Below are positions 1-64,000 of a DNA stretch of 64,000 nt, piece by piece (position 1 is the first letter of the stretch; the number at the start of each line of letters is the position of its first letter). The notes under the pieces are model-generated. The model ran no database searches. It saw only the letters and a program-made list of their open reading frames with translations, and was not told the origin of the DNA. Location of the stretch: the NCBI RefSeq assembly GCF_002288065.1, contig NZ_CP016773.1:310001-374000 (forward strand), written 5' to 3'. The position numbers and the translations under genes are program-made. Origin of the DNA: Candidatus Planktophila sulfonica (lineage in GTDB: Bacteria; Actinomycetota; Actinomycetes; Nanopelagicales; Nanopelagicaceae).

Positions 1-2
1 TA

Positions 3-1034
3 GCCAATAAATCTAAACTTCCCAATAACCACCTCTTGCTCTCATCTATGAATGCGATGGCGCTTTTTCAACGAGGCGACTACCGCAGAGCGTATGAAGC
101 TGCCTCGGTTACCTATTCTCAGTTCACCAAACGTGGTTATGTCGGAATCTTTGGTCCGCTAGATTCGATGTTCATCATTGCGCGCTGCCATCTTGAATTT
201 GCAAGACCTCGCGAGGCCTTTGAGGTCTTTGGACAGATCAGAAACCTAGGAGAGCAGTGGCAGCAATGGGCTTGGCATTTCTTTGCCGACGGTTACTTTG
301 CTCGCGATCTTGTGATGCGCGGGATGGTGACTGAGGCGCTCGACAATATTAAGCGGGCCAGAGAACGGGCCAGTGAAATTGAATTTTCAGAAGGCCTTGT
401 TTCAATTATTGATCTGAGCGAACTCTTCATTCGATTTACTGTTAAAGATAATGAACGCTTAGGGGCACTCTTAGAACGTGCGCCGAAACTTCGATTTGTG
501 CAACAGATAAAGCTTGCCTATGACGAGCGCATGGGTAAGAAATCGGTTCGAGAAGAAGTGAAGAACCTACCTGCGCGAACTCCTCGCGAAAAGATTTGGA
601 AGCATCTCGCTGACGCTCACGAAGTAATTGATCAGGAGAATTTGGCGATGAAGGAGATGAAGAAGGCTCTCGAAATCGGAGCCACAGTAGGTGCGAAAGA
701 AACTTTCCTTCGTCAATCATCGGAAATGGGGAACCTCATCTTGAAAATTGCTGGCGAGAATCCAACTGTCTATCTTGAAGATCTAGCCTCTAGCGTCGCC
801 GAGCGCATTAAGTCAGATGCCAACCGACCATCAGAATTTGCTTCATCGCTGACTAAGCGCGAACTCGAAGTCTTGCGACACCTTTCAACGGATCGCCCAA
901 TCAGTGCAATTGCTGCCTCACTTCATATCTCGCTGAATACGATGAAGACTCACCTCAAGAATTTGTACCGAAAGATGGAGGTAGACGGCCGCGTTTCTGC
1001 CGTTGAGAAAGCAAAGGCTCACTTCATTCTCTAG
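3..1034 (+). CDS. LuxR-type transcriptional regulator, C-terminal part (5' end outside window)
   Basis: The frame is open to the left edge with no stop, so this is the C-terminal portion of a longer protein; a TTG at 36 and an ATG at 48 are internal candidates but there is no reason to start there. The last ~65 residues form a GerE/LuxR helix-turn-helix beginning LTKRELEVLRHLSTDRPIS, with the recognition-helix segment SLNTMKTHLKNLYRKM. The preceding ~260 residues are alpha-helical and TPR-like (for example FQRGDYRRAYEAASVTY), as in large MalT-like regulators that couple a repeat domain to a LuxR output. It probably controls transcription in response to an unknown signal. The N-terminal signal or ATPase domain cannot be seen, so the ligand is unknown. 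Confidence 0.8.
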   Translation, partial: ANKSKLPNNHLLLSSMNAMALFQRGDYRRAYEAASVTYSQFTKRGYVGIFGPLDSMFIIARCHLEFARPREAFEVFGQIRNLGEQWQQWAWHFFADGYFARDLVMRGMVTEALDNIKRARERASEIEFSEGLVSIIDLSELFIRFTVKDNERLGALLERAPKLRFVQQIKLAYDERMGKKSVREEVKNLPARTPREKIWKHLADAHEVIDQENLAMKEMKKALEIGATVGAKETFLRQSSEMGNLILKIAGENPTVYLEDLASSVAERIKSDANRPSEFASSLTKRELEVLRHLSTDRPISAIAASLHISLNTMKTHLKNLYRKMEVDGRVSAVEKAKAHFIL

Positions 1035-1054
1035 CGTCGTGCGATACTTCGCAT

Positions 1055-1612
1055 GTGTACGAGAAGGTAATTGATACTCCGCGTCTAGAACTTCATCATA
1101 TTTCTGCGCAGGGCATCATTGAGTTATATGAAAACAAGGATGATGTCATAGCGATAGCGGGCCGAGACTTCACAAACCCACATCAGAATCTTGTTATAGA
1201 GAGCGGTCCATTGGGTTGGCGTGTTCCGCAGGTGAAAGTTGATCCATCAGTAAACAAGTGGTTTGTCAGATTTATAGTTCTCAAAGAGAGCAAGGAAATT
1301 ATTGGCAGCACTAGTTTTCATGGAGTGCCTGATTCCGAAGGAATGATGGAGATTGGCCTTGGCATCGAAGAGGCTTTTCAAGGCAATGGATATGCCAAGG
1401 AAGCTCTTAAAGGCATGTGGAGTTGGGTCTGTACCTTTCCTGAGGTAAAAACTCTGCGATACACCGTGAGCCCAAATAATCTGCCATCCATCGCTGTGAT
1501 TAACTACTTTGGTTTCGACTACAAGGGCCAGCAGATTGATGAGGAAGATGGTCCAGAAAACATCTACGAGATGAGTACTTCTGAATTTAAGAGTAAATGG
1601 GGGAAGCAATGA
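1055..1612 (+). CDS. GNAT-family N-acetyltransferase (RimJ/RimL-like)
   Basis: A 185-residue protein with the GNAT fold. It opens with the typical DTPRLELHHIS strand of the RimJ/RimL subgroup, has the central strand ending in MEIGLGIEEAFQGNGYAKEA (the acetyl-CoA pyrophosphate loop, here Q-G-N-G-Y-A), and then the beta-bulge strand LRYTVSPNNLPSIAVINYFGF. Such proteins transfer an acetyl group from acetyl-CoA to an amine of a protein or small molecule; the substrate here is not predictable. The start is GTG at 1055; an ATG two bases earlier is in another frame, and a near-consensus -10 hexamer (GATACT) sits six bases before the GTG. It overlaps the next gene by four bases, so the two are co-transcribed. 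Confidence 0.75.
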   Translation: MYEKVIDTPRLELHHISAQGIIELYENKDDVIAIAGRDFTNPHQNLVIESGPLGWRVPQVKVDPSVNKWFVRFIVLKESKEIIGSTSFHGVPDSEGMMEIGLGIEEAFQGNGYAKEALKGMWSWVCTFPEVKTLRYTVSPNNLPSIAVINYFGFDYKGQQIDEEDGPENIYEMSTSEFKSKWGKQ

Positions 1613-2340
1613 GCGATGACTTCGATGCAATCGTTGGGGATATCGATGACGAACTCGACCTCACGCTCTATGCAGATGCTGCCGAACTTGCTGAAGAGGT
1701 AACTGTTCAGATTCTGGCTGCGATTGAAAAAGGACTTAAGTTAAAGAGCCAATTTCATTTGGTGCTCACCGGTGGCACCCTAGGCGTGCAGATCTCAGAA
1801 GCGTTAGTCAATGAATTCAATGCCGATTCAGATGGCTTTGCCGGCCTTCATATCTGGTGGAGCGATGAACGTTTTGTTCCTGCAGATAGCGTTGAACGAA
1901 ATGCTTTCCCATTTCACAAAACTGTGACCAATACAAAAATCGTAATTCACGAAGCCCTTGCATCAGATGTCGCAAAGAGCATTGATGAAGCGGTGAGTGA
2001 TTACGACTTAGCGCTAGAAAATGTAGATATCGATCTCAATGTTCTGGGTCTGGGCCCTGACGGTCATGTGGCTTCACTCTTTCCGGGAATTGCAGATATC
2101 GATGATCATAGAAAAGTATTTGCAATCACTGATTCACCAAAACCACCGGCGGTTCGCGTTTCATTCACGATGTCATTAATCAATAGCGCTGCAGAAGTTT
2201 GGATCGTTGCAGCGGGTGAAAGTAAGGCCGATGCGGTCACAAAGATTATTGAGGGAGATCTCTCGATACCGGCGAGTTATGTTCGTGGAAATTCACACAC
2301 TCGACTCATCGTTGATACAGAGGCCTTCTTTTCAGAATAA
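1609..2340 (+). CDS. pgl: 6-phosphogluconolactonase
   Basis: Hydrolyses 6-phosphogluconolactone to 6-phosphogluconate, the second step of the oxidative pentose phosphate pathway, in the cytoplasm. The protein is about 243 residues, the normal length for the Pgl/DevB family, with the sugar-phosphate isomerase-like signatures LVLTGGTLGVQISEAL, IWWSDERFVP and LGLGPDGHVASLFPG. I chose ATG 1609 (overlapping the preceding stop as ATGA) rather than ATG 1597, because GGGGGAAG just upstream of 1609 is a good ribosome binding site. It lies immediately before gnd and zwf, so all three oxidative-branch enzymes are encoded together; the 98 bp before gnd may hold a separate promoter. Confidence 0.9.
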   Translation: MSDDFDAIVGDIDDELDLTLYADAAELAEEVTVQILAAIEKGLKLKSQFHLVLTGGTLGVQISEALVNEFNADSDGFAGLHIWWSDERFVPADSVERNAFPFHKTVTNTKIVIHEALASDVAKSIDEAVSDYDLALENVDIDLNVLGLGPDGHVASLFPGIADIDDHRKVFAITDSPKPPAVRVSFTMSLINSAAEVWIVAAGESKADAVTKIIEGDLSIPASYVRGNSHTRLIVDTEAFFSE

Positions 2341-2438
2341 TTTCACCTGAAATTTGCCTGGATTCGAAAGTTAAACGCTGCCTCATATAGACTACGAGCC
2401 TCAACGTTGAGCGTTTTCTACAGCGAATAGGCATATTC

Positions 2439-3431
2439 ATGACAACTACCAATTTCGGAATGGTCGGCCTTGGCCGCATGGGCGCAAATATCGTCCGTCG
2501 CCTGGCTCGTCACAACATCACATCTGCCGTCTATGACGTCAGCCCTGATGCTGTTAACGCTCTCGCTGCTGAAGGCGCACTCGGTGCAACCGATATGGCT
2601 CACTTAGCCTCACAACTTTCAACACCTCGCACCATCTGGATCATGGTTCCGGCATCAGTAACTGACTCAACAATCGCAGCGATGGCAGAACATCTTTCTT
2701 CGGGCGACACCATCATCGATGGCGGAAATAGCTATTACAAGAATGACCTCAAGAACGCCGAACTTTTGAAGGCAAAAGGAATTAATTTTGTTGACGTCGG
2801 AACATCAGGTGGCGTTTACGGTCTAGAGCGCGGTTACTCGCTCATGATTGGTGGCGACGATGCAGTCGTGAAGTCACTGGATCCAATATTTAAAGCACTG
2901 TGCCCAGGAGTTGAATCCGCAGAACGCACACCAGGACGTACAGGTGAACCACAGCAAGCTGAATACGGATATTTGCATTGCGGTCCGGTTGGTTCTGGCC
3001 ACTTCGTCAAGATGATTCACAATGGAATCGAATACGGAATGATGGCGGCATTCGCAGAGGGCCTTGCAATCTTTGAAGCGGCAGATGAGATGACTCCTGC
3101 ATACGATCTTGATATTCCAGCAATCACCGAAGTCTGGCGCCGCGGAAGCGTTGTTGCCTCATGGCTTCTCGATCTCACAGCACAAGCGCTTGTTGAGTCA
3201 GAAGAACTTACAGAGTATTCAACACAGGTAAGTGATAGCGGTGAAGGTCGCTGGACAGTGCAGGCAGCAATCGAAGCTGGCATCCCTGCCCATGTCTTGA
3301 GCGCTTCGCTATATGCACGCTTTGCTTCACGTAACAACGACGAATTTGCTAACCGAGTCTTAAGCGCAATGCGTTACAAGTTCGGTGGACATAATGAGAA
3401 GCCCCAGTCATCTTCAAATAAGGGAAATTAA
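2439..3431 (+). CDS. gnd: 6-phosphogluconate dehydrogenase, decarboxylating (short form)
   Basis: Oxidatively decarboxylates 6-phosphogluconate to ribulose 5-phosphate. At 330 residues it belongs to the short (YqeC/GntZ-like) branch rather than the ~470-residue enzyme. Visible motifs: dinucleotide-binding GLGRMG at residues 10-15, substrate loop DGGNSYY at 94-100, [13 protein letters not shown] at 121-133, and the catalytic block [10 protein letters not shown] at 191-200 with the expected Lys191 and Glu198. The short branch is often NAD-preferring, but cofactor use cannot be decided here. Its TAA stop shares one base with the ATG of zwf (TAATG), indicating tight translational coupling. Confidence 0.93.
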
Positions 3432-4819
3432 TGAAGGCAGATGCTTTAGTTCTATTTGGCGCGACCGGAGATCTTGCAAAGAAGAAGTTATTTCCAGCTC
3501 TCTATGACCTTGAAGACCTTGGCGAACTTGATGTTCAAATCTTTGGCGTTGCATCTTCTAAGTGGACGCAAGAAGTCTTTAAAGAGAATGTAGAGCAAGC
3601 AGTTCGTGCTCGTAAGCCTGATGTAGATGAAGCAGCGCTCGGTAAGTTGCTCAATGAGATGCAGCTGATTGTTGGCGATTATGAAGATCCACAGACATTC
3701 GTCGCCCTTGCTGAAGCGATCAAAGACTTCAAACTTCCAGTAATTTACTTAGCAATTGCTCCTGAATATTTTGCTCGTATTACTGAAGCTCTTGCGACGG
3801 TCGGAATTACTCGCCGGGCACGTGTAGTCGTTGAGAAGCCATTTGGTCGCGATCTAGAGAGCGCCAAAGCACTCGATCTTGAGTTAAAGAAGTTACTTCC
3901 TGAAGAGCAGATCTACCGCATCGACCACTATCTCGGTAAAGAAGCAGTAGAAGATCTTCTGGTCTTCCGCTTTGCCAACACTCTCTTTGAACCAGTGTGG
4001 AACCGAAATTACGTATCAAATATCCAGATCACAATGGCAGAAAGCTTTGGTATCGATGGACGAGGAAAGTTCTATGACGGAGTGGGTGCTACCCGCGATG
4101 TATTGCAGAACCACATCTTGCAGGTGCTCACGATGCTGACGATGGAACCACCTATTGATATGGGTTCTGATGCAATGCAGAACGAGAAGATGAAGGTTCT
4201 TTCTGCAATTCGCGATATCAATAAGACAGATGTTGTGCGTGGCCAATTCGAAGGCTTCCTTGATGAAGATGGCGTTGCGCAAAATTCAGATACTGAAACT
4301 TTTGTGGCGATGAAGTTATTTATTGATAACTGGCGTTGGGCTGGCGTACCTATCTATCTTCGTACAGGTAAGAAGATGCCTGAGACCGTCCTTGAAGTTA
4401 TTGTTGAATTTAAGCAACCTCCACGTGCGCTCTTCGGAAAGAGTCAATCAAACCAAGTGCGCTTCCGGCTTGGCGCTAAAGATGGCGTAGATATCTCACT
4501 TCAAGCGAAGAAGCCTGGAACAAAACTTGTTACTGAGACAGTCGATCTCTCAGTTGAATTCGTAGCTGAATTCGGAGATCGCCAAGGACCTTACGAGCGA
4601 CTTCTACGCGCTGCGATGTTGGGAGATCACTTCCGCTTCACACGAATCGACTCAGTGCTGCACTCATGGCAGATTCTTGAAGATTTGTTAAAGAATCCAA
4701 ATCCCGTTATTCAATATGAAGGCGGCACATGGGGACCAGCTGAAGCGCAGGATCTGGTTCCTGGCGGTTGGGCACCTGTTGGTTCTGAAGCAGATTCTTT
4801 AAAAGATCTACACCAGTAA
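3431..4819 (+). CDS. zwf: Glucose-6-phosphate 1-dehydrogenase
   Basis: First enzyme of the oxidative pentose phosphate pathway, producing NAD(P)H and 6-phosphogluconolactone. The 462-residue length is typical. The nucleotide-binding [10 protein letters not shown] lies at residues 10-19, EKPFG at 135-139, and the active-site signature RIDHYLGK at 163-170 with the catalytic His. It is translationally coupled to gnd. The OpcA assembly partner, transketolase and transaldolase that often accompany zwf in Actinobacteria are not in this window. The stop codon directly abuts the stop codon of the convergent tgt gene (TAATTA), with no intergenic terminator. Confidence 0.96.
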
Positions 4820-6977
<2,158 letters not shown>

Positions 6978-8198
6978 ATGCTCTTTAAAGAATTTACCGT
7001 TCTGCTCAATCCGCAGTCACGGAAGCTAGTGATTGGCATGTGCCTCAACGCTATTGGCGGAGGTATGACGCTCTCGCTTTTACTTGTCTATCTCCACGAT
7101 ATGCGCGGCTTCACCAATACCTTCGGTGGCCTTTTGCTTTCCTATGGCGCAATTGTCAGCATCGTTGCCAGCACGCCAATGGGAGCTCTGGTCGATCGCA
7201 TTGGCCCCAAGAAGGTAATGATTGCTGGACTAATCTGTAACTCAGCTGCTGCCTTTTCGCTCTCATTGGTAGAGACTCACTTTCATGCAATTCTTGCGCT
7301 GACATTTATCAATATTTCAGCACAAGCAGTCTGGCCTAGCCAGAGCGTGATTTTGACTCGCGTAACGCCTGAAGTTGATCGTCCTAAAATCTTTGGCTTT
7401 AACTTTATGTTGCTCAACCTTGGTCTTGGTATGGGTGGCTTGCTTTCATCTTTGATTATTCAAAAGGGTGACTTACTCTCATTCCAGATTATGTACTGGG
7501 TTGATGCAGCAACTTTCTTAATTTATCTACTCATTGTTTTTTCATTGCGTGGCGAACATGTCAACAAATACATTCCGAAAGAGCATGAACCCAAGCAGGG
7601 TTCCTATCGTGACTTGATGCAGATCAAACCGCTCATGTACCTAGGTTTTGCCGGAATCATTCTCTTCACCTTTGGTTACGGAACCATTCAGGCTGGTATT
7701 CCCGTCTTTGCTACACAGTTCCTAGAGCTTTCTCCTAAGTGGCTCGGAATTATCTTTGGAGTAAATACGATCTCTATCGTTCTCTTTCAACCACTTGTCA
7801 TGCGCATTCTGGAAAAGTATTCGAAGTACACAGCACTTATTTCTATTGGAATTATTTGGGCGCTCTCTTGGGTCTTTGTCGGCGTATCTCCATATCTTCC
7901 AGTTCTTGCCTCAGGCATAGCGCTCTGCATGAGCCAACTGGTCTTCGCATTCGGCGAAATGGTGCAAGCGCCGACGATTCCGGTACTTGCCAATGAACTT
8001 TCCCCTGAACATATCCGTGGCCGCACCAATGCTCTGATGAGTTTGCAGTGGTCGGTCTCTGGAGTCCTTGGACCAGCCATTACCGGGCTGATGTTGGGGG
8101 CCGATCTGGCAACAGCCTGGGTTGTCGTCATGTTCCTCGGCTGCTTCCTCTCTATTCCGCTCTTTCTGGCGATGAAGAGGCTCGCTCTCAAGGGGTGA
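6978..8198 (+). CDS. Major facilitator superfamily transporter
   Basis: A 406-residue integral membrane protein with about twelve hydrophobic segments and a hydrophilic central loop near residues 195-212 (RGEHVNKYIPKEHEPKQG), splitting it into two six-helix halves. The loop between helices 2 and 3 carries the MFS signature in the form GALVDRIGPKKV. It starts directly after the stop of the hydrolase gene. The family covers drug and sugar efflux and uptake by proton coupling; the substrate is not evident. It is followed by 107 bp before the peptide transporter operon. Confidence 0.85.
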   Translation: MLFKEFTVLLNPQSRKLVIGMCLNAIGGGMTLSLLLVYLHDMRGFTNTFGGLLLSYGAIVSIVASTPMGALVDRIGPKKVMIAGLICNSAAAFSLSLVETHFHAILALTFINISAQAVWPSQSVILTRVTPEVDRPKIFGFNFMLLNLGLGMGGLLSSLIIQKGDLLSFQIMYWVDAATFLIYLLIVFSLRGEHVNKYIPKEHEPKQGSYRDLMQIKPLMYLGFAGIILFTFGYGTIQAGIPVFATQFLELSPKWLGIIFGVNTISIVLFQPLVMRILEKYSKYTALISIGIIWALSWVFVGVSPYLPVLASGIALCMSQLVFAFGEMVQAPTIPVLANELSPEHIRGRTNALMSLQWSVSGVLGPAITGLMLGADLATAWVVVMFLGCFLSIPLFLAMKRLALKG

Positions 8199-8305
8199 AA
8201 TAGGTCTAAATCGGACTTATGGGGTTCCGTTTTCGCTCAAATGCGACTACCTTGCAGTACTCGCGGGTAGGTCTTGCCTGCGTCGAAGCTGAGGGAGCGT
8301 TCTAA

Positions 8306-9268
8306 TTGGCTGAGTCCGTACTCAAGGAAGAGTCACAAGAGATTGTTCAGCGCACCCCAAAACAGATCGCTTGGGCGCGCTTTAAGCGCAACAAAGTTGG
8401 CGTTTATGCGGGATACACGACGATCTTCTTCTTACTCTGTTCAATTCTCGCACCTCTTATTACACGCGCATTCGGAGTAGATAACACAACTATCTACGAA
8501 GGCGTTCTTGACGAATTCGCAATGCCAATCGGTAAATGGGGCGGCGTGTCATGGGATCACCCACTTGGAGTTGAGCCAGGCGTCGGTCGCGACGTTTTCG
8601 CACTTCTTCTCTACGGTTCACAACTTTCATTCTTAGTGGCAGTCATTGCAACAACTGCATCAATCGGAATCGGCATGCTGATTGGAATTGCAACCGGCTA
8701 CTTCAAGGGTCGCGTCGATTCAATTGTCGGACGTTTTGCAGATTTCCTTCTCTCATTCCCAGGTACCTTCATGATCATCGCGCTCTCACTTCCATTGGTG
8801 CAGCGCGTTGAAGCAACCGGTATCGCACATGAAAATGCTGCGCGTATCTTGGTTCTGGTTATCTTCTTGGTCTTCTTTGGTTGGACTGGTTTTTACCGAC
8901 TTATCCGTTCGCAAGCTATGTCATTACGCGAACGTGATTTTGTTATGGCGGCGCAAGCAATGGGCGCATCAAGTTGGCGCATCATTGTGAAGGAGATTCT
9001 TCCCAATCTTTGGCCAACAGCAATCGTCTTCACTTCTCTATCGCTTCCTGCCTATATCGCAGCAGAAGCAACATTCTCTTTCTTGGGCGTTGGTGTACGA
9101 CCACCGGCTTCAACATTCGGACTCGTGTTATCTGATGCCGTTGGTTACTGGCGTAACGACCCTGCATATCTTCTTATTCCATCAGTAATCCTGATTGCCA
9201 TTGTGCTCTCGCTCAACCTCTTGGGTGATGCGATTCGCGATGCGCTCGATCCAAAAGCAGGACGATAG
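8306..9268 (+). CDS. Peptide/nickel ABC transporter permease (DppC/OppC-like)
   Basis: A 320-residue inner-membrane permease of a type I importer for oligopeptides. It has a cytoplasmic N-terminus (about 30 residues), a first membrane helix near 35-55, an extracytoplasmic loop, then five further helices. The EAA-type coupling loop is seen around FVMAAQAMGASSWRIIVKEIL, ending with the conserved LPNLWP-like stretch. The start is TTG at 8306, supported by GAGGGAG eight bases upstream. It is the first gene of the operon; placing the C-type permease before the binding-protein gene is less common than the A-B-C-D-F order. A hairpin follows the stop. Confidence 0.9.
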   Translation: MAESVLKEESQEIVQRTPKQIAWARFKRNKVGVYAGYTTIFFLLCSILAPLITRAFGVDNTTIYEGVLDEFAMPIGKWGGVSWDHPLGVEPGVGRDVFALLLYGSQLSFLVAVIATTASIGIGMLIGIATGYFKGRVDSIVGRFADFLLSFPGTFMIIALSLPLVQRVEATGIAHENAARILVLVIFLVFFGWTGFYRLIRSQAMSLRERDFVMAAQAMGASSWRIIVKEILPNLWPTAIVFTSLSLPAYIAAEATFSFLGVGVRPPASTFGLVLSDAVGYWRNDPAYLLIPSVILIAIVLSLNLLGDAIRDALDPKAGR

Positions 9269-9280
9269 AAAGGCCCTAGA

Positions 9281-9302
9281 TTTCCCATAGCAATATGGGA
9301 AA
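9281..9302 (+). other. Intercistronic hairpin between permease and binding-protein genes
   Basis: A perfect nine-base inverted repeat (TTTCCCATA and TATGGGAAA) closes on GCAA, a GNRA tetraloop. It lies 12 bases after the permease stop and ~98 bases before the binding-protein ATG. No T-run follows, so it is unlikely to be a Rho-independent terminator. It is better explained as an mRNA processing or 3'-end stabilising element within the operon; this role is inferred. Confidence 0.6.
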
Positions 9303-9400
9303 GAAGCTTCAGTGAAGAGATATCTCGCGAGTTTCTCTTAATGAAGTTTCAACTCTGATTCACGACCCGTGGACCAGAACCGCTTCTACAAGGAGGACAC

Positions 9401-11155
9401 ATGTCCGGTTTGAAAACTAGCCGTCGCATCCTTGCTTCAACAGCTGCAATCGCACTTGCTGTTGGCGTAACAGTTGCTGCAGGCTCAAGTGCAAACGCTG
9501 CAGAAAAGCCAGTTACTGGCGGCACTTTGTACTTCATTACACATCAAGAGCAGTTTGACCACGTAGATCCAGCCCGTGTTTACACAGGCCGCGATATCGC
9601 GTTCTTCAACTCATACATCTACCGCAACTTGGTTTCATACAAGCCGGTCCCAGGATCAGCAGGTTCATCACTCGTTGCAGACCTTGCAACAAACACTGGT
9701 GTTCCATCAAACGCTGCTAAGACATGGAAGTTCACACTTCGTTCAGGCATCACATGGGAAGACGGCTCAGCTGTTACCTGTGCTGACGTCAAGTACGGTG
9801 TTTCACGTCCATTCGCTGGCGATGTAATCACAGATGGTCCTCAGTACCTCGTACAGGCACTCGATATCCCTAAGGATAAAGATGGCGCATCTGTATACAA
9901 GGGTCCTTACAAGAAGACCGGACAGGCTCAGTTCGATAAGGCAGTTTCTTGCTCAGGTAACACAATTACCTTCAAGCTAAACCGCTCATTTGCTGACTTC
10001 AACTACGCACTTACTTACCCAGCAGGTGCACCAGTTAAGGCTTCAAAGGACACTGGAGATAAGTACGACCTCAAGCCATTCGCTAACGGTCCATACAAGA
10101 TTGCTTCATACAAGATCGGCGATCAGATGGAACTCGTACGTAACGCTGCTTGGAAGAAGTCTTCTGACGCAATCCGTACTCCATACCCAGATAACATCGT
10201 TGTTCGCTTCGGTCTAGCTGAAGATGTTCGCGATCAGATCATGCTCGAAGATCAGATCCCAAACACAGCTTCACTTGATTCACTACAGCCAGCAAATACA
10301 CGTGCATTCTTCGCTGACCCAACAAAGAAGGCTCAGCGCTTTAACGTGTACGACCCATACGTTCGCTACTCAGCAATGAACGTCAAGAAGGGCAAGATGG
10401 ATTGCCTCGATGTACGTAAGGCTCTCTTCTTCGCGATCGACACACAGGCTCTCATCGACCTTTCAGGTGGACGTGAGTTCTACGGAGATCCAGGAGATAA
10501 CCCTGTTAAGCCAGTTCTCGGTCTTGACTACACAAAGACAAAGGGCAACATTCACGATCCAAACTGGAAGATCACTGGAAATGCAACATATGCAGCTTCA
10601 TTGATGGCTAAGGCAAAGACCTCATGCCCAGATGCATACGCTCGCGCGACATCTGCTGACAAGGGAATCGTTTGGGATATTGCACAGTCTGCAACAAACG
10701 AGAAGGCATCTGTATTGATTCAGAATGCTGCAAAGGAAGCTGGCATTGTTGTGAAGTTCAACTTCATTCCATCAGGTCAGTACTACTCAACAGTTCTCAA
10801 CAACGACAAGCAGAATGACATTTCATCTGCTGGTTGGGGAGCTGACTGGGCAAACGCATCAACAGTTATTCCTGAACTCTTCACAAAAGAGGGTGGATTT
10901 AACTTGGCTCAGAACTGGGATGACCCTGCATACGCAGCATTCAAGAAGAAGTCAGATGCAGCAAAGGTAGAAACTAACCGCACCAAGCAGGCAGCGATGT
11001 GGAAGGAACTTTCACAGTACGTTATGGATCAGTACTGGATCATCCGCCCTGTCTTCTCAAAGACCCAAGAAGTTTGGGGATCTAAGGTCGGCGGCGTTTA
11101 CTACTGGGAGCCACAAGGTAACTTCGGCTTCGGACAGATGTACGTAAAGAACTAA
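9401..11155 (+). CDS. ABC transporter peptide-binding protein (SBP family 5)
   Basis: A 584-residue extracytoplasmic solute-binding protein of the DppA/OppA class. The N-terminus is a signal peptide (SRRILASTAAIALAVGVTV, cleavage near SANA-AEKP). The mature part has the family features GTLYFITHQEQFDHVDPARV, the region WKFTLRSGITWEDGSAVT, and a late lobe ending NFGFGQMYVK. There is no cysteine near the cleavage site, so no lipobox, which is unusual for a single-membrane bacterium. A strong AAGGAGG ribosome binding site lies eight bases before ATG 9401. Codons are strongly biased to a few synonyms (GCA/GCT, TTC, AAG), consistent with very high expression. It supplies peptides to the flanking permeases and ATPases. 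Confidence 0.93.
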   Translation: MSGLKTSRRILASTAAIALAVGVTVAAGSSANAAEKPVTGGTLYFITHQEQFDHVDPARVYTGRDIAFFNSYIYRNLVSYKPVPGSAGSSLVADLATNTGVPSNAAKTWKFTLRSGITWEDGSAVTCADVKYGVSRPFAGDVITDGPQYLVQALDIPKDKDGASVYKGPYKKTGQAQFDKAVSCSGNTITFKLNRSFADFNYALTYPAGAPVKASKDTGDKYDLKPFANGPYKIASYKIGDQMELVRNAAWKKSSDAIRTPYPDNIVVRFGLAEDVRDQIMLEDQIPNTASLDSLQPANTRAFFADPTKKAQRFNVYDPYVRYSAMNVKKGKMDCLDVRKALFFAIDTQALIDLSGGREFYGDPGDNPVKPVLGLDYTKTKGNIHDPNWKITGNATYAASLMAKAKTSCPDAYARATSADKGIVWDIAQSATNEKASVLIQNAAKEAGIVVKFNFIPSGQYYSTVLNNDKQNDISSAGWGADWANASTVIPELFTKEGGFNLAQNWDDPAYAAFKKKSDAAKVETNRTKQAAMWKELSQYVMDQYWIIRPVFSKTQEVWGSKVGGVYYWEPQGNFGFGQMYVKN

Positions 11156-11233
11156 TTAACCTCTAGAGAAATCTAAAGTTAATTAGCTATTCGTAGCTGG
11201 TTGCGGGCGGTTCAGAAATGAGCCGCCCGCAAC
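11152..11233 (+). other. Two inverted repeats after the binding-protein gene
   Basis: The first repeat pairs CTAATTAAC (11152-11160, overlapping the stop codon) with GTTAATTAG (11178-11186). The second is a GC-rich hairpin: GTTGCGGGCGG (11200-11210) with CCGCCCGCAAC (11223-11233), extendable inward by a T-G/T-A/C-G step to about 14 pairs. No T-tract follows the strong hairpin, so it is probably a 3'-end stabiliser or partial stop that keeps binding-protein mRNA more abundant than the downstream permease and ATPase mRNA. That function is inference from its position. Confidence 0.6.
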
Positions 11234-11281
11234 TCCACGAAATCTAGAATTTTTAATCGTTTATTTTTAGGAGATATAAAG

Positions 11282-12286
11282 ATGTTGAAGTACTTAGCTC
11301 GACGATTGAGTGCGACCTTTGTGGTCCTGACTCTCGTCAGCATGTCTGTATTTGGCATCTTCGCAGTACTTCCGATGGATCCGGCAGCTCTTACCTGCGG
11401 CAAGGCATGTTCGCCTTCAGTAATCGAAGCTAACCGCCATCGTCTCGGACTCGATGTCCCAGTGCATGTGCAATATGGAAGATTTGTTAAAGGTTTAGTA
11501 GCAGGACGCGAATATGGCGATGGCGCAGCGAAGATCGAATGCCCAGCGCCAGCTTTTGGATATTCATTTAACCGTCACGAGTGCGTGACCACACTTATCA
11601 AGGAAGCATTCCCAGTAACGCTTTCCATGGCCCTAGGCGCCTTTGTTCTCTGGATTTCGGTGGGTGTCAGCCTTGGAATTTTGGCGGCGCGAAGAAAGAA
11701 CCAATGGCAAGATCGAGCGGCAACGGCATTCGTCCTTGTCGGTACATCTCTTCCAACATTTATCTCAGGAATTCTGATTCTTCTCTTCGTCGCACTTAAA
11801 TTTAATTTGATTAACCCCATCGAGTTGGGACGCTGGGTCTCACCATATGAAGATCCCGTGGGATGGTTTAAGACTTTTATCTTCCCATGCATCACCTTGG
11901 CACTTCTCTATGCTGCCAACTACACACGCTTTACCCGTTCGAATGTCATCGAGACTTCTTCTGAAGATTACATCCGTACTGCGCGCGCAAAGGGCTTGCC
12001 TGAACGTGAAATCTTACGCAAGCACACACTTCGCGCAGCTCTTGCTCCGATTGTCACCATGGCCGGTCTTGATTTTGCTGGTTTGCTCGGAGGCGCAATC
12101 ATTACTGAAAGTATCTTCAACTTACCTGGGCTCGGACGTCTATCAATTCGTGCCGTGCTCAATGATTATGACCTTCCAACAATTCTTGCCACAACTATCT
12201 TGGCAGCAACATTCGTTGTTGTCGCTAACTTGTTGGTGGATATCTTGTATGCCTATATCGATCCACGAGTGCGAGTTGCATCATGA
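11282..12286 (+). CDS. Peptide/nickel ABC transporter permease (DppB/OppB-like)
   Basis: A 334-residue membrane permease that pairs with the C-type permease at 8306. The N-terminal helix (about residues 12-32) is followed by a periplasm-side loop with the family stretch RHRLGLDVPVHVQYGRFVKG, then five further helices. The coupling loop is DYIRTARAKGLPEREILRKH, in the canonical place. Its extracytoplasmic loop includes three cysteines (Cys39, Cys43 and one near residue 84). GGAGATATAAAG precedes ATG 11282. Its last bases overlap the next gene (ATGA), so permease and ATPase are translationally coupled. Confidence 0.92.
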   Translation: MLKYLARRLSATFVVLTLVSMSVFGIFAVLPMDPAALTCGKACSPSVIEANRHRLGLDVPVHVQYGRFVKGLVAGREYGDGAAKIECPAPAFGYSFNRHECVTTLIKEAFPVTLSMALGAFVLWISVGVSLGILAARRKNQWQDRAATAFVLVGTSLPTFISGILILLFVALKFNLINPIELGRWVSPYEDPVGWFKTFIFPCITLALLYAANYTRFTRSNVIETSSEDYIRTARAKGLPEREILRKHTLRAALAPIVTMAGLDFAGLLGGAIITESIFNLPGLGRLSIRAVLNDYDLPTILATTILAATFVVVANLLVDILYAYIDPRVRVAS

Positions 12287-13317
12287 CCCGGAAGCCATTC
12301 CTCGAGGTTAAGAACCTTAACGTTGCATTTCCTACTGAAGATGGCCTCGTTCAGGCATCTAATGACATCTCATTTTCCGTCGCACGTGGTGAAACCCTTG
12401 CAGTCGTAGGCGAATCCGGTTCAGGGAAGTCTGTTACTTCGTTGGCTGTCATGGGTCTACACGACCGCAAGCGCACCCAAATTACCGGCCAAGCGCTTCT
12501 CAATCTTGAATCAGGCCCCGTCGATGTTATCTCTGCCGATGAAGAGGTAGTTCGTAAGCTGCGCGGCAAGGCGATGTCGATGATCTTCCAAGATCCAATG
12601 TCAGCTCTGCACCCTTATTACTCAATCGGCAACCAGCTCATCGAAGCGTGGTCTCTCTATAACGAGGGCGATAAGGCTGCCGGTAAGAAGCGCGCTATCG
12701 AGATGTTGGACCTCGTAGGAATTCCAGCTGCATCAAAGCGCGTCGATGAATTCCCACACCAATTCTCAGGTGGCATGCGCCAACGCGTAATGATTGCGAT
12801 GGCATTGATTAATAACCCATCACTTCTTATCGCTGACGAACCAACGACAGCTCTCGATGTGACAGTTCAGTCACAGATTCTGCAGCTCATTCGAGATATG
12901 CAGAAAGAGTTCAACATGGCTCTTATCTTGATTACTCACGATCTTGGCGTTGTTGCTGAAGTCGCTGACCGCGTCAACGTCATGTATGCAGGAAAGATTG
13001 TCGAAAGCGGCGGAGCTGAAGATATCTACTACCGCCCAGATCATCCTTATGCGATCGGTCTTCTCAATTCGATTCCAAAGATTGGCGAACTCGAATCAAA
13101 GCGTCTCGTTGCGATTCCTGGTCAGCCACCATCACTGATCAATCTTCCTCAGGGTTGTTCATTCCGCGCCCGTTGCTCATTCTCAGATCGCGTTCCTGGC
13201 AATCTCTGTGCAACAACTGCGCCAACTCTTGATCAAAAGACAACTGATCACTTCTCACGTTGCCACCTCTCAGAGGCTGAGCTCGTCAAAGCCCGTAAAG
13301 AAATCGGTGGCAACTAA
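12283..13317 (+). CDS. Peptide ABC transporter ATP-binding protein (DppD/OppD-like)
   Basis: A 344-residue cytoplasmic ATPase. Walker A is GESGSGKS at 43-50, the ABC signature is FSGGMRQR, and Walker B runs [12 protein letters not shown] followed by an H-loop in LILITHDLG. The C-terminal ~70 residues carry the oligopeptide-transporter extension with its conserved cysteines ([13 protein letters not shown] and later Cys), which in this family has been linked to an iron-sulfur site. It overlaps the preceding permease gene by four bases and shares one base with the following ATPase gene (TAATG). It forms a heterodimer with the next protein (family knowledge). Confidence 0.94.
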
Positions 13318-14297
13318 TGACTCATCCAATTCTTAAGATTGAAGGACTACAGAAGCACTTCCCAACAACAACGGGTGGAGCATTCTCGAAGGTAAAGGGA
13401 ACTGTTAAGGCAGTCGATGGCATTGACCTTGAAATTTATGCCGGTCAGACAATCGGCCTCGTCGGTGAATCAGGTTGCGGTAAGACCACAGCTGGTCGCA
13501 CAATCTTGAAGTTATACGAACCAACGGGCGGCAAGATCACCTTCGACGGTCAGGACATCACCAATCTGACACCGAAGCAGATGAAGCCACTTCGTTCACA
13601 GATGCAGATGATCTTCCAGGATCCATTCGCATCCCTTAATCCACGTCAGACTGTTGGAAGCCTTATCGGCGCAGCATTTGAAATTCAGAAGATCACTCCT
13701 GAGGGCGGAATTGAGGCTGAAGTACAGCGCCTCATGGCTCGCGTGGGACTTAACCCTGAACATATCAACCGCTATCCACATGAATTCTCTGGCGGACAGC
13801 GCCAACGTATTGGTGTAGCTCGCGCGATTGCACTGAAGCCAAAACTTATCGTTGCTGACGAACCTGTTTCGGCTCTCGATGTTTCAATTCAGGCACAGGT
13901 CGTTAACCTTCTTGAAGATCTGCAAGATGAATTCAATATGGCTTACATCTTCGTCGCTCACGATCTTTCAGTTGTTCAGCACATCTCAGATCGCGTGATT
14001 GTTATGTATCTCGGCAAGGTGATGGAAGAGGCAGATAAGGTCGATCTCTTTACCCACCCACGCCATCCATATACAAAGGCGTTGCTATCTGCTGTTCCTG
14101 TTGCAGATCCAATTAAGGGACGTAAGCGCGAACGCATTATTTTGCAGGGCGATCTTCCAAGCCCAGTAAACCCACCAGCAGGTTGCGTATTTAATACTCG
14201 CTGCTGGAAGGCACAGGATAAGTGTCGTACAGAAGTTCCACAGTTGATGCAGATCGGCACCAATCACCGCATTGCTTGCCACTATCCAGAGGATTAA
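13317..14297 (+). CDS. Peptide ABC transporter ATP-binding protein (DppF/OppF-like)
   Basis: A 326-residue ATPase, partner of the preceding subunit. Walker A is GESGCGKT at 50-57, signature [10 protein letters not shown], Walker [14 protein letters not shown]-loop IFVAHDLS. The C-terminal extension again has the family cysteines ([13 protein letters not shown]). It closes the operon of five genes (permease C, binding protein, permease B, ATPases D and F) that together import oligo- or dipeptides, a plausible main carbon and nitrogen source for this organism. A strong terminator follows eight bases after the stop. Confidence 0.94.
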
Positions 14298-14304
14298 TTG
14301 CCAC

Positions 14305-14344
14305 AATAAGAAAGCCCCGACCAATTGGCCGGGGCTTTCTTATT
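14305..14344 (+). terminator. Bidirectional Rho-independent terminator
   Basis: A perfect 15-base stem (AATAAGAAAGCCCCG with CGGGGCTTTCTTATT) around the ten-base loop ACCAATTGGC. The A-rich and T-rich ends of the two arms let it work in both directions. It sits between the convergent peptide-transporter operon and the membrane-anchored protein gene at 14357. Confidence 0.9.
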
Positions 14345-14356
14345 TGCAATAACGAG

Positions 14357-14887
14357 TTAAGCGATCTTTCCATCTACCTGAACAGTTGATTCGCCGATGC
14401 GCACTGTCAGAGTAAGTGGTTCACCAGCTGCTGCTTGGCAACCTACGCCGTACTTGTAGCTGATTTCACCGCCTGCCTTGAGAGCTTCAGTTGGAGCTCC
14501 GTTGATATCGAGGTCACCAAGGACGTCGAAGCAGACATTGGCACCTGATACAGCTTCGAGTGAGACTGTGGTGAAATCAAGTGGAGTTGAACCACCGTTC
14601 TTGATGATGACATCGAATGCGTTAGAAGTCTTTGGCTTCTGATCGATATTTGTCATGAACGTTGTTGGTGTGAATCGAGTTGGAGCTGAGACAGTCACGA
14701 AGACGCCGTTACCGAGATCAAGCGGTGAGTCGAAGCCAATTGTTGCTGTTGGAGCTTCTTCTTGGACGAGGGTCGTGGTATCTGCAGGGAGTTCAGGGCC
14801 GCTATTGGTCGCTGAGCGAAGGATTGCTCCACCGATAAGGACGACGACAGCGATGATGATCCACTGCTTACGAGAAAGTTTTTTCAT
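14357..14887 (-). CDS. Membrane-anchored exported protein with DUF4352-like domain
   Basis: A 176-residue protein with a positively charged N-terminus (MKKLSRKQ), one membrane helix (WIIIAVVVLIGGAIL, residues 9-23), an acidic low-complexity linker (about 28-50) and a beta-rich domain from residue 55. The domain resembles DUF4352-type immunoglobulin-like modules (LGNGVFVTVSAPTRFTP, then DVIIKNGGSTPLDF and a later VCFDVLG with paired cysteines at about 119 and 147). The function is unknown; such domains are generally extracytoplasmic. A -10-like TAGAAT lies seven bases before the ATG, suggesting a leaderless mRNA. The assignment of the domain is by general resemblance only. Confidence 0.65.
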   Translation of the reverse strand: MKKLSRKQWIIIAVVVLIGGAILRSATNSGPELPADTTTLVQEEAPTATIGFDSPLDLGNGVFVTVSAPTRFTPTTFMTNIDQKPKTSNAFDVIIKNGGSTPLDFTTVSLEAVSGANVCFDVLGDLDINGAPTEALKAGGEISYKYGVGCQAAAGEPLTLTVRIGESTVQVDGKIA

Positions 14888-14903
14888 GGTCGCGATTCTA
14901 CCT

Positions 14904-16865
14904 TTACCAAATCCGTACGCGCTCTTTAGGCGCTAGCCAGAGCTCATCTTTTTCAGTGACTGCGAATGCGTCGTAGAACTCCTGGACGTTACGCACGATT
15001 TGGTTGCAGCGGAACTCATCAGGGGAGTGTGGGTCGATTGCGATACGGCGGCGAACTTCTTCAGGGCGGTTCTTATTACGCCATGAATGCGCGTAAGAGA
15101 GGAAGAAGCGTTGATCGCCTGTAAATCCATCGATCACAGGGCTTTCGGCGCCCTTAAGGGCCAATTTGTAGGCTTTATAGGCGATTGCAAGGCCACCAAG
15201 GTCTCCGATGTTCTCACCGAGTGTGAAGGCGCCGTTAACGTGGATATCAGGTGTGCTTTCAGGTGAGAGAGCATCGAATTGCTTTACGAGAACGCTGGTG
15301 AGCTCTTCAAACTTTGCGCGATCTTCATCAGTCCACCAATCGACCATGTTGCCATCGCCGTCGTACTTAGAACCTTGATCATCAAAGCCGTGGCCGATTT
15401 CGTGGCCGATAGTTGCACCGATTCCGCCGTAGTTGGCAGCCATTTCGGCATCGAGGTCGAAGAATGGTGGCTGCAAGATTGCGGCTGGGAAGACGATCTC
15501 GTTGGCGAGCGGGTTGTAATAGGCATTCACAGTCTGAGGGGTCATATGCCATTCATCGCGATCGACAGGTGCGCCGATCTTTGCGATGGCATAGGCATGA
15601 TCGAATTCAGCAATGCGCCAAAGGTTGCCTATTAAGTCATCTGCAGAAATTTCGAGAGTTGAATAGTCGCGCCACTTATCGGGGTAGCCGATCTTGGGAG
15701 TGAACTTCTTCAGCTTTTCAAGTGCCTTTTCTTTGGTGACATCAGACATCCACGGAAGTTCGAGAATGCTTAAACGATATGCCTCAAGGAGGTAATCGAC
15801 CAAGACCTTCATCTCTTCCTTGGCTCGTGCAGGGAAGTGCTTTTCAACATAGACCTTGCCGATTGCTTCACCGAGAGCGCCTTGAGTCACTGAGACTCCG
15901 CGCTTCCAGCGATCACGGATTTGAGGAGTGCCTGAAAGAGTCTTGGCATAGAACTCGAAGTTCTGCTGGACGATGTCATCGGTTAAAAATGCAGCGCTTG
16001 CAGAGACGAGATTGAGTTTGAGCCAAGCTACCCATGATTCGCGGTTGGCATCGAAGTTGGCAAACATCGCGGAAACTGATTCAAAGAAAGATGGTTCGCA
16101 GACAACCAGGGTCTCAAATGCCTTTGCCGGCACCTTGGCATTGGTTGCCCAGGTATCGAATAAGAAGTGTGGGGCAAGGTCTTCAAGCTCTGCGCGGCTG
16201 TACTTGTTATAGGTCAGGGTTGCATCGCGATCCTTAACTTGATCCCAGTGGTGGGTAGCAATCTCGGTTTCAAGAGCCAGAATCTTTGTCGCTAGATCTG
16301 CGCCATTAGCGATTCCGACCAACGCGCACATCTTGGTGACGTGATCGATGAAGGCGGTGCGAATCGATGCGAATTGTTCTTCGCGATAGTAAGACTCATC
16401 GGGCAGTGAAAGTCCGCCCTGTCCGATGTACAAGATATTGGTATTGGAATCCATTGCATCGGGGTAGATAGCTGCCCCAAAGATTCCGCCGATGCCGCGC
16501 ATCTCAAGGCGAGCCATGACGGTGATAAATTCTTGAAGATTGGTGATGCCATCGATGGCAGCGAGGTCATCGACTATGGGTGAAATTCCACGAGCCTTGA
16601 TGGCGTCGGTATCCATAAATGATTTGTAGAGGTCGCCGATCTTCTGAGCTTCACCGGTACCTGATGAGGTTTCGATGATCTGGCGAACTTGTTCTTCGGC
16701 TTCATCATGAAGTTTGCGGAAGATTCCATCGCTTGAGCGGTCTGCTGGCATCTCGTACTCGCGGACCCACTTGCCGTTGTAGTGGCGGAAGAGGTCATCT
16801 TGCGGGCGGACCAGCTGGTCGAGCGAAGCGGTATCGATTCCTGATGTGAGGCTCATGTCATCCAA
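14904..16865 (-). CDS. M13-family zinc metallopeptidase (PepO/neprilysin-like)
   Basis: A 653-residue endopeptidase, the normal length for bacterial M13 enzymes. The zinc site HEIGH is at 488-492 and the third ligand region ENIGD at 551-555, the family spacing; the preceding NAYYNPLANEIVFPA is the substrate-binding strand and the C-terminus ends RVRIW as in bacterial members. It lacks an obvious signal peptide, so it is probably cytoplasmic and degrades peptides, which fits the neighbouring peptide importer. The longest start is TTG at 16865; an ATG three codons inside is an alternative. The convergent-to-divergent arrangement leaves 63 bp to marR. Confidence 0.93.
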   Translation of the reverse strand: MDDMSLTSGIDTASLDQLVRPQDDLFRHYNGKWVREYEMPADRSSDGIFRKLHDEAEEQVRQIIETSSGTGEAQKIGDLYKSFMDTDAIKARGISPIVDDLAAIDGITNLQEFITVMARLEMRGIGGIFGAAIYPDAMDSNTNILYIGQGGLSLPDESYYREEQFASIRTAFIDHVTKMCALVGIANGADLATKILALETEIATHHWDQVKDRDATLTYNKYSRAELEDLAPHFLFDTWATNAKVPAKAFETLVVCEPSFFESVSAMFANFDANRESWVAWLKLNLVSASAAFLTDDIVQQNFEFYAKTLSGTPQIRDRWKRGVSVTQGALGEAIGKVYVEKHFPARAKEEMKVLVDYLLEAYRLSILELPWMSDVTKEKALEKLKKFTPKIGYPDKWRDYSTLEISADDLIGNLWRIAEFDHAYAIAKIGAPVDRDEWHMTPQTVNAYYNPLANEIVFPAAILQPPFFDLDAEMAANYGGIGATIGHEIGHGFDDQGSKYDGDGNMVDWWTDEDRAKFEELTSVLVKQFDALSPESTPDIHVNGAFTLGENIGDLGGLAIAYKAYKLALKGAESPVIDGFTGDQRFFLSYAHSWRNKNRPEEVRRRIAIDPHSPDEFRCNQIVRNVQEFYDAFAVTEKDELWLAPKERVRIW

Positions 16866-16928
16866 TTCGGTTGTATGAAAAGTAGTTGAAAGTTCAACAT
16901 ATTCTACTTCTGCCGTACACTTCTATGC

Positions 16929-17411
16929 ATGGCAGGGCAAAACGCTACAACACCACGTTGGTTAAACCCTGCCGAAATGAAGGCTTGGCGCCGCTACATC
17001 ATCGCTAGCCGCCGCCTACTTGAGGCCTTGGATTACGACCTCGATCATCACGAACTTTCGATGGCAGATTATGAAGTTTTGGCTCAGCTCAGCGATGCCC
17101 CAGAGCGGAAGATGCGTATGAGTGAATTGGCTGATGTTGCCATGCTCTCAAGGTCGCGTCTTTCGCACAGAATTAAGGTGATGGAGAAGGCCGGCTGGGT
17201 GAAGCGAGAAGCCTGCCCTGACGATAAACGTGGCTACTTTGCTGTGATGACGGCCAAGGGATGGAAGGCAATTGTGGCTGCAGCCCCAGACCATGTCGAT
17301 AGCGTTCGCACTCGGTTCTTAGATCACCTCACAAAGGAAGATCAACGAGTTCTTGCTGAAATTTTTGAACGCGTTACAGATTCATTGAAAGAGAATCCAA
17401 TCGAGGAATAA
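16929..17411 (+). CDS. MarR-family transcriptional regulator
   Basis: A 160-residue winged-helix protein. The DNA-binding part is visible as MRMSELADVAMLSRSRLSHR (recognition helix) followed by the wing KREACPDDKRGYFAVMT; helices at both ends form the dimerisation region. MarR proteins usually repress a neighbouring efflux or detoxification gene and release DNA on ligand binding. The neighbours here are the M13 peptidase (divergent) and, after a terminator, the H1-like protein, so the target may be itself or the peptidase. A -10-like TACACT stands seven bases before ATG 16929, consistent with a leaderless mRNA. Confidence 0.88.
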   Translation: MAGQNATTPRWLNPAEMKAWRRYIIASRRLLEALDYDLDHHELSMADYEVLAQLSDAPERKMRMSELADVAMLSRSRLSHRIKVMEKAGWVKREACPDDKRGYFAVMTAKGWKAIVAAAPDHVDSVRTRFLDHLTKEDQRVLAEIFERVTDSLKENPIEE

Positions 17412-17448
17412 ACTCCAGAAGATTAACTTCCATTTATTTTCTTGCAAT

Positions 17449-17482
17449 AAAAAACCCCGCCAGTTACCTGGCGGGGTTTTTT
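17449..17482 (+). terminator. Bidirectional Rho-independent terminator
   Basis: The stem CCCCGCCAG/CTGGCGGGG around TTAC is flanked by six A on the left and six T on the right, so it can stop transcription from marR and from the convergent H1-like gene. Confidence 0.92.
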
Positions 17483-17495
17483 ATAAGAGGTTAAA

Positions 17496-17957
17496 TTACT
17501 TAGCCTTCTTAACTGCCTTCTTACGACGCTTTGGAGCAGCCTTCTTTGCAGCTGGCTTAGCAGCTGCCTTCTTGCGCTTTGGAGCAGCCTTCTTAGCAGC
17601 TGGCTTTGCAGCCTTCTTACGACGCTTCTTTGGAGCAGCAACTGTTGCAGCTGCAGCCTTCTTCTTGCGGCGCTTTGGAGCAGCCTTCTTAGCAGCTGGC
17701 TTTGCAGCTGCTGCCTTCTTGCGGCGCTTTGGAGCAGCCTTCTTAGCTGCTGCCTTCTTGCGGCGCTTTGGAGCTGCCTTCTTTGCAGCTGGCTTTGCAG
17801 CTGCCTTCTTGCGCTTTGGAGCTGCCTTCTTCGCAGCTGCCTTCTTACGACGCTTTGGTGCAGCTGCCTTTACAGCAGCCTTCTTACGACGCTTTGGAGC
17901 AGCTGTCTTAGCAGCTGCCTTCTTGCGCTTTGGAGCAGATTTCTTAGCTGCAGCCAT
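17496..17957 (-). CDS. Histone H1-like Lys/Ala-rich nucleoid protein
   Basis: A 153-residue protein composed of only eight amino-acid types (A, K, R, P with a few M, S, T, V). It is built from about ten copies of an A-P-K-R-(R)-K-K unit spaced by AAAK/AAKPAAKK linkers, giving an extremely basic, disordered chain like the C-terminal tails of linker histone H1 or of actinobacterial HupB, but without a globular domain. It very probably binds DNA or RNA non-specifically. I start at ATG 17957, with AGGAGAT upstream, instead of an in-frame ATG 14 codons earlier that would add a non-basic leader. The repeats are also near-identical at DNA level, so copy number could vary between strains. Transcription ends at the shared terminator. 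Confidence 0.8.
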   Translation of the reverse strand: MAAAKKSAPKRKKAAAKTAAPKRRKKAAVKAAAPKRRKKAAAKKAAPKRKKAAAKPAAKKAAPKRRKKAAAKKAAPKRRKKAAAAKPAAKKAAPKRRKKKAAAATVAAPKKRRKKAAKPAAKKAAPKRKKAAAKPAAKKAAPKRRKKAVKKAK

Positions 17958-18181
17958 GTGTTTATCTCCTAATCGGAAGGGTTCGGATCCGTCACCCAAA
18001 CCTGTTTCGTAGATAAGTGTGACGGAATATTGAAAAAAATGCCACTACATAGTGAGAAATTTCGCAGTGCGTGTCGCTAATTATTTTTTTATTTTTAATG
18101 TGCTCTTTCGCATTTTCATTAACTTATTTTCTAAATTTTTTAATAAAAATCTGGCGAAAAAGTTAAATATTCGATTGAGAG
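17958..18181. other. AT-rich intergenic region
   Basis: Spacer of 224 bp with no supported gene. The half nearer the MFS gene (about 18060-18180) is strikingly AT-rich with T-runs and A-runs, unlike the rest of the window. It contains the ribosome binding site AGGAGAT of the H1-like gene (reverse strand) and presumably its promoter, which I could not assign. No terminator hairpin for the MFS gene was found. Confidence 0.5.
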
Positions 18182-19450
18182 TTAGGAATTTTCCCGATTT
18201 TTACGAATTTCTCGCTCTCGAACGGCAAATTCGTTCGTTTCGACGTCATATTTCCACATTTTCGGCAAGAAAATTGCCAAAAATCCGACCACAACGACGC
18301 ACATCAGCCCTCCGGAAGTTACCGAAAAGGACAAGCTGGTAGCTGCAGCCATTGATGCGGCGCGAAGTTGTCCCGCTAATGGACCGACTGAATATGAAAG
18401 AAGTTCGATTCCAGCAAGCCGTCCGCGGAAGTTATCGGGGATGGTTTGGTTCCAAATATTTCCTCGGAAGAGGGCGCTGACCATGTCGAAGGCTCCGGCA
18501 ATTGTTAAGAAGATCAGTACGAGGATCAGTGAGTTGCTCAAACCCGCAGCGGCAACTGCCAGGCCCCAACCCATCGCCGCCAAAATAACGGCCCGGCCAT
18601 GGAATCGATAGGTGCGAGTCCATCCAGATGTCAGAGTGATGAAAACCGAGCCGACGGTAATTGATGCGTAGAAAAATCCGAGCGCCCAAGGTGCACCCAA
18701 ATCATCTGCCCAAAATGGATAGAGGGCCATCGGCATTGCAAGTGTCATGGCAGCGAGATCAATAATGTAAGTGCCCAATAAATCTTGGCGCTTAAATGCA
18801 TATCTCACACCATCTAATAACGCTGCCAGAGATGGCTTTTCGGCTTCCTTTGAAGGCGGGATGGATCGCACTCGCGCAAGGAAAAATAATGAAAGCAAAT
18901 ATGTTCCGATGTCGACAACGAATCCTGCACTTACTGACATCGTTGAGAAGATAACTCCACCAAGTGTTGGACCAACAATGACACCGAGCTGCCAACGCAA
19001 ACTTAAGAGCGCACTTGCCGCCGGCAAATCTTCATGACTGACAAGGCGAGGCAACATCGCATCCATTGATGGGCGCTGCAATCCATCGACTACTGCAAAG
19101 AGAGCAGCAACGAGATAGATGGCAAGAGTTTTTGGGCTTCCAAGAAGTGAGTTCCCTAGAAGGACAAGAACAAGGACAAGAGCGCCGGCTTCGGTGGCCC
19201 AGACCATCTTCTTGCGATCGACTGAATCGGCTAGAACCCCGCCATAAAGTCCGAAGATGATGAGCGGAACGATTTCAACGACACCTAAAAGTCCGACCGC
19301 AAGGTAGGAACCGGTCAGCTCTTTGAGTTGGAAGGGCAGTGCAACGTAGGTAATCATCGATCCGAAGTAAGAAATGAGCCCCGCAGTCCAGAGATTTCGG
19401 AAATCGGGGTATTTCTTCAGCGGGGTGAGGTCGATCGCGAACTTTGCCAC
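18182..19450 (-). CDS. MFS transporter, EntS-like exporter family
   Basis: A 422-residue membrane protein with about twelve helices. It begins LTPLKKYPDFRNLWTAGLIS, typical of the MFS_3/enterobactin-exporter (EntS-like) group, and has the A-motif version GGVLADSVDRKKMV between helices 2 and 3. After the last helix a short charged tail (RKNRENS) reaches into the AT-rich spacer. Family members export siderophores, macrolides or other compounds; no siderophore genes are present here. The start is GTG at 19450 with a -10-like TAAGGT exactly six bases upstream, suggesting leaderless expression. Confidence 0.85.
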   Translation of the reverse strand: MAKFAIDLTPLKKYPDFRNLWTAGLISYFGSMITYVALPFQLKELTGSYLAVGLLGVVEIVPLIIFGLYGGVLADSVDRKKMVWATEAGALVLVLVLLGNSLLGSPKTLAIYLVAALFAVVDGLQRPSMDAMLPRLVSHEDLPAASALLSLRWQLGVIVGPTLGGVIFSTMSVSAGFVVDIGTYLLSLFFLARVRSIPPSKEAEKPSLAALLDGVRYAFKRQDLLGTYIIDLAAMTLAMPMALYPFWADDLGAPWALGFFYASITVGSVFITLTSGWTRTYRFHGRAVILAAMGWGLAVAAAGLSNSLILVLIFLTIAGAFDMVSALFRGNIWNQTIPDNFRGRLAGIELLSYSVGPLAGQLRAASMAAATSLSFSVTSGGLMCVVVVGFLAIFLPKMWKYDVETNEFAVREREIRKNRENS

Positions 19451-19535
19451 ATCCGAACCTTAACCATCCTTTACGGGCAACTACGAAAACATGAGAAGAA
19501 AGAACACAGTTTTCTACATTGCCCGAAAAGGATTC

Positions 19536-20357
19536 CTAATGGAAGGTTTGGGTCGCAGTAGGGAACTGGCCCAATCGAACTTCCTCCGCGAATTCTTGGG
19601 TGGCATCGAATAATTCCTTGCGCAGATTTCGGTATGCCTTGGCCAGCTTTGGCGGATTGGCGGTGAAGCCTGCCATATCTGTCCAGACAAGAACCTGGGC
19701 ATCGCAATTACTTCCGGCGCCGATTCCGATCGTTGGAATAGAAAGGGCTGCAGTAATTCGCGCCGCTAAATCGGCGGGTACTAGTTCTAGAACTATGGCA
19801 AATGCACCAGCTTTTTCCAGGGCGAGCGCCGCTTCCAAAATCGCATCTCCATCGGTTCGACCCTGCACGCGATAGCCACCCAGCTGATGAAGTGATTGCG
19901 GGGTAAGGCCCAAGTGGCCCATGACTGGAATGCCGGCAGAGGTTAACTTTTCAACAGTTGCCAGGTGAGCACCTTCAAGCTTTACCGCCATCGCACCTGA
20001 CTCTTTAAAAAATCGCGTTGATGTCGCAAGTGCTTGTTCAGGAGAAGATTCATAAGAACCAAAGGGAAGGTCTGCAATTACTAGGGCGCGCTGTGAGCCG
20101 CGAACAACTGCGCGGGTCAGTGGAATCAAATCATCGACAGTGACAGGGATGGTGTTTTCTTCGCCAAAGAAATTATTGCCGGCGCTATCGCCGACGAGAA
20201 GGACGGGTATACCGGCCTCATCGAAGATGGAAGCGGTCATCTGTTCATAGCTGGTGAGCATCGCCCATTTTTCACCGCGCTCTTTGGCAGCGCGCAGGTC
20301 GAGGATGGTCACACGTCGGTGGGATGCGCCGCCATAAAGGGTCGTTGAAGTACTCAT
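19536..20357 (-). CDS. panB: 3-methyl-2-oxobutanoate hydroxymethyltransferase
   Basis: Transfers a hydroxymethyl group from methylene-tetrahydrofolate to 2-oxoisovalerate, giving ketopantoate, the first step of pantothenate (vitamin B5) synthesis. The 273-residue length is typical. Visible family motifs: MLTSYEQMTASIFDEAGIPV, LLVGDSAGN, DLPFGSYE, VKLEGA, MGHLGLTPQS and the end-region IGIGAGSNCDAQVLVW. In the usual Y-D motif the sequence reads SYEQ, a common actinobacterial variation. AGGAGATAAAAA precedes ATG 20357. No panC or panD is adjacent. Confidence 0.95.
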   Translation of the reverse strand: MSTSTTLYGGASHRRVTILDLRAAKERGEKWAMLTSYEQMTASIFDEAGIPVLLVGDSAGNNFFGEENTIPVTVDDLIPLTRAVVRGSQRALVIADLPFGSYESSPEQALATSTRFFKESGAMAVKLEGAHLATVEKLTSAGIPVMGHLGLTPQSLHQLGGYRVQGRTDGDAILEAALALEKAGAFAIVLELVPADLAARITAALSIPTIGIGAGSNCDAQVLVWTDMAGFTANPPKLAKAYRNLRKELFDATQEFAEEVRLGQFPTATQTFH

Positions 20358-20434
20358 TTTTTATCTCCTGCCTCGAAGCCTCATGCGAGGTCCCCGGGTC
20401 TTCCATCAAATGGTACTCCCGTTACTCTTGAACT

Positions 20435-22102
20435 ATGAAGTTGCGATTGGCGCTAGCTCAAATCAACCCCACGGTCGGAGACCTTGCGGGTAATGCTGCG
20501 CTGATTAAGCAATCGGTAGATCAGGCAGTTGGAGCGGGTGCGCATATCGCGATCTTCCCCGAGATGGTTCTGACTGGATATCCCGTTGAAGATTTGGCGC
20601 TCCGTCCTTCGTTTCAGATAGCGAGTAAGACAGCTCTTTCCGCGCTCGCTTCTCAATTAGATAAGAGCATCGTCTCCATCGTTGGTTACTTAGACCAGGT
20701 CGATGGCAAGCCCCAGAACATGGTCGCTGTTATTGCAGGCGGAGAAGTAAAGGCGCGTTATGCCAAGTGCCACCTACCTAACTACGGCGTATTCGATGAA
20801 TTCCGAAATTTCGTAGCAGGGGATTCAACTCTGGTTGTTCGCATCCATGGCGTTGACGTTGGAATCGCAATCTGTGAAGACCTCTGGATTGATGGTGGAA
20901 TCACGGCAAAGCTTGCAGCCCGCACTCCAGGACTTGTCATTGTTCCTAATGGTTCACCGTATGAACGCGCTAAAGATGACGTTCGTTTAAGCCTTGTTAC
21001 CAAACGCGCTCGCGAGGCTAAGGCTCCACTTGCCTACGTCAATATGACTGGTGGCCAAGATGATTTGGTTTTTGATGGCGACAGCATTGTTGTAAATGCA
21101 GAAGGTGCGGTCATTGCACGAGCACCTCAATTTGAAGATGGCGTCATGATTGTTGATGTCGAAGCTGCAACTGGCACATCAAAGCCCGATGTCATCATCT
21201 CTGAGGATGCAGTCGAAATCGCAAAGCTTTCGATTCCTGGGATTGCGCATCGATTGGGCGATGAAGAAGAGATGTGGAACGCCATCGTTGTGGGCCTTCG
21301 CGATTACGTGACAAAGAATGGTTTCAAGTCCGTTCTCGTTGGGCTTTCTGGCGGAATCGATTCCGCACTCGTTGCAGCTCTTGCCGTTGATGCACTTGGT
21401 CCAGACCGCGTCTTTGGTGTGGGCATGCCAAGTAAGTATTCATCTGATCATTCGATTGCCGATGCCGAAGCGATGGCTGCACATACCGGCCTAGCTTTTC
21501 GCATCGTTGAGATTCAGAAGATGGTCGATACCTTCCGTGACCAGGTAGAACTCACCGGTCTTGCCGAAGAGAATTTGCAGGCACGTGTTCGCGGAACAAC
21601 GCTGATGGGTCTTTCTAATCAAGAGGGTCACTTGGTTTTGGCCACAGGAAATAAATCAGAGCTTGCCTGCGGATATTCAACTTTGTATGGCGATGCCGTC
21701 GGTGGCTATGCGCCGATTAAAGATATTTATAAGACCGATGTCTGGGCACTTTCTCGTTGGCGCAATCAGGTGGCAAAAGAAGCTGGTGAAGTCCCACCGA
21801 TTCCAGAGAACTCAATTACCAAAGAGCCATCTGCCGAACTGCGTCCTGATCAAAAAGATTCTGATTCCCTTCCTGAATATGAAATTCTCGATCAGGTCCT
21901 TAAGGCATATGTCGATGATGACCTAGGGCGCGATGCCTTGATTGCGGCCGGCTTTGATAAAGAGTTGGTGATGCGAGTAATCGCGATGGTCGATAAGGCT
22001 GAATACAAGCGCCGCCAATATCCGCCTGGCACCAAGGTTTCTAAGCGTGCTTTCGGTAAGGATCGACGTCTGCCAATGACCAGTAAGTGGCGAGAACTCT
22101 AA
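20435..22102 (+). CDS. nadE: Glutamine-dependent NAD+ synthetase
   Basis: Converts nicotinate adenine dinucleotide to NAD+ using ATP and ammonia from glutamine. The N-terminal nitrilase-type glutaminase domain shows the catalytic triad Glu43 (FPEMVLTGYP), Lys111 (KCHLPNYGVFDE) and Cys147 (ICEDLW). The C-terminal synthetase domain has the PP-loop GLSGGIDSA at 304-312 and the later GNKSELACGYSTLYGD. The 555-residue length is normal for the bacterial two-domain form. The -10-like TACTCT lies six bases before ATG 20435. It is followed after 61 bp by glutamine synthetase, which makes the glutamine it consumes. Confidence 0.95.
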   Translation: MKLRLALAQINPTVGDLAGNAALIKQSVDQAVGAGAHIAIFPEMVLTGYPVEDLALRPSFQIASKTALSALASQLDKSIVSIVGYLDQVDGKPQNMVAVIAGGEVKARYAKCHLPNYGVFDEFRNFVAGDSTLVVRIHGVDVGIAICEDLWIDGGITAKLAARTPGLVIVPNGSPYERAKDDVRLSLVTKRAREAKAPLAYVNMTGGQDDLVFDGDSIVVNAEGAVIARAPQFEDGVMIVDVEAATGTSKPDVIISEDAVEIAKLSIPGIAHRLGDEEEMWNAIVVGLRDYVTKNGFKSVLVGLSGGIDSALVAALAVDALGPDRVFGVGMPSKYSSDHSIADAEAMAAHTGLAFRIVEIQKMVDTFRDQVELTGLAEENLQARVRGTTLMGLSNQEGHLVLATGNKSELACGYSTLYGDAVGGYAPIKDIYKTDVWALSRWRNQVAKEAGEVPPIPENSITKEPSAELRPDQKDSDSLPEYEILDQVLKAYVDDDLGRDALIAAGFDKELVMRVIAMVDKAEYKRRQYPPGTKVSKRAFGKDRRLPMTSKWREL

Positions 22103-22106
22103 TTTT

Positions 22107-22122
22107 GTAACACTGCCGTAAC
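22107..22122 (+). promoter_or_regulatory. Candidate GlnR-binding site upstream of glutamine synthetase
   Basis: GTAAC-N6-GTAAC matches the actinobacterial GlnR half-site pattern GTNAC-N6-GNAAC at every fixed position. It lies in the 61-bp gap between nadE and the glutamine synthetase gene, 42 bp before my chosen start (ATG 22164). GlnR is the global nitrogen regulator of many Actinobacteria; whether this genome encodes it cannot be seen here. Confidence 0.5.
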
Positions 22123-22163
22123 TTCTCTTTGGCACGATGGGGCACATGTCCCCAAGTGAAAAT

Positions 22164-23456
22164 ATGAGCAAGCAGCAAGAGTTTGTCCTTCGCACAATCG
22201 AAGAGCGCGATATCCGTTTTATCCGTCTGTGGTTTACAGACATTCTTGGAACTCTTAAATCTGTAGCGATTGCACCTGCTGAATTAGATAGCGCATTTGA
22301 AGAAGGAATCGGTTTCGACGGTTCGGCAATTCAAGGTTTCGCCCGCGAATTTGAATCCGATATGTTGGCAAAGCCAGACCCTGCAACATTTACGATCTTG
22401 CCGTGGCGCGCTGAAGCACAAGGTGCTGCACGTATGTTCTGCGATATCACTTTGCCGAGCGGTGAAGCATCTCCTGCCGACCCACGCAATGTTCTTCGTC
22501 GCACCTTAGATAAGGCCGCAAAGATGGGGTACACCTGTTACACCCACCCGGAAATTGAATTCTTCCTCTTTAAATCACAGCCAGAAAAAGGCGTTGCACC
22601 AGTTCCTGTAGATCAAGGTGGCTACTTCGATCACACACCTGCCGTTGTGGGCCATGACTTCCGTCGCCAAGCAATCACGTTGCTAGAAGCGATGGGAGTC
22701 TCAGTTGAATTTAGCCACCATGAAGGCGCTCCTGGTCAGCAGGAAATTGATCTTCGTTATGCAGATGCCTTGAGCACTGCCGATAACATCATGACTTTCC
22801 GCCATGTCATTAAGGAGGTTGCACTCAACCAAGGTTTCTTTGCATCCTTCATGCCAAAGCCATTTACCGAACATCCTGGCTCTGGAATGCACACACACGT
22901 CTCACTCTTTGATGGTGAGAAGAATGCTTTCTATGACGATAAGGCAGAGCTCAATCTTTCAACTGTCGGTCGTCAATTTATTGCCGGCATCTTGAAGCAT
23001 GCTGCTGAAATCACTGCCGTCACCAACCAGTGGGTCAACTCTTATAAGCGTCTACAAGGCGGGGGAGAAGCACCTTCGATTATTAACTGGGGCCATAACG
23101 ATCGCGGCGCACTTGTACGTATCCCTATGTATAAGCCAAATAAAGAGAACTCAACTCGTATCGAATTCCGCTCACCAGATTCTGCATGTAATCCTTACCT
23201 TGCCTATGCAGTGATGATTGCAGCTGGCCTTAAGGGAATTGAGAAGAAGTATGTTCTCGAACCATCAACGGATAACCAACTTCTTCCGTCAAACCTGGAA
23301 GAAGCGATCTTGGTGATGGAGAAGAGCGAGCTTGTCCGCGAGACTCTAGGCGAGCACGTCTTCGACTACTTCCTTCGCAATAAGCGTGCAGAGTGGCAGG
23401 ACTATCGCCGCCAGGTCAGCGCCTACGAATTAGATCGCTATTTACCTGTCCTGTAA
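22164..23456 (+). CDS. glnA: Glutamine synthetase, type I (GlnA2-like), without adenylylation loop
   Basis: Makes glutamine from glutamate, ammonia and ATP. Family motifs are present: latch-loop GIGFDGSAIQGFA, metal-binding HPEIEFFLF, FSHHEGAPGQQEIDLR, GSGMHTHVSLFD and FRSPDSACNPYLAYA. The N-terminus MSKQQEFVLRTIEERDIRF resembles, from memory, the start of mycobacterial GlnA2, so I prefer ATG 22164 (430 residues) over in-frame ATGs at 22137 and 22146. Where type I enzymes carry the NLYxLxxEE adenylylation loop, this one goes from LEPSTDN directly to QLLPSNLEEAI, about 16 residues shorter, so Tyr adenylylation looks impossible. A GlnR-like site lies upstream, and heliorhodopsin follows 36 bp downstream. 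Confidence 0.93.
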   Translation: MSKQQEFVLRTIEERDIRFIRLWFTDILGTLKSVAIAPAELDSAFEEGIGFDGSAIQGFAREFESDMLAKPDPATFTILPWRAEAQGAARMFCDITLPSGEASPADPRNVLRRTLDKAAKMGYTCYTHPEIEFFLFKSQPEKGVAPVPVDQGGYFDHTPAVVGHDFRRQAITLLEAMGVSVEFSHHEGAPGQQEIDLRYADALSTADNIMTFRHVIKEVALNQGFFASFMPKPFTEHPGSGMHTHVSLFDGEKNAFYDDKAELNLSTVGRQFIAGILKHAAEITAVTNQWVNSYKRLQGGGEAPSIINWGHNDRGALVRIPMYKPNKENSTRIEFRSPDSACNPYLAYAVMIAAGLKGIEKKYVLEPSTDNQLLPSNLEEAILVMEKSELVRETLGEHVFDYFLRNKRAEWQDYRRQVSAYELDRYLPVL

Positions 23457-23480
23457 CAGGTAATCGTGAGGAGTTCTTTG

Positions 23481-23486
23481 TAGCCT
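23481..23486 (+). promoter_or_regulatory. Probable -10 element of heliorhodopsin (leaderless)
   Basis: TAGCCT ends six bases before ATG 23493, the spacing expected when transcription begins at the start codon. It lies inside the glutamine synthetase-heliorhodopsin gap, so heliorhodopsin may be transcribed alone as well as by read-through. A GAGGAG at 23468-23473 is too far from the ATG to be a normal ribosome binding site. No good -35 was found. Confidence 0.5.
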
Positions 23487-23492
23487 TTACCT

Positions 23493-24257
23493 ATGGCTAA
23501 AGAAATCAACGCAGGATCTATTCGTCGCTACAACCTTATTGCTGGCTTCTTCCATCTCGTACAGATGATCGCAGTGCTTGCCCTTGCAAATGACTTCACC
23601 TTGCCGATTGTTGCGCGTTACATGGCAGGTCCTCCGGGAAGTGTCTTTGCTGAACCCGTTACTTTGCTCGAAGCGCCAATTGGACTAACCGTTGCGATAT
23701 TTCTTGGTCTCTCCGCTTTCTTCCACTTCCTTGTTGCAAGCCCACAATTCTTTGGTCGCTATAGCGCAGGCTTAGCCGCACAACGCAATTACTTCCGCTG
23801 GGTTGAGTACTCCTTGAGTTCATCAGTGATGATCGTTCTGATCGCTCTGATTACAGGCGTATCTGATGTTGTTGCTGTTATTGCTCTCTTTGGTGTTAAC
23901 GCTTCAATGATTTTATTTGGATGGCTTCAAGAGAAGTATGAGCAGCCAGGAAATGGTGGATGGCTTCCTTATATCTTCGGATGTATCGCAGGAGCTGTTC
24001 CATGGCTTGCGCTCTTGTTCTACGTTCTTGCAATTGGTGGTCCAGGAGATACCAAGGCGCCAGCATTCGTTTATGGAATCGTCTTCTCAATCTTCATTCT
24101 CTTCAACACTTTTGCCATCGTGCAGTATCTGCAATATAAAAAAGTGGGCAAGTGGTCGGATTACATTCGCGGTGAGAAGACCTATATAACGCTCTCACTC
24201 GTTGCTAAATCGGCCCTTGCTTGGCAGATCTTCTCTGGCACCTTGATTCCTCAGTAG
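23493..24257 (+). CDS. Heliorhodopsin
   Basis: A seven-helix retinal protein of 254 residues, inserted with the N-terminus inside (opposite to type 1 rhodopsins). The retinal-binding Lys is K239 in SLVAKSALAWQ of helix 7, with Ser235 before it. The Schiff-base counterion is Glu105 in RWVEYSLSSSVM of helix 3. Conserved His21 and His78 match His23 and His80 of the type protein 48C12 with a constant offset of two. From memory the sequence is very close to 48C12, which came from a freshwater actinobacterium. Heliorhodopsins do not pump ions in known cases; sensory or enzyme-regulating roles are proposed. It directly follows glutamine synthetase, and binding of a heliorhodopsin to glutamine synthetase has been reported in an acI actinobacterium (recalled, unchecked). 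Confidence 0.97.
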   Translation: MAKEINAGSIRRYNLIAGFFHLVQMIAVLALANDFTLPIVARYMAGPPGSVFAEPVTLLEAPIGLTVAIFLGLSAFFHFLVASPQFFGRYSAGLAAQRNYFRWVEYSLSSSVMIVLIALITGVSDVVAVIALFGVNASMILFGWLQEKYEQPGNGGWLPYIFGCIAGAVPWLALLFYVLAIGGPGDTKAPAFVYGIVFSIFILFNTFAIVQYLQYKKVGKWSDYIRGEKTYITLSLVAKSALAWQIFSGTLIPQ

Positions 24258-24280
24258 AACTCGGGATATCCTTGGGCTCT

Positions 24281-24325
24281 ATGAAACTCCGCGGACTCCT
24301 CCTTATCCGCCGTAGCGAGGCCTAA
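24281..24325 (+). CDS. leuL: leuA leader peptide (14 residues)
   Basis: ATG 24281 opens a short frame reading MKLRGLLLIRRSEA before TAA. Four of fourteen codons are Leu, including three in a row (CTC CTC CTT), the hallmark of leucine-sensing attenuation. A -10-like TATCCT ends eight bases before its ATG. Leu-rich leaders of this general form precede leuA in other Actinobacteria (family knowledge). Ribosome stalling at the Leu run would decide which downstream RNA structure forms. Confidence 0.8.
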   Translation: MKLRGLLLIRRSEA

Positions 24326-24396
24326 CAACCGGTCTCCTCGCTGCGGAGTTTGGTGTTGCCGGTAAACACCGCAGGTAAACCAAACTAATGAGGAGC
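24284..24396 (+). promoter_or_regulatory. leuA attenuator / alternative RNA structures
   Basis: Several perfect pairings compete in this leader. AAACTCCGC (24284-24292, inside the leader peptide) pairs with GCGGAGTTT (24343-24351), and AGCGAGG (24314-24320) with CCTCGCT (24336-24342). The 3' side GTTTGGT (24348-24354) can instead pair with ACCAAAC (24379-24385), enclosing a small hairpin GGTGTT/AACACC (24352-24357, 24365-24370). The last structures lie just before the ribosome binding site GAGGAGC (24390-24396) of leuA. There is no terminator T-run, so control is more likely through translation initiation or Rho than an intrinsic terminator. Confidence 0.7.
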
Positions 24397-24403
24397 TAAG
24401 TAA

Positions 24404-26119
<1,716 letters not shown>

Positions 26120-26133
26120 CTATCGTACGCAGT

Positions 26134-26880
26134 ATGTCTGCGCCTCAAACAAAGCTCTATCGCGATGAGGCAATCATTCTGCGCACGCAGAAGTTAGGCG
26201 AAGCAGATCGCATCATTACTCTGCTCACCAAAGAGCATGGCCGTATTCGCGGCGTAGCAAAAGGCGTTCGTCGCACTATGTCGAAGTTCGGCGCACGCCT
26301 TGAACCCGGCAGCCATGTCGATATTCAGATGCATGCCGGAAAAACCTTCGACACCATTACTCAAGTAGAAGCAATTATGAATTACGGCGAAGCGCTCACT
26401 GAGGATTACCAGCGCTGGACAATTGCTCACGCAATTCTGGAAACAGCAGAACGTTTTACTCAACAAGAAGAAGAGCCAGCAGCGCAAGAGTTTCATCTTG
26501 TTGTCGGTGGCATGAAAGCACTCGCCGAAAACCGCTACGACTCATCTCTGATTCTTGATGCATTCTTGCTTCGCTCACTTTCCATTGGTGGATACGAACC
26601 ATCAATGACTGCATGTTCTCGCTGCGAAAAGCCAGGACCTCACCGTTACTTCTCATTGGTCGGCGGCGGATCTGTCTGCATGGATTGCCGCCCCTCTGCA
26701 TCAGCAACAGCTTCAAGTGAAGCCCTTGAATTAATGCAGGCCTTGCTTAAAGGTGATTGGGATACGGCAGAAAAAAGCGAACCAAGACATCGCCGAGAGG
26801 CTAGTGGTTTGGTAACTGCTTACCTACAATGGCACCTTGAACGCGGACTACGAAGTTTGCCGATGGTCGAGAGGGCTTAG
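26134..26880 (+). CDS. recO: DNA repair protein RecO
   Basis: Recombination mediator that helps load RecA onto SSB-coated DNA with RecR. The 248-residue protein begins with the OB-fold stretch LYRDEAIILRTQKLGEADRIIT, followed by GVAKGVRRTMSKFGARLEPGS. The helical C-terminal domain contains the four-cysteine zinc site CSRCEKPG and CMDC. A -10-like TATCGT stands seven bases before the ATG, so the gene has its own likely leaderless promoter despite the 14-bp gap after leuA. It is followed by uppS after ten bases, an order common in Actinobacteria. Confidence 0.94.
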   Translation: MSAPQTKLYRDEAIILRTQKLGEADRIITLLTKEHGRIRGVAKGVRRTMSKFGARLEPGSHVDIQMHAGKTFDTITQVEAIMNYGEALTEDYQRWTIAHAILETAERFTQQEEEPAAQEFHLVVGGMKALAENRYDSSLILDAFLLRSLSIGGYEPSMTACSRCEKPGPHRYFSLVGGGSVCMDCRPSASATASSEALELMQALLKGDWDTAEKSEPRHRREASGLVTAYLQWHLERGLRSLPMVERA

Positions 26881-26890
26881 TTAGACACTG

Positions 26891-27601
26891 ATGGCTAAGA
26901 AGATTGAGATTCCCCAACACATCGCAATCGTGATGGATGGAAATGGGCGATGGGCCAAAGACCGTGGCCTTCCACGCACAGCGGGACATCAGGCCGGCGA
27001 AAAGGTTCTCTTCGATATCGTTGAAGCCGCCATTGAATTCGGTGTGAAAGAGATCAGCGCATATGCATTCTCAACAGAGAACTGGAAGCGCAGCCCTGAA
27101 GAAGTGAAGTTCTTGATGGGCTACAGCCGCGAAATGCTGCGCACCCGTCGTGATCGCCTCAACGAGATGGGCGTAAAGATCAATTGGTTGGGTCGCCCAC
27201 AGCGCTTATGGAAATCAGTGATTTCAGAGCTTGAAGAAGCAGAAGAGCTCACCAAGAAGAATAAGAAGCTCACTCTCAATATGTGCGTTAACTATGGTGG
27301 GCGTGCAGAGATCGTTGATGCCGCTGCTGAATTAGCTCGCGATGTAAAGCGTGGAAAAGTGAAGGCTGATGCAATCACTGAGAAGACTTTAGAGAAGTAC
27401 CTTTACTCACCAAAGATGCGCGATGTCGATATGTTTTTGCGTTCATCAGGTGAACAGCGCACCAGTAACTTCTTGCCATGGCAATCGTCATATGCCGAGT
27501 TCGTCTTCATGGATGTTTTGTGGCCAGATATGACGCCAAAGCTTTTGTGGAAAGCGATCGAGATTTACTCAGAGCGTGAGCGGAGATTCGGAAGTGCGTA
27601 G
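26891..27601 (+). CDS. uppS: Isoprenyl (undecaprenyl) diphosphate synthase, cis-type
   Basis: Builds the long polyprenyl diphosphate that carries cell-wall precursors, by adding isopentenyl units in cis to an allylic primer. The catalytic Asp16 lies in [20 protein letters not shown] near the N-terminus; further signatures are [12 protein letters not shown] and [17 protein letters not shown]. The 236-residue length fits. It shares a transcription unit with recO. It converges on zur with a 40-bp gap in which I see no terminator. Confidence 0.95.
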
Positions 27602-27641
27602 CTAATTCCGAATTGAAGAGATTGCGGTAGCGCTTAGAGAA

Positions 27642-28007
27642 TTAGCACTTGCTGCAGAGGCCAAAGATTTCTGCCGTGTGTCCTACTTCGCGAAAGCCGT
27701 GTTCTTCTGCCATTACTTTCGCCCATTTTTCAATCGCGCCACCTTCGATTTCCACGGTAACACCGCATGATTTGCAGACTAAGTGATGATGGTGGGCTTC
27801 TCCGCAGAGGCGATAGATAGCTTCACCATCTTCGCGGCGTAATACATCGACAATCTTGTCATTGACCAAACTTTGCAATGATCGATAAACAGTGGTCAGA
27901 CCAATGCTTTCACCTTCTCGCTGCATGAGTCTGTACACCTCTTGTGCGCTAGCAAATCCGCCGGCGCGCTCGAGAGTACTTAAGACTCGAGGGTTGGAAC
28001 GAGACAT
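27642..28007 (-). CDS. zur: Zinc uptake regulator, Fur family
   Basis: A 121-residue Fur-family repressor. The winged helix has the recognition helix LTTVYRSLQSL (about 37-47). Metal-binding residues are visible as HHHH at 72-75, the CxxC pair Cys78/Cys81 and the C-terminal pair Cys118/Cys121. I start at ATG 28007, two bases after the transporter stop, not at an ATG 13 codons earlier that would run into the transporter gene. Co-transcription with a ZIP zinc transporter and a perfect Zur-type palindrome upstream support a zinc-specific (Zur/FurB) role over iron. Confidence 0.9.
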   Translation of the reverse strand: MSRSNPRVLSTLERAGGFASAQEVYRLMQREGESIGLTTVYRSLQSLVNDKIVDVLRREDGEAIYRLCGEAHHHHLVCKSCGVTVEIEGGAIEKWAKVMAEEHGFREVGHTAEIFGLCSKC

Positions 28008-28009
28008 TC

Positions 28010-28759
28010 TTATTCCATGCCGTGAAGGAATCCGACAAGAGCCCACATCACGAGCACGCCGATAATCGTTGCCATGATTGTGTATCGAGACTTATGTCGT
28101 GAATGTGCTTCGGGCAGAATGTGTGATGTTGCTAGGTAGATAACAATTCCGGCAAAGAGAGCTAGATAAAGCCCAACGAAGTTATCGTTAACGGCAAAGC
28201 TGGAACCGATTGCTGCACCACTGATACGTGCAACTGCATCGACTCCAAGCAGCCAGACGCCCTTCTTGCCCCAAGAACCACTCTTGATCAAGAATGAAAC
28301 GGTATTGAGTCCATCAGAGAATGCGTGAACGAGAAGTGCGATAAATACAGCAACACCAAGATTGTTACTGACAGAGAATGCAACACCGAGTGCAACGCCA
28401 TCAAGGAATACGTGGCCACCCATCGCTAATGCGCCAAATGCACCTGCAATATTGGATGAGTGATCGTGGTCGTGACCGTAATCAGATTCAGCTGGCTCGT
28501 GAGAACCGAAGATCTGTTCGTAGAAGTGAAGAAGTAAGAACCCGGCAACGAGCGCGATTGATGCAGCAGGTGCGTGGAGAAATTCCTGAGTGTTAAGTTC
28601 GAAGATTTCAGGAAGAAGATCGAATGCAACAAGGCCAAGAAGTAGTCCGGCAGAGAGCCCAAGGACAAGATGAAGGCGATCCTTTGACTTAATTGCTAAG
28701 TAGCCGCCTGTGGTTGTTGCGATTGCAGTCGATGCCGCCAAGATGATTGCGATGTTCAT
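28010..28759 (-). CDS. ZIP-family zinc transporter
   Basis: A 249-residue membrane protein with about eight helices and a His-rich cytoplasmic loop (GHDHDHSS) between helices 3 and 4. Helices 4 and 5 carry the transport residues in GGHVFLDGVALGVAFSV and LLVHAFSDGLNTVSFL, the H-D/H-S-D forms used by ZIP permeases. It probably imports Zn2+ (or Fe/Mn). It is the first gene of an operon with zur, two bases apart. A 21-base palindrome lies 17 bp upstream of its ATG, so it should be repressed when zinc is plentiful. Confidence 0.9.
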   Translation of the reverse strand: MNIAIILAASTAIATTTGGYLAIKSKDRLHLVLGLSAGLLLGLVAFDLLPEIFELNTQEFLHAPAASIALVAGFLLLHFYEQIFGSHEPAESDYGHDHDHSSNIAGAFGALAMGGHVFLDGVALGVAFSVSNNLGVAVFIALLVHAFSDGLNTVSFLIKSGSWGKKGVWLLGVDAVARISGAAIGSSFAVNDNFVGLYLALFAGIVIYLATSHILPEAHSRHKSRYTIMATIIGVLVMWALVGFLHGME

Positions 28760-28775
28760 AGCCAGAAGGTATCAC

Positions 28776-28796
28776 AAATGAAAATGATTTTCATTT
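28776..28796. promoter_or_regulatory. Zur/Fur box
   Basis: A perfect palindrome: AAATGAAAAT, a central G, then ATTTTCATTT. It contains the TGAAAATGATTTTCA core typical of actinobacterial Zur operators. It lies 17 bp upstream of the ZIP transporter ATG on the reverse strand and 29 bp upstream of the small gene at 28825 on the forward strand, so it may act on both. Confidence 0.85.
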
Positions 28797-28824
28797 CCGT
28801 TGCCCAGCACCCTAGGCTCACCTC

Positions 28825-29094
28825 ATGATTGCGATCGCACGATTCCAGGTTCCCATGAGCGAATCAGCCTCATTCCGCGCAGAGATTGAACTGGCCCGCG
28901 ATGTTTTGGCCCAGGCGGCCGGATATCTCTCAGGAACTGTTGGCCAGAATCTCGATGAGCCAACGCTCTGGGTTTTAAGCACTGAATGGGAGAACGTGGG
29001 CTCATATCGCAGAGCTTTAAGTTCTACTCGCGCAAAGTTAGAAGCGATTCCTGTACTTGCTCGCGCGATCGATGAACCCGGAGCCTACGAGTAA
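28825..29094 (+). CDS. Antibiotic-biosynthesis-monooxygenase-like (ABM fold) small protein
   Basis: An 89-residue protein that looks like a dimeric alpha-beta barrel of the ABM superfamily: an opening strand MIAIARFQVP, a helix SFRAEIELARDVLAQAAGY, then WVLSTEWENVGSYRRALSS, the W-x-x-x-x-S-x-R pattern typical of the fold. Members include heme-degrading and quinone monooxygenases, but no diagnostic residues for either are apparent. A -10-like TAGGCT lies six bases before the ATG, immediately next to the Zur box, so zinc control is possible. The function is otherwise unknown. Confidence 0.7.
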   Translation: MIAIARFQVPMSESASFRAEIELARDVLAQAAGYLSGTVGQNLDEPTLWVLSTEWENVGSYRRALSSTRAKLEAIPVLARAIDEPGAYE

Positions 29095-29160
29095 ACTAAG
29101 CACACGATTACAACGACCGTTGTTATTCGCCGACAGCCAGCCGGACTATCTCAATTTCAC

Positions 29161-29179
29161 CGGCTAAGTAAATTAGCCG
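29161..29179 (+). other. Short hairpin in the glyS 5' leader
   Basis: CGGCTAA and TTAGCCG form a perfect seven-base stem around GTAAA, ending four bases before the GAGGA ribosome binding site of glyS. It could influence initiation. I see no T-box specifier or antiterminator in the ~100-base leader. Confidence 0.4.
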
Positions 29180-29194
29180 AATGAGGATTGTGAA

Positions 29195-30574
29195 ATGGCC
29201 GTAGACCGTCTTGAAAATATTGTTTCGCTATCAAAGCGTCGTGGATTTGTATTCCCCTCATCAGAAATTTACGGAGGCCTTCGCGCTTCTTGGGATTACG
29301 GCCCACTCGGAGTAGAACTCAAAAATAACGTGAAGCGCCAGTGGTGGAAGTCAATGGTTATGGGTCGCGAAGATGTTGTCGGTATCGACTCCTCAGTGAT
29401 TTTAGCTCGCGAAGTCTGGGAAGCATCAGGACACGTTGCAACATTTAGCGATCCGCTTACCGAATGTACTGCTTGTAATAAGCGTTACCGCGCAGACCAC
29501 CTTGAAGAAGCTTATGAAGCCAAGCATGGAAAGCCACTTGCATCCCTTGCAGATATGAACTGCCCGGCATGTGGCAATAAAGGTCAATTCACAACACCGA
29601 AGCAGTTCTCAGGTTTGCTCAAAACCTTCCTTGGACCAGTCGAAGATGAATCAGGCCTTGCCTACCTTCGCCCAGAAACAGCGCAGGGAATCTTTATTAA
29701 CTTTGATCAGGTCATGACTACATCTCGCAAGAAGCCACCTTTCGGTATCGGCCAGATCGGTAAGTCATTCCGTAACGAAATTACTCCAGGAAACTTCATC
29801 TTCCGTACTCGTGAATTCGAGCAGATGGAGATGGAATTCTTCGTCGTTCCTGGAACAGATGAAGAGTGGCACCAATACTGGATCGATACTCGCCTTGCTT
29901 GGTACAAGGATCTTGGAATCAATCCAGATCGCCTACGTATCTACGATCATCCTAAAGAGAAGTTGTCGCACTATTCAAAGCGCACAGCCGATATCGAATA
30001 CAAGTTTGAATTTAACGGCACTGAATGGGGCGAGCTCGAAGGAATTGCAAACCGCACAGACTTCGACCTTAAGGCTCACTCAGCAGCATCTGGCAAGGAC
30101 CTTTCATACTTCGATCAAGAGAAGAATGAACGCTGGACTCCTTACGTCATCGAACCTGCAGCTGGTGTTGATCGTTGCACCCTGACATTCATGATGGATG
30201 CTTACACAGAAGATGAAGCACCTAATGCAAAGGGTGAGATGGAGAAGCGCGCAGTGATGAAGTTCGATCACCGCCTCGCACCTGTAAAGGCTGCAGTGCT
30301 TCCACTTTCACGTAACGCTGACCTTTCTCCAAAGGCACGCGACCTTGCTGCGCAATTGCGTAAGAACTGGAACATTGATTTCGATGATTCAGGTGCAATT
30401 GGCCGTCGTTACCGTCGCCAAGATGAAATCGGTACTCCGTACTGCATCACTATCGACTTCGAGACACTTGAAGATCAAGCAGTCACAATCCGCGATCGCG
30501 ACACCATGGCGCAAGAGCGCATTGGTATTGATCAAGTAGAAGCATGGCTAGCGCCACGTCTACTCGGCTGCTAG
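29195..30574 (+). CDS. glyS: Glycine--tRNA ligase (dimeric type)
   Basis: Charges tRNA-Gly; this is the single-chain alpha2 class II enzyme used by Actinobacteria, 459 residues. Class II motifs are visible: motif 2 in [11 protein letters not shown] and [14 protein letters not shown], and motif 3 near [17 protein letters not shown] zinc-binding insertion contains [13 protein letters not shown] and [11 protein letters not shown]. The anticodon-binding domain occupies the C-terminal ~110 residues. The dusB gene starts inside its last ten codons (31-base overlap). Confidence 0.97.
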
Positions 30575-31710
30575 ATCCCTTACAACTCCCGCTCAAAGAT
30601 GGAGTCCATCTAGTAGACCCTCCTGTGGTGCTTGCACCAATGGCAGGAATTACCAACGCTCCATTTCGCATGCTCTGTCGCGAACAAGGCGCTGGTCTCT
30701 TTGTCTCTGAGATGGTTACTGCTCGCGCACTTCTAGAACGTATTCCTGAAACGCTGCGCATGATTGAACCAGGTGCAGGCGAATGGCCTCGTTCGGTGCA
30801 GCTCTATAGCGTCGATCCACACCACATGGGTGAAGCGGTAAAGATGATCGGTCGCGAAAATTTAGCTGATCACATTGATATGAATTTTGGTTGTCCAGTT
30901 CCGAAGGTAACTCGTAAAGGCGGGGGAGCAGCGCTTCCCTTTAAACGTAATCTCTTCCGCGAAATTGTGAAGGCAGCAGTTGATAATGCAAAACCTTACG
31001 GAATTCCTGTCACTGTAAAAATGCGCATTGGTATCGATACTGATCACCACACATATCTAGAGGCAGCAAAGTCAGCCGCAGATCTAGGTGTTGCCTGGGT
31101 AGCATTGCATGCACGTACTGCACAGCAGATGTATGAAGGCAAGGCCGATTGGTCTGCTATTAAGAATTTAGTTGAACATCTGAAACCAACCGGAGTACCC
31201 GTACTAGGAAATGGCGATATCTGGTCAGGCGCTGATGGCGCAGAAATGGTGCGCCAAACAGGCTGCGCAGGCGTTGTTGTAGGTCGTGGATGTCTTGGAC
31301 GCCCATGGCTCTTTGCAGATCTCGTCGAATCTTTTTCTGGCGGAGATAATCGCGTGCTGCCGACTTTGCATGAAGTGCGCGAAGTGATGTTCCGTCACGG
31401 TGAACTCATCGTTGATTACTTTGAATCTGAAGATCGCGGATGTCGCGACCTTCGTAAACATATGGCTTGGTATCTCAAAGGTTTCCGCGTTCCATCAGAG
31501 CTCCGTCGCCAATTCGGCATGGTGGGCTCACTTAAGGAACTTCGCTTCTTACTTGATCAACTCGATGATCAGCCATATCCCATTGAGATTGGCGATAAAC
31601 CACGTGGACGCACAAGCAGTGGTCGTCCGCCAACCTTGCCTGATGGTTGGCTCAATGATCCTGACGAGATGATTCATCTCGATGCTGAAGATATGTTCTC
31701 GGGTGGCTAA
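30544..31710 (+). CDS. dusB: tRNA-dihydrouridine synthase
   Basis: Reduces specific uridines of tRNA D-loops with FMN and NADPH. The 388-residue protein shows the TIM-barrel FMN motif [16 protein letters not shown], the catalytic Cys in [19 protein letters not shown], and the phosphate-binding end [15 protein letters not shown]. The C-terminal ~60 residues (from [13 protein letters not shown]) form an extra polar tail. It overlaps glyS by 31 bases and shares one base (TAATG) with the next gene, so glyS-dusB-ydcF are coupled. Confidence 0.93.
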
Positions 31711-32369
31711 TGTTTAAGCTCATTCGTCGCCTGATTTCTCTCGTACTTGCCATCGTTGTCATCATTCCTACATACGCACTCTTCGTTACTTGGAACTCTG
31801 CAAAGAACCCAACAATTCGCACCTCAGCTGATGTCATCGTTGTGCCAGGAGCCGCTCAACTTAATGGCGCACCAGGTGAAGTTCTTCTTGCGCGCTTGCA
31901 AGAGGCGAAGCGAATTCAGAAACTTGGATATGCACCCCTCATCATTACCGTTGGCGCAGGTGCACCAGGAGATCGCACAACAGAGGCAGCTGCTGGTAAA
32001 TATTGGTTAACCCGCAACGGAGTTTCACGCAGCAAAGTAATTTCACTTCCAGTTGGCCGCGATACTTTGACGCAGACAAAGAGTTATATCGATGAGATGC
32101 GCAAAAGAAAACTGACCAATGTCATCATCGCAACTGATGCCTATCACTGCCAGCGCGCAATGACGATGGCAAATGATTTTGGTGCAGTTGCAACATGTTC
32201 ACCTGCTCAAACAGGGCCAAATACACTGGAAAATTCAAGGTACCGATACTTAATTCGCGAAGCGGGCGCTTATCTTGCCTACATCACCTTAGGTCGCCGA
32301 GGTATTCATATCTCAGACCATCTCACCAATAGCGGGCTTGTAAGGTATGTGTATGACATCGTCCAGTAA
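31710..32369 (+). CDS. YdcF/SanA-like DUF218 membrane protein
   Basis: A 219-residue protein with an N-terminal membrane anchor (LISLVLAIVVIIPTYALFV, residues 8-26) and a DUF218 domain outside or at the membrane. Domain signatures: DVIVVPGAAQLNGAPGEVLLARL, NVIIATDAYHCQRAMTM and IREAGAYL. Relatives include SanA and ElyC, tied to envelope integrity in other bacteria; the enzymatic activity is unknown. It is translationally coupled to dusB and its end overlaps the start of the dgt gene. Confidence 0.8.
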   Translation: MFKLIRRLISLVLAIVVIIPTYALFVTWNSAKNPTIRTSADVIVVPGAAQLNGAPGEVLLARLQEAKRIQKLGYAPLIITVGAGAPGDRTTEAAAGKYWLTRNGVSRSKVISLPVGRDTLTQTKSYIDEMRKRKLTNVIIATDAYHCQRAMTMANDFGAVATCSPAQTGPNTLENSRYRYLIREAGAYLAYITLGRRGIHISDHLTNSGLVRYVYDIVQ

Positions 32370-33582
32370 TTACAGCGCAGCAGATCAAGAGCGCTATCTC
32401 GACGAGCCGGCAAAGCGTCCTGGCCGGACAGAATTCATGCGCGATCGCGCACGAGTTATTCACTCAGCTGCACTTCGCCGTCTAGCCGCAAAGACTCAAG
32501 TAGCTGTGCCGTGGGAGAACGATTTCCAACGTACACGTTTATCTCACTCACTCGAATGCGCACAGATTGGTCGCGAGCTCGGTGAATCACTGGGTGCAGA
32601 TCCTGATTTACTTGAAACAGCATGTTTGTCGCACGATATGGGCCACCCGCCTTTCGGACACAATGGTGAAGAAGCGCTGGCAGAAGTTGCCGCCCCTTGT
32701 GGTGGCTTTGAAGGCAACGCGCAATCTTTCCGACTGCTAACTCGCATTGAGGCAAAGACAGTTGATACAGATGGAAAGACAATTGGATTAAATCTCACTC
32801 GCGCATCCCTTGATGCCGCAACGAAATATCCATGGGCGCGCGCAGAGAATCCTCGCAAGTTCGGCGTCTATGACGATGACACAGAGATCTTTAACTGGGT
32901 TCGCCAAGGCGCACCTGCAGGACGTAAATGTATTGAAGCGCAGATCATGGATTGGTCTGATGATTGCGCTTACTCAGTCCACGACCTCGAAGATGCAATC
33001 TTTGCTGGACAAATCACTGTAAAGAACTTTGATAATGACCTCGACATTCTCTACACAGAGATGGTCAATGGCTATGGTTCGGATGCGAGCAAAGATGAAG
33101 CAGCTGCTGCACTCACACGCCTGCAGGCTCTTTCCTGCTGGCCAGCATCATTCGATAGAACTCATCGCGCACTTGCTCGCTTGAAAGATACAACTTCACA
33201 GCTCATTGGTCGCTTTGTTCTTTCAGCCGAACTGGAAACTCGCAAGATTCATGGAGATGGTCCACTTACTCGATACAGCGCAAACCTTGAAATTCCGCGC
33301 GAGCAGAAGATTGAAGTAGATTTCCTTAAGGCTGTTGCTGGGCACTATTTGATCAATGCAGCAGCGTCGCAAGAGCGATATGCAAAGCAACAAGTAGTAA
33401 TCCACGAACTCGTCGAGATGCTCTTTGAAGCAGCGCCTAATGAACTCGACCCCATCTTCGAAGATGATTGGAAGCTGGCCACTACCGATTCCGAACGCCT
33501 ACGCGTTGTCGTAGACCAGATTGCCAGCCTGACTGACCCTGGCGCATATGCGCTCCATGCACACCTTTCAAAGCGTCGCTAA
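32353..33582 (+). CDS. dgt: Deoxyguanosinetriphosphate triphosphohydrolase-like protein
   Basis: HD-domain enzyme that cleaves dNTPs to deoxynucleoside and triphosphate. The metal-binding His residues lie in RTRLSHSLE and the HD pair in CLSHDMGHPPFGHNGE; a later DWSDDCAYSVHDLED completes the site. It has the actinobacterial length of ~409 residues. I prefer ATG 32353 because TAAGGT ends six bases before it, the recurring leaderless promoter spacing; an ATG at 32347 would add two residues. It overlaps the end of the DUF218 gene by 17 bases. dnaG follows nine bases after the stop, an order common in Actinobacteria. Confidence 0.92.
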   Translation: MTSSSNYSAADQERYLDEPAKRPGRTEFMRDRARVIHSAALRRLAAKTQVAVPWENDFQRTRLSHSLECAQIGRELGESLGADPDLLETACLSHDMGHPPFGHNGEEALAEVAAPCGGFEGNAQSFRLLTRIEAKTVDTDGKTIGLNLTRASLDAATKYPWARAENPRKFGVYDDDTEIFNWVRQGAPAGRKCIEAQIMDWSDDCAYSVHDLEDAIFAGQITVKNFDNDLDILYTEMVNGYGSDASKDEAAAALTRLQALSCWPASFDRTHRALARLKDTTSQLIGRFVLSAELETRKIHGDGPLTRYSANLEIPREQKIEVDFLKAVAGHYLINAAASQERYAKQQVVIHELVEMLFEAAPNELDPIFEDDWKLATTDSERLRVVVDQIASLTDPGAYALHAHLSKRR

Positions 33583-33591
33583 GGTAGGAAC

Positions 33592-35427
33592 ATGAGCGGT
33601 CGTATCAAGGCAGATGACATCGTTTATGTGCGCGAACATGCACATATCGATGAGGTCGTCTCTGCAGCTGGCGTTGCTCTCAAAAATGCTGGTGGGGGAC
33701 AGAAGAAAGGTCTCTGCCCATTCCACGACGAAAAATCACCCTCGTTTCACGTAACTCCTTCTAAGAATTACTACCACTGCTTCGGTTGTGGCGTTGGTGG
33801 CGATGTCATCGACTTCATGATGAAGACAGATCACCTTTCATTTACTGAAACTATCGAACGTCTGGCATCTCAAATCGGTTACACACTTCGCTACGAAGAA
33901 GGTGGCCCTACCCAGCCAACGTCACAACGCTCACGTCTCTATGCAGCCAATCTTGCAGCGGCGAAGTTCTTTCAAGATTTACTCAACACATCTCCTGACG
34001 CAGCACATGGTCGCGACTTACTGACCAAGCGCGGCTTCGATAAGGCTGCATGTGATTCATTTGGAGTTGGGTATGCACCGAATGGTTGGGATGGACTTAC
34101 CAAACATCTTCGTGCAGCTGGCTTCACAATCGACGAACTTGAAGAAGCTGGACTTTCCAAGATGGGCGAACGTGGTCCTATCGATAAATTCCGCAATCGC
34201 GTTATGTGGCCGATTAAAGATATCTCAGGTGACATCGTTGGATTTGGTGCACGCAAGCTAGCAAGCGATGAAGAAGATCAAGGCCCTAAGTATCTCAACA
34301 CCTCTGAAACTCCTATCTATAAGAAGTCACAAGTTCTATACGGACTTGATATGGCAAAGAAAGATATTGCTAAGAATCGTCAGGTAGTAGTTGTTGAGGG
34401 TTACACCGATGTGATGGCCTGCCATTTAGCGGGAATTACAACTGCGGTTGCAACCTGCGGAACCGCTTTTGGTGATGATCACATCCGCATCATCCGCCGT
34501 TTGCTTATGGATGCCGATGCATTCCGTGGCGAGGTTATCTTCACCTTCGATGGAGATGCAGCCGGACAGAAAGCTGCCATGAAAGCTTTCGGCGATGATC
34601 AGAAGTTTGTTACCCAAACATTCGTTGCCGTCGAACCCGATGGCCTTGATCCATGCGACCTACGTCAACATAAAGGTGACTTAGCTCTGCGCGATCTCAT
34701 TGCAAAGCGAGTACCACTCTTTGAATTCGCAATCCGCACCGAGCTCAAGAAGCACAATCTAACAACGGCTGAGGGTCGAGTTAATGCTCTCAATACTGCA
34801 GCACCATTAGTTGCGGCTATTCGCGATAAATCACTTCGCCCTGAATACATTAAATCTCTCGCTGGATGGCTCGGTACAGAAACTGAAGTCGTAACCGCTG
34901 CCGTTAACACCGCGCTTAAGAAAGTTTCAACAACATCTGCGCCTGTTGAAGCACCTTCCGCAGATACTGCCTGGCGACCAAACCCAACAGAACCAACGTT
35001 GATGTTGGAACGTGAAGTATTGAAGGCAAAACTTCAGATGTCAGGGTTAGTTACCGACTGGAAGACAATCGAGGATGATGCCTTCACGCATCCTGCCTAT
35101 CTCGAGCTTCGTCGCATCATTGATTCATTTGGTACCGAACCAGTTCTGCTTGAAAATGTCACAGATGAACGTATGCGCCAACTCTTTACCGAGCTTTCTG
35201 TAGAACCGGTGCGAACAGATGGAGCGGTATCTGAGAAATATGTTTCCAGCATTGTCGCTCGCCTGCGCGAAGTATTGGTAAGTCGCAAGATTGCAGATCT
35301 CAAATCTAGTTTGCAGAGACTTAATCCTGTTGAAAATGAGGAGCAGTACAACGCAGCTTTTGGCGATTTGGTAGCCCTGGAAACCCAGAAGCGCGGCCTT
35401 CACGAACTCTCTATTGGTTCGCTCTAG
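33592..35427 (+). CDS. dnaG: DNA primase
   Basis: Synthesises RNA primers for DNA replication. The N-terminal CHC2 zinc ribbon has Cys42, His45, Cys63 and Cys66 (LCPFHDEKSPSF and YHCFGCG). The TOPRIM core shows VVVEGYTDVMACHLAG and FTFDGDAAGQKAA. The C-terminal DnaB-interaction region (about 460-611) is present. The 611-residue length is normal. GGTAGGA lies before the ATG, and the gene follows dgt closely. A tRNA-Asn gene begins 73 bp after the stop. Confidence 0.97.
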   Translation: MSGRIKADDIVYVREHAHIDEVVSAAGVALKNAGGGQKKGLCPFHDEKSPSFHVTPSKNYYHCFGCGVGGDVIDFMMKTDHLSFTETIERLASQIGYTLRYEEGGPTQPTSQRSRLYAANLAAAKFFQDLLNTSPDAAHGRDLLTKRGFDKAACDSFGVGYAPNGWDGLTKHLRAAGFTIDELEEAGLSKMGERGPIDKFRNRVMWPIKDISGDIVGFGARKLASDEEDQGPKYLNTSETPIYKKSQVLYGLDMAKKDIAKNRQVVVVEGYTDVMACHLAGITTAVATCGTAFGDDHIRIIRRLLMDADAFRGEVIFTFDGDAAGQKAAMKAFGDDQKFVTQTFVAVEPDGLDPCDLRQHKGDLALRDLIAKRVPLFEFAIRTELKKHNLTTAEGRVNALNTAAPLVAAIRDKSLRPEYIKSLAGWLGTETEVVTAAVNTALKKVSTTSAPVEAPSADTAWRPNPTEPTLMLEREVLKAKLQMSGLVTDWKTIEDDAFTHPAYLELRRIIDSFGTEPVLLENVTDERMRQLFTELSVEPVRTDGAVSEKYVSSIVARLREVLVSRKIADLKSSLQRLNPVENEEQYNAAFGDLVALETQKRGLHELSIGSL

Positions 35428-35457
35428 TTCCTTTCCCTTCGCTCATTTCTTCTCATT

Positions 35458-35486
35458 TTGGCAGGGGTTAAACCCTGAGGTAGAGT
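35458..35486 (+). promoter_or_regulatory. Promoter of tRNA-Asn
   Basis: TTGGCA (35458-35463), a 17-base spacer and TAGAGT (35481-35486) form a good housekeeping sigma promoter. A G+C-rich stretch (TGCGCCCG) follows the -10, as is usual for stable-RNA genes. The mature tRNA begins 14 bases after the -10. Confidence 0.65.
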
Positions 35487-35500
35487 TGCGCCCGATACAT

Positions 35501-35575
35501 TCCCTGATAGCTCAACGGCAGAGCAGTCGACTGTTAATCGACAGGTTCTTGGTTCGAATCCAAGTCAGGGAGCCA
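35501..35575 (+). tRNA. tRNA-Asn (anticodon GTT)
   Basis: A complete cloverleaf: acceptor TCCCTGA/TCAGGGA, D-arm GCTC/GAGC, anticodon stem GTCGA/TCGAC with loop CTGTTAA (GTT at 35533-35535), and T-arm CTTGG/CCAAG with TTCGAAT. The discriminator G is followed by an encoded CCA. Confidence 0.97.
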
Positions 35576-35604
35576 TTTACACCCATTTGCCTTACCCTTT
35601 TTCC

Positions 35605-36018
35605 ATGAACGTTAATCCCAATTTTCAGCGTCGTGGTTTCTTAGGCGCCCTTGTGGTTTCGGCTCTTGCCGCAATTTCTGGAAGCAAACTTTCACCTGCA
35701 ACAGCTGCTGCAAAGGGAAAGAACATCGTCAAGCTCGCAAAGGTTCCTGTGGGTGGAACATTTAATTTCACGCACTCAGCGCAAGGAATGCCAGCAATTC
35801 TCTTTCGCACCAAAACCGGAGTCTTCGCATATTCAGCTATCTGCACACACCAAGGTTGCACCGTGGCCTACAACCCATCTTCAAAACGACTTCGCTGTCC
35901 ATGTCACGGCGCTGAATTCGATCCACTTAAGGGTGCCAAGCCAATCGGTGGCGTGGCTGAAGTTCCGCTTGGAAAAGTTAAGGTTGCAGTCAAAGGCGCG
36001 TGGATAGTCGAAGCGTAG
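35605..36018 (+). CDS. Exported Rieske [2Fe-2S] protein
   Basis: A 137-residue protein with a Tat-type signal (FQRRGFLGALVVSALAA, residues 7-23) and a Rieske domain. The cluster ligands are Cys80 and His82 (CTHQGC) and Cys98 and His101 (CPCHG), with Cys85 and Cys100 for the disulfide. It would act in electron transfer on the outer face of the membrane; it is a stand-alone ferredoxin-like Rieske, not the large actinobacterial QcrA. I start at ATG 35605, where TACCCT ends six bases upstream, rather than at an earlier in-frame ATG at 35587. Confidence 0.88.
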   Translation: MNVNPNFQRRGFLGALVVSALAAISGSKLSPATAAAKGKNIVKLAKVPVGGTFNFTHSAQGMPAILFRTKTGVFAYSAICTHQGCTVAYNPSSKRLRCPCHGAEFDPLKGAKPIGGVAEVPLGKVKVAVKGAWIVEA

Positions 36019-36098
36019 GCAAGCCGAAGCTGGAAATCCCCCACAAGTCCAAAAGTAGTATCAGGAAAATCTCAGGAAGATAAGACAGGATCATTTTC

Positions 36099-37202
36099 AT
36101 GAAGAACACAAAAACAATTGGCGCATTTGTAGCCGGAGTCGTTTTAGCAGGCTCTGTTGCAACTGCTGCGATCACACCTACCGCCGGCACTCTCAAAGCT
36201 TGTGCAGATAATCGCACTCAGGCTTTATACCTCTCTTCCAATGGCACCTGTTCTTCCAGCCGCACACTCGTAGAAATCGGTGGCAACGGCATGAACACCA
36301 AGACGATTTCATCTCTTGTTACTCCTTCTGTTGTCTCCATTTCGGCCACAACATCAAGTGGCGAAGGAACCGGATCAGGTTCGATTTACAAGAGCAATTC
36401 ATCTTCTAGCTACATCATCACCAACAATCACGTGATTGAAGCAGCTGCAACTACTGGCACCATCAAGGTTGAACTCACAAATGGCGAGCAGTACACCGCC
36501 AAGATTGTGGGACGCGATCCTGGTTATGACATCGCCGTGCTACAGATTCAAATTGGCAACTTGCCAGCTATCGCACTAGGTGATTCTTCTAAAGTCAGCG
36601 TTGGAGACCCAGTTCTCGCTATTGGTTCTCCACTTGGCTTAGCAAGCACCGTGACAAGCGGAATCATTTCCGCGCTTAACCGTCCGGTCTCTACCGGAAC
36701 TGCTGATGCGCAGTCATATGTGAATGCTATTCAGACCGATGCTGCAATTAACCCTGGAAACTCAGGTGGAGCCCTTATCGATTCACAAGGTCGCATCATC
36801 GGCGTGAACTCAGCAATTGCAACGCTTTCTAGTGGATCTGCCAGCGGTTCAATTGGACTTGGTTTCTCAATTCCAATCAATGAAGCAAAGCGCGTCATCG
36901 ATGAAATCATTGCAACAGGTAAATCAACTCGTCCAGTACTCGGTGTCTACTTCGATCCAACCTTTACAGGCATTGGTGCGAAGATTGCACGATTGAGTGC
37001 AGGTGAAGGTGCCGAGAAAGCTGGCATCCCAGTTGGTTCAGTCATTCGCAGTATCGATGGAGTGAAAGTTATTGATAATGACACTGCCATCGTGCGCATC
37101 AGATCCTACGTTCCTGGAACTGTCGTTTCAGTACTCGTCGATCTGCCAACAGGCGGAAGCAAGACTTTCAAGGTCACTTTAGGGTCGGCGCCGTCGCTCT
37201 AA
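36099..37202 (+). CDS. HtrA/DegP-like secreted serine protease with PDZ domain
   Basis: A 367-residue exported protease for protein quality control in the envelope. After a signal or anchor helix (residues 7-25) comes a short cysteine-bearing segment (TLKACADNRTQALYL to CSSSRTLVEIG) and then the trypsin-like domain with the triad His111 (TNNHVIEA), Asp144 (GYDIAVLQ) and Ser222 (NPGNSGGALI). A PDZ domain fills about 275-365 (RPVLGVYFDP, GAEKAGIPVGSVIRSIDG). There is no long cytoplasmic N-terminus as in some mycobacterial HtrA proteins. Confidence 0.92.
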   Translation: MKNTKTIGAFVAGVVLAGSVATAAITPTAGTLKACADNRTQALYLSSNGTCSSSRTLVEIGGNGMNTKTISSLVTPSVVSISATTSSGEGTGSGSIYKSNSSSSYIITNNHVIEAAATTGTIKVELTNGEQYTAKIVGRDPGYDIAVLQIQIGNLPAIALGDSSKVSVGDPVLAIGSPLGLASTVTSGIISALNRPVSTGTADAQSYVNAIQTDAAINPGNSGGALIDSQGRIIGVNSAIATLSSGSASGSIGLGFSIPINEAKRVIDEIIATGKSTRPVLGVYFDPTFTGIGAKIARLSAGEGAEKAGIPVGSVIRSIDGVKVIDNDTAIVRIRSYVPGTVVSVLVDLPTGGSKTFKVTLGSAPSL

Positions 37203-37262
37203 GAATTCTGTAAGAAACATACCCGTTACCTTAAATACACAGGTAGCGGGTATCTTTCTGCC

Positions 37263-37505
37263 ATGGCTCTCTTCACATTGCAGGTATCTCTTCCAGACCG
37301 TCCTGGCTCACTCGGAATGCTCGCATCTGCAATCGGTTCTGCAGGTGCAGATATCCGCGGACTCGAAGTTCTTAAGAGCGAAGATGGAACTGGCTACGAT
37401 CAAATTACAGTCGCTGTCCCAGGAACTGATCCTTCAGATCTCGTTGAAATTCTTAACTCAATTGGCGGAGTCGAAGTACTCTCTATTGAGCCCCTCGCAA
37501 ATTAA
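37263..37505 (+). CDS. ACT-domain protein
   Basis: An 80-residue stand-alone ACT domain: TLQVSLPDRPGSLGMLASAI (the ligand-loop D-R-P-G-x-L), then a second strand-helix half ending GGVEVLSIEPL. ACT domains bind amino acids and regulate enzymes; a free-standing one may be a small regulator. The -10-like TATCTT lies six bases before the ATG. Its stop is three bases from the stop of the convergent galK gene. Confidence 0.85.
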   Translation: MALFTLQVSLPDRPGSLGMLASAIGSAGADIRGLEVLKSEDGTGYDQITVAVPGTDPSDLVEILNSIGGVEVLSIEPLAN

Positions 37506-37508
37506 TTC

Positions 37509-38645
37509 TTAATTAAGCAGGTTTGCGCTAGCACCAGCACTCGGTAGCGATGTAAAGAATCGTGGCTTCTTAAAGCCTTGTGATTCAAATGCCTCAGAGA
37601 CCGCTTCTCGTGTCTTCTGAACGTCACTGGCTTTAATCAGCGCAATAGCGCTTCCACCAAAGCCGCCGCCCACCATGCGCGCACCCATGGCACCTGCTTC
37701 AAGAGATGCATCGACTGCAACATCGAGTTCAGGGCAAGAGACTGTGTAATCATCGCGAAGCGAAATGTGGGATGCGTTAATCAATTTCCCTAAAGTCACG
37801 AAATCTGATGCTCGAAGAGCGGTCACAGCATCAAGGACTCGCGCAATTTCAGTAACAGCGTGACGAGCGCGGATGAACTCTGTTTCGGTCAACTTGTCGC
37901 GATTTGCTTCTAGCGATTCGAGAGTTAAGTGGCGCATTGATGGAATATTTAACTTTGCAGCAACAGATTCACAGGAAGCGCGACGTTCTGCATAACCGCC
38001 ATCTACTAGCGCGTGGTGTGCTTGTGTATCGATAATGAGAAGTTCAAGCCCAGCATCGGCTACGTTAAAGGGAATTGATTCGGTGCTGAGGTCGCGACAA
38101 TCGAGAAGAAGCGCAGCTCCCGCTTGAGCCATAAGTGAAACAGATTGATCCATGATTCCGCAGGGCATTCCAACGTAATCATTTTCAGCCTTCTGTGTTG
38201 CTCGTGCTAAATCTTCCTTGCTCTTACCGAGCTCGAAGAGAGTATTGAGGGCCACAGCGACTGAACATTCGAGGGCGGCAGAGGATGAAAGTCCGGCACC
38301 GGATGGAACAGTTCCGTCGACCAATATATCTACGCCGGTTGAAATGCCAAGAGTCCAGATAACGCCGAGAACATATTTCTCCCAATCACCTTTACTGCCA
38401 GGCTTCACATCGTTGATATCAATAGTGAAAATCTTCTCTTTACGTTGATGAGATGCGATGCGGACTAAACCATCTTTGCGAGCAGCAATTGCCGCGTAGG
38501 CGCGATCGGCAATAGCAAAGGGGAGAACGAAGCCTTCGCTGTAATCGATATGTTCGCCGATGAGATTGACGCGACCTGGAGCTTCAGCGAGAACTTCGGG
38601 TTTACGGCCATAAAGCTCTTCAAAGGTACGTGCAATGGACGCCAT
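37509..38645 (-). CDS. galK: Galactokinase
   Basis: Phosphorylates galactose to galactose 1-phosphate (Leloir pathway). GHMP-kinase motifs: GRVNLIGEHIDY at 24-35, the ATP loop PSGAGLSSSAALE at 114-126, the catalytic region MPCGIMDQSV, and GGGFGGSAIAL near the C-terminus. The 378-residue length is typical. It lies three bases after galT in the same operon. galE and galM are not in the window. Confidence 0.96.
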   Translation of the reverse strand: MASIARTFEELYGRKPEVLAEAPGRVNLIGEHIDYSEGFVLPFAIADRAYAAIAARKDGLVRIASHQRKEKIFTIDINDVKPGSKGDWEKYVLGVIWTLGISTGVDILVDGTVPSGAGLSSSAALECSVAVALNTLFELGKSKEDLARATQKAENDYVGMPCGIMDQSVSLMAQAGAALLLDCRDLSTESIPFNVADAGLELLIIDTQAHHALVDGGYAERRASCESVAAKLNIPSMRHLTLESLEANRDKLTETEFIRARHAVTEIARVLDAVTALRASDFVTLGKLINASHISLRDDYTVSCPELDVAVDASLEAGAMGARMVGGGFGGSAIALIKASDVQKTREAVSEAFESQGFKKPRFFTSLPSAGASANLLN

Positions 38646-38648
38646 GGT

Positions 38649-39761
38649 TTAAAGCTTTACATCTTTTAGCTGCTGGGCAGATTGCTCTGGCTTCATATCC
38701 ATAATGAATGCACCCATGGCAGATTCTGAACCAGCGAGATATTTAAGTTTTCCAGGTGCGCGACGCACGCTAGTGATTTGCCAATGAAGGCGAAGGAGAT
38801 CACGACCTTCGCGCACTGGTGCCTGATGCCATGCAGCGATGTAGGCCATATCAATACCAAAGACGCCATCAAGACGTTGCATGACTTCGATTGCAATCGA
38901 TGGGAATGAATCACAGGCAGCTGGTGCTAGCTCGGTCAGATCTGCTACTGGCTGCAACGGAACAACATGAATTTCAAATGGGTAACGAGATGCATAAGGT
39001 GTGTAAGCGACCCAATGTTCATTACGAGCAATGATGCGGACGTCATCGCGAAGTTCGCGGGCTAGAACGTCATCAAATAAGACGCGACCGGTTTTTTCAT
39101 GGTGCTTACGCGCAACTTCAAGCATCTTGGTGACGCGTGGGGGAAGGTATGAATACGCATAGATCTGACCATGTGGGTGCGCCAGAGTCACACCGATTTC
39201 TTCACCGCGGTTCTCAAAAGGTGCGATGTGAGAAATGAATGGAAGTTTCGAAAGTTCTGCTGTGCGATCGCGCCACGCTTCAAGAAGAGTGCGTACTCGC
39301 TGAGGTGAAAGGGATTTGAATGCGCCACCGTGGTCTGCGGTAAAGCAGATAACTTCACACTTTCCTGCTGCAGCACCTTCATCGGTATCTGAACCGACCA
39401 TGTCAGGAAGAGCGAAATCGCCATCAGGTGGTCGAAGAGATGGTGAACGATTATCAAAGACAACAACTTCAAAATCATTTTCAGGAATTTCAGTGAGAAG
39501 TTCGCCTGTTGTTGGGCAGAGTGGGCAGAGTTCTTTTGGTGGCAAGAAGATGCGACCTTGGCGGTGCGCAGCCATTGCAACCCATTCGTTGACCAGGGGA
39601 TCGAGGCGAAGTTCACCGATTCCAGGCTGCTCTTCTTCAGGGCGTTGATCAGGAACGGTACGGGTCTGGCCCGCTGTGTCGTAATAGCGGATGGTGCGAC
39701 CGTCGTTCATAGTGCGGCTTGTGCGCACTACACCTGCTGAAAGTTCGACTATCTCATCCAT
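38649..39761 (-). CDS. galT: Galactose-1-phosphate uridylyltransferase
   Basis: Exchanges UMP between UDP-glucose and galactose 1-phosphate. The nucleophile motif is His-Pro-His at 195-197 (AHPHGQIYAYSYLP), and the zinc cysteines are Cys79 and Cys82 (LCPLCPTTGE). The 370-residue length fits the actinobacterial type. A -10-like TAGAGT lies nine bases before the ATG. With galK and the alpha-galactosidase at 53958 it supports use of galactosides. Confidence 0.95.
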   Translation of the reverse strand: MDEIVELSAGVVRTSRTMNDGRTIRYYDTAGQTRTVPDQRPEEEQPGIGELRLDPLVNEWVAMAAHRQGRIFLPPKELCPLCPTTGELLTEIPENDFEVVVFDNRSPSLRPPDGDFALPDMVGSDTDEGAAAGKCEVICFTADHGGAFKSLSPQRVRTLLEAWRDRTAELSKLPFISHIAPFENRGEEIGVTLAHPHGQIYAYSYLPPRVTKMLEVARKHHEKTGRVLFDDVLARELRDDVRIIARNEHWVAYTPYASRYPFEIHVVPLQPVADLTELAPAACDSFPSIAIEVMQRLDGVFGIDMAYIAAWHQAPVREGRDLLRLHWQITSVRRAPGKLKYLAGSESAMGAFIMDMKPEQSAQQLKDVKL

Positions 39762-39783
39762 GATGAACGTACTCTACCTTGGG

Positions 39784-41280
39784 TTAGGCCCAGTTGAGGG
39801 TGCGTTCAATCGCTTTCTTCCAACCGGCATATCCAATTGCGCGATCTTCGCTACTTGATGTTGGGTTCCAGCGACGAGATTGTTTCCATTGTTTCTTCAA
39901 CTCATCAGTATCTTTCCAGAATTCAACTGCGAGACCTGCTGCATATGCAGCACCAAGTGCGGTTGTCTCTGTAATCAATGGTCTGGTGATATCGATTCCC
40001 ATAGTGTCTGCCTGCATCTGCATGCAAAGCGCGTTGGCAGTGATTCCACCATCGACGCGCATTTCTGTCATGGGCACACCGCTATCTGCAACCATCGCAT
40101 CCATGACGTCACGAGTTTGATAACAGATTGCTTCAAGTGCTGCGCGCGCCAGGTGTGCCTTTGTGGCTGCGCGAGTGAGTCCGACGATCACACCACGTGC
40201 ATCGCTGCGCCAGTATGGAGCAAAGAGCCCAGAGAATGCTGGAACAAAATAGACACCTGCTGTATCGGTAACAGAGGAAGCAAGAGATTCAGTTTCGGCT
40301 GCATTAGTGATGATTCCAAGCTGATCGCGTAGCCACTGAATGGCAGAACCAGTAACAGCTACTGAACCTTCGAGCGCGTACATCGCAGGCGCATCACCAA
40401 ATTTATAGCAGACAGTCGATAGAAGACCGTTCTTGGATCGAACAATCTCTTTGCCTGTATTAAGAAGCGCGAAGTTTCCGGTGCCGTACGTTGTCTTTGA
40501 TTCACCGCGTTCGAAACAGACTTGGCCAACCATCGCAGCATGTTGATCGCCCAAGATTCCTGCGATAGGAACAGCAGATCCAAGAGGTCCATGCGGATCG
40601 GTCAACGCATATTTTTCAGATGAAGATTTGATCTCCGGAAGTACAGTGCGAGGAATATCGAAGTAACCCAGAAGTTCGTCATCCCATTGCAAGGTTTCGA
40701 GGTTCATTAACAAGGTGCGGCTTGCGTTGGTGACATCGGTGAAATGGACTCCGCCTTGAGTTCCACCGGAAAGGTTCCAGAGCAACCAGGAATCAATCGT
40801 TCCAAAGCGCGCTGAACCTGATGCAATAGCTGCCTTTACGGCATCAGAATTTTGAATCAACCAGTTCATCTTGCTGCCCGAGAAGTAAGGGGCGATGGCT
40901 AGACCGGTCTTAAATGTAATTGCATCTTTAGCGCTCTGCGCAAAACCTTCGAGGTAATCAGCTGTGCGAGTGTCCTGCCAGACGATTGCGTTATGAAGTG
41001 GACGTCCTGTTGTGACATCCCATGCGACAGTGGTTTCGCGCTGATTGGTTATTCCAATTGCAGCTAAATCCGAACCCAAGATATCGGCTTGTTTGAGAGC
41101 TCCGGCAATGACCTCTTTGGTGCGATCCCAAATTTCTGCGGCATCATGTTCGACCCAACCTGCTTGAGGAAGTATCTGACGGTGCTCCATTTGATGTTGG
41201 CCGACAACTTTTCCATCAGCATCGAAGATCATGAATCGTGTGCTGCTAGTTCCTTGGTCCAAACTTCCGATGTATGCCAT
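39784..41280 (-). CDS. glpK: Glycerol kinase
   Basis: Makes glycerol 3-phosphate from glycerol and ATP. The FGGY-kinase start [18 protein letters not shown] has the ATP phosphate loop; later signatures are [25 protein letters not shown] and [16 protein letters not shown] place the start at ATG 41280 (498 residues, the family length), because TAGTCT ends seven bases upstream on the reverse strand and the extra 22 codons of a longer frame have no family counterpart. It is divergent from glpD, 68 bp apart; no glpF is visible. Confidence 0.95.
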
Positions 41281-41348
41281 ATAGTTAAGACTATTCAAAC
41301 CCTTGAAAGTACTCAAGCACACTAAGGAATTGGTAGCTCTCAACACCG

Positions 41349-43004
41349 ATGTTTACTTCACAGCTCAATGCGCAGCAACGCGAGAAGGCCATCGCCTCGC
41401 TGACCTCTGAAGAATTCGACATCCTGATTATCGGTGGCGGAGTCAATGGCGTCGGAGCAGCCCTCGATGCAGTTTCGCGTGGATTGAAAGTTGCCCTCGT
41501 TGAAGCTCACGATTATGCAGCAGGAACATCAAGCCGTTCCAGCAAGTTAATCCATGGTGGCCTTCGCTATCTCGAACAATATGACTTTAAATTGGTGCGC
41601 GAAGCTCTTCACGAGCGCGAACTCATGGTTTCAACTCAATGTCCTCACCTCGTAAAGCCAGTCAGCTTCCTCTATCCGCTCACGGAAAAAGTTAAAGAGC
41701 GCACCTACGTTGGTGCGGGGCTTGCTCTCTATGATGCACTACGCGGATTTAAGCGCGCACTTCCTTCCCATAAGCATTTAACTGGCAAAACCATTGCAAC
41801 AATTTCACCTTCGTTGCGCCAAGACATCATTACTGGTGCGATCCGTTACTTCGATGCACAGGTCGATGATGCCCGCCACACCATGATGATTGCTCGTACA
41901 GCTGCCCGTCATGGCGCGGTGATGGCAACAGGCGTTCGCGTTGAAGATTTAATCCGAACCGGCAAGAAAGTTACTGGCGTCGTTGCTCTCGATACCCACA
42001 CAAATAAGAAGTTAAAGATTTCTGCCAAAGCAACCATCATGTGTGCTGGCGTCTGGAGCGATGAGCTTCACGAGCAATTCGGGCTCACAGCAGGCTACTC
42101 AGTTGCGATGTCTAAAGGTGTGCACATTGTTGTTCCAGGAGATGCCATCCACTCTAAAGATGGAATCATCTTGAAGACTCCGGTATCAGTGCTCTTCCTT
42201 ATTCCTTGGGGAGATAAGTGGATTGTTGGAACTACAGATACTCCTTACGAAGGAGATCGCGCTAAGCCACTTGCTACACAAGAAGATGTGCAATATATCT
42301 TGGATCAAGCAAACCGTGTTCTTGAACCAAAACTAAAGAGCGAAGATATTCTCGGAGTATTTGCAGGCCTTCGCCCACTAGTAGCTAATAAGACAAGCTC
42401 TGCGACAACAAAGCTTTCTCGCGAACATACTGTCGATCGTCCTGCACCAGGATTTGTCAGCATTGCAGGCGGTAAATACACCACCTATCGCGTCATGGCT
42501 AAGGATGCTGTTGATCTTGCAGTTCTAGATCTTCGCCGCTTAGTGAGTGACTCTGTTACCGAAAAGCTTCCGCTCATCGGAGCAGATGGATACTTTGCTT
42601 TGAAGCAGCAGGTAGCAAAGATTGCCGAAGAGAATTCCATCTCTGAAGCAACTGTTACGCACCTACTCGATCGTTACGGCTCACTCATCGAAGAAATTCT
42701 CGGACTCATCGCCGATGACGCATCACTTGCCGAAAGACTTATCCCAGATCTGCCTTATATCAAGGCTGAAATTCTCCACGCAGCTTCTCATGAAGGCGCA
42801 CTTTCGGTCGAAGATGTACTTCTTCGCCGCACACGAATTTCTTTTGAAGCTGCCGATAGTGGGGCAGAAGCTGCAAAGGAAGTTGCCAAGATTATCGGCG
42901 ATGAACTTGGCTGGGGCACAAAGGAACGTAACGCTTCAGTGAGCGCCTTCCTTGAAGTAATTTCTCAAGAAGAGGCTGCTTTAGTAGAGCTAATTAATTC
43001 TTAA
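41349..43004 (+). CDS. glpD: Glycerol-3-phosphate dehydrogenase (FAD, aerobic)
   Basis: Membrane-associated flavoenzyme that oxidises glycerol 3-phosphate to dihydroxyacetone phosphate and passes electrons to quinone. The FAD-binding fold is [20 protein letters not shown] near residues 27-46; [19 protein letters not shown] is the family signature. The C-terminal ~130 residues form the helical DAO_C domain. The 551-residue length is typical. It is transcribed divergently from glpK, forming a glycerol catabolic locus. Its end overlaps the convergent lysozyme gene by 11 bases. Confidence 0.96.
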
Positions 43005-44310
43005 TCTGATTTCTACAACTATCTGTCGCTGGCTTCACTGAAGGCTTCTTTGTTGGTGCAGGTGGCGGAGTTGGACCCTGTTCGATAGTCAAAGTCAGGG
43101 GCGCTTTAACTTCTGCGTGAGTTCCTGATGCATCTTTAAATCCAACGTTGCCAACCCATGTACCTGCAGGAAGTCCAACAATAGATAACTTCCATGAACC
43201 GCTTGTTTCGCGAGCAATAGTCTGAGTTACTTTTGGAATAACGGAATTAGATGAGTGGAAGTAATACTTAACCGCTCCTGTAACCACCGGTGAATTATCT
43301 GGTCGTTTTACTTCAACAGAAATCACGGCGTTCTTATTAGTTGTTGATGCGCTGACGGCCGTGATGGTGATGGTCGACGTTTCACCTTGTGGCATAAAGT
43401 CAGCGGTATCAGGCAACCATGTGCCAGTTAGCAGACTCTGGAACTTCTCTGGTCCGCCGCCAAATACATTGAGATCTAAGCGACTACCGGGAACTCCATA
43501 CTTAGGCGCAATTCCACATGATGTGTACTGCCAGACGGTCCAGTTTGCAGTACATCCTGCTGTTGTCCATGAATGAACATAACAACCCGCTGCCTTCACA
43601 TGTGAGCCCAATTTAAAGTTTGGAAGCGCTCCTTCTTTTGCTGGATCGATCGCATATTGCGCAATCCAGAGTGGATACGAGCTGAGCTCCTTATCTCTAA
43701 TCAAGGAATTTTCAAGGAAGTAAGGCGATGAGTAGATCAACGGGGTTCGGCCCGTCTTCTCCTTGATGGTCTTTAGGAATGTCTTAGACCAGAGAGTGGC
43801 AGCGCTGCGGGTCGCTGTCTTCTTGCAAACCTTTGTGCTGCTAAGGCGCACGCAGTTATTTTCAATGTCGAGTGCGACAGGTAGATCCATCTCGTTATAA
43901 CCGCCCAATGAAGCGATACGCCAAATTACTTTCTGCGCTTGAACTTGGGCATCTTTGATAAGAGCAGAAGGTGCTGTGACATCCGGAAGAATCGCGTAGT
44001 GATAGAAGCCGGTATAGATACCAGCTGCTTGCGCGCCCGTGCGATCCATCTTCACGTACTTGGCTGCAAGTTGATCTGCATCATCTCGAGAATCTGAAGC
44101 TTTGATCATGACAAATGCGACACCTGCATCGTGCATCTTGACGAAGTTAATTGGCTTTCCATTGGGATGTTGCCATCTACTGATGTCGGCGCCATGAATG
44201 CGACCACCAGGACCATTTACATTGAGGTCTTTGGCTGAAGCAGGGGAGATGCTTGTCAGTGAAAATGCTGCAATAACTGAAGCAGAGAGGAGCGCGCCAA
44301 ACTTCTTCAC
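42994..44310 (-). CDS. Secreted GH25 lysozyme-like protein
   Basis: A 438-residue exported muramidase. A signal peptide (residues 1-26, cleavage near PASA-KD) is followed by the GH25 domain with catalytic Asp42 (HGADISRWQ) and the Asp148-x-Glu150 pair (ALDIENN). Residues ~300-410 form a beta-rich Ig-like module, followed by a Pro/Lys-rich tail (GPTPPPAPTKKP). It likely trims peptidoglycan or attacks other cells' walls. Its start overlaps the preceding small gene by four bases. Confidence 0.9.
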   Translation of the reverse strand: MKKFGALLSASVIAAFSLTSISPASAKDLNVNGPGGRIHGADISRWQHPNGKPINFVKMHDAGVAFVMIKASDSRDDADQLAAKYVKMDRTGAQAAGIYTGFYHYAILPDVTAPSALIKDAQVQAQKVIWRIASLGGYNEMDLPVALDIENNCVRLSSTKVCKKTATRSAATLWSKTFLKTIKEKTGRTPLIYSSPYFLENSLIRDKELSSYPLWIAQYAIDPAKEGALPNFKLGSHVKAAGCYVHSWTTAGCTANWTVWQYTSCGIAPKYGVPGSRLDLNVFGGGPEKFQSLLTGTWLPDTADFMPQGETSTITITAVSASTTNKNAVISVEVKRPDNSPVVTGAVKYYFHSSNSVIPKVTQTIARETSGSWKLSIVGLPAGTWVGNVGFKDASGTHAEVKAPLTLTIEQGPTPPPAPTKKPSVKPATDSCRNQIKN

Positions 44311-44576
44311 TTTTCTACAACCACAGCTGTGATGCCAAAAACATCGAAGATTGCACTTTGTAGCAGGGAACGGTGGCGCAGGCGCGCTTCCTGATAATCG
44401 TGGCCAGTTGCCAACTTGTTGCTATCGCGGAAATCTAAGGTGAGTCGACCATTTTCGAAGGATTCTAAACGCGCATCAAAGTATGCAATCCAGACAACAC
44501 GATCGCGACTTTCAACGAGGTCGAGAACTTCATTCCATCGCTGGCGTAGATCAGTGAGGGTCAGTTCTGCGGACAT
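44307..44576 (-). CDS. Small protein resembling the C-terminal domain of DnaX (gamma/tau)
   Basis: An 89-residue protein. The run LTDLRQRWNEVLDLVESRDR, then VVWIAYFDARLESFENGRLT and LDFRDSNKLA, resembles the 'LRxxWxxVLxxVxxxSR...W..L..A......G.LTLxF' pattern of the domain that follows the clamp-loader AAA+ part of DnaX. Here it stands alone with no ATPase. It could be a stray accessory subunit or a paralogue with a new role; identity is moderate confidence. The -10-like TAAAGT lies six bases before the ATG, and the gene is coupled (ATGA) to the lysozyme gene. Confidence 0.55.
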   Translation of the reverse strand: MSAELTLTDLRQRWNEVLDLVESRDRVVWIAYFDARLESFENGRLTLDFRDSNKLATGHDYQEARLRHRSLLQSAIFDVFGITAVVVEK

Positions 44577-44599
44577 GCGGCGACTTTACCGCACGAGAG

Positions 44600-45286
44600 T
44601 TAATGTCTAGGGGCGCCGAGCCATTTGAAGTACTCGCCGGCAAGAATCACTCTCAGGTTACGACTGCGATCAGGTGAGATAGAAAGGTGTTGAGCGATGC
44701 GCGCCACAATCTGTTCAACAGACTTTTCAGAAACATAGCGAATGCGTGCAATTTCAGAGTTACTTAAGCCCTGTGCAACCAACCGCAGAGTTTCAATTTG
44801 AATATCAGTTAAATCGCTCAGAATGCTGATGAAGGAGTTTTCATGAACAGCTGAGTGTGCGCTGATCCATTTCATGGCAGATCCATCGTGAGCAGAATCA
44901 ATGCTCTCTGAAAGTGCGTAGGTAATGATGGAAAGGTCTGAAACCGATCTCTTGAGAATGATTTTACTTCCGTGCGGGATATTCTTTTCGAGAAGTCCGA
45001 AGAGTCGAAGATCTGGGCACGATGTAGTGATGACTATTCCTAAATCAGGTTCTACTCTACGAAATTTTTGAAGCAAAGCCACCGCTTCTTCGCCTGAAAA
45101 TTGCAGATCAATCATCACCACTTCAGGCTGTAGTGAATTAAAGAGATTCTCGGCCACAAAGACATTAGCCGCTTCGCCAACTACGTTGATGCTGTGCAAT
45201 CGAAGCGAAGCAGACATAGTCGCGAGCTCGAAAGCATCATCATTCACAAGTAAGACGCGAGCAGGGTTTGCCAGAGTTTTAACCAT
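44600..45286 (-). CDS. NarL/LuxR-type response regulator (orphan)
   Basis: A 228-residue two-domain regulator. The receiver domain has the acidic pair Asp16/Asp17 (VNDDAFE), phospho-acceptor Asp60 (VVMIDLQFSG) and Lys112 (IILKRSVSD). A linker of ~35 residues leads to a LuxR-type HTH (LTDIQIETLRLVAQGLSNSE, then VSEKSVEQIVARIAQHL). No histidine kinase is adjacent. The sequence GAGGAG lies ~15 bases before the ATG; a TACCCT is five bases before it. The target is unknown. Confidence 0.85.
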   Translation of the reverse strand: MVKTLANPARVLLVNDDAFELATMSASLRLHSINVVGEAANVFVAENLFNSLQPEVVMIDLQFSGEEAVALLQKFRRVEPDLGIVITTSCPDLRLFGLLEKNIPHGSKIILKRSVSDLSIITYALSESIDSAHDGSAMKWISAHSAVHENSFISILSDLTDIQIETLRLVAQGLSNSEIARIRYVSEKSVEQIVARIAQHLSISPDRSRNLRVILAGEYFKWLGAPRH

Positions 45287-45340
45287 GGATAAGGGTAAAT
45301 CTCCTCTCTTGCTTTCGTGGAGAGGGGATATCCCTAGAAT

Positions 45341-46189
45341 TTACTTAATGATTTTTCGGATTGCGTTCTGAATCTCATCAACGATCATCGATGCTGAGAT
45401 AGGAGCGCCTTGCGAAGCAAGAAGAGCTGCTTGGTTATGAATATATGCACCTGTTGCAGCAACGTCCGCTAATCGTTCCGGAGAGTTGAGAATTTCAATG
45501 TAATTAGTAGCAACCAGGGCTCCAATTATTCCGGCAAGGACATCTCCTGAACCAGCTGTTGCAAGCCATGGAGTTGCTTTAGAAAGAGCGATAGCGCGAT
45601 CGTTATAAGCCACAACTGTCTTCGAACCTTTGAGCAGAACTGTCACATTAAGCAGCTGTGAAGTCTTCTTTGCCCAAGTTTGCGGATCGGCTTCGATTGC
45701 TTCAGAACTTACTGTTATTGAATGCGATGCCAGCAAGCGAGAAAGTTCACCAGCATGTGGCGTAATGAGCGTTGGCTGACTTAACTTTCCTGCATACGAA
45801 AGAGCTCCTGCATCAAGAACTGTCGGAACAGTTTGCGCCTTCATGAGCGTGAACCAACGATGACGAAGCCATGTCGTGAAGTCGCTGTACTTCTTATGAT
45901 GGATACCCGAACCTGCAAGCCAAGCTGTAACTGGACCAGGTTGCACAACGGTTTCAGGTGCATCGTGCAAGACAAGATGGGCTAAGCCTGATGAACTGTG
46001 GAAGCGGACCATGCCGATACCTGTGGCAAGGGCTGCAGATGTACTGAGTACGGCAGCGCCTGGATATTGCGCAGAACCAGTGATTGCTCCTAGTACTCCA
46101 CGAGAGTATTTATGATCAATATCGCTAGGAGTAATGATGCATCGAGCTGCATCTCTTGCGGTAAATGTGCGAACGCTTTTCTCAGCCAT
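45341..46189 (-). CDS. nnrD: ADP/ATP-dependent (S)-NAD(P)H-hydrate dehydratase
   Basis: Repairs hydrated NAD(P)H by dehydrating it back. The 282-residue protein is the carbohydrate-kinase-like YjeF C-terminal domain alone: GAITGSAQYPGAAVLSTSAAL near the start, TLITPHAGELSRLL in the middle, and the nucleotide-binding LATAGSGDVLAGIIGAL. The N-terminal epimerase domain often fused to it is absent and must be elsewhere if present. TAGAAT ends six bases before the ATG, suggesting a leaderless mRNA. Confidence 0.9.
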   Translation of the reverse strand: MAEKSVRTFTARDAARCIITPSDIDHKYSRGVLGAITGSAQYPGAAVLSTSAALATGIGMVRFHSSSGLAHLVLHDAPETVVQPGPVTAWLAGSGIHHKKYSDFTTWLRHRWFTLMKAQTVPTVLDAGALSYAGKLSQPTLITPHAGELSRLLASHSITVSSEAIEADPQTWAKKTSQLLNVTVLLKGSKTVVAYNDRAIALSKATPWLATAGSGDVLAGIIGALVATNYIEILNSPERLADVAATGAYIHNQAALLASQGAPISASMIVDEIQNAIRKIIK

Positions 46190-46198
46190 AGATTGATT

Positions 46199-46885
46199 CT
46201 ACGCCTCGAACTTGTAACCCAATCCACGAATAGTTTGAATCAAGAGCGGATTAGCTGGATCGACCTCAATCTTTGAGCGCAAACGTTTAATGTGAACATC
46301 GAGAGTCTTTGTATCACCGTAATAATCGCCGCCCCACACGCGATCGATGAGTTGACCGCGCGTAAGGACGCGTCCCGCGTTTCGCATCAGGAATTCAAGA
46401 AGTTCAAACTCTTTGAGAGGGAGATTGATAGCGACTTCATTTACCGTCACTTGGTGGCGCTCGATATCCATTTTGATTCCAGCAATGCTGTGCACGCTTG
46501 TGCTATCAGAAATTTCACCATCGCTGGTTCCTCGACGAAGCACAGCTTTGATTCTTGCCACTAGCTCACGTGATGAATATGGCTTAGTTACATAATCATC
46601 AGCACCAAGTTCGAGACCAACGACCTTATCTATCTCAGAATCCTTAGCCGTCAACATGATAATCGGAACTGCTGAAGTCGTGCGGATTGTTCGGCAGACA
46701 TCAATTCCAGAAACTTCAGGAATCATTAAATCGAGTAGGACTAAATCAAAATTATCGCTCTTAAATGCATCGAGTCCTTGTTTCCCAGTTTCTGCGACAA
46801 CAGTGGAGTAGCCCTCTTTCTCAAGAAGAAAGCTGAGTGCTTCTGAAAATGAAATCTCATCTTCAATTATCAAGATCTTTGTCAT
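46199..46885 (-). CDS. regX3: Phosphate-type response regulator RegX3/PhoB-like
   Basis: A 228-residue OmpR-family regulator. The receiver domain has Asp52 (LVLLDLMIPEVSG) with Lys101 (DYVTKPYSSREL); the winged-helix output carries FELLEFLMRNAGRVLTRGQL and KTLDVHIKRLRSKIE. It overlaps the kinase gene by four bases, and phoU is divergent, the SenX3-RegX3/PhoU arrangement of Actinobacteria that senses phosphate. It is expected to bind the PHO-box-like repeats at 47972 and 53786. Confidence 0.9.
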   Translation of the reverse strand: MTKILIIEDEISFSEALSFLLEKEGYSTVVAETGKQGLDAFKSDNFDLVLLDLMIPEVSGIDVCRTIRTTSAVPIIMLTAKDSEIDKVVGLELGADDYVTKPYSSRELVARIKAVLRRGTSDGEISDSTSVHSIAGIKMDIERHQVTVNEVAINLPLKEFELLEFLMRNAGRVLTRGQLIDRVWGGDYYGDTKTLDVHIKRLRSKIEVDPANPLLIQTIRGLGYKFEA

Positions 46886-47943
46886 GATAGGGACTCTCCA
46901 GGGCTTGAGTAGATTGGAAGTCGAAGTGCAAATGTAGAACCTACATTTGGCGAACTCCAGACTTTAACTTCGCCACCATGATTGGTCGCGACATGTTTAA
47001 CAATGGATAGACCTAATCCCGTACCACCGGTTTCACGCGAACGGGCAGGATCTACTCTGTAGAAACGTTCAAAGATGCGAGCCTGGTCGCTCTCTGGAAT
47101 TCCAATACCCTGATCGGTAACAGAGACTTGGACAATTCCATCTTCGAGGCTCGTAGTCACCGAGACCTTCGTATTCTCAGGTGAATAGTTAATGGCATTC
47201 TCAATCAAATTATGAATTGCCATGGTGAGTTGTTCAGGGTCACCTAAGACATTTGCATCAGGGGAGTCTGCGACCGCAACTTCAATTTTTCGAGCCGATG
47301 CAATCGTCTGACATTGATCTATAGCTACCTGGATCATGTCGTTGACGCTATTTTCATGAGCAATAGAGAGCGGGTCAGAATCTTGCAGCCGTGAAAGATT
47401 GATGATTTCTTGAACCAAGTCAGTGAGTCGCTTTGCTTCGTGCTGCATTCGAGATGCAAATTTTGTGACAGAGTCCGGATCGTCTTTAGCTGATAGGACA
47501 GCTTCGCTGAGCAGAGAAAGTGCACCAATGGGAGTCTTAAGTTCGTGAGAGATATTGGCGACAAAATCTCGTCGCACTTCATGTACTCGTTGAGCTTCAG
47601 ATTCATCGCTGATAAGAATCATTACTAGTGAGTGCTGCTCTAGCGCCACAACTTTAAGAGTGAGTTCTCTTGTTCCTTCACCGATAGGGCCGCGTGGAAT
47701 ATCTAGCTTGCCCGTGTGCTGATTACCTGTGCGCCGCACAGCGCGCACGATGGCAAGAATCTCCGGAGAAAGAAACTTTCCGTCACGCAAAATATTCAGA
47801 TTTTCGACTCCCGCCGATGCGATTATTGGAGTATCTCCGCCAGATAGCAGCAGAACATCCTGATCTAACTCATTGATGAGATCGAAGAAGAGATCCGGGG
47901 CAGGACTCTCAGTAATTTCATCCGAGCCCTTGCGAAACCACAT
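46882..47943 (-). CDS. senX3: SenX3-like sensor histidine kinase lacking membrane helices
   Basis: A 353-residue kinase: a PAS-like domain (about 16-110), HisKA with the phospho-acceptor His133 (FVANISHELKTPIG), and HATPase with N (NLIENAINYSPENT), G1 (DQGIGIPESDQARIFERFYR) and G2 (GGTGLGLSIVKHVA) boxes. Usual SenX3 proteins start with two membrane helices, but this one starts MWFRKGSDEITESPAP and an in-frame stop lies four codons upstream, so the protein is probably soluble or recruited by PhoU and the phosphate transporter. TAGGCT ends six bases before the ATG, supporting this start. Confidence 0.9.
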   Translation of the reverse strand: MWFRKGSDEITESPAPDLFFDLINELDQDVLLLSGGDTPIIASAGVENLNILRDGKFLSPEILAIVRAVRRTGNQHTGKLDIPRGPIGEGTRELTLKVVALEQHSLVMILISDESEAQRVHEVRRDFVANISHELKTPIGALSLLSEAVLSAKDDPDSVTKFASRMQHEAKRLTDLVQEIINLSRLQDSDPLSIAHENSVNDMIQVAIDQCQTIASARKIEVAVADSPDANVLGDPEQLTMAIHNLIENAINYSPENTKVSVTTSLEDGIVQVSVTDQGIGIPESDQARIFERFYRVDPARSRETGGTGLGLSIVKHVATNHGGEVKVWSSPNVGSTFALRLPIYSSPGESLS

Positions 47944-47971
47944 GATGTAAGCCTAATGCCGCCTCACCCCT

Positions 47972-47993
47972 GTTTACCTTCCGTTCACGTGAA
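47972..47993 (+). promoter_or_regulatory. PHO-box-like direct repeat between senX3 and phoU
   Basis: Two adjacent 11-base units, GTTTACCTTCC and GTTCACGTGAA, match the actinobacterial PHO-box unit (GTTCACC plus four bases) in form and period. They lie in the 89-bp gap between the divergent senX3 and phoU genes, 39 bases before the phoU ATG, and are the likely RegX3 site for this locus. Confidence 0.6.
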
Positions 47994-48032
47994 TGATTTC
48001 CATAATTCACCAATACCCCTTACTTTTGCCCA

Positions 48033-48692
48033 ATGGCTCTTATCCGCTCGATATTTCAAGAAGAACTCGATGCCGTTTCTCAGACTCTCGTAGACCTGAC
48101 AAAGATGGTGAGTGATTCAATCAATAAGGCGACGACTTCTCTTATTGATGCCAACATCACTTTGGCCGAAGAAGTAATTTCCTTTGACGAAAAAATCGAT
48201 CAGATTCAGCATGACTTAGATGCACGCATCATCGACATTGTTGCGCGTCAACAACCGGTGGCCACAGATCTTCGAGCCCTGCTAACAGCCCTTCGTATGA
48301 GCGCAGATCTAGAACGCATGGGCGACTTGGCTCACCACGTTGCAAAGGTCGCACGTCTTCGCCATCCTGATTCGGCAGTACCTCTAGAACTTCAGACAAC
48401 GTTGCAACGCATGGGACATGTCGCAGAAAACATGGCTCGCAAGGTCGGAACCGTTATCGAATCTCGCGACACTGCTCTGGCTTTGGAAGTAGAGACTGAT
48501 GATGATGAGATGGATAAGCTCCATCGTGACCTCATCTCGATTCTAGTTTCATCAGAATGGAAAGCAGGAGTTGCATCAGCAATCGATATCACTCTCCTGG
48601 GTCGCTACTACGAGCGATTTGCAGACCATGCGGTCTCTGTCGCCCGTCGCGTTTACTATCTTGTAACCGGCGAGTTCGCTCCACAAAAGTAA
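48033..48692 (+). CDS. phoU: Phosphate signalling protein PhoU
   Basis: A 219-residue all-helical protein with two three-helix PhoU repeats; metal-binding stretches appear as LRMSADLERMGDLAHHVAKV and LLGRYYERFADHAVSVARRV. It links the phosphate transporter to the SenX3-RegX3 pair and keeps it off when phosphate is plentiful. TACTTT lies six bases before the ATG, consistent with a leaderless mRNA from a promoter next to the PHO-like repeat. The pst transporter genes are not in the window. Confidence 0.94.
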   Translation: MALIRSIFQEELDAVSQTLVDLTKMVSDSINKATTSLIDANITLAEEVISFDEKIDQIQHDLDARIIDIVARQQPVATDLRALLTALRMSADLERMGDLAHHVAKVARLRHPDSAVPLELQTTLQRMGHVAENMARKVGTVIESRDTALALEVETDDDEMDKLHRDLISILVSSEWKAGVASAIDITLLGRYYERFADHAVSVARRVYYLVTGEFAPQK

Positions 48693-48741
48693 ATTTCGCT
48701 AAATACTTTTGAAGTAGCGCAATTTCCAATAGGGTCAGAAC

Positions 48742-49899
48742 ATGACCTACACACCCACACCTGCGGATAAATTCACATTCGGTCTCTGGACTGTCGGCTG
48801 GCAAGCTCGTGATCCCTTCGGAGATCCAACTCGTGAAGCGCTAGACCCAGTTCGCACAGTCAATGAACTTGCAGCTCGTGGCGCCTATGGTGTGACCTTC
48901 CATGATGATGATCTATTCCCATTTGGTTCCGATGATTCAACACGTCAGGGACATATCGATCGATTTAAGAAAGCACTCGCTGAGACCGGAATGAAAGTTC
49001 CGATGGCAACAACAAACCTCTTTAGCCATCCCGTCTTTAAAGATGGCGCACTCACCAGCAACGACCGCGATATCCGCCGCTTTGCTATTCGCAAGGCGAT
49101 GCGCAATATTGATTTAGCAGTTGATCTAGGCGCCAAGATCTATGTCTGCTGGGGCGGGCGCGAAGGCGCTGAATCTGAAAGCTCAAAGGATGCCTACGTT
49201 GCTCTCGAGCGTTATGCAGAAGGCTTCAACATTCTTGGTCAGTACGTCATCGATAAGGGTTATGACATTAAGTTTGCTATCGAACCAAAGCCAAATGAGC
49301 CACGTGGAGATATCTTCCTTCCGACGATTGGCCATGCACTTGGATTTATCGAGATGCTCGATCACCCAGAGATGGTTGGTCTTAACCCAGAAGTTGGCCA
49401 CGAGCAGATGGCGAACCTCAACTTTGTTCACGGAATTGCACAGGCGTTGTGGCAGAAGAAGTTATTCCACATCGACCTCAATGGTCAGCGCGGTCCAAAG
49501 TATGACCAGGACTTCGTCTTTGGCCATGGCGATGTAAAGAGCGCCTTCTTCCTCGTCGATCTTCTTGAGCGCTACGGATATTCAGGACCGAAGCACTTTG
49601 ATTACAAGCCTGTACGCACCGATGGTGACTCAGGTGTCTGGGCATCTGCAACATCGAATATGCGCATGTACTTAGTTCTCAAGGAGCGTGCAGCTGCATT
49701 CCGTAAGGATCCACGTGTCATTGCAGCGATGAAGGAATCAAATATTCCAGGTCTTTCAGAGCCAACTCTTGCAGCAGGTGAGACATGGAAGGATCTTGCA
49801 AAGGATTCATTCGATGCAGATGCAGCCGGTAAGCGCGGTTATGGATATGAAATCCTCGACCAACTCGCTATGGAGCATTTGATGGGCGTTACTCCCTAA
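48742..49899 (+). CDS. xylA: Xylose isomerase (class I)
   Basis: Interconverts xylose and xylulose (and glucose/fructose) with two divalent metals. The 385-residue enzyme is the shorter actinobacterial class I type: [32 protein letters not shown] with the catalytic His, [14 protein letters not shown] and [10 protein letters not shown] with metal ligands, and [15 protein letters not shown] ends six bases before the ATG. There is no xylulose kinase or xylose transporter nearby, so the gene stands alone inside a phosphate-related region. Confidence 0.96.
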
Positions 49900-49918
49900 C
49901 ACTCGTTAGACTTCGCAA

Positions 49919-50833
49919 ATGCGACTTGGTGTACTAGATGTTGGCTCCAACACCATTCATCTACAGGTAGTCGATGGCCACCTTGGTGGACCGCCAGTTC
50001 CTAACTCATCGCACAAATCAGTTATTCGTCTTACTGAATATCTAGATGAGACCGGTGCAATTACCGATCTTGGAATTAATCGCATCACGGATGCAATTCA
50101 GAGCAATATGAAGAGCGCTGAGCACTTAGATATCGATGAACTTCTAGCTTTTGCAACTTCTGCAATTCGTGAAGCAACAAATTCGGATCAAGTTATCGCT
50201 CATGTAAATAAAGCATGCGGTATAGATCTTCAAGTATTGAGTGGCGAAGAAGAGGCACGCTTTACATTTCTCGCCGCCCGACGTTGGCTCGGTTGGTCTT
50301 CGGGAGATTTACTTGTACTCGATATCGGTGGGGGATCTCTTGAAATCGCGCGAGGTGCAGAAGAAGACCCAACTTTTAAGACTTCGATGCAGCTCGGTGC
50401 AGGGCGTCTCACTCGTCAATTTCTTAAGGGCGATCCATTTACCTCGAAGTCGCTTAAAGCGCTGGAGGAATACCTCGAAGAGAAAATCGAACCACTTGCA
50501 TCTTCGCTATCTACCTTTGAGAAAGATAACGCAGCCGGAACAAGTAAAACCTTCCGCACTTTGGCGAAAATTTCACAGAATATGTTTCCGAAATTTGGCC
50601 CACATTTAACTCTTGCGGCACTTGATGCAATGGTCCCAAAGCTGCAAGCACTTGATATCCAATCACGAAAAGAACTTCAGTCAGTATCTGCAGAGCGCGC
50701 CCCGCAGATTGTTGCTGGCGCCATGGTTGCTAAACAGTTAATGCAGACACTTGAGTTAAAAGAGATTCGTATCTGTCCGTGGGCTCTTCGCGAAGGAATT
50801 GTTCTCCATCGCCTCGACTGGATTGAGCGTTAA
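49919..50833 (+). CDS. ppx: Ppx/GppA-family exopolyphosphatase
   Basis: Removes terminal phosphates from polyphosphate or pppGpp. The 304-residue protein is the short, single-core actinobacterial form of the ASKHA fold: MRLGVLDVGSNTIHLQVVDG (phosphate 1), LLVLDIGGGSLEIARG (phosphate 2), and the conserved LSGEEEARFTFLAA between. It lacks the C-terminal HD-like domain. TAGACT lies six bases before the ATG. It converges on mutT1-ppk1 with a four-base overlap, so synthesis and breakdown of polyphosphate are encoded side by side. Confidence 0.9.
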   Translation: MRLGVLDVGSNTIHLQVVDGHLGGPPVPNSSHKSVIRLTEYLDETGAITDLGINRITDAIQSNMKSAEHLDIDELLAFATSAIREATNSDQVIAHVNKACGIDLQVLSGEEEARFTFLAARRWLGWSSGDLLVLDIGGGSLEIARGAEEDPTFKTSMQLGAGRLTRQFLKGDPFTSKSLKALEEYLEEKIEPLASSLSTFEKDNAAGTSKTFRTLAKISQNMFPKFGPHLTLAALDAMVPKLQALDIQSRKELQSVSAERAPQIVAGAMVAKQLMQTLELKEIRICPWALREGIVLHRLDWIER

Positions 50834-51708
50834 TTCCCGATACTTAAGTAATCGAGCCCAACTATCTCTCCACGTACGCGATGCACGATCCAAGCATCAC
50901 CTGGTTCAAGCTTGATTAAATCTTTATTCTTCAACTTGGTATTGAGAATCCCGCGCAACATTGTTGGAATCACCGGGTTGTGGCTGCAGATAAGGATGTT
51001 CTTCTCATCTTGCTTGAGTGCATTGGCGAAAGAAACTGATCGAAGTGGGTCTGTCTCAAAAGTCTCTTCATTAAGACTAGGTACTTGAGTGATAGTTAAG
51101 CCGCGTGAATGAGCTAGCGGCGTAACAGTCTGGACACAGCGAACATAATCTGAGGTGTAGACCTCTTCGATTGCAAAAGGCTCGAGGTGCTTCAGTAGAA
51201 GCTGTGCTTGATCAAATCCAACTTCACTGAGCGTACGTTGAGAGTCTTCCTCATCCCAATCACCGCGTTCGAGAGCTTTTGTGTGGCGAAGGATGATGAG
51301 AGTATCGGTGCGCCCTTCTTGGCTCATGAAGTTCTCAATAATTTCTTTATCGGATCCATGTGTTGCGGCGACAAGTGCATCCTCGGCACTCAGCCAGCAC
51401 ATCTCATCAACTTCTTCATTTGGGATAAATGCGCTTGCGTCGAGTGCGCAATGAGCGGCCCAGAAGATAACTCTCTTACGTTGTCCACTTTCTTCATATT
51501 CAACCGAACCAAGCTGGCGAGTAAATGCCGCCTTGATTCCAGTCTCTTCAATCAATTCTCGATATGCGCACTGCAACGCGGTTTCGCCTTCTTCAATCTT
51601 GCCCTTTGGAAGGGTCCAATCGTCATACTTTGGTCGATGGATAAGTGCGATCTCTATAGATCGATCGCCTAGTTCGCGCCATAAAAGTGCGCCAGCGGCT
51701 CTCATCAT
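50830..51708 (-). CDS. mutT1: NUDIX hydrolase fused to histidine phosphatase (MutT1-like)
   Basis: A 292-residue two-domain enzyme. The NUDIX box fits the G-x5-E-x7-REUxEExGU rule exactly at residues 36-58 (GKIEEGETALQC to EETGI). From ~135 a SixA-type phosphohistidine phosphatase follows, starting LIILRHTKALERGDWDEED with the R-H-x catalytic motif. In mycobacteria the same fusion removes 8-oxo-dGTP and diadenosine polyphosphates and is also next to ppk1. It overlaps ppk1 by four bases and shares its promoter. Confidence 0.92.
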   Translation of the reverse strand: MMRAAGALLWRELGDRSIEIALIHRPKYDDWTLPKGKIEEGETALQCAYRELIEETGIKAAFTRQLGSVEYEESGQRKRVIFWAAHCALDASAFIPNEEVDEMCWLSAEDALVAATHGSDKEIIENFMSQEGRTDTLIILRHTKALERGDWDEEDSQRTLSEVGFDQAQLLLKHLEPFAIEEVYTSDYVRCVQTVTPLAHSRGLTITQVPSLNEETFETDPLRSVSFANALKQDEKNILICSHNPVIPTMLRGILNTKLKNKDLIKLEPGDAWIVHRVRGEIVGLDYLSIGN

Positions 51709-53798
51709 GCGCGATTGAATTTTTCGATGAAGTGATCTTGGAAATTAGCCAAGTACTTACCCTCGTGATCTTTCACATTACGGACCCATCTATTTTCATC
51801 GTTGAGGCTCCAGGTTGAGTAAACATCTGAGACGGAGTCATCAAGAATAGATTTCAGCGATTCCTTATGTTTTTCAGATTCAATTCGAACCAGCGCTTCA
51901 ACGCGGCGATCTAGATTTCGGTGCATGACATCGGCGCTACCAATGAAGTAATCCTCCGCGCCATCATTTCGGAAGTAGTAAATACGTGAATGCTCAAGGA
52001 AACGGCCAAGAATTGAGCGTACTTTGATGTTGTCACGACGTGCTTGATTGTTGAGTTGAATTGCACAGATACCGCGGACGATAATTTCAATCTTGACGCC
52101 TGCATCTGCTGCCTCATAGAGAGTGTCGATGATTTGCTCATCGAGCAATGAATTGAGCTTGAGTCTGATCCAAGATGGTTTTCCGTCTAAGTGATTCTTT
52201 GTCTCGCGCTTGATTCGCGCGATGAGTCCGTTACGAAGACTATGAGGCGCCACTAGAAGTCGCGAGTATTCATGCTTAGCTGAATAGCCAGATAGCTCAT
52301 TGAAGAGCCGTGAAAGATCTTCACCAAGAACGGAATCTGAGCTTAAGATTCCAAGGTCATCATAGAAACGTGCCGTCTTGGGGTTGTAATTTCCGGTTCC
52401 CACATGGCAGTAGCGGCGAAGTACATCGCCTTCATCACGGACAACAAGTGAAAGCTTGGCGTGCGTCTTAAGTCCCATGAGGCCGTACACAACGTGCACA
52501 CCAACTTCTTCCAATTTTCTTGCCCAACGCACATTCGCCATTTCATCAAAGCGAGCACGAATCTCAATGACTGCAAGTACTTGCTTGCCTGCCTCCGCTG
52601 CTTCAATCAAAGCCTCGACGATTGGTGAGTCACCAGATGTGCGATAAAGCGTCTGCTTAATCGCTAAAACATGTGGGTCACGAGCAGCGTTTTCAAGGAA
52701 TTTCACAACCGATGAAGTAAAGGATTGATATGGGTGGTGAAGAAGGATTTCGCCCTTACGGACTGCAGAAAAGAATGAATCTGTTGATTCAGGATCTACA
52801 TCACGGAGTTCGTGCGCAGTCTCACTTCTAAATGGCTTGTACTTCAAGTGCGGGAAATCGAGGTCTGCAATCTGATTAAGGCTACGAAGATCAAGGGGGG
52901 AGTCGTACTTAATGACATCGTGCGGTTCAATCTGAAGCTCGTCCATGAGTTCATTGAGAACATCTGCGTGAATGACTTTATCCACCTCAAGGCGAACAGG
53001 TGGTCCAAAGCGACGGCGAGTGAGTTCTTTCTCCATCGTTTCTAAGATGTCATCAGTCTCATCTTCATCAAGATCAAGATCCTGGTTACGAGTCACACGG
53101 AAGAAGAAATGATCCTTGAGCTTCACGCCTGGGAATAGTTCAGCAAGGTGCTCAGCGATAAGTTCGTCAATCAAGACAAATCTAAATTTAGTTGTATCTG
53201 AAGTTCTGATGAAACGTGGCAGATTTGAAGGAACTTTTACTCGAGCAAAGCTGATGTCGTGGTCTTCACTTGATTCGATATTGACGCCGATGTTGAGTGA
53301 GAGACCAGAGATATATGGGAAAGGGTGTGATGGATCAACCACAAGCGGAGTAAGAACAGGGAAAATTCGGTTGTTGTAATAATCCTTCAGTTGATTTCGT
53401 TCTTCGTCGGTGAGGTCAGCAATCTTTACAAATTCGATTCCTTCGGCACGTAGCTCAGGAATGATGACATCGCGGAAGCGATCAGCTTGTGTGTTGACCA
53501 ACTCTTGAGTGCGCTTAAGTACAACCTTGAGAAGTTCTTTTGGCGCATAGCCTGCCGAGTTAACGGTGGTGCTTCCGCGTTCAATTTTGGCTTTCACTGA
53601 AGCAACACGAACCATGAAAAATTCATCAAGGTTCGAGGAGAAGATGGCTAAGAAGCGAAGTCGTTCGAGAAGGGGAATAGTCGGATCCTCAGTGAGTTCG
53701 AGGACTCGGGTATCGAAGTCGAGCCACGTAAGCTCTCGATCTTGATATGGCGCTACTACTTCTTTCACGGGATAAGAATGGCTTATAGAGGTGAACAT
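51705..53798 (-). CDS. ppk1: Polyphosphate kinase 1
   Basis: Makes polyphosphate from ATP. The 697-residue enzyme begins RELTWLDFDTRVLELTEDPT and has the four PPK1 domains; the catalytic-site motifs are RTSGDSPIVEALIEAAEAGK, RFDEMANVRWARKLEEVGVHV, YCHVGTGNYNPKT with the phospho-His, and the C-terminal EHSRIYYFRNDG. ATG 53798 is the first start; a GTG ten codons inside is an alternative, because PHO-box-like repeats cover the ATG. It is the first gene of the ppk1-mutT1 operon and lies 44 bp after the tRNA-Met gene. Confidence 0.95.
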   Translation of the reverse strand: MFTSISHSYPVKEVVAPYQDRELTWLDFDTRVLELTEDPTIPLLERLRFLAIFSSNLDEFFMVRVASVKAKIERGSTTVNSAGYAPKELLKVVLKRTQELVNTQADRFRDVIIPELRAEGIEFVKIADLTDEERNQLKDYYNNRIFPVLTPLVVDPSHPFPYISGLSLNIGVNIESSEDHDISFARVKVPSNLPRFIRTSDTTKFRFVLIDELIAEHLAELFPGVKLKDHFFFRVTRNQDLDLDEDETDDILETMEKELTRRRFGPPVRLEVDKVIHADVLNELMDELQIEPHDVIKYDSPLDLRSLNQIADLDFPHLKYKPFRSETAHELRDVDPESTDSFFSAVRKGEILLHHPYQSFTSSVVKFLENAARDPHVLAIKQTLYRTSGDSPIVEALIEAAEAGKQVLAVIEIRARFDEMANVRWARKLEEVGVHVVYGLMGLKTHAKLSLVVRDEGDVLRRYCHVGTGNYNPKTARFYDDLGILSSDSVLGEDLSRLFNELSGYSAKHEYSRLLVAPHSLRNGLIARIKRETKNHLDGKPSWIRLKLNSLLDEQIIDTLYEAADAGVKIEIIVRGICAIQLNNQARRDNIKVRSILGRFLEHSRIYYFRNDGAEDYFIGSADVMHRNLDRRVEALVRIESEKHKESLKSILDDSVSDVYSTWSLNDENRWVRNVKDHEGKYLANFQDHFIEKFNRA

Positions 53799-53818
53799 CA
53801 GGTAATCGCTGGATGAAC
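53786..53818 (-). promoter_or_regulatory. PHO-box-like triple repeat at the ppk1 start
   Basis: On the reverse strand three consecutive 11-base units read GTTCATCCAGC, GATTACCTGAT and GTTCACCTCTA, close to the PHO-box unit GTTCACC plus four bases. They overlap the annotated ATG of ppk1; TATAAG follows directly and could be the -10 for a start at the internal GTG. RegX3 control of ppk1 is inferred. Confidence 0.5.
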
Positions 53819-53842
53819 CTAGCTTTTGAATACCAATAAACG

Positions 53843-53916
53843 TGAGGCGGGTCGGGCTCGAACCGACGACGACCGAATTATGAGTTCGGGGCTCTAACCA
53901 ACTGAGCTACCGCCTC
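53843..53916 (-). tRNA. tRNA-Met (anticodon CAT)
   Basis: Reverse strand cloverleaf: acceptor GAGGCGG/CCGCCTC, D-arm GCTC/GAGC, anticodon stem CCGAA/TTCGG with loop CTCATAA, T-arm GTCGG/CCGAC with TTCGAGC. The discriminator is A and no CCA is encoded. The paired first base of the acceptor stem (G-C) indicates the elongator, not the initiator. TAAGAT at 53927-53932 is a likely -10. Confidence 0.93.
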
Positions 53917-53957
53917 GTCCTGGCCAATCTTACGGGGTGGCTCATTAGGATTAAGCC

Positions 53958-56066
53958 ATGATTCATCTCAGCCAATCGCGCTCATCAATCATCTTCGCTC
54001 ATAATGGAGACTCACTTGAAGTTCTTTATTGGGGCAAGAAGTTAGGTGCTATTGATAAGGCAGCTGCTGAATCAATTCGTGCAGCGCGCACCAAGCCTGC
54101 TTTCCATGGCGGCCTTGATGTTGCACCTGGCAACCTGATTCTTCGCGAACATGCACGTGGCTGGATTGGTCATCCTGCACTCCGCGGTCATCGCGGGGGA
54201 GTAAACGCAACTAACTCCTTCGCAGTAACGAGCGCGGTTCAAAAAAATCAATCGATGATTGCGGTCTTCACAGATGCAATCGCTGGCATTGAAATTGAAA
54301 TTACATACACGCTCACACCATCAGATATTTTGTTGATGGATGCGAAGGTCACCAATACATCTGAAGGAGATTATTTCCTCGAGCAATTCCTTTACTGGTT
54401 ACCGCTTGCCGAGCAAGCAGATGAAGTTCTTGATTTCTACGGACATTGGACAAAGGAACGTCAGCCGCAGCGTCGTTCGATTGATTATGGTGTTATTACT
54501 CGCGAAGGTTTCGAAGGACGTTCAGGCCATGATTACACAATTACGCAGGTAGCGCTTAACCACAACACAGGATTCCGTCATGGTGAAGCATGGTCACTTG
54601 CCATGGCATGGTCTGGAAACAATATTCATCACGTAGAACGTTTGATTGATGGACATAAATCAATCGGAGCGGGCGAGTATCTGCTTCCTGGTGAAGTAAT
54701 TTTGAAGAAGGGCGAGAGCTACGCAGCCCCTCGCGCAGTTGCAACATTTAGTGATCGCGGTCTTGATGGCCTCACCAATAATCACTATTCCTGGATTCGT
54801 TCGCGCACCAATCACATTACAAAGGTTCGCCCACGTCCGCTCACACTCAATATGTGGGAAGCCGTCTACTTCAATCACAATGAAGAAGGCATCCGAAAGA
54901 TGGTTGATAAGGCTGCTGAAATCGGAGTCGAGCGCGTTGTTTTAGATGATGGTTGGTTTGGTTCACGCCGCAATGACCGCGCTGGTCTTGGTGATTGGGT
55001 TGTCTCAAAAGATGCATGGCCTAATGGTCTTGCTCCAATCATTAAGTACATCAATGACAAGGGAATCGAATTCGGTCTCTGGTTTGAAGGCGAGATGGTC
55101 AATCGCGACTCTGATTTGTATCGCGCTCATCCTGATTGGATTTTGCAGGAACCTGGACGTATTCCGGTTGAAGGTCGCTGGCAGCAAGTTCTAGACCTTA
55201 CAAAAGAAGGCGCTTATAACCATGTGCTTAACCAAGTAGATGCAGTCCTCTCTGAATACAACATCGCCTACATCAAGTGGGATCACAACCGTCATTTAAC
55301 GGATCCGATTTCAGATGGGCGCCCTGTTGTGCGCAAGCAGACTGAAGCCATCTATCGCATGTTCGATGAGCTGAAGAAGCGCCACCCAGGACTTGAAATC
55401 GAGTCTTGTTCATCAGGTGGTGGACGTATCGACCTTGGCATGATCGAACATGCAGATCGCTTCTGGACATCTGATCAGAACGATCCTCTTGAACGCCAGC
55501 AGATTCAGCGTTGGACAGGCCTTGTGATTCCACCAGAATTCCTTGGCACTCACGTTGGTCCAACTGTGGGACATCAGATGCACCGCACCCATTCAGTTTC
55601 ATTCCGCGCTCTTAACGCACTCTTTGGCCATGCTGGTATCGAGTGGAACATCAACGAAGCAGATGCGCAAGAGACCGAAACTCTTAAGGCATATATCAAT
55701 TTCTATAAGAAGCACCGCGGTCTTCTACATTCAGGAACAGTTGTTCGCAGCGATGAAATTATTGGCGATGCCCAGTTATATGGCACGGTTGCACACGATA
55801 AGAAGGAAGCAATCTTTACTTATATGCAGCTCACCTCTGCGGATAACTTCGGTCCACTTGTGACAACATTCGATGGACTTGATAAAGAAACTATGTATCA
55901 AGTCACCGTTGTTGAAGAGTTAAGTGCATCAGACTTTATTCAGAAGAAGGCGCCAGGTTGGTGGCCAGCACTCACATTAACTGGTGATCAACTTGCACAT
56001 ATTGGGCTACAACTTCCAGTCTTAAAGCCAGAGACCGGGTTGTTATTCCACTTTAAAGCTCTTTAG
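53958..56066 (+). CDS. Alpha-galactosidase, GH36
   Basis: A 702-residue cytoplasmic alpha-galactosidase. It has the N-terminal beta-supersandwich (GGLDVAPGNLILREHARGW), the catalytic barrel with FNHNEEGIRKMVDKAAEIG and VVLDDGWFG, the nucleophile Asp in AYIKWDHNRHL, the acid/base region SCSSGGGRIDLG and WTSDQNDPLER, and a C-terminal beta domain. It frees galactose from melibiose, raffinose or plant galactosides, feeding galK/galT at 37.5-39.8 kb. There is no signal peptide. TAGGAT ends six bases before the ATG. No dedicated sugar transporter is adjacent. Confidence 0.95.
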   Translation: MIHLSQSRSSIIFAHNGDSLEVLYWGKKLGAIDKAAAESIRAARTKPAFHGGLDVAPGNLILREHARGWIGHPALRGHRGGVNATNSFAVTSAVQKNQSMIAVFTDAIAGIEIEITYTLTPSDILLMDAKVTNTSEGDYFLEQFLYWLPLAEQADEVLDFYGHWTKERQPQRRSIDYGVITREGFEGRSGHDYTITQVALNHNTGFRHGEAWSLAMAWSGNNIHHVERLIDGHKSIGAGEYLLPGEVILKKGESYAAPRAVATFSDRGLDGLTNNHYSWIRSRTNHITKVRPRPLTLNMWEAVYFNHNEEGIRKMVDKAAEIGVERVVLDDGWFGSRRNDRAGLGDWVVSKDAWPNGLAPIIKYINDKGIEFGLWFEGEMVNRDSDLYRAHPDWILQEPGRIPVEGRWQQVLDLTKEGAYNHVLNQVDAVLSEYNIAYIKWDHNRHLTDPISDGRPVVRKQTEAIYRMFDELKKRHPGLEIESCSSGGGRIDLGMIEHADRFWTSDQNDPLERQQIQRWTGLVIPPEFLGTHVGPTVGHQMHRTHSVSFRALNALFGHAGIEWNINEADAQETETLKAYINFYKKHRGLLHSGTVVRSDEIIGDAQLYGTVAHDKKEAIFTYMQLTSADNFGPLVTTFDGLDKETMYQVTVVEELSASDFIQKKAPGWWPALTLTGDQLAHIGLQLPVLKPETGLLFHFKAL

Positions 56067-56113
56067 GAGTAGCATCGGCTAAGTCCAGTCAACGTCGACT
56101 ATAGGAGTTAATT

Positions 56114-57193
56114 GTGCTTGTCGGTATTCCAAAAGAAGTTAAGAACAACGAATTTAGAGTCTCAACTACACCGGCAGGAGTTCACTCTCTCATCATCGCT
56201 GGCCACACTGTTTTTGTTGAAAAGAACGCAGGCGTTGGCTCGGCAATTACCGATGCTGATTATGTAAAAGCTGGAGCGACAATCCTCGATACCGCCGATG
56301 AAGTATGGGCGAAGTCCGAGATGATTATTAAGGTCAAAGAGCCAATCGCTGAGGAATACCACCGCATGCGTAAGGGCCAGATCCTCTTTACCTATCTCCA
56401 CCTTGCAGCTTCACGCGAATGCACCGATGCCATTGTTAAATCAGGAATCACTGCGATCGCCTACGAAACTGTTGAAATCAATCGTTTCCTCCCGTTACTT
56501 GCTCCTATGTCGGAAGTTGCAGGACGTATGTCTATTCAAGTTGGCGCAGCTGCACTTCAGCGCCCAGCTGGTGGACGCGGAGTATTACTCGGGGGAGTTC
56601 CTGGAGTTGCTCCAGGCAAGGTCGTAATTTTGGGCGGCGGAAGCGTAGGAGTTTCTGCTGCTGCAATGGCTATCGGTCTTCGTGCCGATGTCACTCTTCT
56701 TGATATCAATCTCAAGCGCCTTGGCGAAATTGATGAAATGTTCCATGGCCAGGTTAAGACCGTTGCTTCATCTCCATACTCAATCGAGCAATACTGCATG
56801 GAGGCAGATCTCGTTGTTGGTGGCGTACTTATTCCAGGAGCAGCTGCTCCAAAGCTTGTTACAGATGCAATGGTTGCAAAGATGAAGCCAGGATCCGTTC
56901 TCGTCGATGTTGCTATCGATCAAGGCGGATGCTTTGAAGGTTCACATGCAACAACACATACTGATCCAACATTTAAGGTTCATAACTCTCTCTATTACTG
57001 CGTGGCAAATATGCCGGGCGCAGTTCCTGCAACATCTACAGCAGCGCTATCCAATGCAACGCTTAAGTACTCACTTGCACTTGCAAATAAGGGTTGGCAG
57101 AAGGCATGTGCAGATGATCCAGCTCTAGAAGCAGGGTTGAATGTGCATGAAGGAAAGATCATGTACGCCGCAGTTGCTGCAGCGCATGGCTAA
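56114..57193 (+). CDS. ald: Alanine dehydrogenase
   Basis: NAD-dependent oxidative deamination of alanine to pyruvate and ammonia, or the reverse. The 359-residue protein starts [20 protein letters not shown] and has the NAD-binding Rossmann motif [20 protein letters not shown] near 171-190; the catalytic KVKEP and HLAA stretches are present. The start is GTG 56114 with TAGGAG upstream. It allows growth on peptide-derived alanine and links to ammonium assimilation by glutamine synthetase. Confidence 0.96.
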
Positions 57194-57225
57194 ATCAGAT
57201 TCTTGAAAAGCTAATTCTTGAATCG

Positions 57226-57531
57226 TTAGTGGCGCTGGAAGCCTTTGCGGCCCCAGACTTCCCACAACCCCATCACGCCTAACAAGAGCGCGAAGCCGAA
57301 GAGAACATCTTCGGCAGGGGCGGAGAAGAATCGCAGTCCCATGATTGCATCGGGGTTGTACATAACGATATTTCTTGATGTCAGCCACCAATTTGTTAAG
57401 AATTGAAATGGCAAGATGATTGCGTAGGAAGTCCAGAACGCTGGTCTTGTCAGCATCGATGTCTTAAAAACAAAGAGGTCGACCATGACAGCAATAGCAA
57501 AAGCAGCAATCGCAATATCTGAATAGATCAT
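57226..57531 (-). CDS. crtYd: Lycopene cyclase domain protein (CrtYd-like half)
   Basis: A 101-residue membrane protein with three helices. The signature SAPAEDVLFGFALLL is the conserved P-x-E-D/E motif of heterodimeric lycopene cyclases. It needs a partner half, encoded immediately upstream with a four-base overlap. The product pair cyclises the ends of lycopene to give beta-carotene, the precursor of retinal. Whether one or both ends are cyclised cannot be read from sequence; beta rings are implied by the adjacent beta-carotene cleavage enzyme. Confidence 0.88.
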   Translation of the reverse strand: MIYSDIAIAAFAIAVMVDLFVFKTSMLTRPAFWTSYAIILPFQFLTNWWLTSRNIVMYNPDAIMGLRFFSAPAEDVLFGFALLLGVMGLWEVWGRKGFQRH

Positions 57532-57863
57532 TCGCCGAATTCATCCTTTCGCCAATGTGGTTTTACGGTAGTAACACCTTCGATAGTGAAGATTGCTGCC
57601 ATCGGAATCACCATGAAGAAGAGGTACTCCTCAAGCGGAATATTGAGCGGGCCGTAAATTCCTAAAATTTGTTCGCGATCAAAGAACCAATGGCCTTGCG
57701 CAATCGCATAGGCATCCCATGCCAGGAAAAGGATGCTGATTGGTAGAACGCTGATTGCGACTCTTTTGATGCGGCGTAGAACACCCGTCTTAAGGTAAAT
57801 CTCGAGCCAAGCAGAGCCACAGAAGGTGAAAATCAGCATCGCCATATATGACCACTGTTTCAT
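57528..57863 (-). CDS. crtYc: Lycopene cyclase domain protein (CrtYc-like half)
   Basis: A 111-residue membrane protein with three helices. The motif IPLEEYLFFMVIPM is the P-L-E-E-Y-L-F-F signature of the CrtYc half. It is translationally coupled (ATGA) to the second half. The gene is divergent from blh, with 24 bp (or 48 bp to the preferred blh start) between, so the two promoters overlap. The earlier carotenoid enzymes (crtE, crtB, crtI) are not in the window. Confidence 0.9.
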   Translation of the reverse strand: MKQWSYMAMLIFTFCGSAWLEIYLKTGVLRRIKRVAISVLPISILFLAWDAYAIAQGHWFFDREQILGIYGPLNIPLEEYLFFMVIPMAAIFTIEGVTTVKPHWRKDEFGE

Positions 57864-57911
57864 ATTCGTATTTTTGCATACATCCTCATGAATCTTGCTA
57901 CTGTGACGTTT

Positions 57912-58868
57912 ATGGACACAGCAAAGTTGAGAACCTTTTCAACAGTCCGAACCGCATCTTCCCTTGCTACATTAATCGGAATCGTCCTCTCTTTGGTCTT
58001 CTCTTCATGGCTTGGTGCCGATTCACTCAATTGGCAGGTAGCTATTGCAGTTCTTGCATTGGCAGTAGGAATTCCGCATGGATCACTCGATCACTTGGTA
58101 ACTCTTCCAAAATCTAAGCCTCTGCTGATGGCTTTCTTCATAGTTATATATGTAGCAATTGCACTTGCCGCTATTTGGGCGATTTTGCAGTGGAACGTCT
58201 ATGGATTTATTGCCGTGGTTCTTATGAGTGCAACTCACTTTGGAATCGGCGATAGCGCATTTATTGCAGAACTTGATCGCGAGCAGGGCCGCACAGGAAA
58301 AAGCATTCCTGTCTTTGCCTATGCTTCTGCCGGCGGGTTATTGCCCGTTGTCATTCCTCTTGTGCAGAGCCGAAGCACTGAAGCTCTTGAGAAGGTAAAT
58401 GAGAACTTAGTTGATTGGCACTATGGATTTACATCAGAGATTCAAATCATCGTTGCGGCAATTGCAACCATTAGCCTTCTGATTCTTATCTCCCGAAAGC
58501 GCTATCGCGATTCAGTGGATATTGCACTACTTGCAGGGCTTGCATCGATTGCACCGCCGCTTGTCTCGTTCGCCATCTACTTTGGTTGCTGGCATGCAAT
58601 GCGCCATACAGCGCGATTGACCTCATTACTCCCACGTTCGCAGGCTGCGTATCAACAATCACGCGGCTTTAAGGCTTTCAGTTATGCGGTTATTCCAGGG
58701 CTACCGGCACTGGCCGGCACATTTATCTTTGTCATTCTCCTTGCTGCAATCGCTCGTGAAAATATCAGCGATCACTTTCTCTGGCTTACATTGGTCACAA
58801 TCTGGGCGCTCACGGTTCCTCACATGATTGTCACAGCCAAGTTAGACCGCGCCGCTCTCAAGGATTAA
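57912..58868 (+). CDS. blh: Brp/Blh-family beta-carotene 15,15'-dioxygenase
   Basis: Cleaves beta-carotene into two retinal molecules, giving the chromophore for heliorhodopsin (and any other rhodopsin). A multi-helix membrane protein of about 318 residues with the family His motifs: GIPHGSLDHLVTL near the N-terminal third, SATHFGIGDSAF, CWHAMRHTARL and a final VPHMIVTAKLD. I prefer ATG 57912, because TACTGT ends seven bases upstream; ATG 57888 would add eight residues and has no ribosome binding site. It faces the lycopene cyclase pair head to head. Confidence 0.93.
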   Translation: MDTAKLRTFSTVRTASSLATLIGIVLSLVFSSWLGADSLNWQVAIAVLALAVGIPHGSLDHLVTLPKSKPLLMAFFIVIYVAIALAAIWAILQWNVYGFIAVVLMSATHFGIGDSAFIAELDREQGRTGKSIPVFAYASAGGLLPVVIPLVQSRSTEALEKVNENLVDWHYGFTSEIQIIVAAIATISLLILISRKRYRDSVDIALLAGLASIAPPLVSFAIYFGCWHAMRHTARLTSLLPRSQAAYQQSRGFKAFSYAVIPGLPALAGTFIFVILLAAIARENISDHFLWLTLVTIWALTVPHMIVTAKLDRAALKD

Positions 58869-58893
58869 CCCCTCATTAGTTAGGCTTCGCAGC

Positions 58894-59478
58894 ATGTTGA
58901 GAAAAATACTTCTGCTCACTCTTGTCTTCACATCAATTCCTTCAGCTCAAGCAGCACCGGTCTATCTCTTTCCGGTAGCTAATTGCGAAGTCAATTACGC
59001 ACGTGCACATCACGACTATGCAGCGACAGATATTTTGGCAAAGGCTGGATGCCGCTTTGTCGCCCCCATCAATGGAATCGTCGATGAAGTAAATCGGGTT
59101 GATAAATGGAGCGGTAAAACCAATCTAGGAATTGATCGCGGCGGTCTTTATGTCTCGATCATCGGAGAAGATGGAGTTCGTTATTACGGCTCTCACCTAC
59201 GCTCAATTCCGGCAAGCATTGAACCTGGAGTAGAAGTTAAGGCTGGACAGGTATTGGGCGCGATCGGATCAACAGGCAGCGCGCGCGGAACGGCCCCGCA
59301 CCTTCACTTTGGTATTTCCTGGCCAACGCCTGCAGATATTTGGTGGGTACGTCGAGGTGAAGTTCTGCCTTGGAAGTATCTCGATGCATGGAAGAGTGGA
59401 AAAGATTTATCGCCAGTAAAAGCTGTTGCTGCGCTGAAAGCTAAAGTAGGCGAGATTCCGCCTGAGCCAAAAAAGTAG
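58894..59478 (+). CDS. Secreted M23-family metallopeptidase
   Basis: A 194-residue exported LytM-type endopeptidase that would cut peptidoglycan cross-links. Signal peptide residues 1-20 (cleavage near AQA-APV). Likely zinc ligands are His40 and Asp46 (ARAHHDYAATDI) and His138 in HLHFG (136-140), with Cys31/Cys53 possibly forming a disulfide. The domain core GSHLRSIPASIEPGVEVKAG is typical. TAGGCT lies seven bases before the ATG. A terminator follows. Confidence 0.88.
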   Translation: MLRKILLLTLVFTSIPSAQAAPVYLFPVANCEVNYARAHHDYAATDILAKAGCRFVAPINGIVDEVNRVDKWSGKTNLGIDRGGLYVSIIGEDGVRYYGSHLRSIPASIEPGVEVKAGQVLGAIGSTGSARGTAPHLHFGISWPTPADIWWVRRGEVLPWKYLDAWKSGKDLSPVKAVAALKAKVGEIPPEPKK

Positions 59479-59483
59479 AAAAA

Positions 59484-59517
59484 AATAAGGCCCACCGATT
59501 TCTCGGCGGGCCTTATT
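59484..59517 (+). terminator. Bidirectional Rho-independent terminator
   Basis: AATAAGGCCCACCGA pairs with TCGGCGGGCCTTATT (one A-C mismatch) around a four-base loop; A-runs on the left and TTATT on the right serve both the M23 gene and the convergent cold-shock gene. Confidence 0.88.
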
Positions 59518-59528
59518 CGTAAGTGAAA

Positions 59529-59732
59529 TTAGTTAGCGTTCACTGCGTCTGCCTGAGGACCCTTTGGACCCTGGACGACCTCGAATGAAACTGACTGACC
59601 CTCTTCAAGGCTCTTGTAACCGTTTCCCTGAATTGCTGAGTAGTGAACGAATACATCTTGTCCGCCACCATCAACTGCAATGAAACCGAAACCCTTTTCA
59701 GAGTTGAACCACTTAACTGTACCTGTTGCCAT
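59529..59732 (-). CDS. Cold-shock protein (CspA family)
   Basis: A 67-residue single cold-shock domain: [20 protein letters not shown] holds RNP1 (KGFGFI) and VFVHYSAI holds RNP2. It binds single-stranded RNA and DNA as a chaperone. I start at ATG 59732; an upstream in-frame ATG (59807) would add 25 residues that fall in the structured 5' leader. The sequence ends [10 protein letters not shown] as in other actinobacterial CspA proteins. Because the upstream ribosome binding site (GAAGGA) is about 12 bases away and a hairpin lies further upstream, translation may be temperature-sensitive (inference). Confidence 0.93.
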
Positions 59733-60049
59733 ATTTTTTACTATTCCTTCGATATGTTGGGAGTTCGAGAATTCCTCAAACTCCAGTCTTCGTCTTGCTA
59801 CAGCCATACCGAGTAAAGAAGTAAATCTAACAACGGGTACTGATAAAGCGTCCGACTAGGAATAAGGGTACCTGCTACTTCCGCGTATTCCTATTCCCAG
59901 CTTCCATCGATCACGCTCAAATCAGAGCTCGAAAACGCTCATATTCACAAAGTCGGTGGAAAGTTGTATAAATAGAGCACTCACTAGCAATTGGTAGTCG
60001 TTGTGGATCGGGGAAGGTCGCACAAATCGCACCTTGCTAGGAGCACCAC
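59733..60049. other. 317-bp divergent intergenic region
   Basis: It holds the 5' leaders of the cold-shock gene (reverse) and the DUF3145 gene (forward). On the cold-shock side a ten-pair hairpin GGAGTTTGAG/CTCGAACTCC with loop GAATT lies at 59760-59784 (one G-T pair). A seven-base inverted repeat (AGGAATA/TATTCCT) occurs near 59860-59895. On the DUF3145 side there is a clear promoter. I see no gene in it, and no confident cold-shock promoter. Confidence 0.6.
59944..59972 (+). promoter_or_regulatory. Promoter of the DUF3145 gene
   Basis: TTCACA (59944-59949), a 17-base spacer and TATAAA (59967-59972). The transcript would have a ~70-base leader ending in a GCTAGGAGC ribosome binding site. 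Confidence 0.6.
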
Positions 60050-60535
60050 ATGCATGAAAAAAACCTCGCCGGTCTGGTCGTCATCCACTCCGCGCCTACT
60101 GCGCTGAGCCAACATATTGAATGGGGACTGAACTCTCTACTGGGCGCACCTCAACAAATCTTCTGGCGCGATCAACCACTTACTCCTGGCAGCGTTCGCA
60201 CTTCACTCGAATTTCGTGCACCCACCGGAACTGCTGCCAAGATAGCAACCGCACTTAAGGGATGGCATTACCTACGTTTTGAAGTCAGCGAACTCAGCGC
60301 GCATACCGGTGAACTCTTTAGATTTACCCCTGAACTTGGAATCCATCGCGCAACTGTCGACCAAGTTGGAACAATTCATATAAGCGAAGATCAGATTCGC
60401 AAAGCACTCGCACACTTTGATGAGTTAGAAGTTCGTGAGAATCTCGAGAGAACTCTTGGAAATGAGTGGGAGGTAGCACTCGAACCTTATAGAGGAGTGG
60501 ACCTTCAAGAAGTTGCGCGACTTCGCGCTATCTAA
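60050..60535 (+). CDS. DUF3145 family protein
   Basis: A 161-residue protein of a family I recognise as restricted to Actinobacteria; from memory its members lie beside the fatty-acid genes accD and fabF, as here. It opens LVVIHSAPTALSQHIEWGLN and continues with FWRDQPLTPGSVRTSLEFRA, then a C-terminal helical part (SEDQIRKALAHFDELE). There are no catalytic motifs, and the function is unknown. A proper promoter with leader precedes it, unlike most genes here. Confidence 0.85.
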   Translation: MHEKNLAGLVVIHSAPTALSQHIEWGLNSLLGAPQQIFWRDQPLTPGSVRTSLEFRAPTGTAAKIATALKGWHYLRFEVSELSAHTGELFRFTPELGIHRATVDQVGTIHISEDQIRKALAHFDELEVRENLERTLGNEWEVALEPYRGVDLQEVARLRAI

Positions 60536-60554
60536 ACGGAGATAGAATCCAACC

Positions 60555-61310
60555 ATGACAACTCAAGCACCTATGACCTCAACTGAACGCCGCCGCTCCA
60601 TTCTCTACATCGCAATCGCACTTATTCTTGCGATCGCCCTAGGCGGTGGACTCGTCAAAGTTGGTGCAGGATTTGCAGCACGTAATGCAAATGGAATTAC
60701 CGTTACTGGATCTGCCAAGACCTCTGCAACAGCCGATAACGTTGTATGGACACTCAATGTTTCACTTACACGCCCAACAGTTTCTGAAGCTGTCGCCAGA
60801 GTCGGAAACGACGTCGCAGCAGTGAGCAAATATTTGACCAATGGTGGAATCCCGGCAGAAGAGCTGACTCTTGGATCTGTCTCTACCTACGCGAACGAGC
60901 AATGGGTCAACGGCAACAACACAGGCAAGATTCTGAACTACCGCGCATCACGCGATGTCGTTGTTCGCTCAAAGGATGTCGAACTCGTTTCAAAGCTTTC
61001 GCAGGGAATCGGAACAATCTTGCAGCAGGGCGTGACCGTAAATAACTACGGACCTCAGTACTACCTTTCTACTCTTCCTAAGCTTCGCCCACAACTTCTT
61101 GAAGAAGCGATGAAGGATGCCAAGATCCGCGCTGAAGCAATTACGAAGGCAGTGGGCGGCAAGGTTGGATCAGTGCAATCAGTTCGTTCAGGCGTATTCC
61201 AGGTGACAACACCGGATTCAACAATGACTCAAGATACTGGTGCTTACGACACTTCAAGTATTGAAAAGACTGTTACATCAACAGTCTCAGTAACTTTCTC
61301 AGTTAAGTAA
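60555..61310 (+). CDS. SIMPL-domain (DUF541) membrane-anchored protein
   Basis: A 251-residue protein with an N-terminal membrane helix (SILYIAIALILAIALGGGLV, residues 15-34) and a SIMPL domain outside. Domain features: GITVTGSAKTSATADNVVWT, the conserved YRASRDVVVR strand, and the helix RPQLLEEAMKDAKIRAEAIT. Such proteins are found in bacterial envelopes, with roles in stress; no enzyme activity is known. TAGAAT ends six bases before the ATG. It converges on accD with five bases between. Confidence 0.83.
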   Translation: MTTQAPMTSTERRRSILYIAIALILAIALGGGLVKVGAGFAARNANGITVTGSAKTSATADNVVWTLNVSLTRPTVSEAVARVGNDVAAVSKYLTNGGIPAEELTLGSVSTYANEQWVNGNNTGKILNYRASRDVVVRSKDVELVSKLSQGIGTILQQGVTVNNYGPQYYLSTLPKLRPQLLEEAMKDAKIRAEAITKAVGGKVGSVQSVRSGVFQVTTPDSTMTQDTGAYDTSSIEKTVTSTVSVTFSVK

Positions 61311-61315
61311 GAGAA

Positions 61316-62704
61316 CTAGAGCGGAATATTGCCGTGTGAACCACGGCGATATTCAGTCTCTGCCAAGACCTTTGCAATAGCGCTACGAGTCTTATCTGGC
61401 TCAATCATTTCATCGACCGCCCCGATTTCAATTGCGCGAGCAACGCCTCCAGAAACCTTTTCATGTTCTGCCGCAAGCTCTAGTTCCATATCCTCACGCT
61501 GATCAGCAGGAAGATCAGCAAGTAAGCGACGGTGCAGAACGCGTACGGCAGCAACTGCGCCCATCACGGAAACTTCTGCTTGCGGCCAAGCAAATACGCG
61601 TGTGGCACCAAGTGATTTTGAGTTCATCGCAACAAACGCTCCGCCATAGGCCTTGCGGGTAATAACGGTAACGCGTGGAACAACGGCTTCAGCAAATGCA
61701 TGGAGCAGCTTTGCACCGCGTCGCACAGCGCCTTCCCACTCTTGTCCGATGCCAGGTAAGAAGCCGGTGACATCTGCAATCACAACGAGTGGAATACCGA
61801 AGGCATCACAGGTGCGAACAAAGCGCGCAGCTTTTTCACCTGCTGCAGAATCTAGAACTCCGCCGATTACTTGAGGATTATTTGCAATCACTCCAACTGT
61901 GCGACCACCTAGGCGACCAATAACAGTCGTCATGTTTTCGGCCCACATATCCAATAGTTCGAGCTTCTCTCCATCTTTATCGAGAATGGCATCAACGAGT
62001 GGATGCACTTCATAAATTCGCTTCGCTGAATCAGGAACAAGTTGGGCAAGAGGAACATCATCAACGTTTGGCGACATCAGCCCTTGGTTGGCAAAGAGTG
62101 AGACAAGATCTTGAATCTCGCGGAAGGCAACCTCTTCAGATGGTGCGATCACGTGAGCAACGCCCGAATTCTTGCTATGTGCTTCAGGTCCACCGAGTAG
62201 AGCCATATCGACAATATCGCCCGTTACAGATTTCACGACATCAGGACCTGTTACGAAGATGCGACCTTCGGGTGCAAGAACAACAACATCTGTAAGTGCA
62301 GGCCCATATGCACCGCCGCCAGCAGTTGGTCCTAGGACGAGAGATAGCTGCGGGATTCGACCACTTGCTGTGACCATCGCTTGGAAGACTTCACCAAATG
62401 CATTGAGCGATGCAACGCCATCACTTAAACGCGCACCACCAGAGTGCCAGATTCCAATAACAGGAATTTGCCCACCCATCGCAGCGCGATATGCCTGAAC
62501 AATTACTTGCGATCCTTCGATTCCGAGTGCGCCGCCTTTTATTGTTGGATCAGATGCAAAGACGACAACTTTATTTCCTTTAACCAGACCAGTGGCCGCA
62601 ACCATTCCGCAATCAGTGCGAGGTATGAGAAGTTCGTAACTGCCACCATCTAGAAGAGTGGCTATACGTGATTCAGGATCAAGTGGGTTGATCGGTGTTG
62701 CCAT
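61316..62704 (-). CDS. accD: Acyl-CoA carboxylase carboxyltransferase (beta) subunit, AccD6-like
   Basis: Transfers CO2 from carboxybiotin to acetyl- or propionyl-CoA, giving malonyl- or methylmalonyl-CoA. The 462-residue protein joins both carboxyltransferase halves: IGIWHSGGARLSDGVASL, GPTAGGGAYGPALTDVVV, and later ITRKAYGGAFVAMNSKSLGA. This length and the position after fabF suggest the AccD6-type subunit that supplies malonyl-CoA to fatty-acid synthesis. A -10-like TAATCT lies six bases before its ATG and overlaps the fabF stop codon, so it can be transcribed on its own as well. Confidence 0.93.
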   Translation of the reverse strand: MATPINPLDPESRIATLLDGGSYELLIPRTDCGMVAATGLVKGNKVVVFASDPTIKGGALGIEGSQVIVQAYRAAMGGQIPVIGIWHSGGARLSDGVASLNAFGEVFQAMVTASGRIPQLSLVLGPTAGGGAYGPALTDVVVLAPEGRIFVTGPDVVKSVTGDIVDMALLGGPEAHSKNSGVAHVIAPSEEVAFREIQDLVSLFANQGLMSPNVDDVPLAQLVPDSAKRIYEVHPLVDAILDKDGEKLELLDMWAENMTTVIGRLGGRTVGVIANNPQVIGGVLDSAAGEKAARFVRTCDAFGIPLVVIADVTGFLPGIGQEWEGAVRRGAKLLHAFAEAVVPRVTVITRKAYGGAFVAMNSKSLGATRVFAWPQAEVSVMGAVAAVRVLHRRLLADLPADQREDMELELAAEHEKVSGGVARAIEIGAVDEMIEPDKTRSAIAKVLAETEYRRGSHGNIPL

Positions 62705-62713
62705 GGCTCTAGA

Positions 62714-63952
62714 TTAGAGCGATTTAAATGCAAGTACTACGTTGTGGCCACCAAAACCGAAAGAATCATTAAGCGCTGCGATATCTCCCGCTGGAAGTTG
62801 GCGAGGTGTGTCGCGAACGACATCGACAGTCACAGCTGGGTCTAAGTTTTCAATATTGATTGTTGGGGGAGCAAGGCGGTCTTGTAGAGCCTTGACGATA
62901 AAGACGGATTCAATTGCGCCAGCGCCACCAAGTAAGTGACCTGTCATCGACTTTGTTGCAGAAACTGCAACGTGGTCCGCATCCGCACCGAGTGCTTTTC
63001 GAAGCGCATTAGCTTCAGCAACATCGCCTGCAGGAGTTGAGGTTGCATGTGCATTGAGGTGCACGATGTCCTTAGTTGATAGTCCAGAGTTTTGAAGTGC
63101 AAATTTGATTGCGCGCTGTACGCCACTGCCTTCTGGGTCAGGAGCAGCAATGTGATAACCATCAGAGGTTAAACCTTGTCCGCCGATTTCACAGTAAATC
63201 TTTGCACCACGCGCCTTGGCATGTTCGTACTCTTCAATAACAAGAATTCCGCCGCCTTCGCCCAATACAAATCCATCGCGATCGACATCATATGGACGTG
63301 ATGCGCGAGCAGGCGCATCGTTGCGAGTAGAAAGTGCTTTCATTGCGGCAAAGCCCGCCATCGGAAGCTGGTGGATCGCAGCTTCAACGCCACCGGTCAC
63401 GATGATGTCGGCGCGATTGTTCTTAATCATTTCAAAGGCATAACCGATTGCTTCGGCACCGGACGCGCATGCGCTGACGGGTGTGTGCACGCCAGCCTTT
63501 GCTTGAAGTTCGAGGCCAACATTTGCAGCTGGTCCATTAGGCATCAACATTGGGACAGTGTGTGGGCTGACTCCGCGTGCGCCTTTTTCGTTGAGATTAA
63601 CAAATTGGTCAAGAAGGGTGATGACTCCACCGATACCTGAAGCGATTACTACGCCAAGACGTTCCTTATCGATGTCATCAGGTGAGCCCGCATCTTTCCA
63701 GGCCTCGCGTGAAGCAACGAGAGCGAACTGCTCTGAACGATCGAGGCGACGCATTTCAACGCGCTCCATCTGATCTGCAGGTTCTGTCGCAACGCGCGCA
63801 GCGAAGTGCACAGGTAGGAGCTCACGCCAATCTTCGGTGAGAAGACGGACACCAGACTGGCCGGCCAATAAAGCCTTCCATGTCGAATCCACATCTCCAC
63901 CAAGGGGCGTTGTTGCACCTAAGCCTGTAACGACTACGCGACGTTGTGACAT
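62714..63952 (-). CDS. fabF: Beta-ketoacyl-ACP synthase II
   Basis: Elongates acyl-ACP with malonyl-ACP in type II fatty-acid synthesis. The 412-residue thiolase-fold enzyme has the nucleophile Cys162 (VSACASGAEAIG), His in LNAHATSTPAGD and His in SMTGHLLGGAGAIE, the Cys-His-His triad. The N-terminus RRVVVTGLGATTPLG is typical. It lies between a probable acpP upstream and accD downstream, a mini FAS-II operon as in mycobacteria (acpM-kasA-kasB-accD6). Confidence 0.95.
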   Translation of the reverse strand: MSQRRVVVTGLGATTPLGGDVDSTWKALLAGQSGVRLLTEDWRELLPVHFAARVATEPADQMERVEMRRLDRSEQFALVASREAWKDAGSPDDIDKERLGVVIASGIGGVITLLDQFVNLNEKGARGVSPHTVPMLMPNGPAANVGLELQAKAGVHTPVSACASGAEAIGYAFEMIKNNRADIIVTGGVEAAIHQLPMAGFAAMKALSTRNDAPARASRPYDVDRDGFVLGEGGGILVIEEYEHAKARGAKIYCEIGGQGLTSDGYHIAAPDPEGSGVQRAIKFALQNSGLSTKDIVHLNAHATSTPAGDVAEANALRKALGADADHVAVSATKSMTGHLLGGAGAIESVFIVKALQDRLAPPTINIENLDPAVTVDVVRDTPRQLPAGDIAALNDSFGFGGHNVVLAFKSL

Positions 63953-63985
63953 ACCGCTAGATCAATTCTTCTTTTGGATCTTTAC

Positions 63986-64000
63986 TTATGCAGCAGCGTT
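63986..64000 (-). CDS. acpP: Probable acyl carrier protein, last codons only
   Basis: The right edge holds a stop codon (63986-63988, reverse strand) preceded by codons for Asn-Ala-Ala-Ala. An acyl carrier protein upstream of fabF is the expected neighbour, but only four codons are visible, so this rests on gene order and not on sequence. Confidence 0.3.
   Translation of the reverse strand, partial: NAAA

Follow-up and report, generated by a model that had tools for sequence, protein, structure and literature searches.

The glutamine synthetase (GS)-like gene and the heliorhodopsin (HeR) gene that stand side by side in Candidatus Planktophila sulfonica are probably two genes under separate control, a nitrogen-regulated ligase of the GlnA2 type and an autonomous photoreceptor gene at a plastic locus. 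This reading joins the clade and residues of the enzyme, the boxes before the genes and the distribution of the loci, all read from sequences. We analysed a window of 64,000 nucleotides (positions 310001-374000 of the single-contig 1.34-Mb genome). Few functions have been assigned to heliorhodopsins, and biochemical data back the GS pair as one of them. The pairing itself is already published and not new, because Cho et al. 2022 (PMC9529153), Bulzu et al. 2021 (PMC8612252) and Cho et al. 2024 (PMC11109279) describe the association of GS with heliorhodopsin. What is new here is the GlnA2 identity of the enzyme, the GlnR-type box and the separate element before HeR, which argue against one light-tuned ammonia-assimilation unit. 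In the literature searched, neither the GlnA2 identity nor the GlnR box nor a promoter of HeR's own turned up in print, and the sections consulted of PMC8612252 and PMC11109279 hold no GlnA2, GlnR-box or leaderless-promoter analysis.

Genes of the locus

Profile searches of the window gave the series panB (minus strand), nadE, the GS-like gene, HeR and leuA (Table 1). The nadE, GS-like and HeR genes are adjacent on the same strand, and 36 bp separate the glnA2 stop (23456) from the HeR start (23493), which confirms, from coordinates and profile matches, the gene order and the complete HeR given in an earlier note on this DNA. We saw no terminator-like site in this gap, and an Rfam search of 19000-27000 gave no match. 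NadE would be glutamine-dependent, judging from its carbon-nitrogen hydrolase and NAD synthase domains. The earlier note had the GS-like gene begin at 22164; the gene stands but its start is more likely the ATG at 22146, because the codon at 22164 is ATC in several relatives (e.g. L006, L011 and L012) and a -10-like element is conserved 6-8 nt before the upstream ATG (25 of the 26 HeR-linked loci).

Table 1. Features of the nadE-glnA2-HeR-leuA region and of a possible retinal source, in window coordinates.
Feature	Position	Strand	Basis
nadE, NAD+ synthetase with carbon-nitrogen hydrolase domain, 555 aa	20435..22102	+	PRK13981, 676.6 bits
GlnR-type box GTAAC-n6-GTAAC before glnA2	22107..22122	+	genome pattern scan, comparison of acI loci
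-10-like element CACGAT, predicted leaderless glnA2 promoter, 7 nt before ATG 22146	22133..22138	+	
glnA2, GS-like ligase of the GlnA2 clade, preferred start 22146 (over 22164)	22146..23456	+	
-10-like element TAGCCT, predicted leaderless HeR promoter, 6 nt before ATG 23493	23481..23486	+	
Heliorhodopsin, 254 aa, H21/H78/E105/S235/K239, ICL3 K216/K217/K220	23493..24257	+	
Putative leuA leader peptide MKLRGLLLIRRSEA, between HeR and leuA	24281..24325	+	read from sequence
leuA, 2-isopropylmalate synthase	24404..26119	+	
blh-type beta-carotene 15,15'-dioxygenase, possible retinal source	57888..58868	+	

Heliorhodopsins bind retinal, have an inverted topology and a long photocycle. The protein in the window matches PF18761 over the whole profile (334.7 bits; residues 10-251 of 254, profile positions 1-242 of 242) and NCBIfam NF038020 with 348.9 bits (cut-off 100); its PDB relative is 48C12 (6su3) and a genome search found it as the single HeR copy. 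It carries the retinal lysine K239, the Glu counterion E105, H21, H78 and S235. The residues named in the earlier note (K239, Glu105, His21 and His78) are therefore all present, and they are common to all 81 aligned heliorhodopsins, that is, the best 80 of at least 446 matches together with the window's own. Retinal supply in the host cell is plausible, because a Blh-type dioxygenase is encoded in the window and a type 1 rhodopsin elsewhere in the genome.

The same order of NAD synthetase, GS and HeR was described for Actinobacteria bacterium IMCC26103, with one promoter predicted before nadE (PMC9529153). Its proteins, AbHeR and AbGS, share further traits with ours, namely the ICL3 lysines K216/K217/K220 and Ala55/Pro238 in the enzyme. 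Here leuA directly follows HeR, whereas IMCC26103 has a Gfo/Idh/MocA gene between the two. The locus also resembles the freshwater class 1 HeR metatranscripts from Planktophila and Nanopelagicus that carry GS and NAD synthetase (PMC8612252), and the GS group defined among the HeR neighbour groups (PMC11109279).

The enzyme belongs to the GlnA2 clade

Tyr397 is the adenylylation site of canonical GS-I, with GlnE. The canonical marks Ser53, Asn264 and the Tyr397 loop are all absent from the window enzyme: aligned with GlnA of E. coli and with GlnA1 of the same genome, it has Ala55 for Ser53, Pro238 for Asn264 and no residue-397 loop. The genome's own GlnA1 keeps the canonical Ser, Asn and Tyr at these sites. 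It is the only further GS gene in the genome, which also encodes AmtB and GlnK. We did not find GlnE in this genome, in a search whose control matched 3 of 14 genomes, C. glutamicum included.

Pro238 was present in 44/44 acI sequences (25 HeR-linked, 19 not) and in 17/21 sequences from the wider class, the other four having Ala. Ala55 was found in 42/44 acI and 19/21 class sequences, with Ser in the rest. The 397 loop was missing in 44/44 acI sequences and present with Trp in 21/21 class sequences. One locus enters these counts twice, as L024 and L114, and does so too in the glnA2 rows of the box and -10 tallies below. Since the GlnA2 residue changes occur alike in HeR-linked and unlinked acI sequences, they are independent of HeR. 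We also considered that HeR compensates for a GS weakened in the pair and rejected this idea, as Pro238 occurs in 19/19 and Ala55 in 18/19 acI sequences without a linked HeR.

The enzyme scored 427.5 against TIGR00653, just under the cut-off of 429.15, while the genome's own GlnA1 reached 654.7. Its identity was 66-75% to 20 sequences of the class Actinomycetes and 70.6% to Nonomuraea, the nearest named one, whose unannotated protein we assigned to GlnA2 ourselves. With E. coli GlnA, PuuA and GlnA1 of the same genome as the root, all on long branches, the tree grouped it with these 21 class sequences (support 94/97). Identity and tree together support orthology with the GlnA2 of other Actinomycetes. 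The label "GlnA2-like" of the earlier note was thus right, by residue set, missing loop and tree position.

S. coelicolor GlnA2 is a gamma-glutamylpolyamine synthetase in which Ser53 and Asn264 are lost, Asn264 being replaced by Pro238 (PMC8998196). Compared by these published residues, the window enzyme is alike in having lost both canonical residues and in carrying Pro238 in place of Asn264. It differs in that the model in PMC8998196 lists Glu55 and, for Tyr179, Asp150, whereas our alignment gives Ala55 and Tyr154; the acI enzymes differ from S. coelicolor GlnA2 also by the loss of the 397 loop.

The enzyme could still be a slow but genuine glutamine synthetase, serving the cell as a second GS. 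It keeps the catalytic Glu and Arg residues. AbGS can use ammonium and restores in part an E. coli strain without glnA (PMC9529153), so AbGS does some glutamine synthesis; Cho et al. 2022 read it as a GS, while noting a possible other reaction. We find this role doubtful here, however. S. coelicolor GlnA2 shows some activity in vitro with excess, unphysiological ammonium, yet none as a GS in vivo, and methionine sulfoximine has no effect on it (PMC8998196). Similarly, neither L-, D- nor iso-glutamine makes up for the loss of glnA2 in M. smegmatis (PMC6142876). The GlnA2 described here is probably not the main glutamine synthetase of the cell and may glutamylate amines, for example polyamines.

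Polyamine transporters have been reported in acI bacteria (PMC5574706). In the present genome, we found PotA (372.5 bits, cut-off 355.6) and an aminobutyraldehyde dehydrogenase (708.9, cut-off 615), and beside their genes PotB-, PotC- and PotD-like proteins, all below their cut-offs. There was no convincing PuuD-type hydrolase in the genome; the PF07722 matches were only partial, the best of them reaching 47.3 bits in a frame of 521 aa, and therefore the full gamma-glutamyl route is not established. The neighbourhood of glnA2 gave no clue to the substrate, the inserts in the sister clade being cysK and cysE.

Separate promoter-like elements precede glnA2 and HeR

The exact motif GTAAC-n6-GTAAC occurs in four copies in the whole genome (reversed control, 2). 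They precede glnA2, glnA1 (106 nt from the start), amtB-glnK (88 nt) and a group of SIS, ROK and amidohydrolase genes. GlnR is encoded in the genome as well (PF21695, 133.3 bits; GlnR relatives in the PDB). Before glnA2, the exact box was found in 28/45 acI loci and a looser form in 45/45; for the class loci the counts were 0/21 and 4/21, and for reversed sequences 0. After the box, [TC]ANNNT stands 6-8 nt before an ATG in 31/45 acI loci, and in 25 of the 26 that are HeR-linked.

The GlnR box of S. venezuelae is GTnAC-n6-GTnAC, as quoted in PMC3662644, and M. smegmatis GlnR controls glnA1 and glnA2 (PMC3662644). What we see, from sequence alone, is like this actinomycete regulon in the box before glnA1, amtB-glnK and glnA2 and in the presence of GlnR, and unlike it in the fourth exact copy before the SIS/ROK/amidohydrolase genes. 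The genes behind this fourth box look like amino-sugar genes. Because a GlnR-type box stands before it, glnA2 appears to belong to nitrogen control, and it would be transcribed from its own GlnR-box promoter under nitrogen limitation. Binding of GlnR to the glnA2 promoter of S. coelicolor was seen only with large amounts of the protein or with its acetylated form (PMC8998196).

HeR has no such box (0/79 loci). Instead, TANNNT stands 6-7 nt before the HeR ATG in 26/26 glnA2-linked loci and 41/53 others, with at most 4 loci at each of the remaining spacings from 0 to 25; this tally counts a locus with a 973-bp gap as linked and seven loci with short upstream stretches (less L068) among the others, and it leaves out L080 and L068, whose alignments start after residue 1. 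The form [TC]ANNNT was found in 52/53 of the loci that are not glnA2-linked. SD-like motifs were almost absent (1/26 linked, 0/53 others). Many M. tuberculosis transcripts are leaderless, and most starts in that species have TANNNT at a distance of 7-12 bp upstream (PMC3898074). The 6-7 nt spacing is also enriched in the window's genome (31 matches over 117 first starts). TANNNT at this spacing was equally common inside tight gene runs (18/70) and at the head of runs (14/56), so the argument for a promoter of HeR's own rests on the conservation of the element and not on its presence. A scan with the sigma-70 consensus gave 0 promoters against 4.4 expected in shuffles and was uninformative here. 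We set aside a Fisher test of the HeR -10 elements against within-unit genes because the HeR loci are related to one another.

On a single promoter before nadE the signs are divided: conserved promoter-like elements stand separately before glnA2 and before HeR, and transcripts that span all three genes have been reported (PMC8612252). Read-through from glnA2 into HeR is possible. HeR would be a photoreceptor gene that is autonomous, being served by a leaderless promoter of its own. If the partner is a GlnA2-type amine ligase with separate nitrogen control, the adjacency of the genes should not count as proof of a shared unit.

Linkage of HeR to glnA2 is recurrent but not general

HeR lies within 600 bp behind glnA2 in 25 of the 80 named loci and at 973 bp in one more, the named loci being the best 80 of at least 446 matches. 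Among 73 genomes of the same genus, the window's included, 59 have GlnA2, and in these HeR is adjacent in 26, elsewhere in 18 (another contig counting as elsewhere) and not found in 15; the 14 without a GlnA2 match, 9 of them with HeR, stand outside this count. Of 47 class genomes, 45 have GlnA2, with HeR elsewhere in 6 and adjacent in none. The survey of adjacency proposed in the earlier note therefore has a divided outcome: the arrangement recurs in 26/73 same-genus genomes and is not chance, but HeR is elsewhere in 18/59 and not found in 15/59, and adjacency is 0/45 in the class.

In 34/45 class genomes with GlnA2, no more than 12 kb separate nadE from glnA2, the two being always divergent and never with an adjacent HeR; among the other 11, 8 have no nadE in the typed list and 3 have it on another contig. 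Since nadE is near glnA2 without HeR across the class, its place here does not point to a unit linked with HeR, and we rejected nadE as a part of such a unit. We fetched 19 acI loci without a linked HeR. In 17 of them leuA is next behind glnA2, and the other two stretches end before leuA.

HeR might be a pure passenger, with a light-sensing role unrelated to the enzyme and a place gained by homologous exchange between the glnA2 and leuA flanks. Several findings are in favour of such a plastic spot. Other genes have entered it, since in the sister clade cysK-cysE is inserted between nadE and glnA2. The linkage label requires 4 changes on the HeR tree and 5 on the GS tree. Over 22 loci, HeR distances track those of GS (0.611) and nadE (0.657) less than GS and nadE track each other (0.929). 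Only 1 of 999 permutations was as high as the GS-HeR value, and the partial correlation of GS and HeR given nadE was 0.003, in what is a small test. Likewise, the distances between the window and Actinobacteria bacterium IMCC25003 (L011) are 0.014 for GS, 0.043 for nadE and 0.116 for HeR; identities are 99% for the GS-like protein, 96% for NadE, 97% for LeuA and 89% for HeR. The neighbours of unlinked HeRs are also varied, with 7 of 10 representatives matching a family (photolyase-related, CopC, SOUL, esterase and others). On the other hand, AbHeR binds AbGS in vitro with an effect of light (PMC9529153), and the linkage extends across many lineages, where repeated placement could equally mean selection. 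We regard the pure passenger as a serious possibility, though not as the probable one. We prefer the two separately controlled genes, where some acI lineages have HeR between glnA2 and leuA and others have it at a different place.

Possible coupling of the two proteins

The earlier note pointed, correctly, to a 2022 paper by Cho and colleagues with an acI gene pair, binding of the HeR to GS and an effect on its activity (PMC9529153). There, the Kd of AbHeR and AbGS is 6 uM in membranes and 100 uM in detergent, and K216Q in AbHeR abolishes the binding, to which K217 and K220 contribute. The kcat/Km of AbGS is 5.42 without HeR and, once HeR is added, 8.01 in the dark and 12.19 in the light; the kcat is 0.15 per s and the Km for glutamate 27 mM (PMC9529153).

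If the three lysines served the contact with GlnA2, they might be expected to mark the linked HeRs. We found K216 in 25/26 linked HeRs and 46/47 not near glnA2, K217 in 26/26 and 44/47, and K220 in 24/26 and 47/47, in a scan partly seeded with QYKKVGKW, which favours these residues. The 973-bp locus and seven loci with less than 1.5 kb upstream are left out of this comparison and gave 8/8, 7/8 and 8/8. The ICL3 lysines are thus not specific to glnA2-linked HeRs on these alignments, although their conservation in unlinked HeRs does not disprove a role at linked loci. Cho et al. 2024 found the charged residues alike in co-transcribed and other HeRs, and residue differences between ten neighbour groups and lone HeRs (PMC11109279).

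The simplest reading in the earlier note was a light-tuned nitrogen-assimilation unit. Put in full, and shared with Cho et al., it is an ammonia-assimilation operon with nadE, GS and HeR on one transcript, in which the binding of HeR to GS lets more glutamine be made in the light. It is backed by the binding, kinetics and E. coli growth obtained with the related pair (PMC9529153), by GS, NAD synthetase and HeR on shared metatranscripts (PMC8612252) and by the residue differences of PMC11109279. The short gap without a terminator-like site and the recurring linkage agree with it, and the nitrogen control of glnA2 indicated by the GlnR-type box would suit it too. We nevertheless judge it unlikely and weakly supported. 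The promoter-like elements are separate and HeR has no GlnR-type box, two canonical GS residues are missing from an enzyme that stands beside a separate canonical GlnA1, and AbGS itself is slow by the kcat and Km given above. Moreover, the lysines are as conserved away from glnA2, the co-variation of GS and HeR is gone once nadE is controlled for, and nadE keeps near glnA2 without an adjacent HeR in most class genomes.

In the reading with two separately controlled genes, coupling of GlnA2 and HeR by protein contact stays possible, because the related pair binds in vitro. If what holds for that pair holds here too, a side ligase would become modestly more active in the light, through the ICL3 lysines. 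A bolder version can be put forward only tentatively, that the pair is misnamed and consists of a GlnR-controlled GlnA2 amine ligase, with light tuning the scavenging of polyamine or amine nitrogen in place of ammonia assimilation, and of HeR as a self-contained cassette with a leaderless promoter that changes both loci and partners. Should the partner be a GlnA2-type amine ligase under separate nitrogen control, the GS assays would merit repeating with amines.

The gene behind HeR looks separately controlled too, because a leucine-rich putative leader peptide (fold z -2.77) sits between HeR and leuA. A leucine-rich small ORF precedes leuA in up to 43/46 of the loci compared, by a script that accepts any such ORF, and the 46 sequences include at least 14 that end in the window's own leader sequence.

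Nitrogen control in the genome

The window's own genome (G000) encodes GlnR, GlnK and AmtB as well as a canonical glutamine synthetase, GlnA1, with the Tyr397 site, although a whole-genome search found no GlnE adenylyltransferase. Since a fourth exact GlnR-type box stands before SIS/ROK/amidohydrolase genes, amino-sugar use may be part of the nitrogen regulon. The aminobutyraldehyde dehydrogenase adjoining the PotABCD-like transporter genes matched PRK13473 with 708.9 bits.

Positions of the features (L, individual locus compared; C1, a contig, the only one in G000)
Feature	Position	Strand	Context
Fourth exact GlnR-type box	L147 3642-3657 = G000:C1:1276642-1276657		precedes SIS/ROK/amidohydrolase genes
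PotABCD-like transporter genes and aminobutyraldehyde dehydrogenase	L144 6521-12049		adjoining
Blh-type beta-carotene dioxygenase	window 57888-58868	+	same window as the heliorhodopsin
Putative leucine-rich leader peptide MKLRGLLLIRRSEA	window 24281-24325	+	5' of leuA, downstream of the heliorhodopsin

Rhodopsins and the surroundings of the heliorhodopsin gene

A type 1 rhodopsin (PF01036), probably an actinorhodopsin, is encoded at G000:C1:237531-238205. The leader before leuA looks like an attenuator. The identical leader sequence was found at the end of at least 14 of the 46 rows compared and further rows were similar. An Rfam scan of window 19000-27000, leader region included, gave zero matches.

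In a sister acI clade, cysK and cysE sit between nadE and glnA2 (L096 2166-3608 and relatives). At another locus (L114, the same as L024) an ORF of 727 aa, read in the reverse direction (1996-4179, -), separates nadE from glnA2.

In another genome, G018, the heliorhodopsin match was in two pieces on opposite strands of one contig (G018:C1:4-519 and 9637-9945), which is either an assembly error or a rearrangement. Heliorhodopsins of acI type also occur in six public MAG records (L004, L005, L025, L033, L051 and L052) whose titles name Bifidobacterium breve, Streptomycetaceae or Streptomyces griseus, so these titles look wrong.

A repetitive, very lysine/alanine-rich ORF with KKAAPKRR repeats lies at window 17496-17999 (-) and, by eye, appears histone-like.
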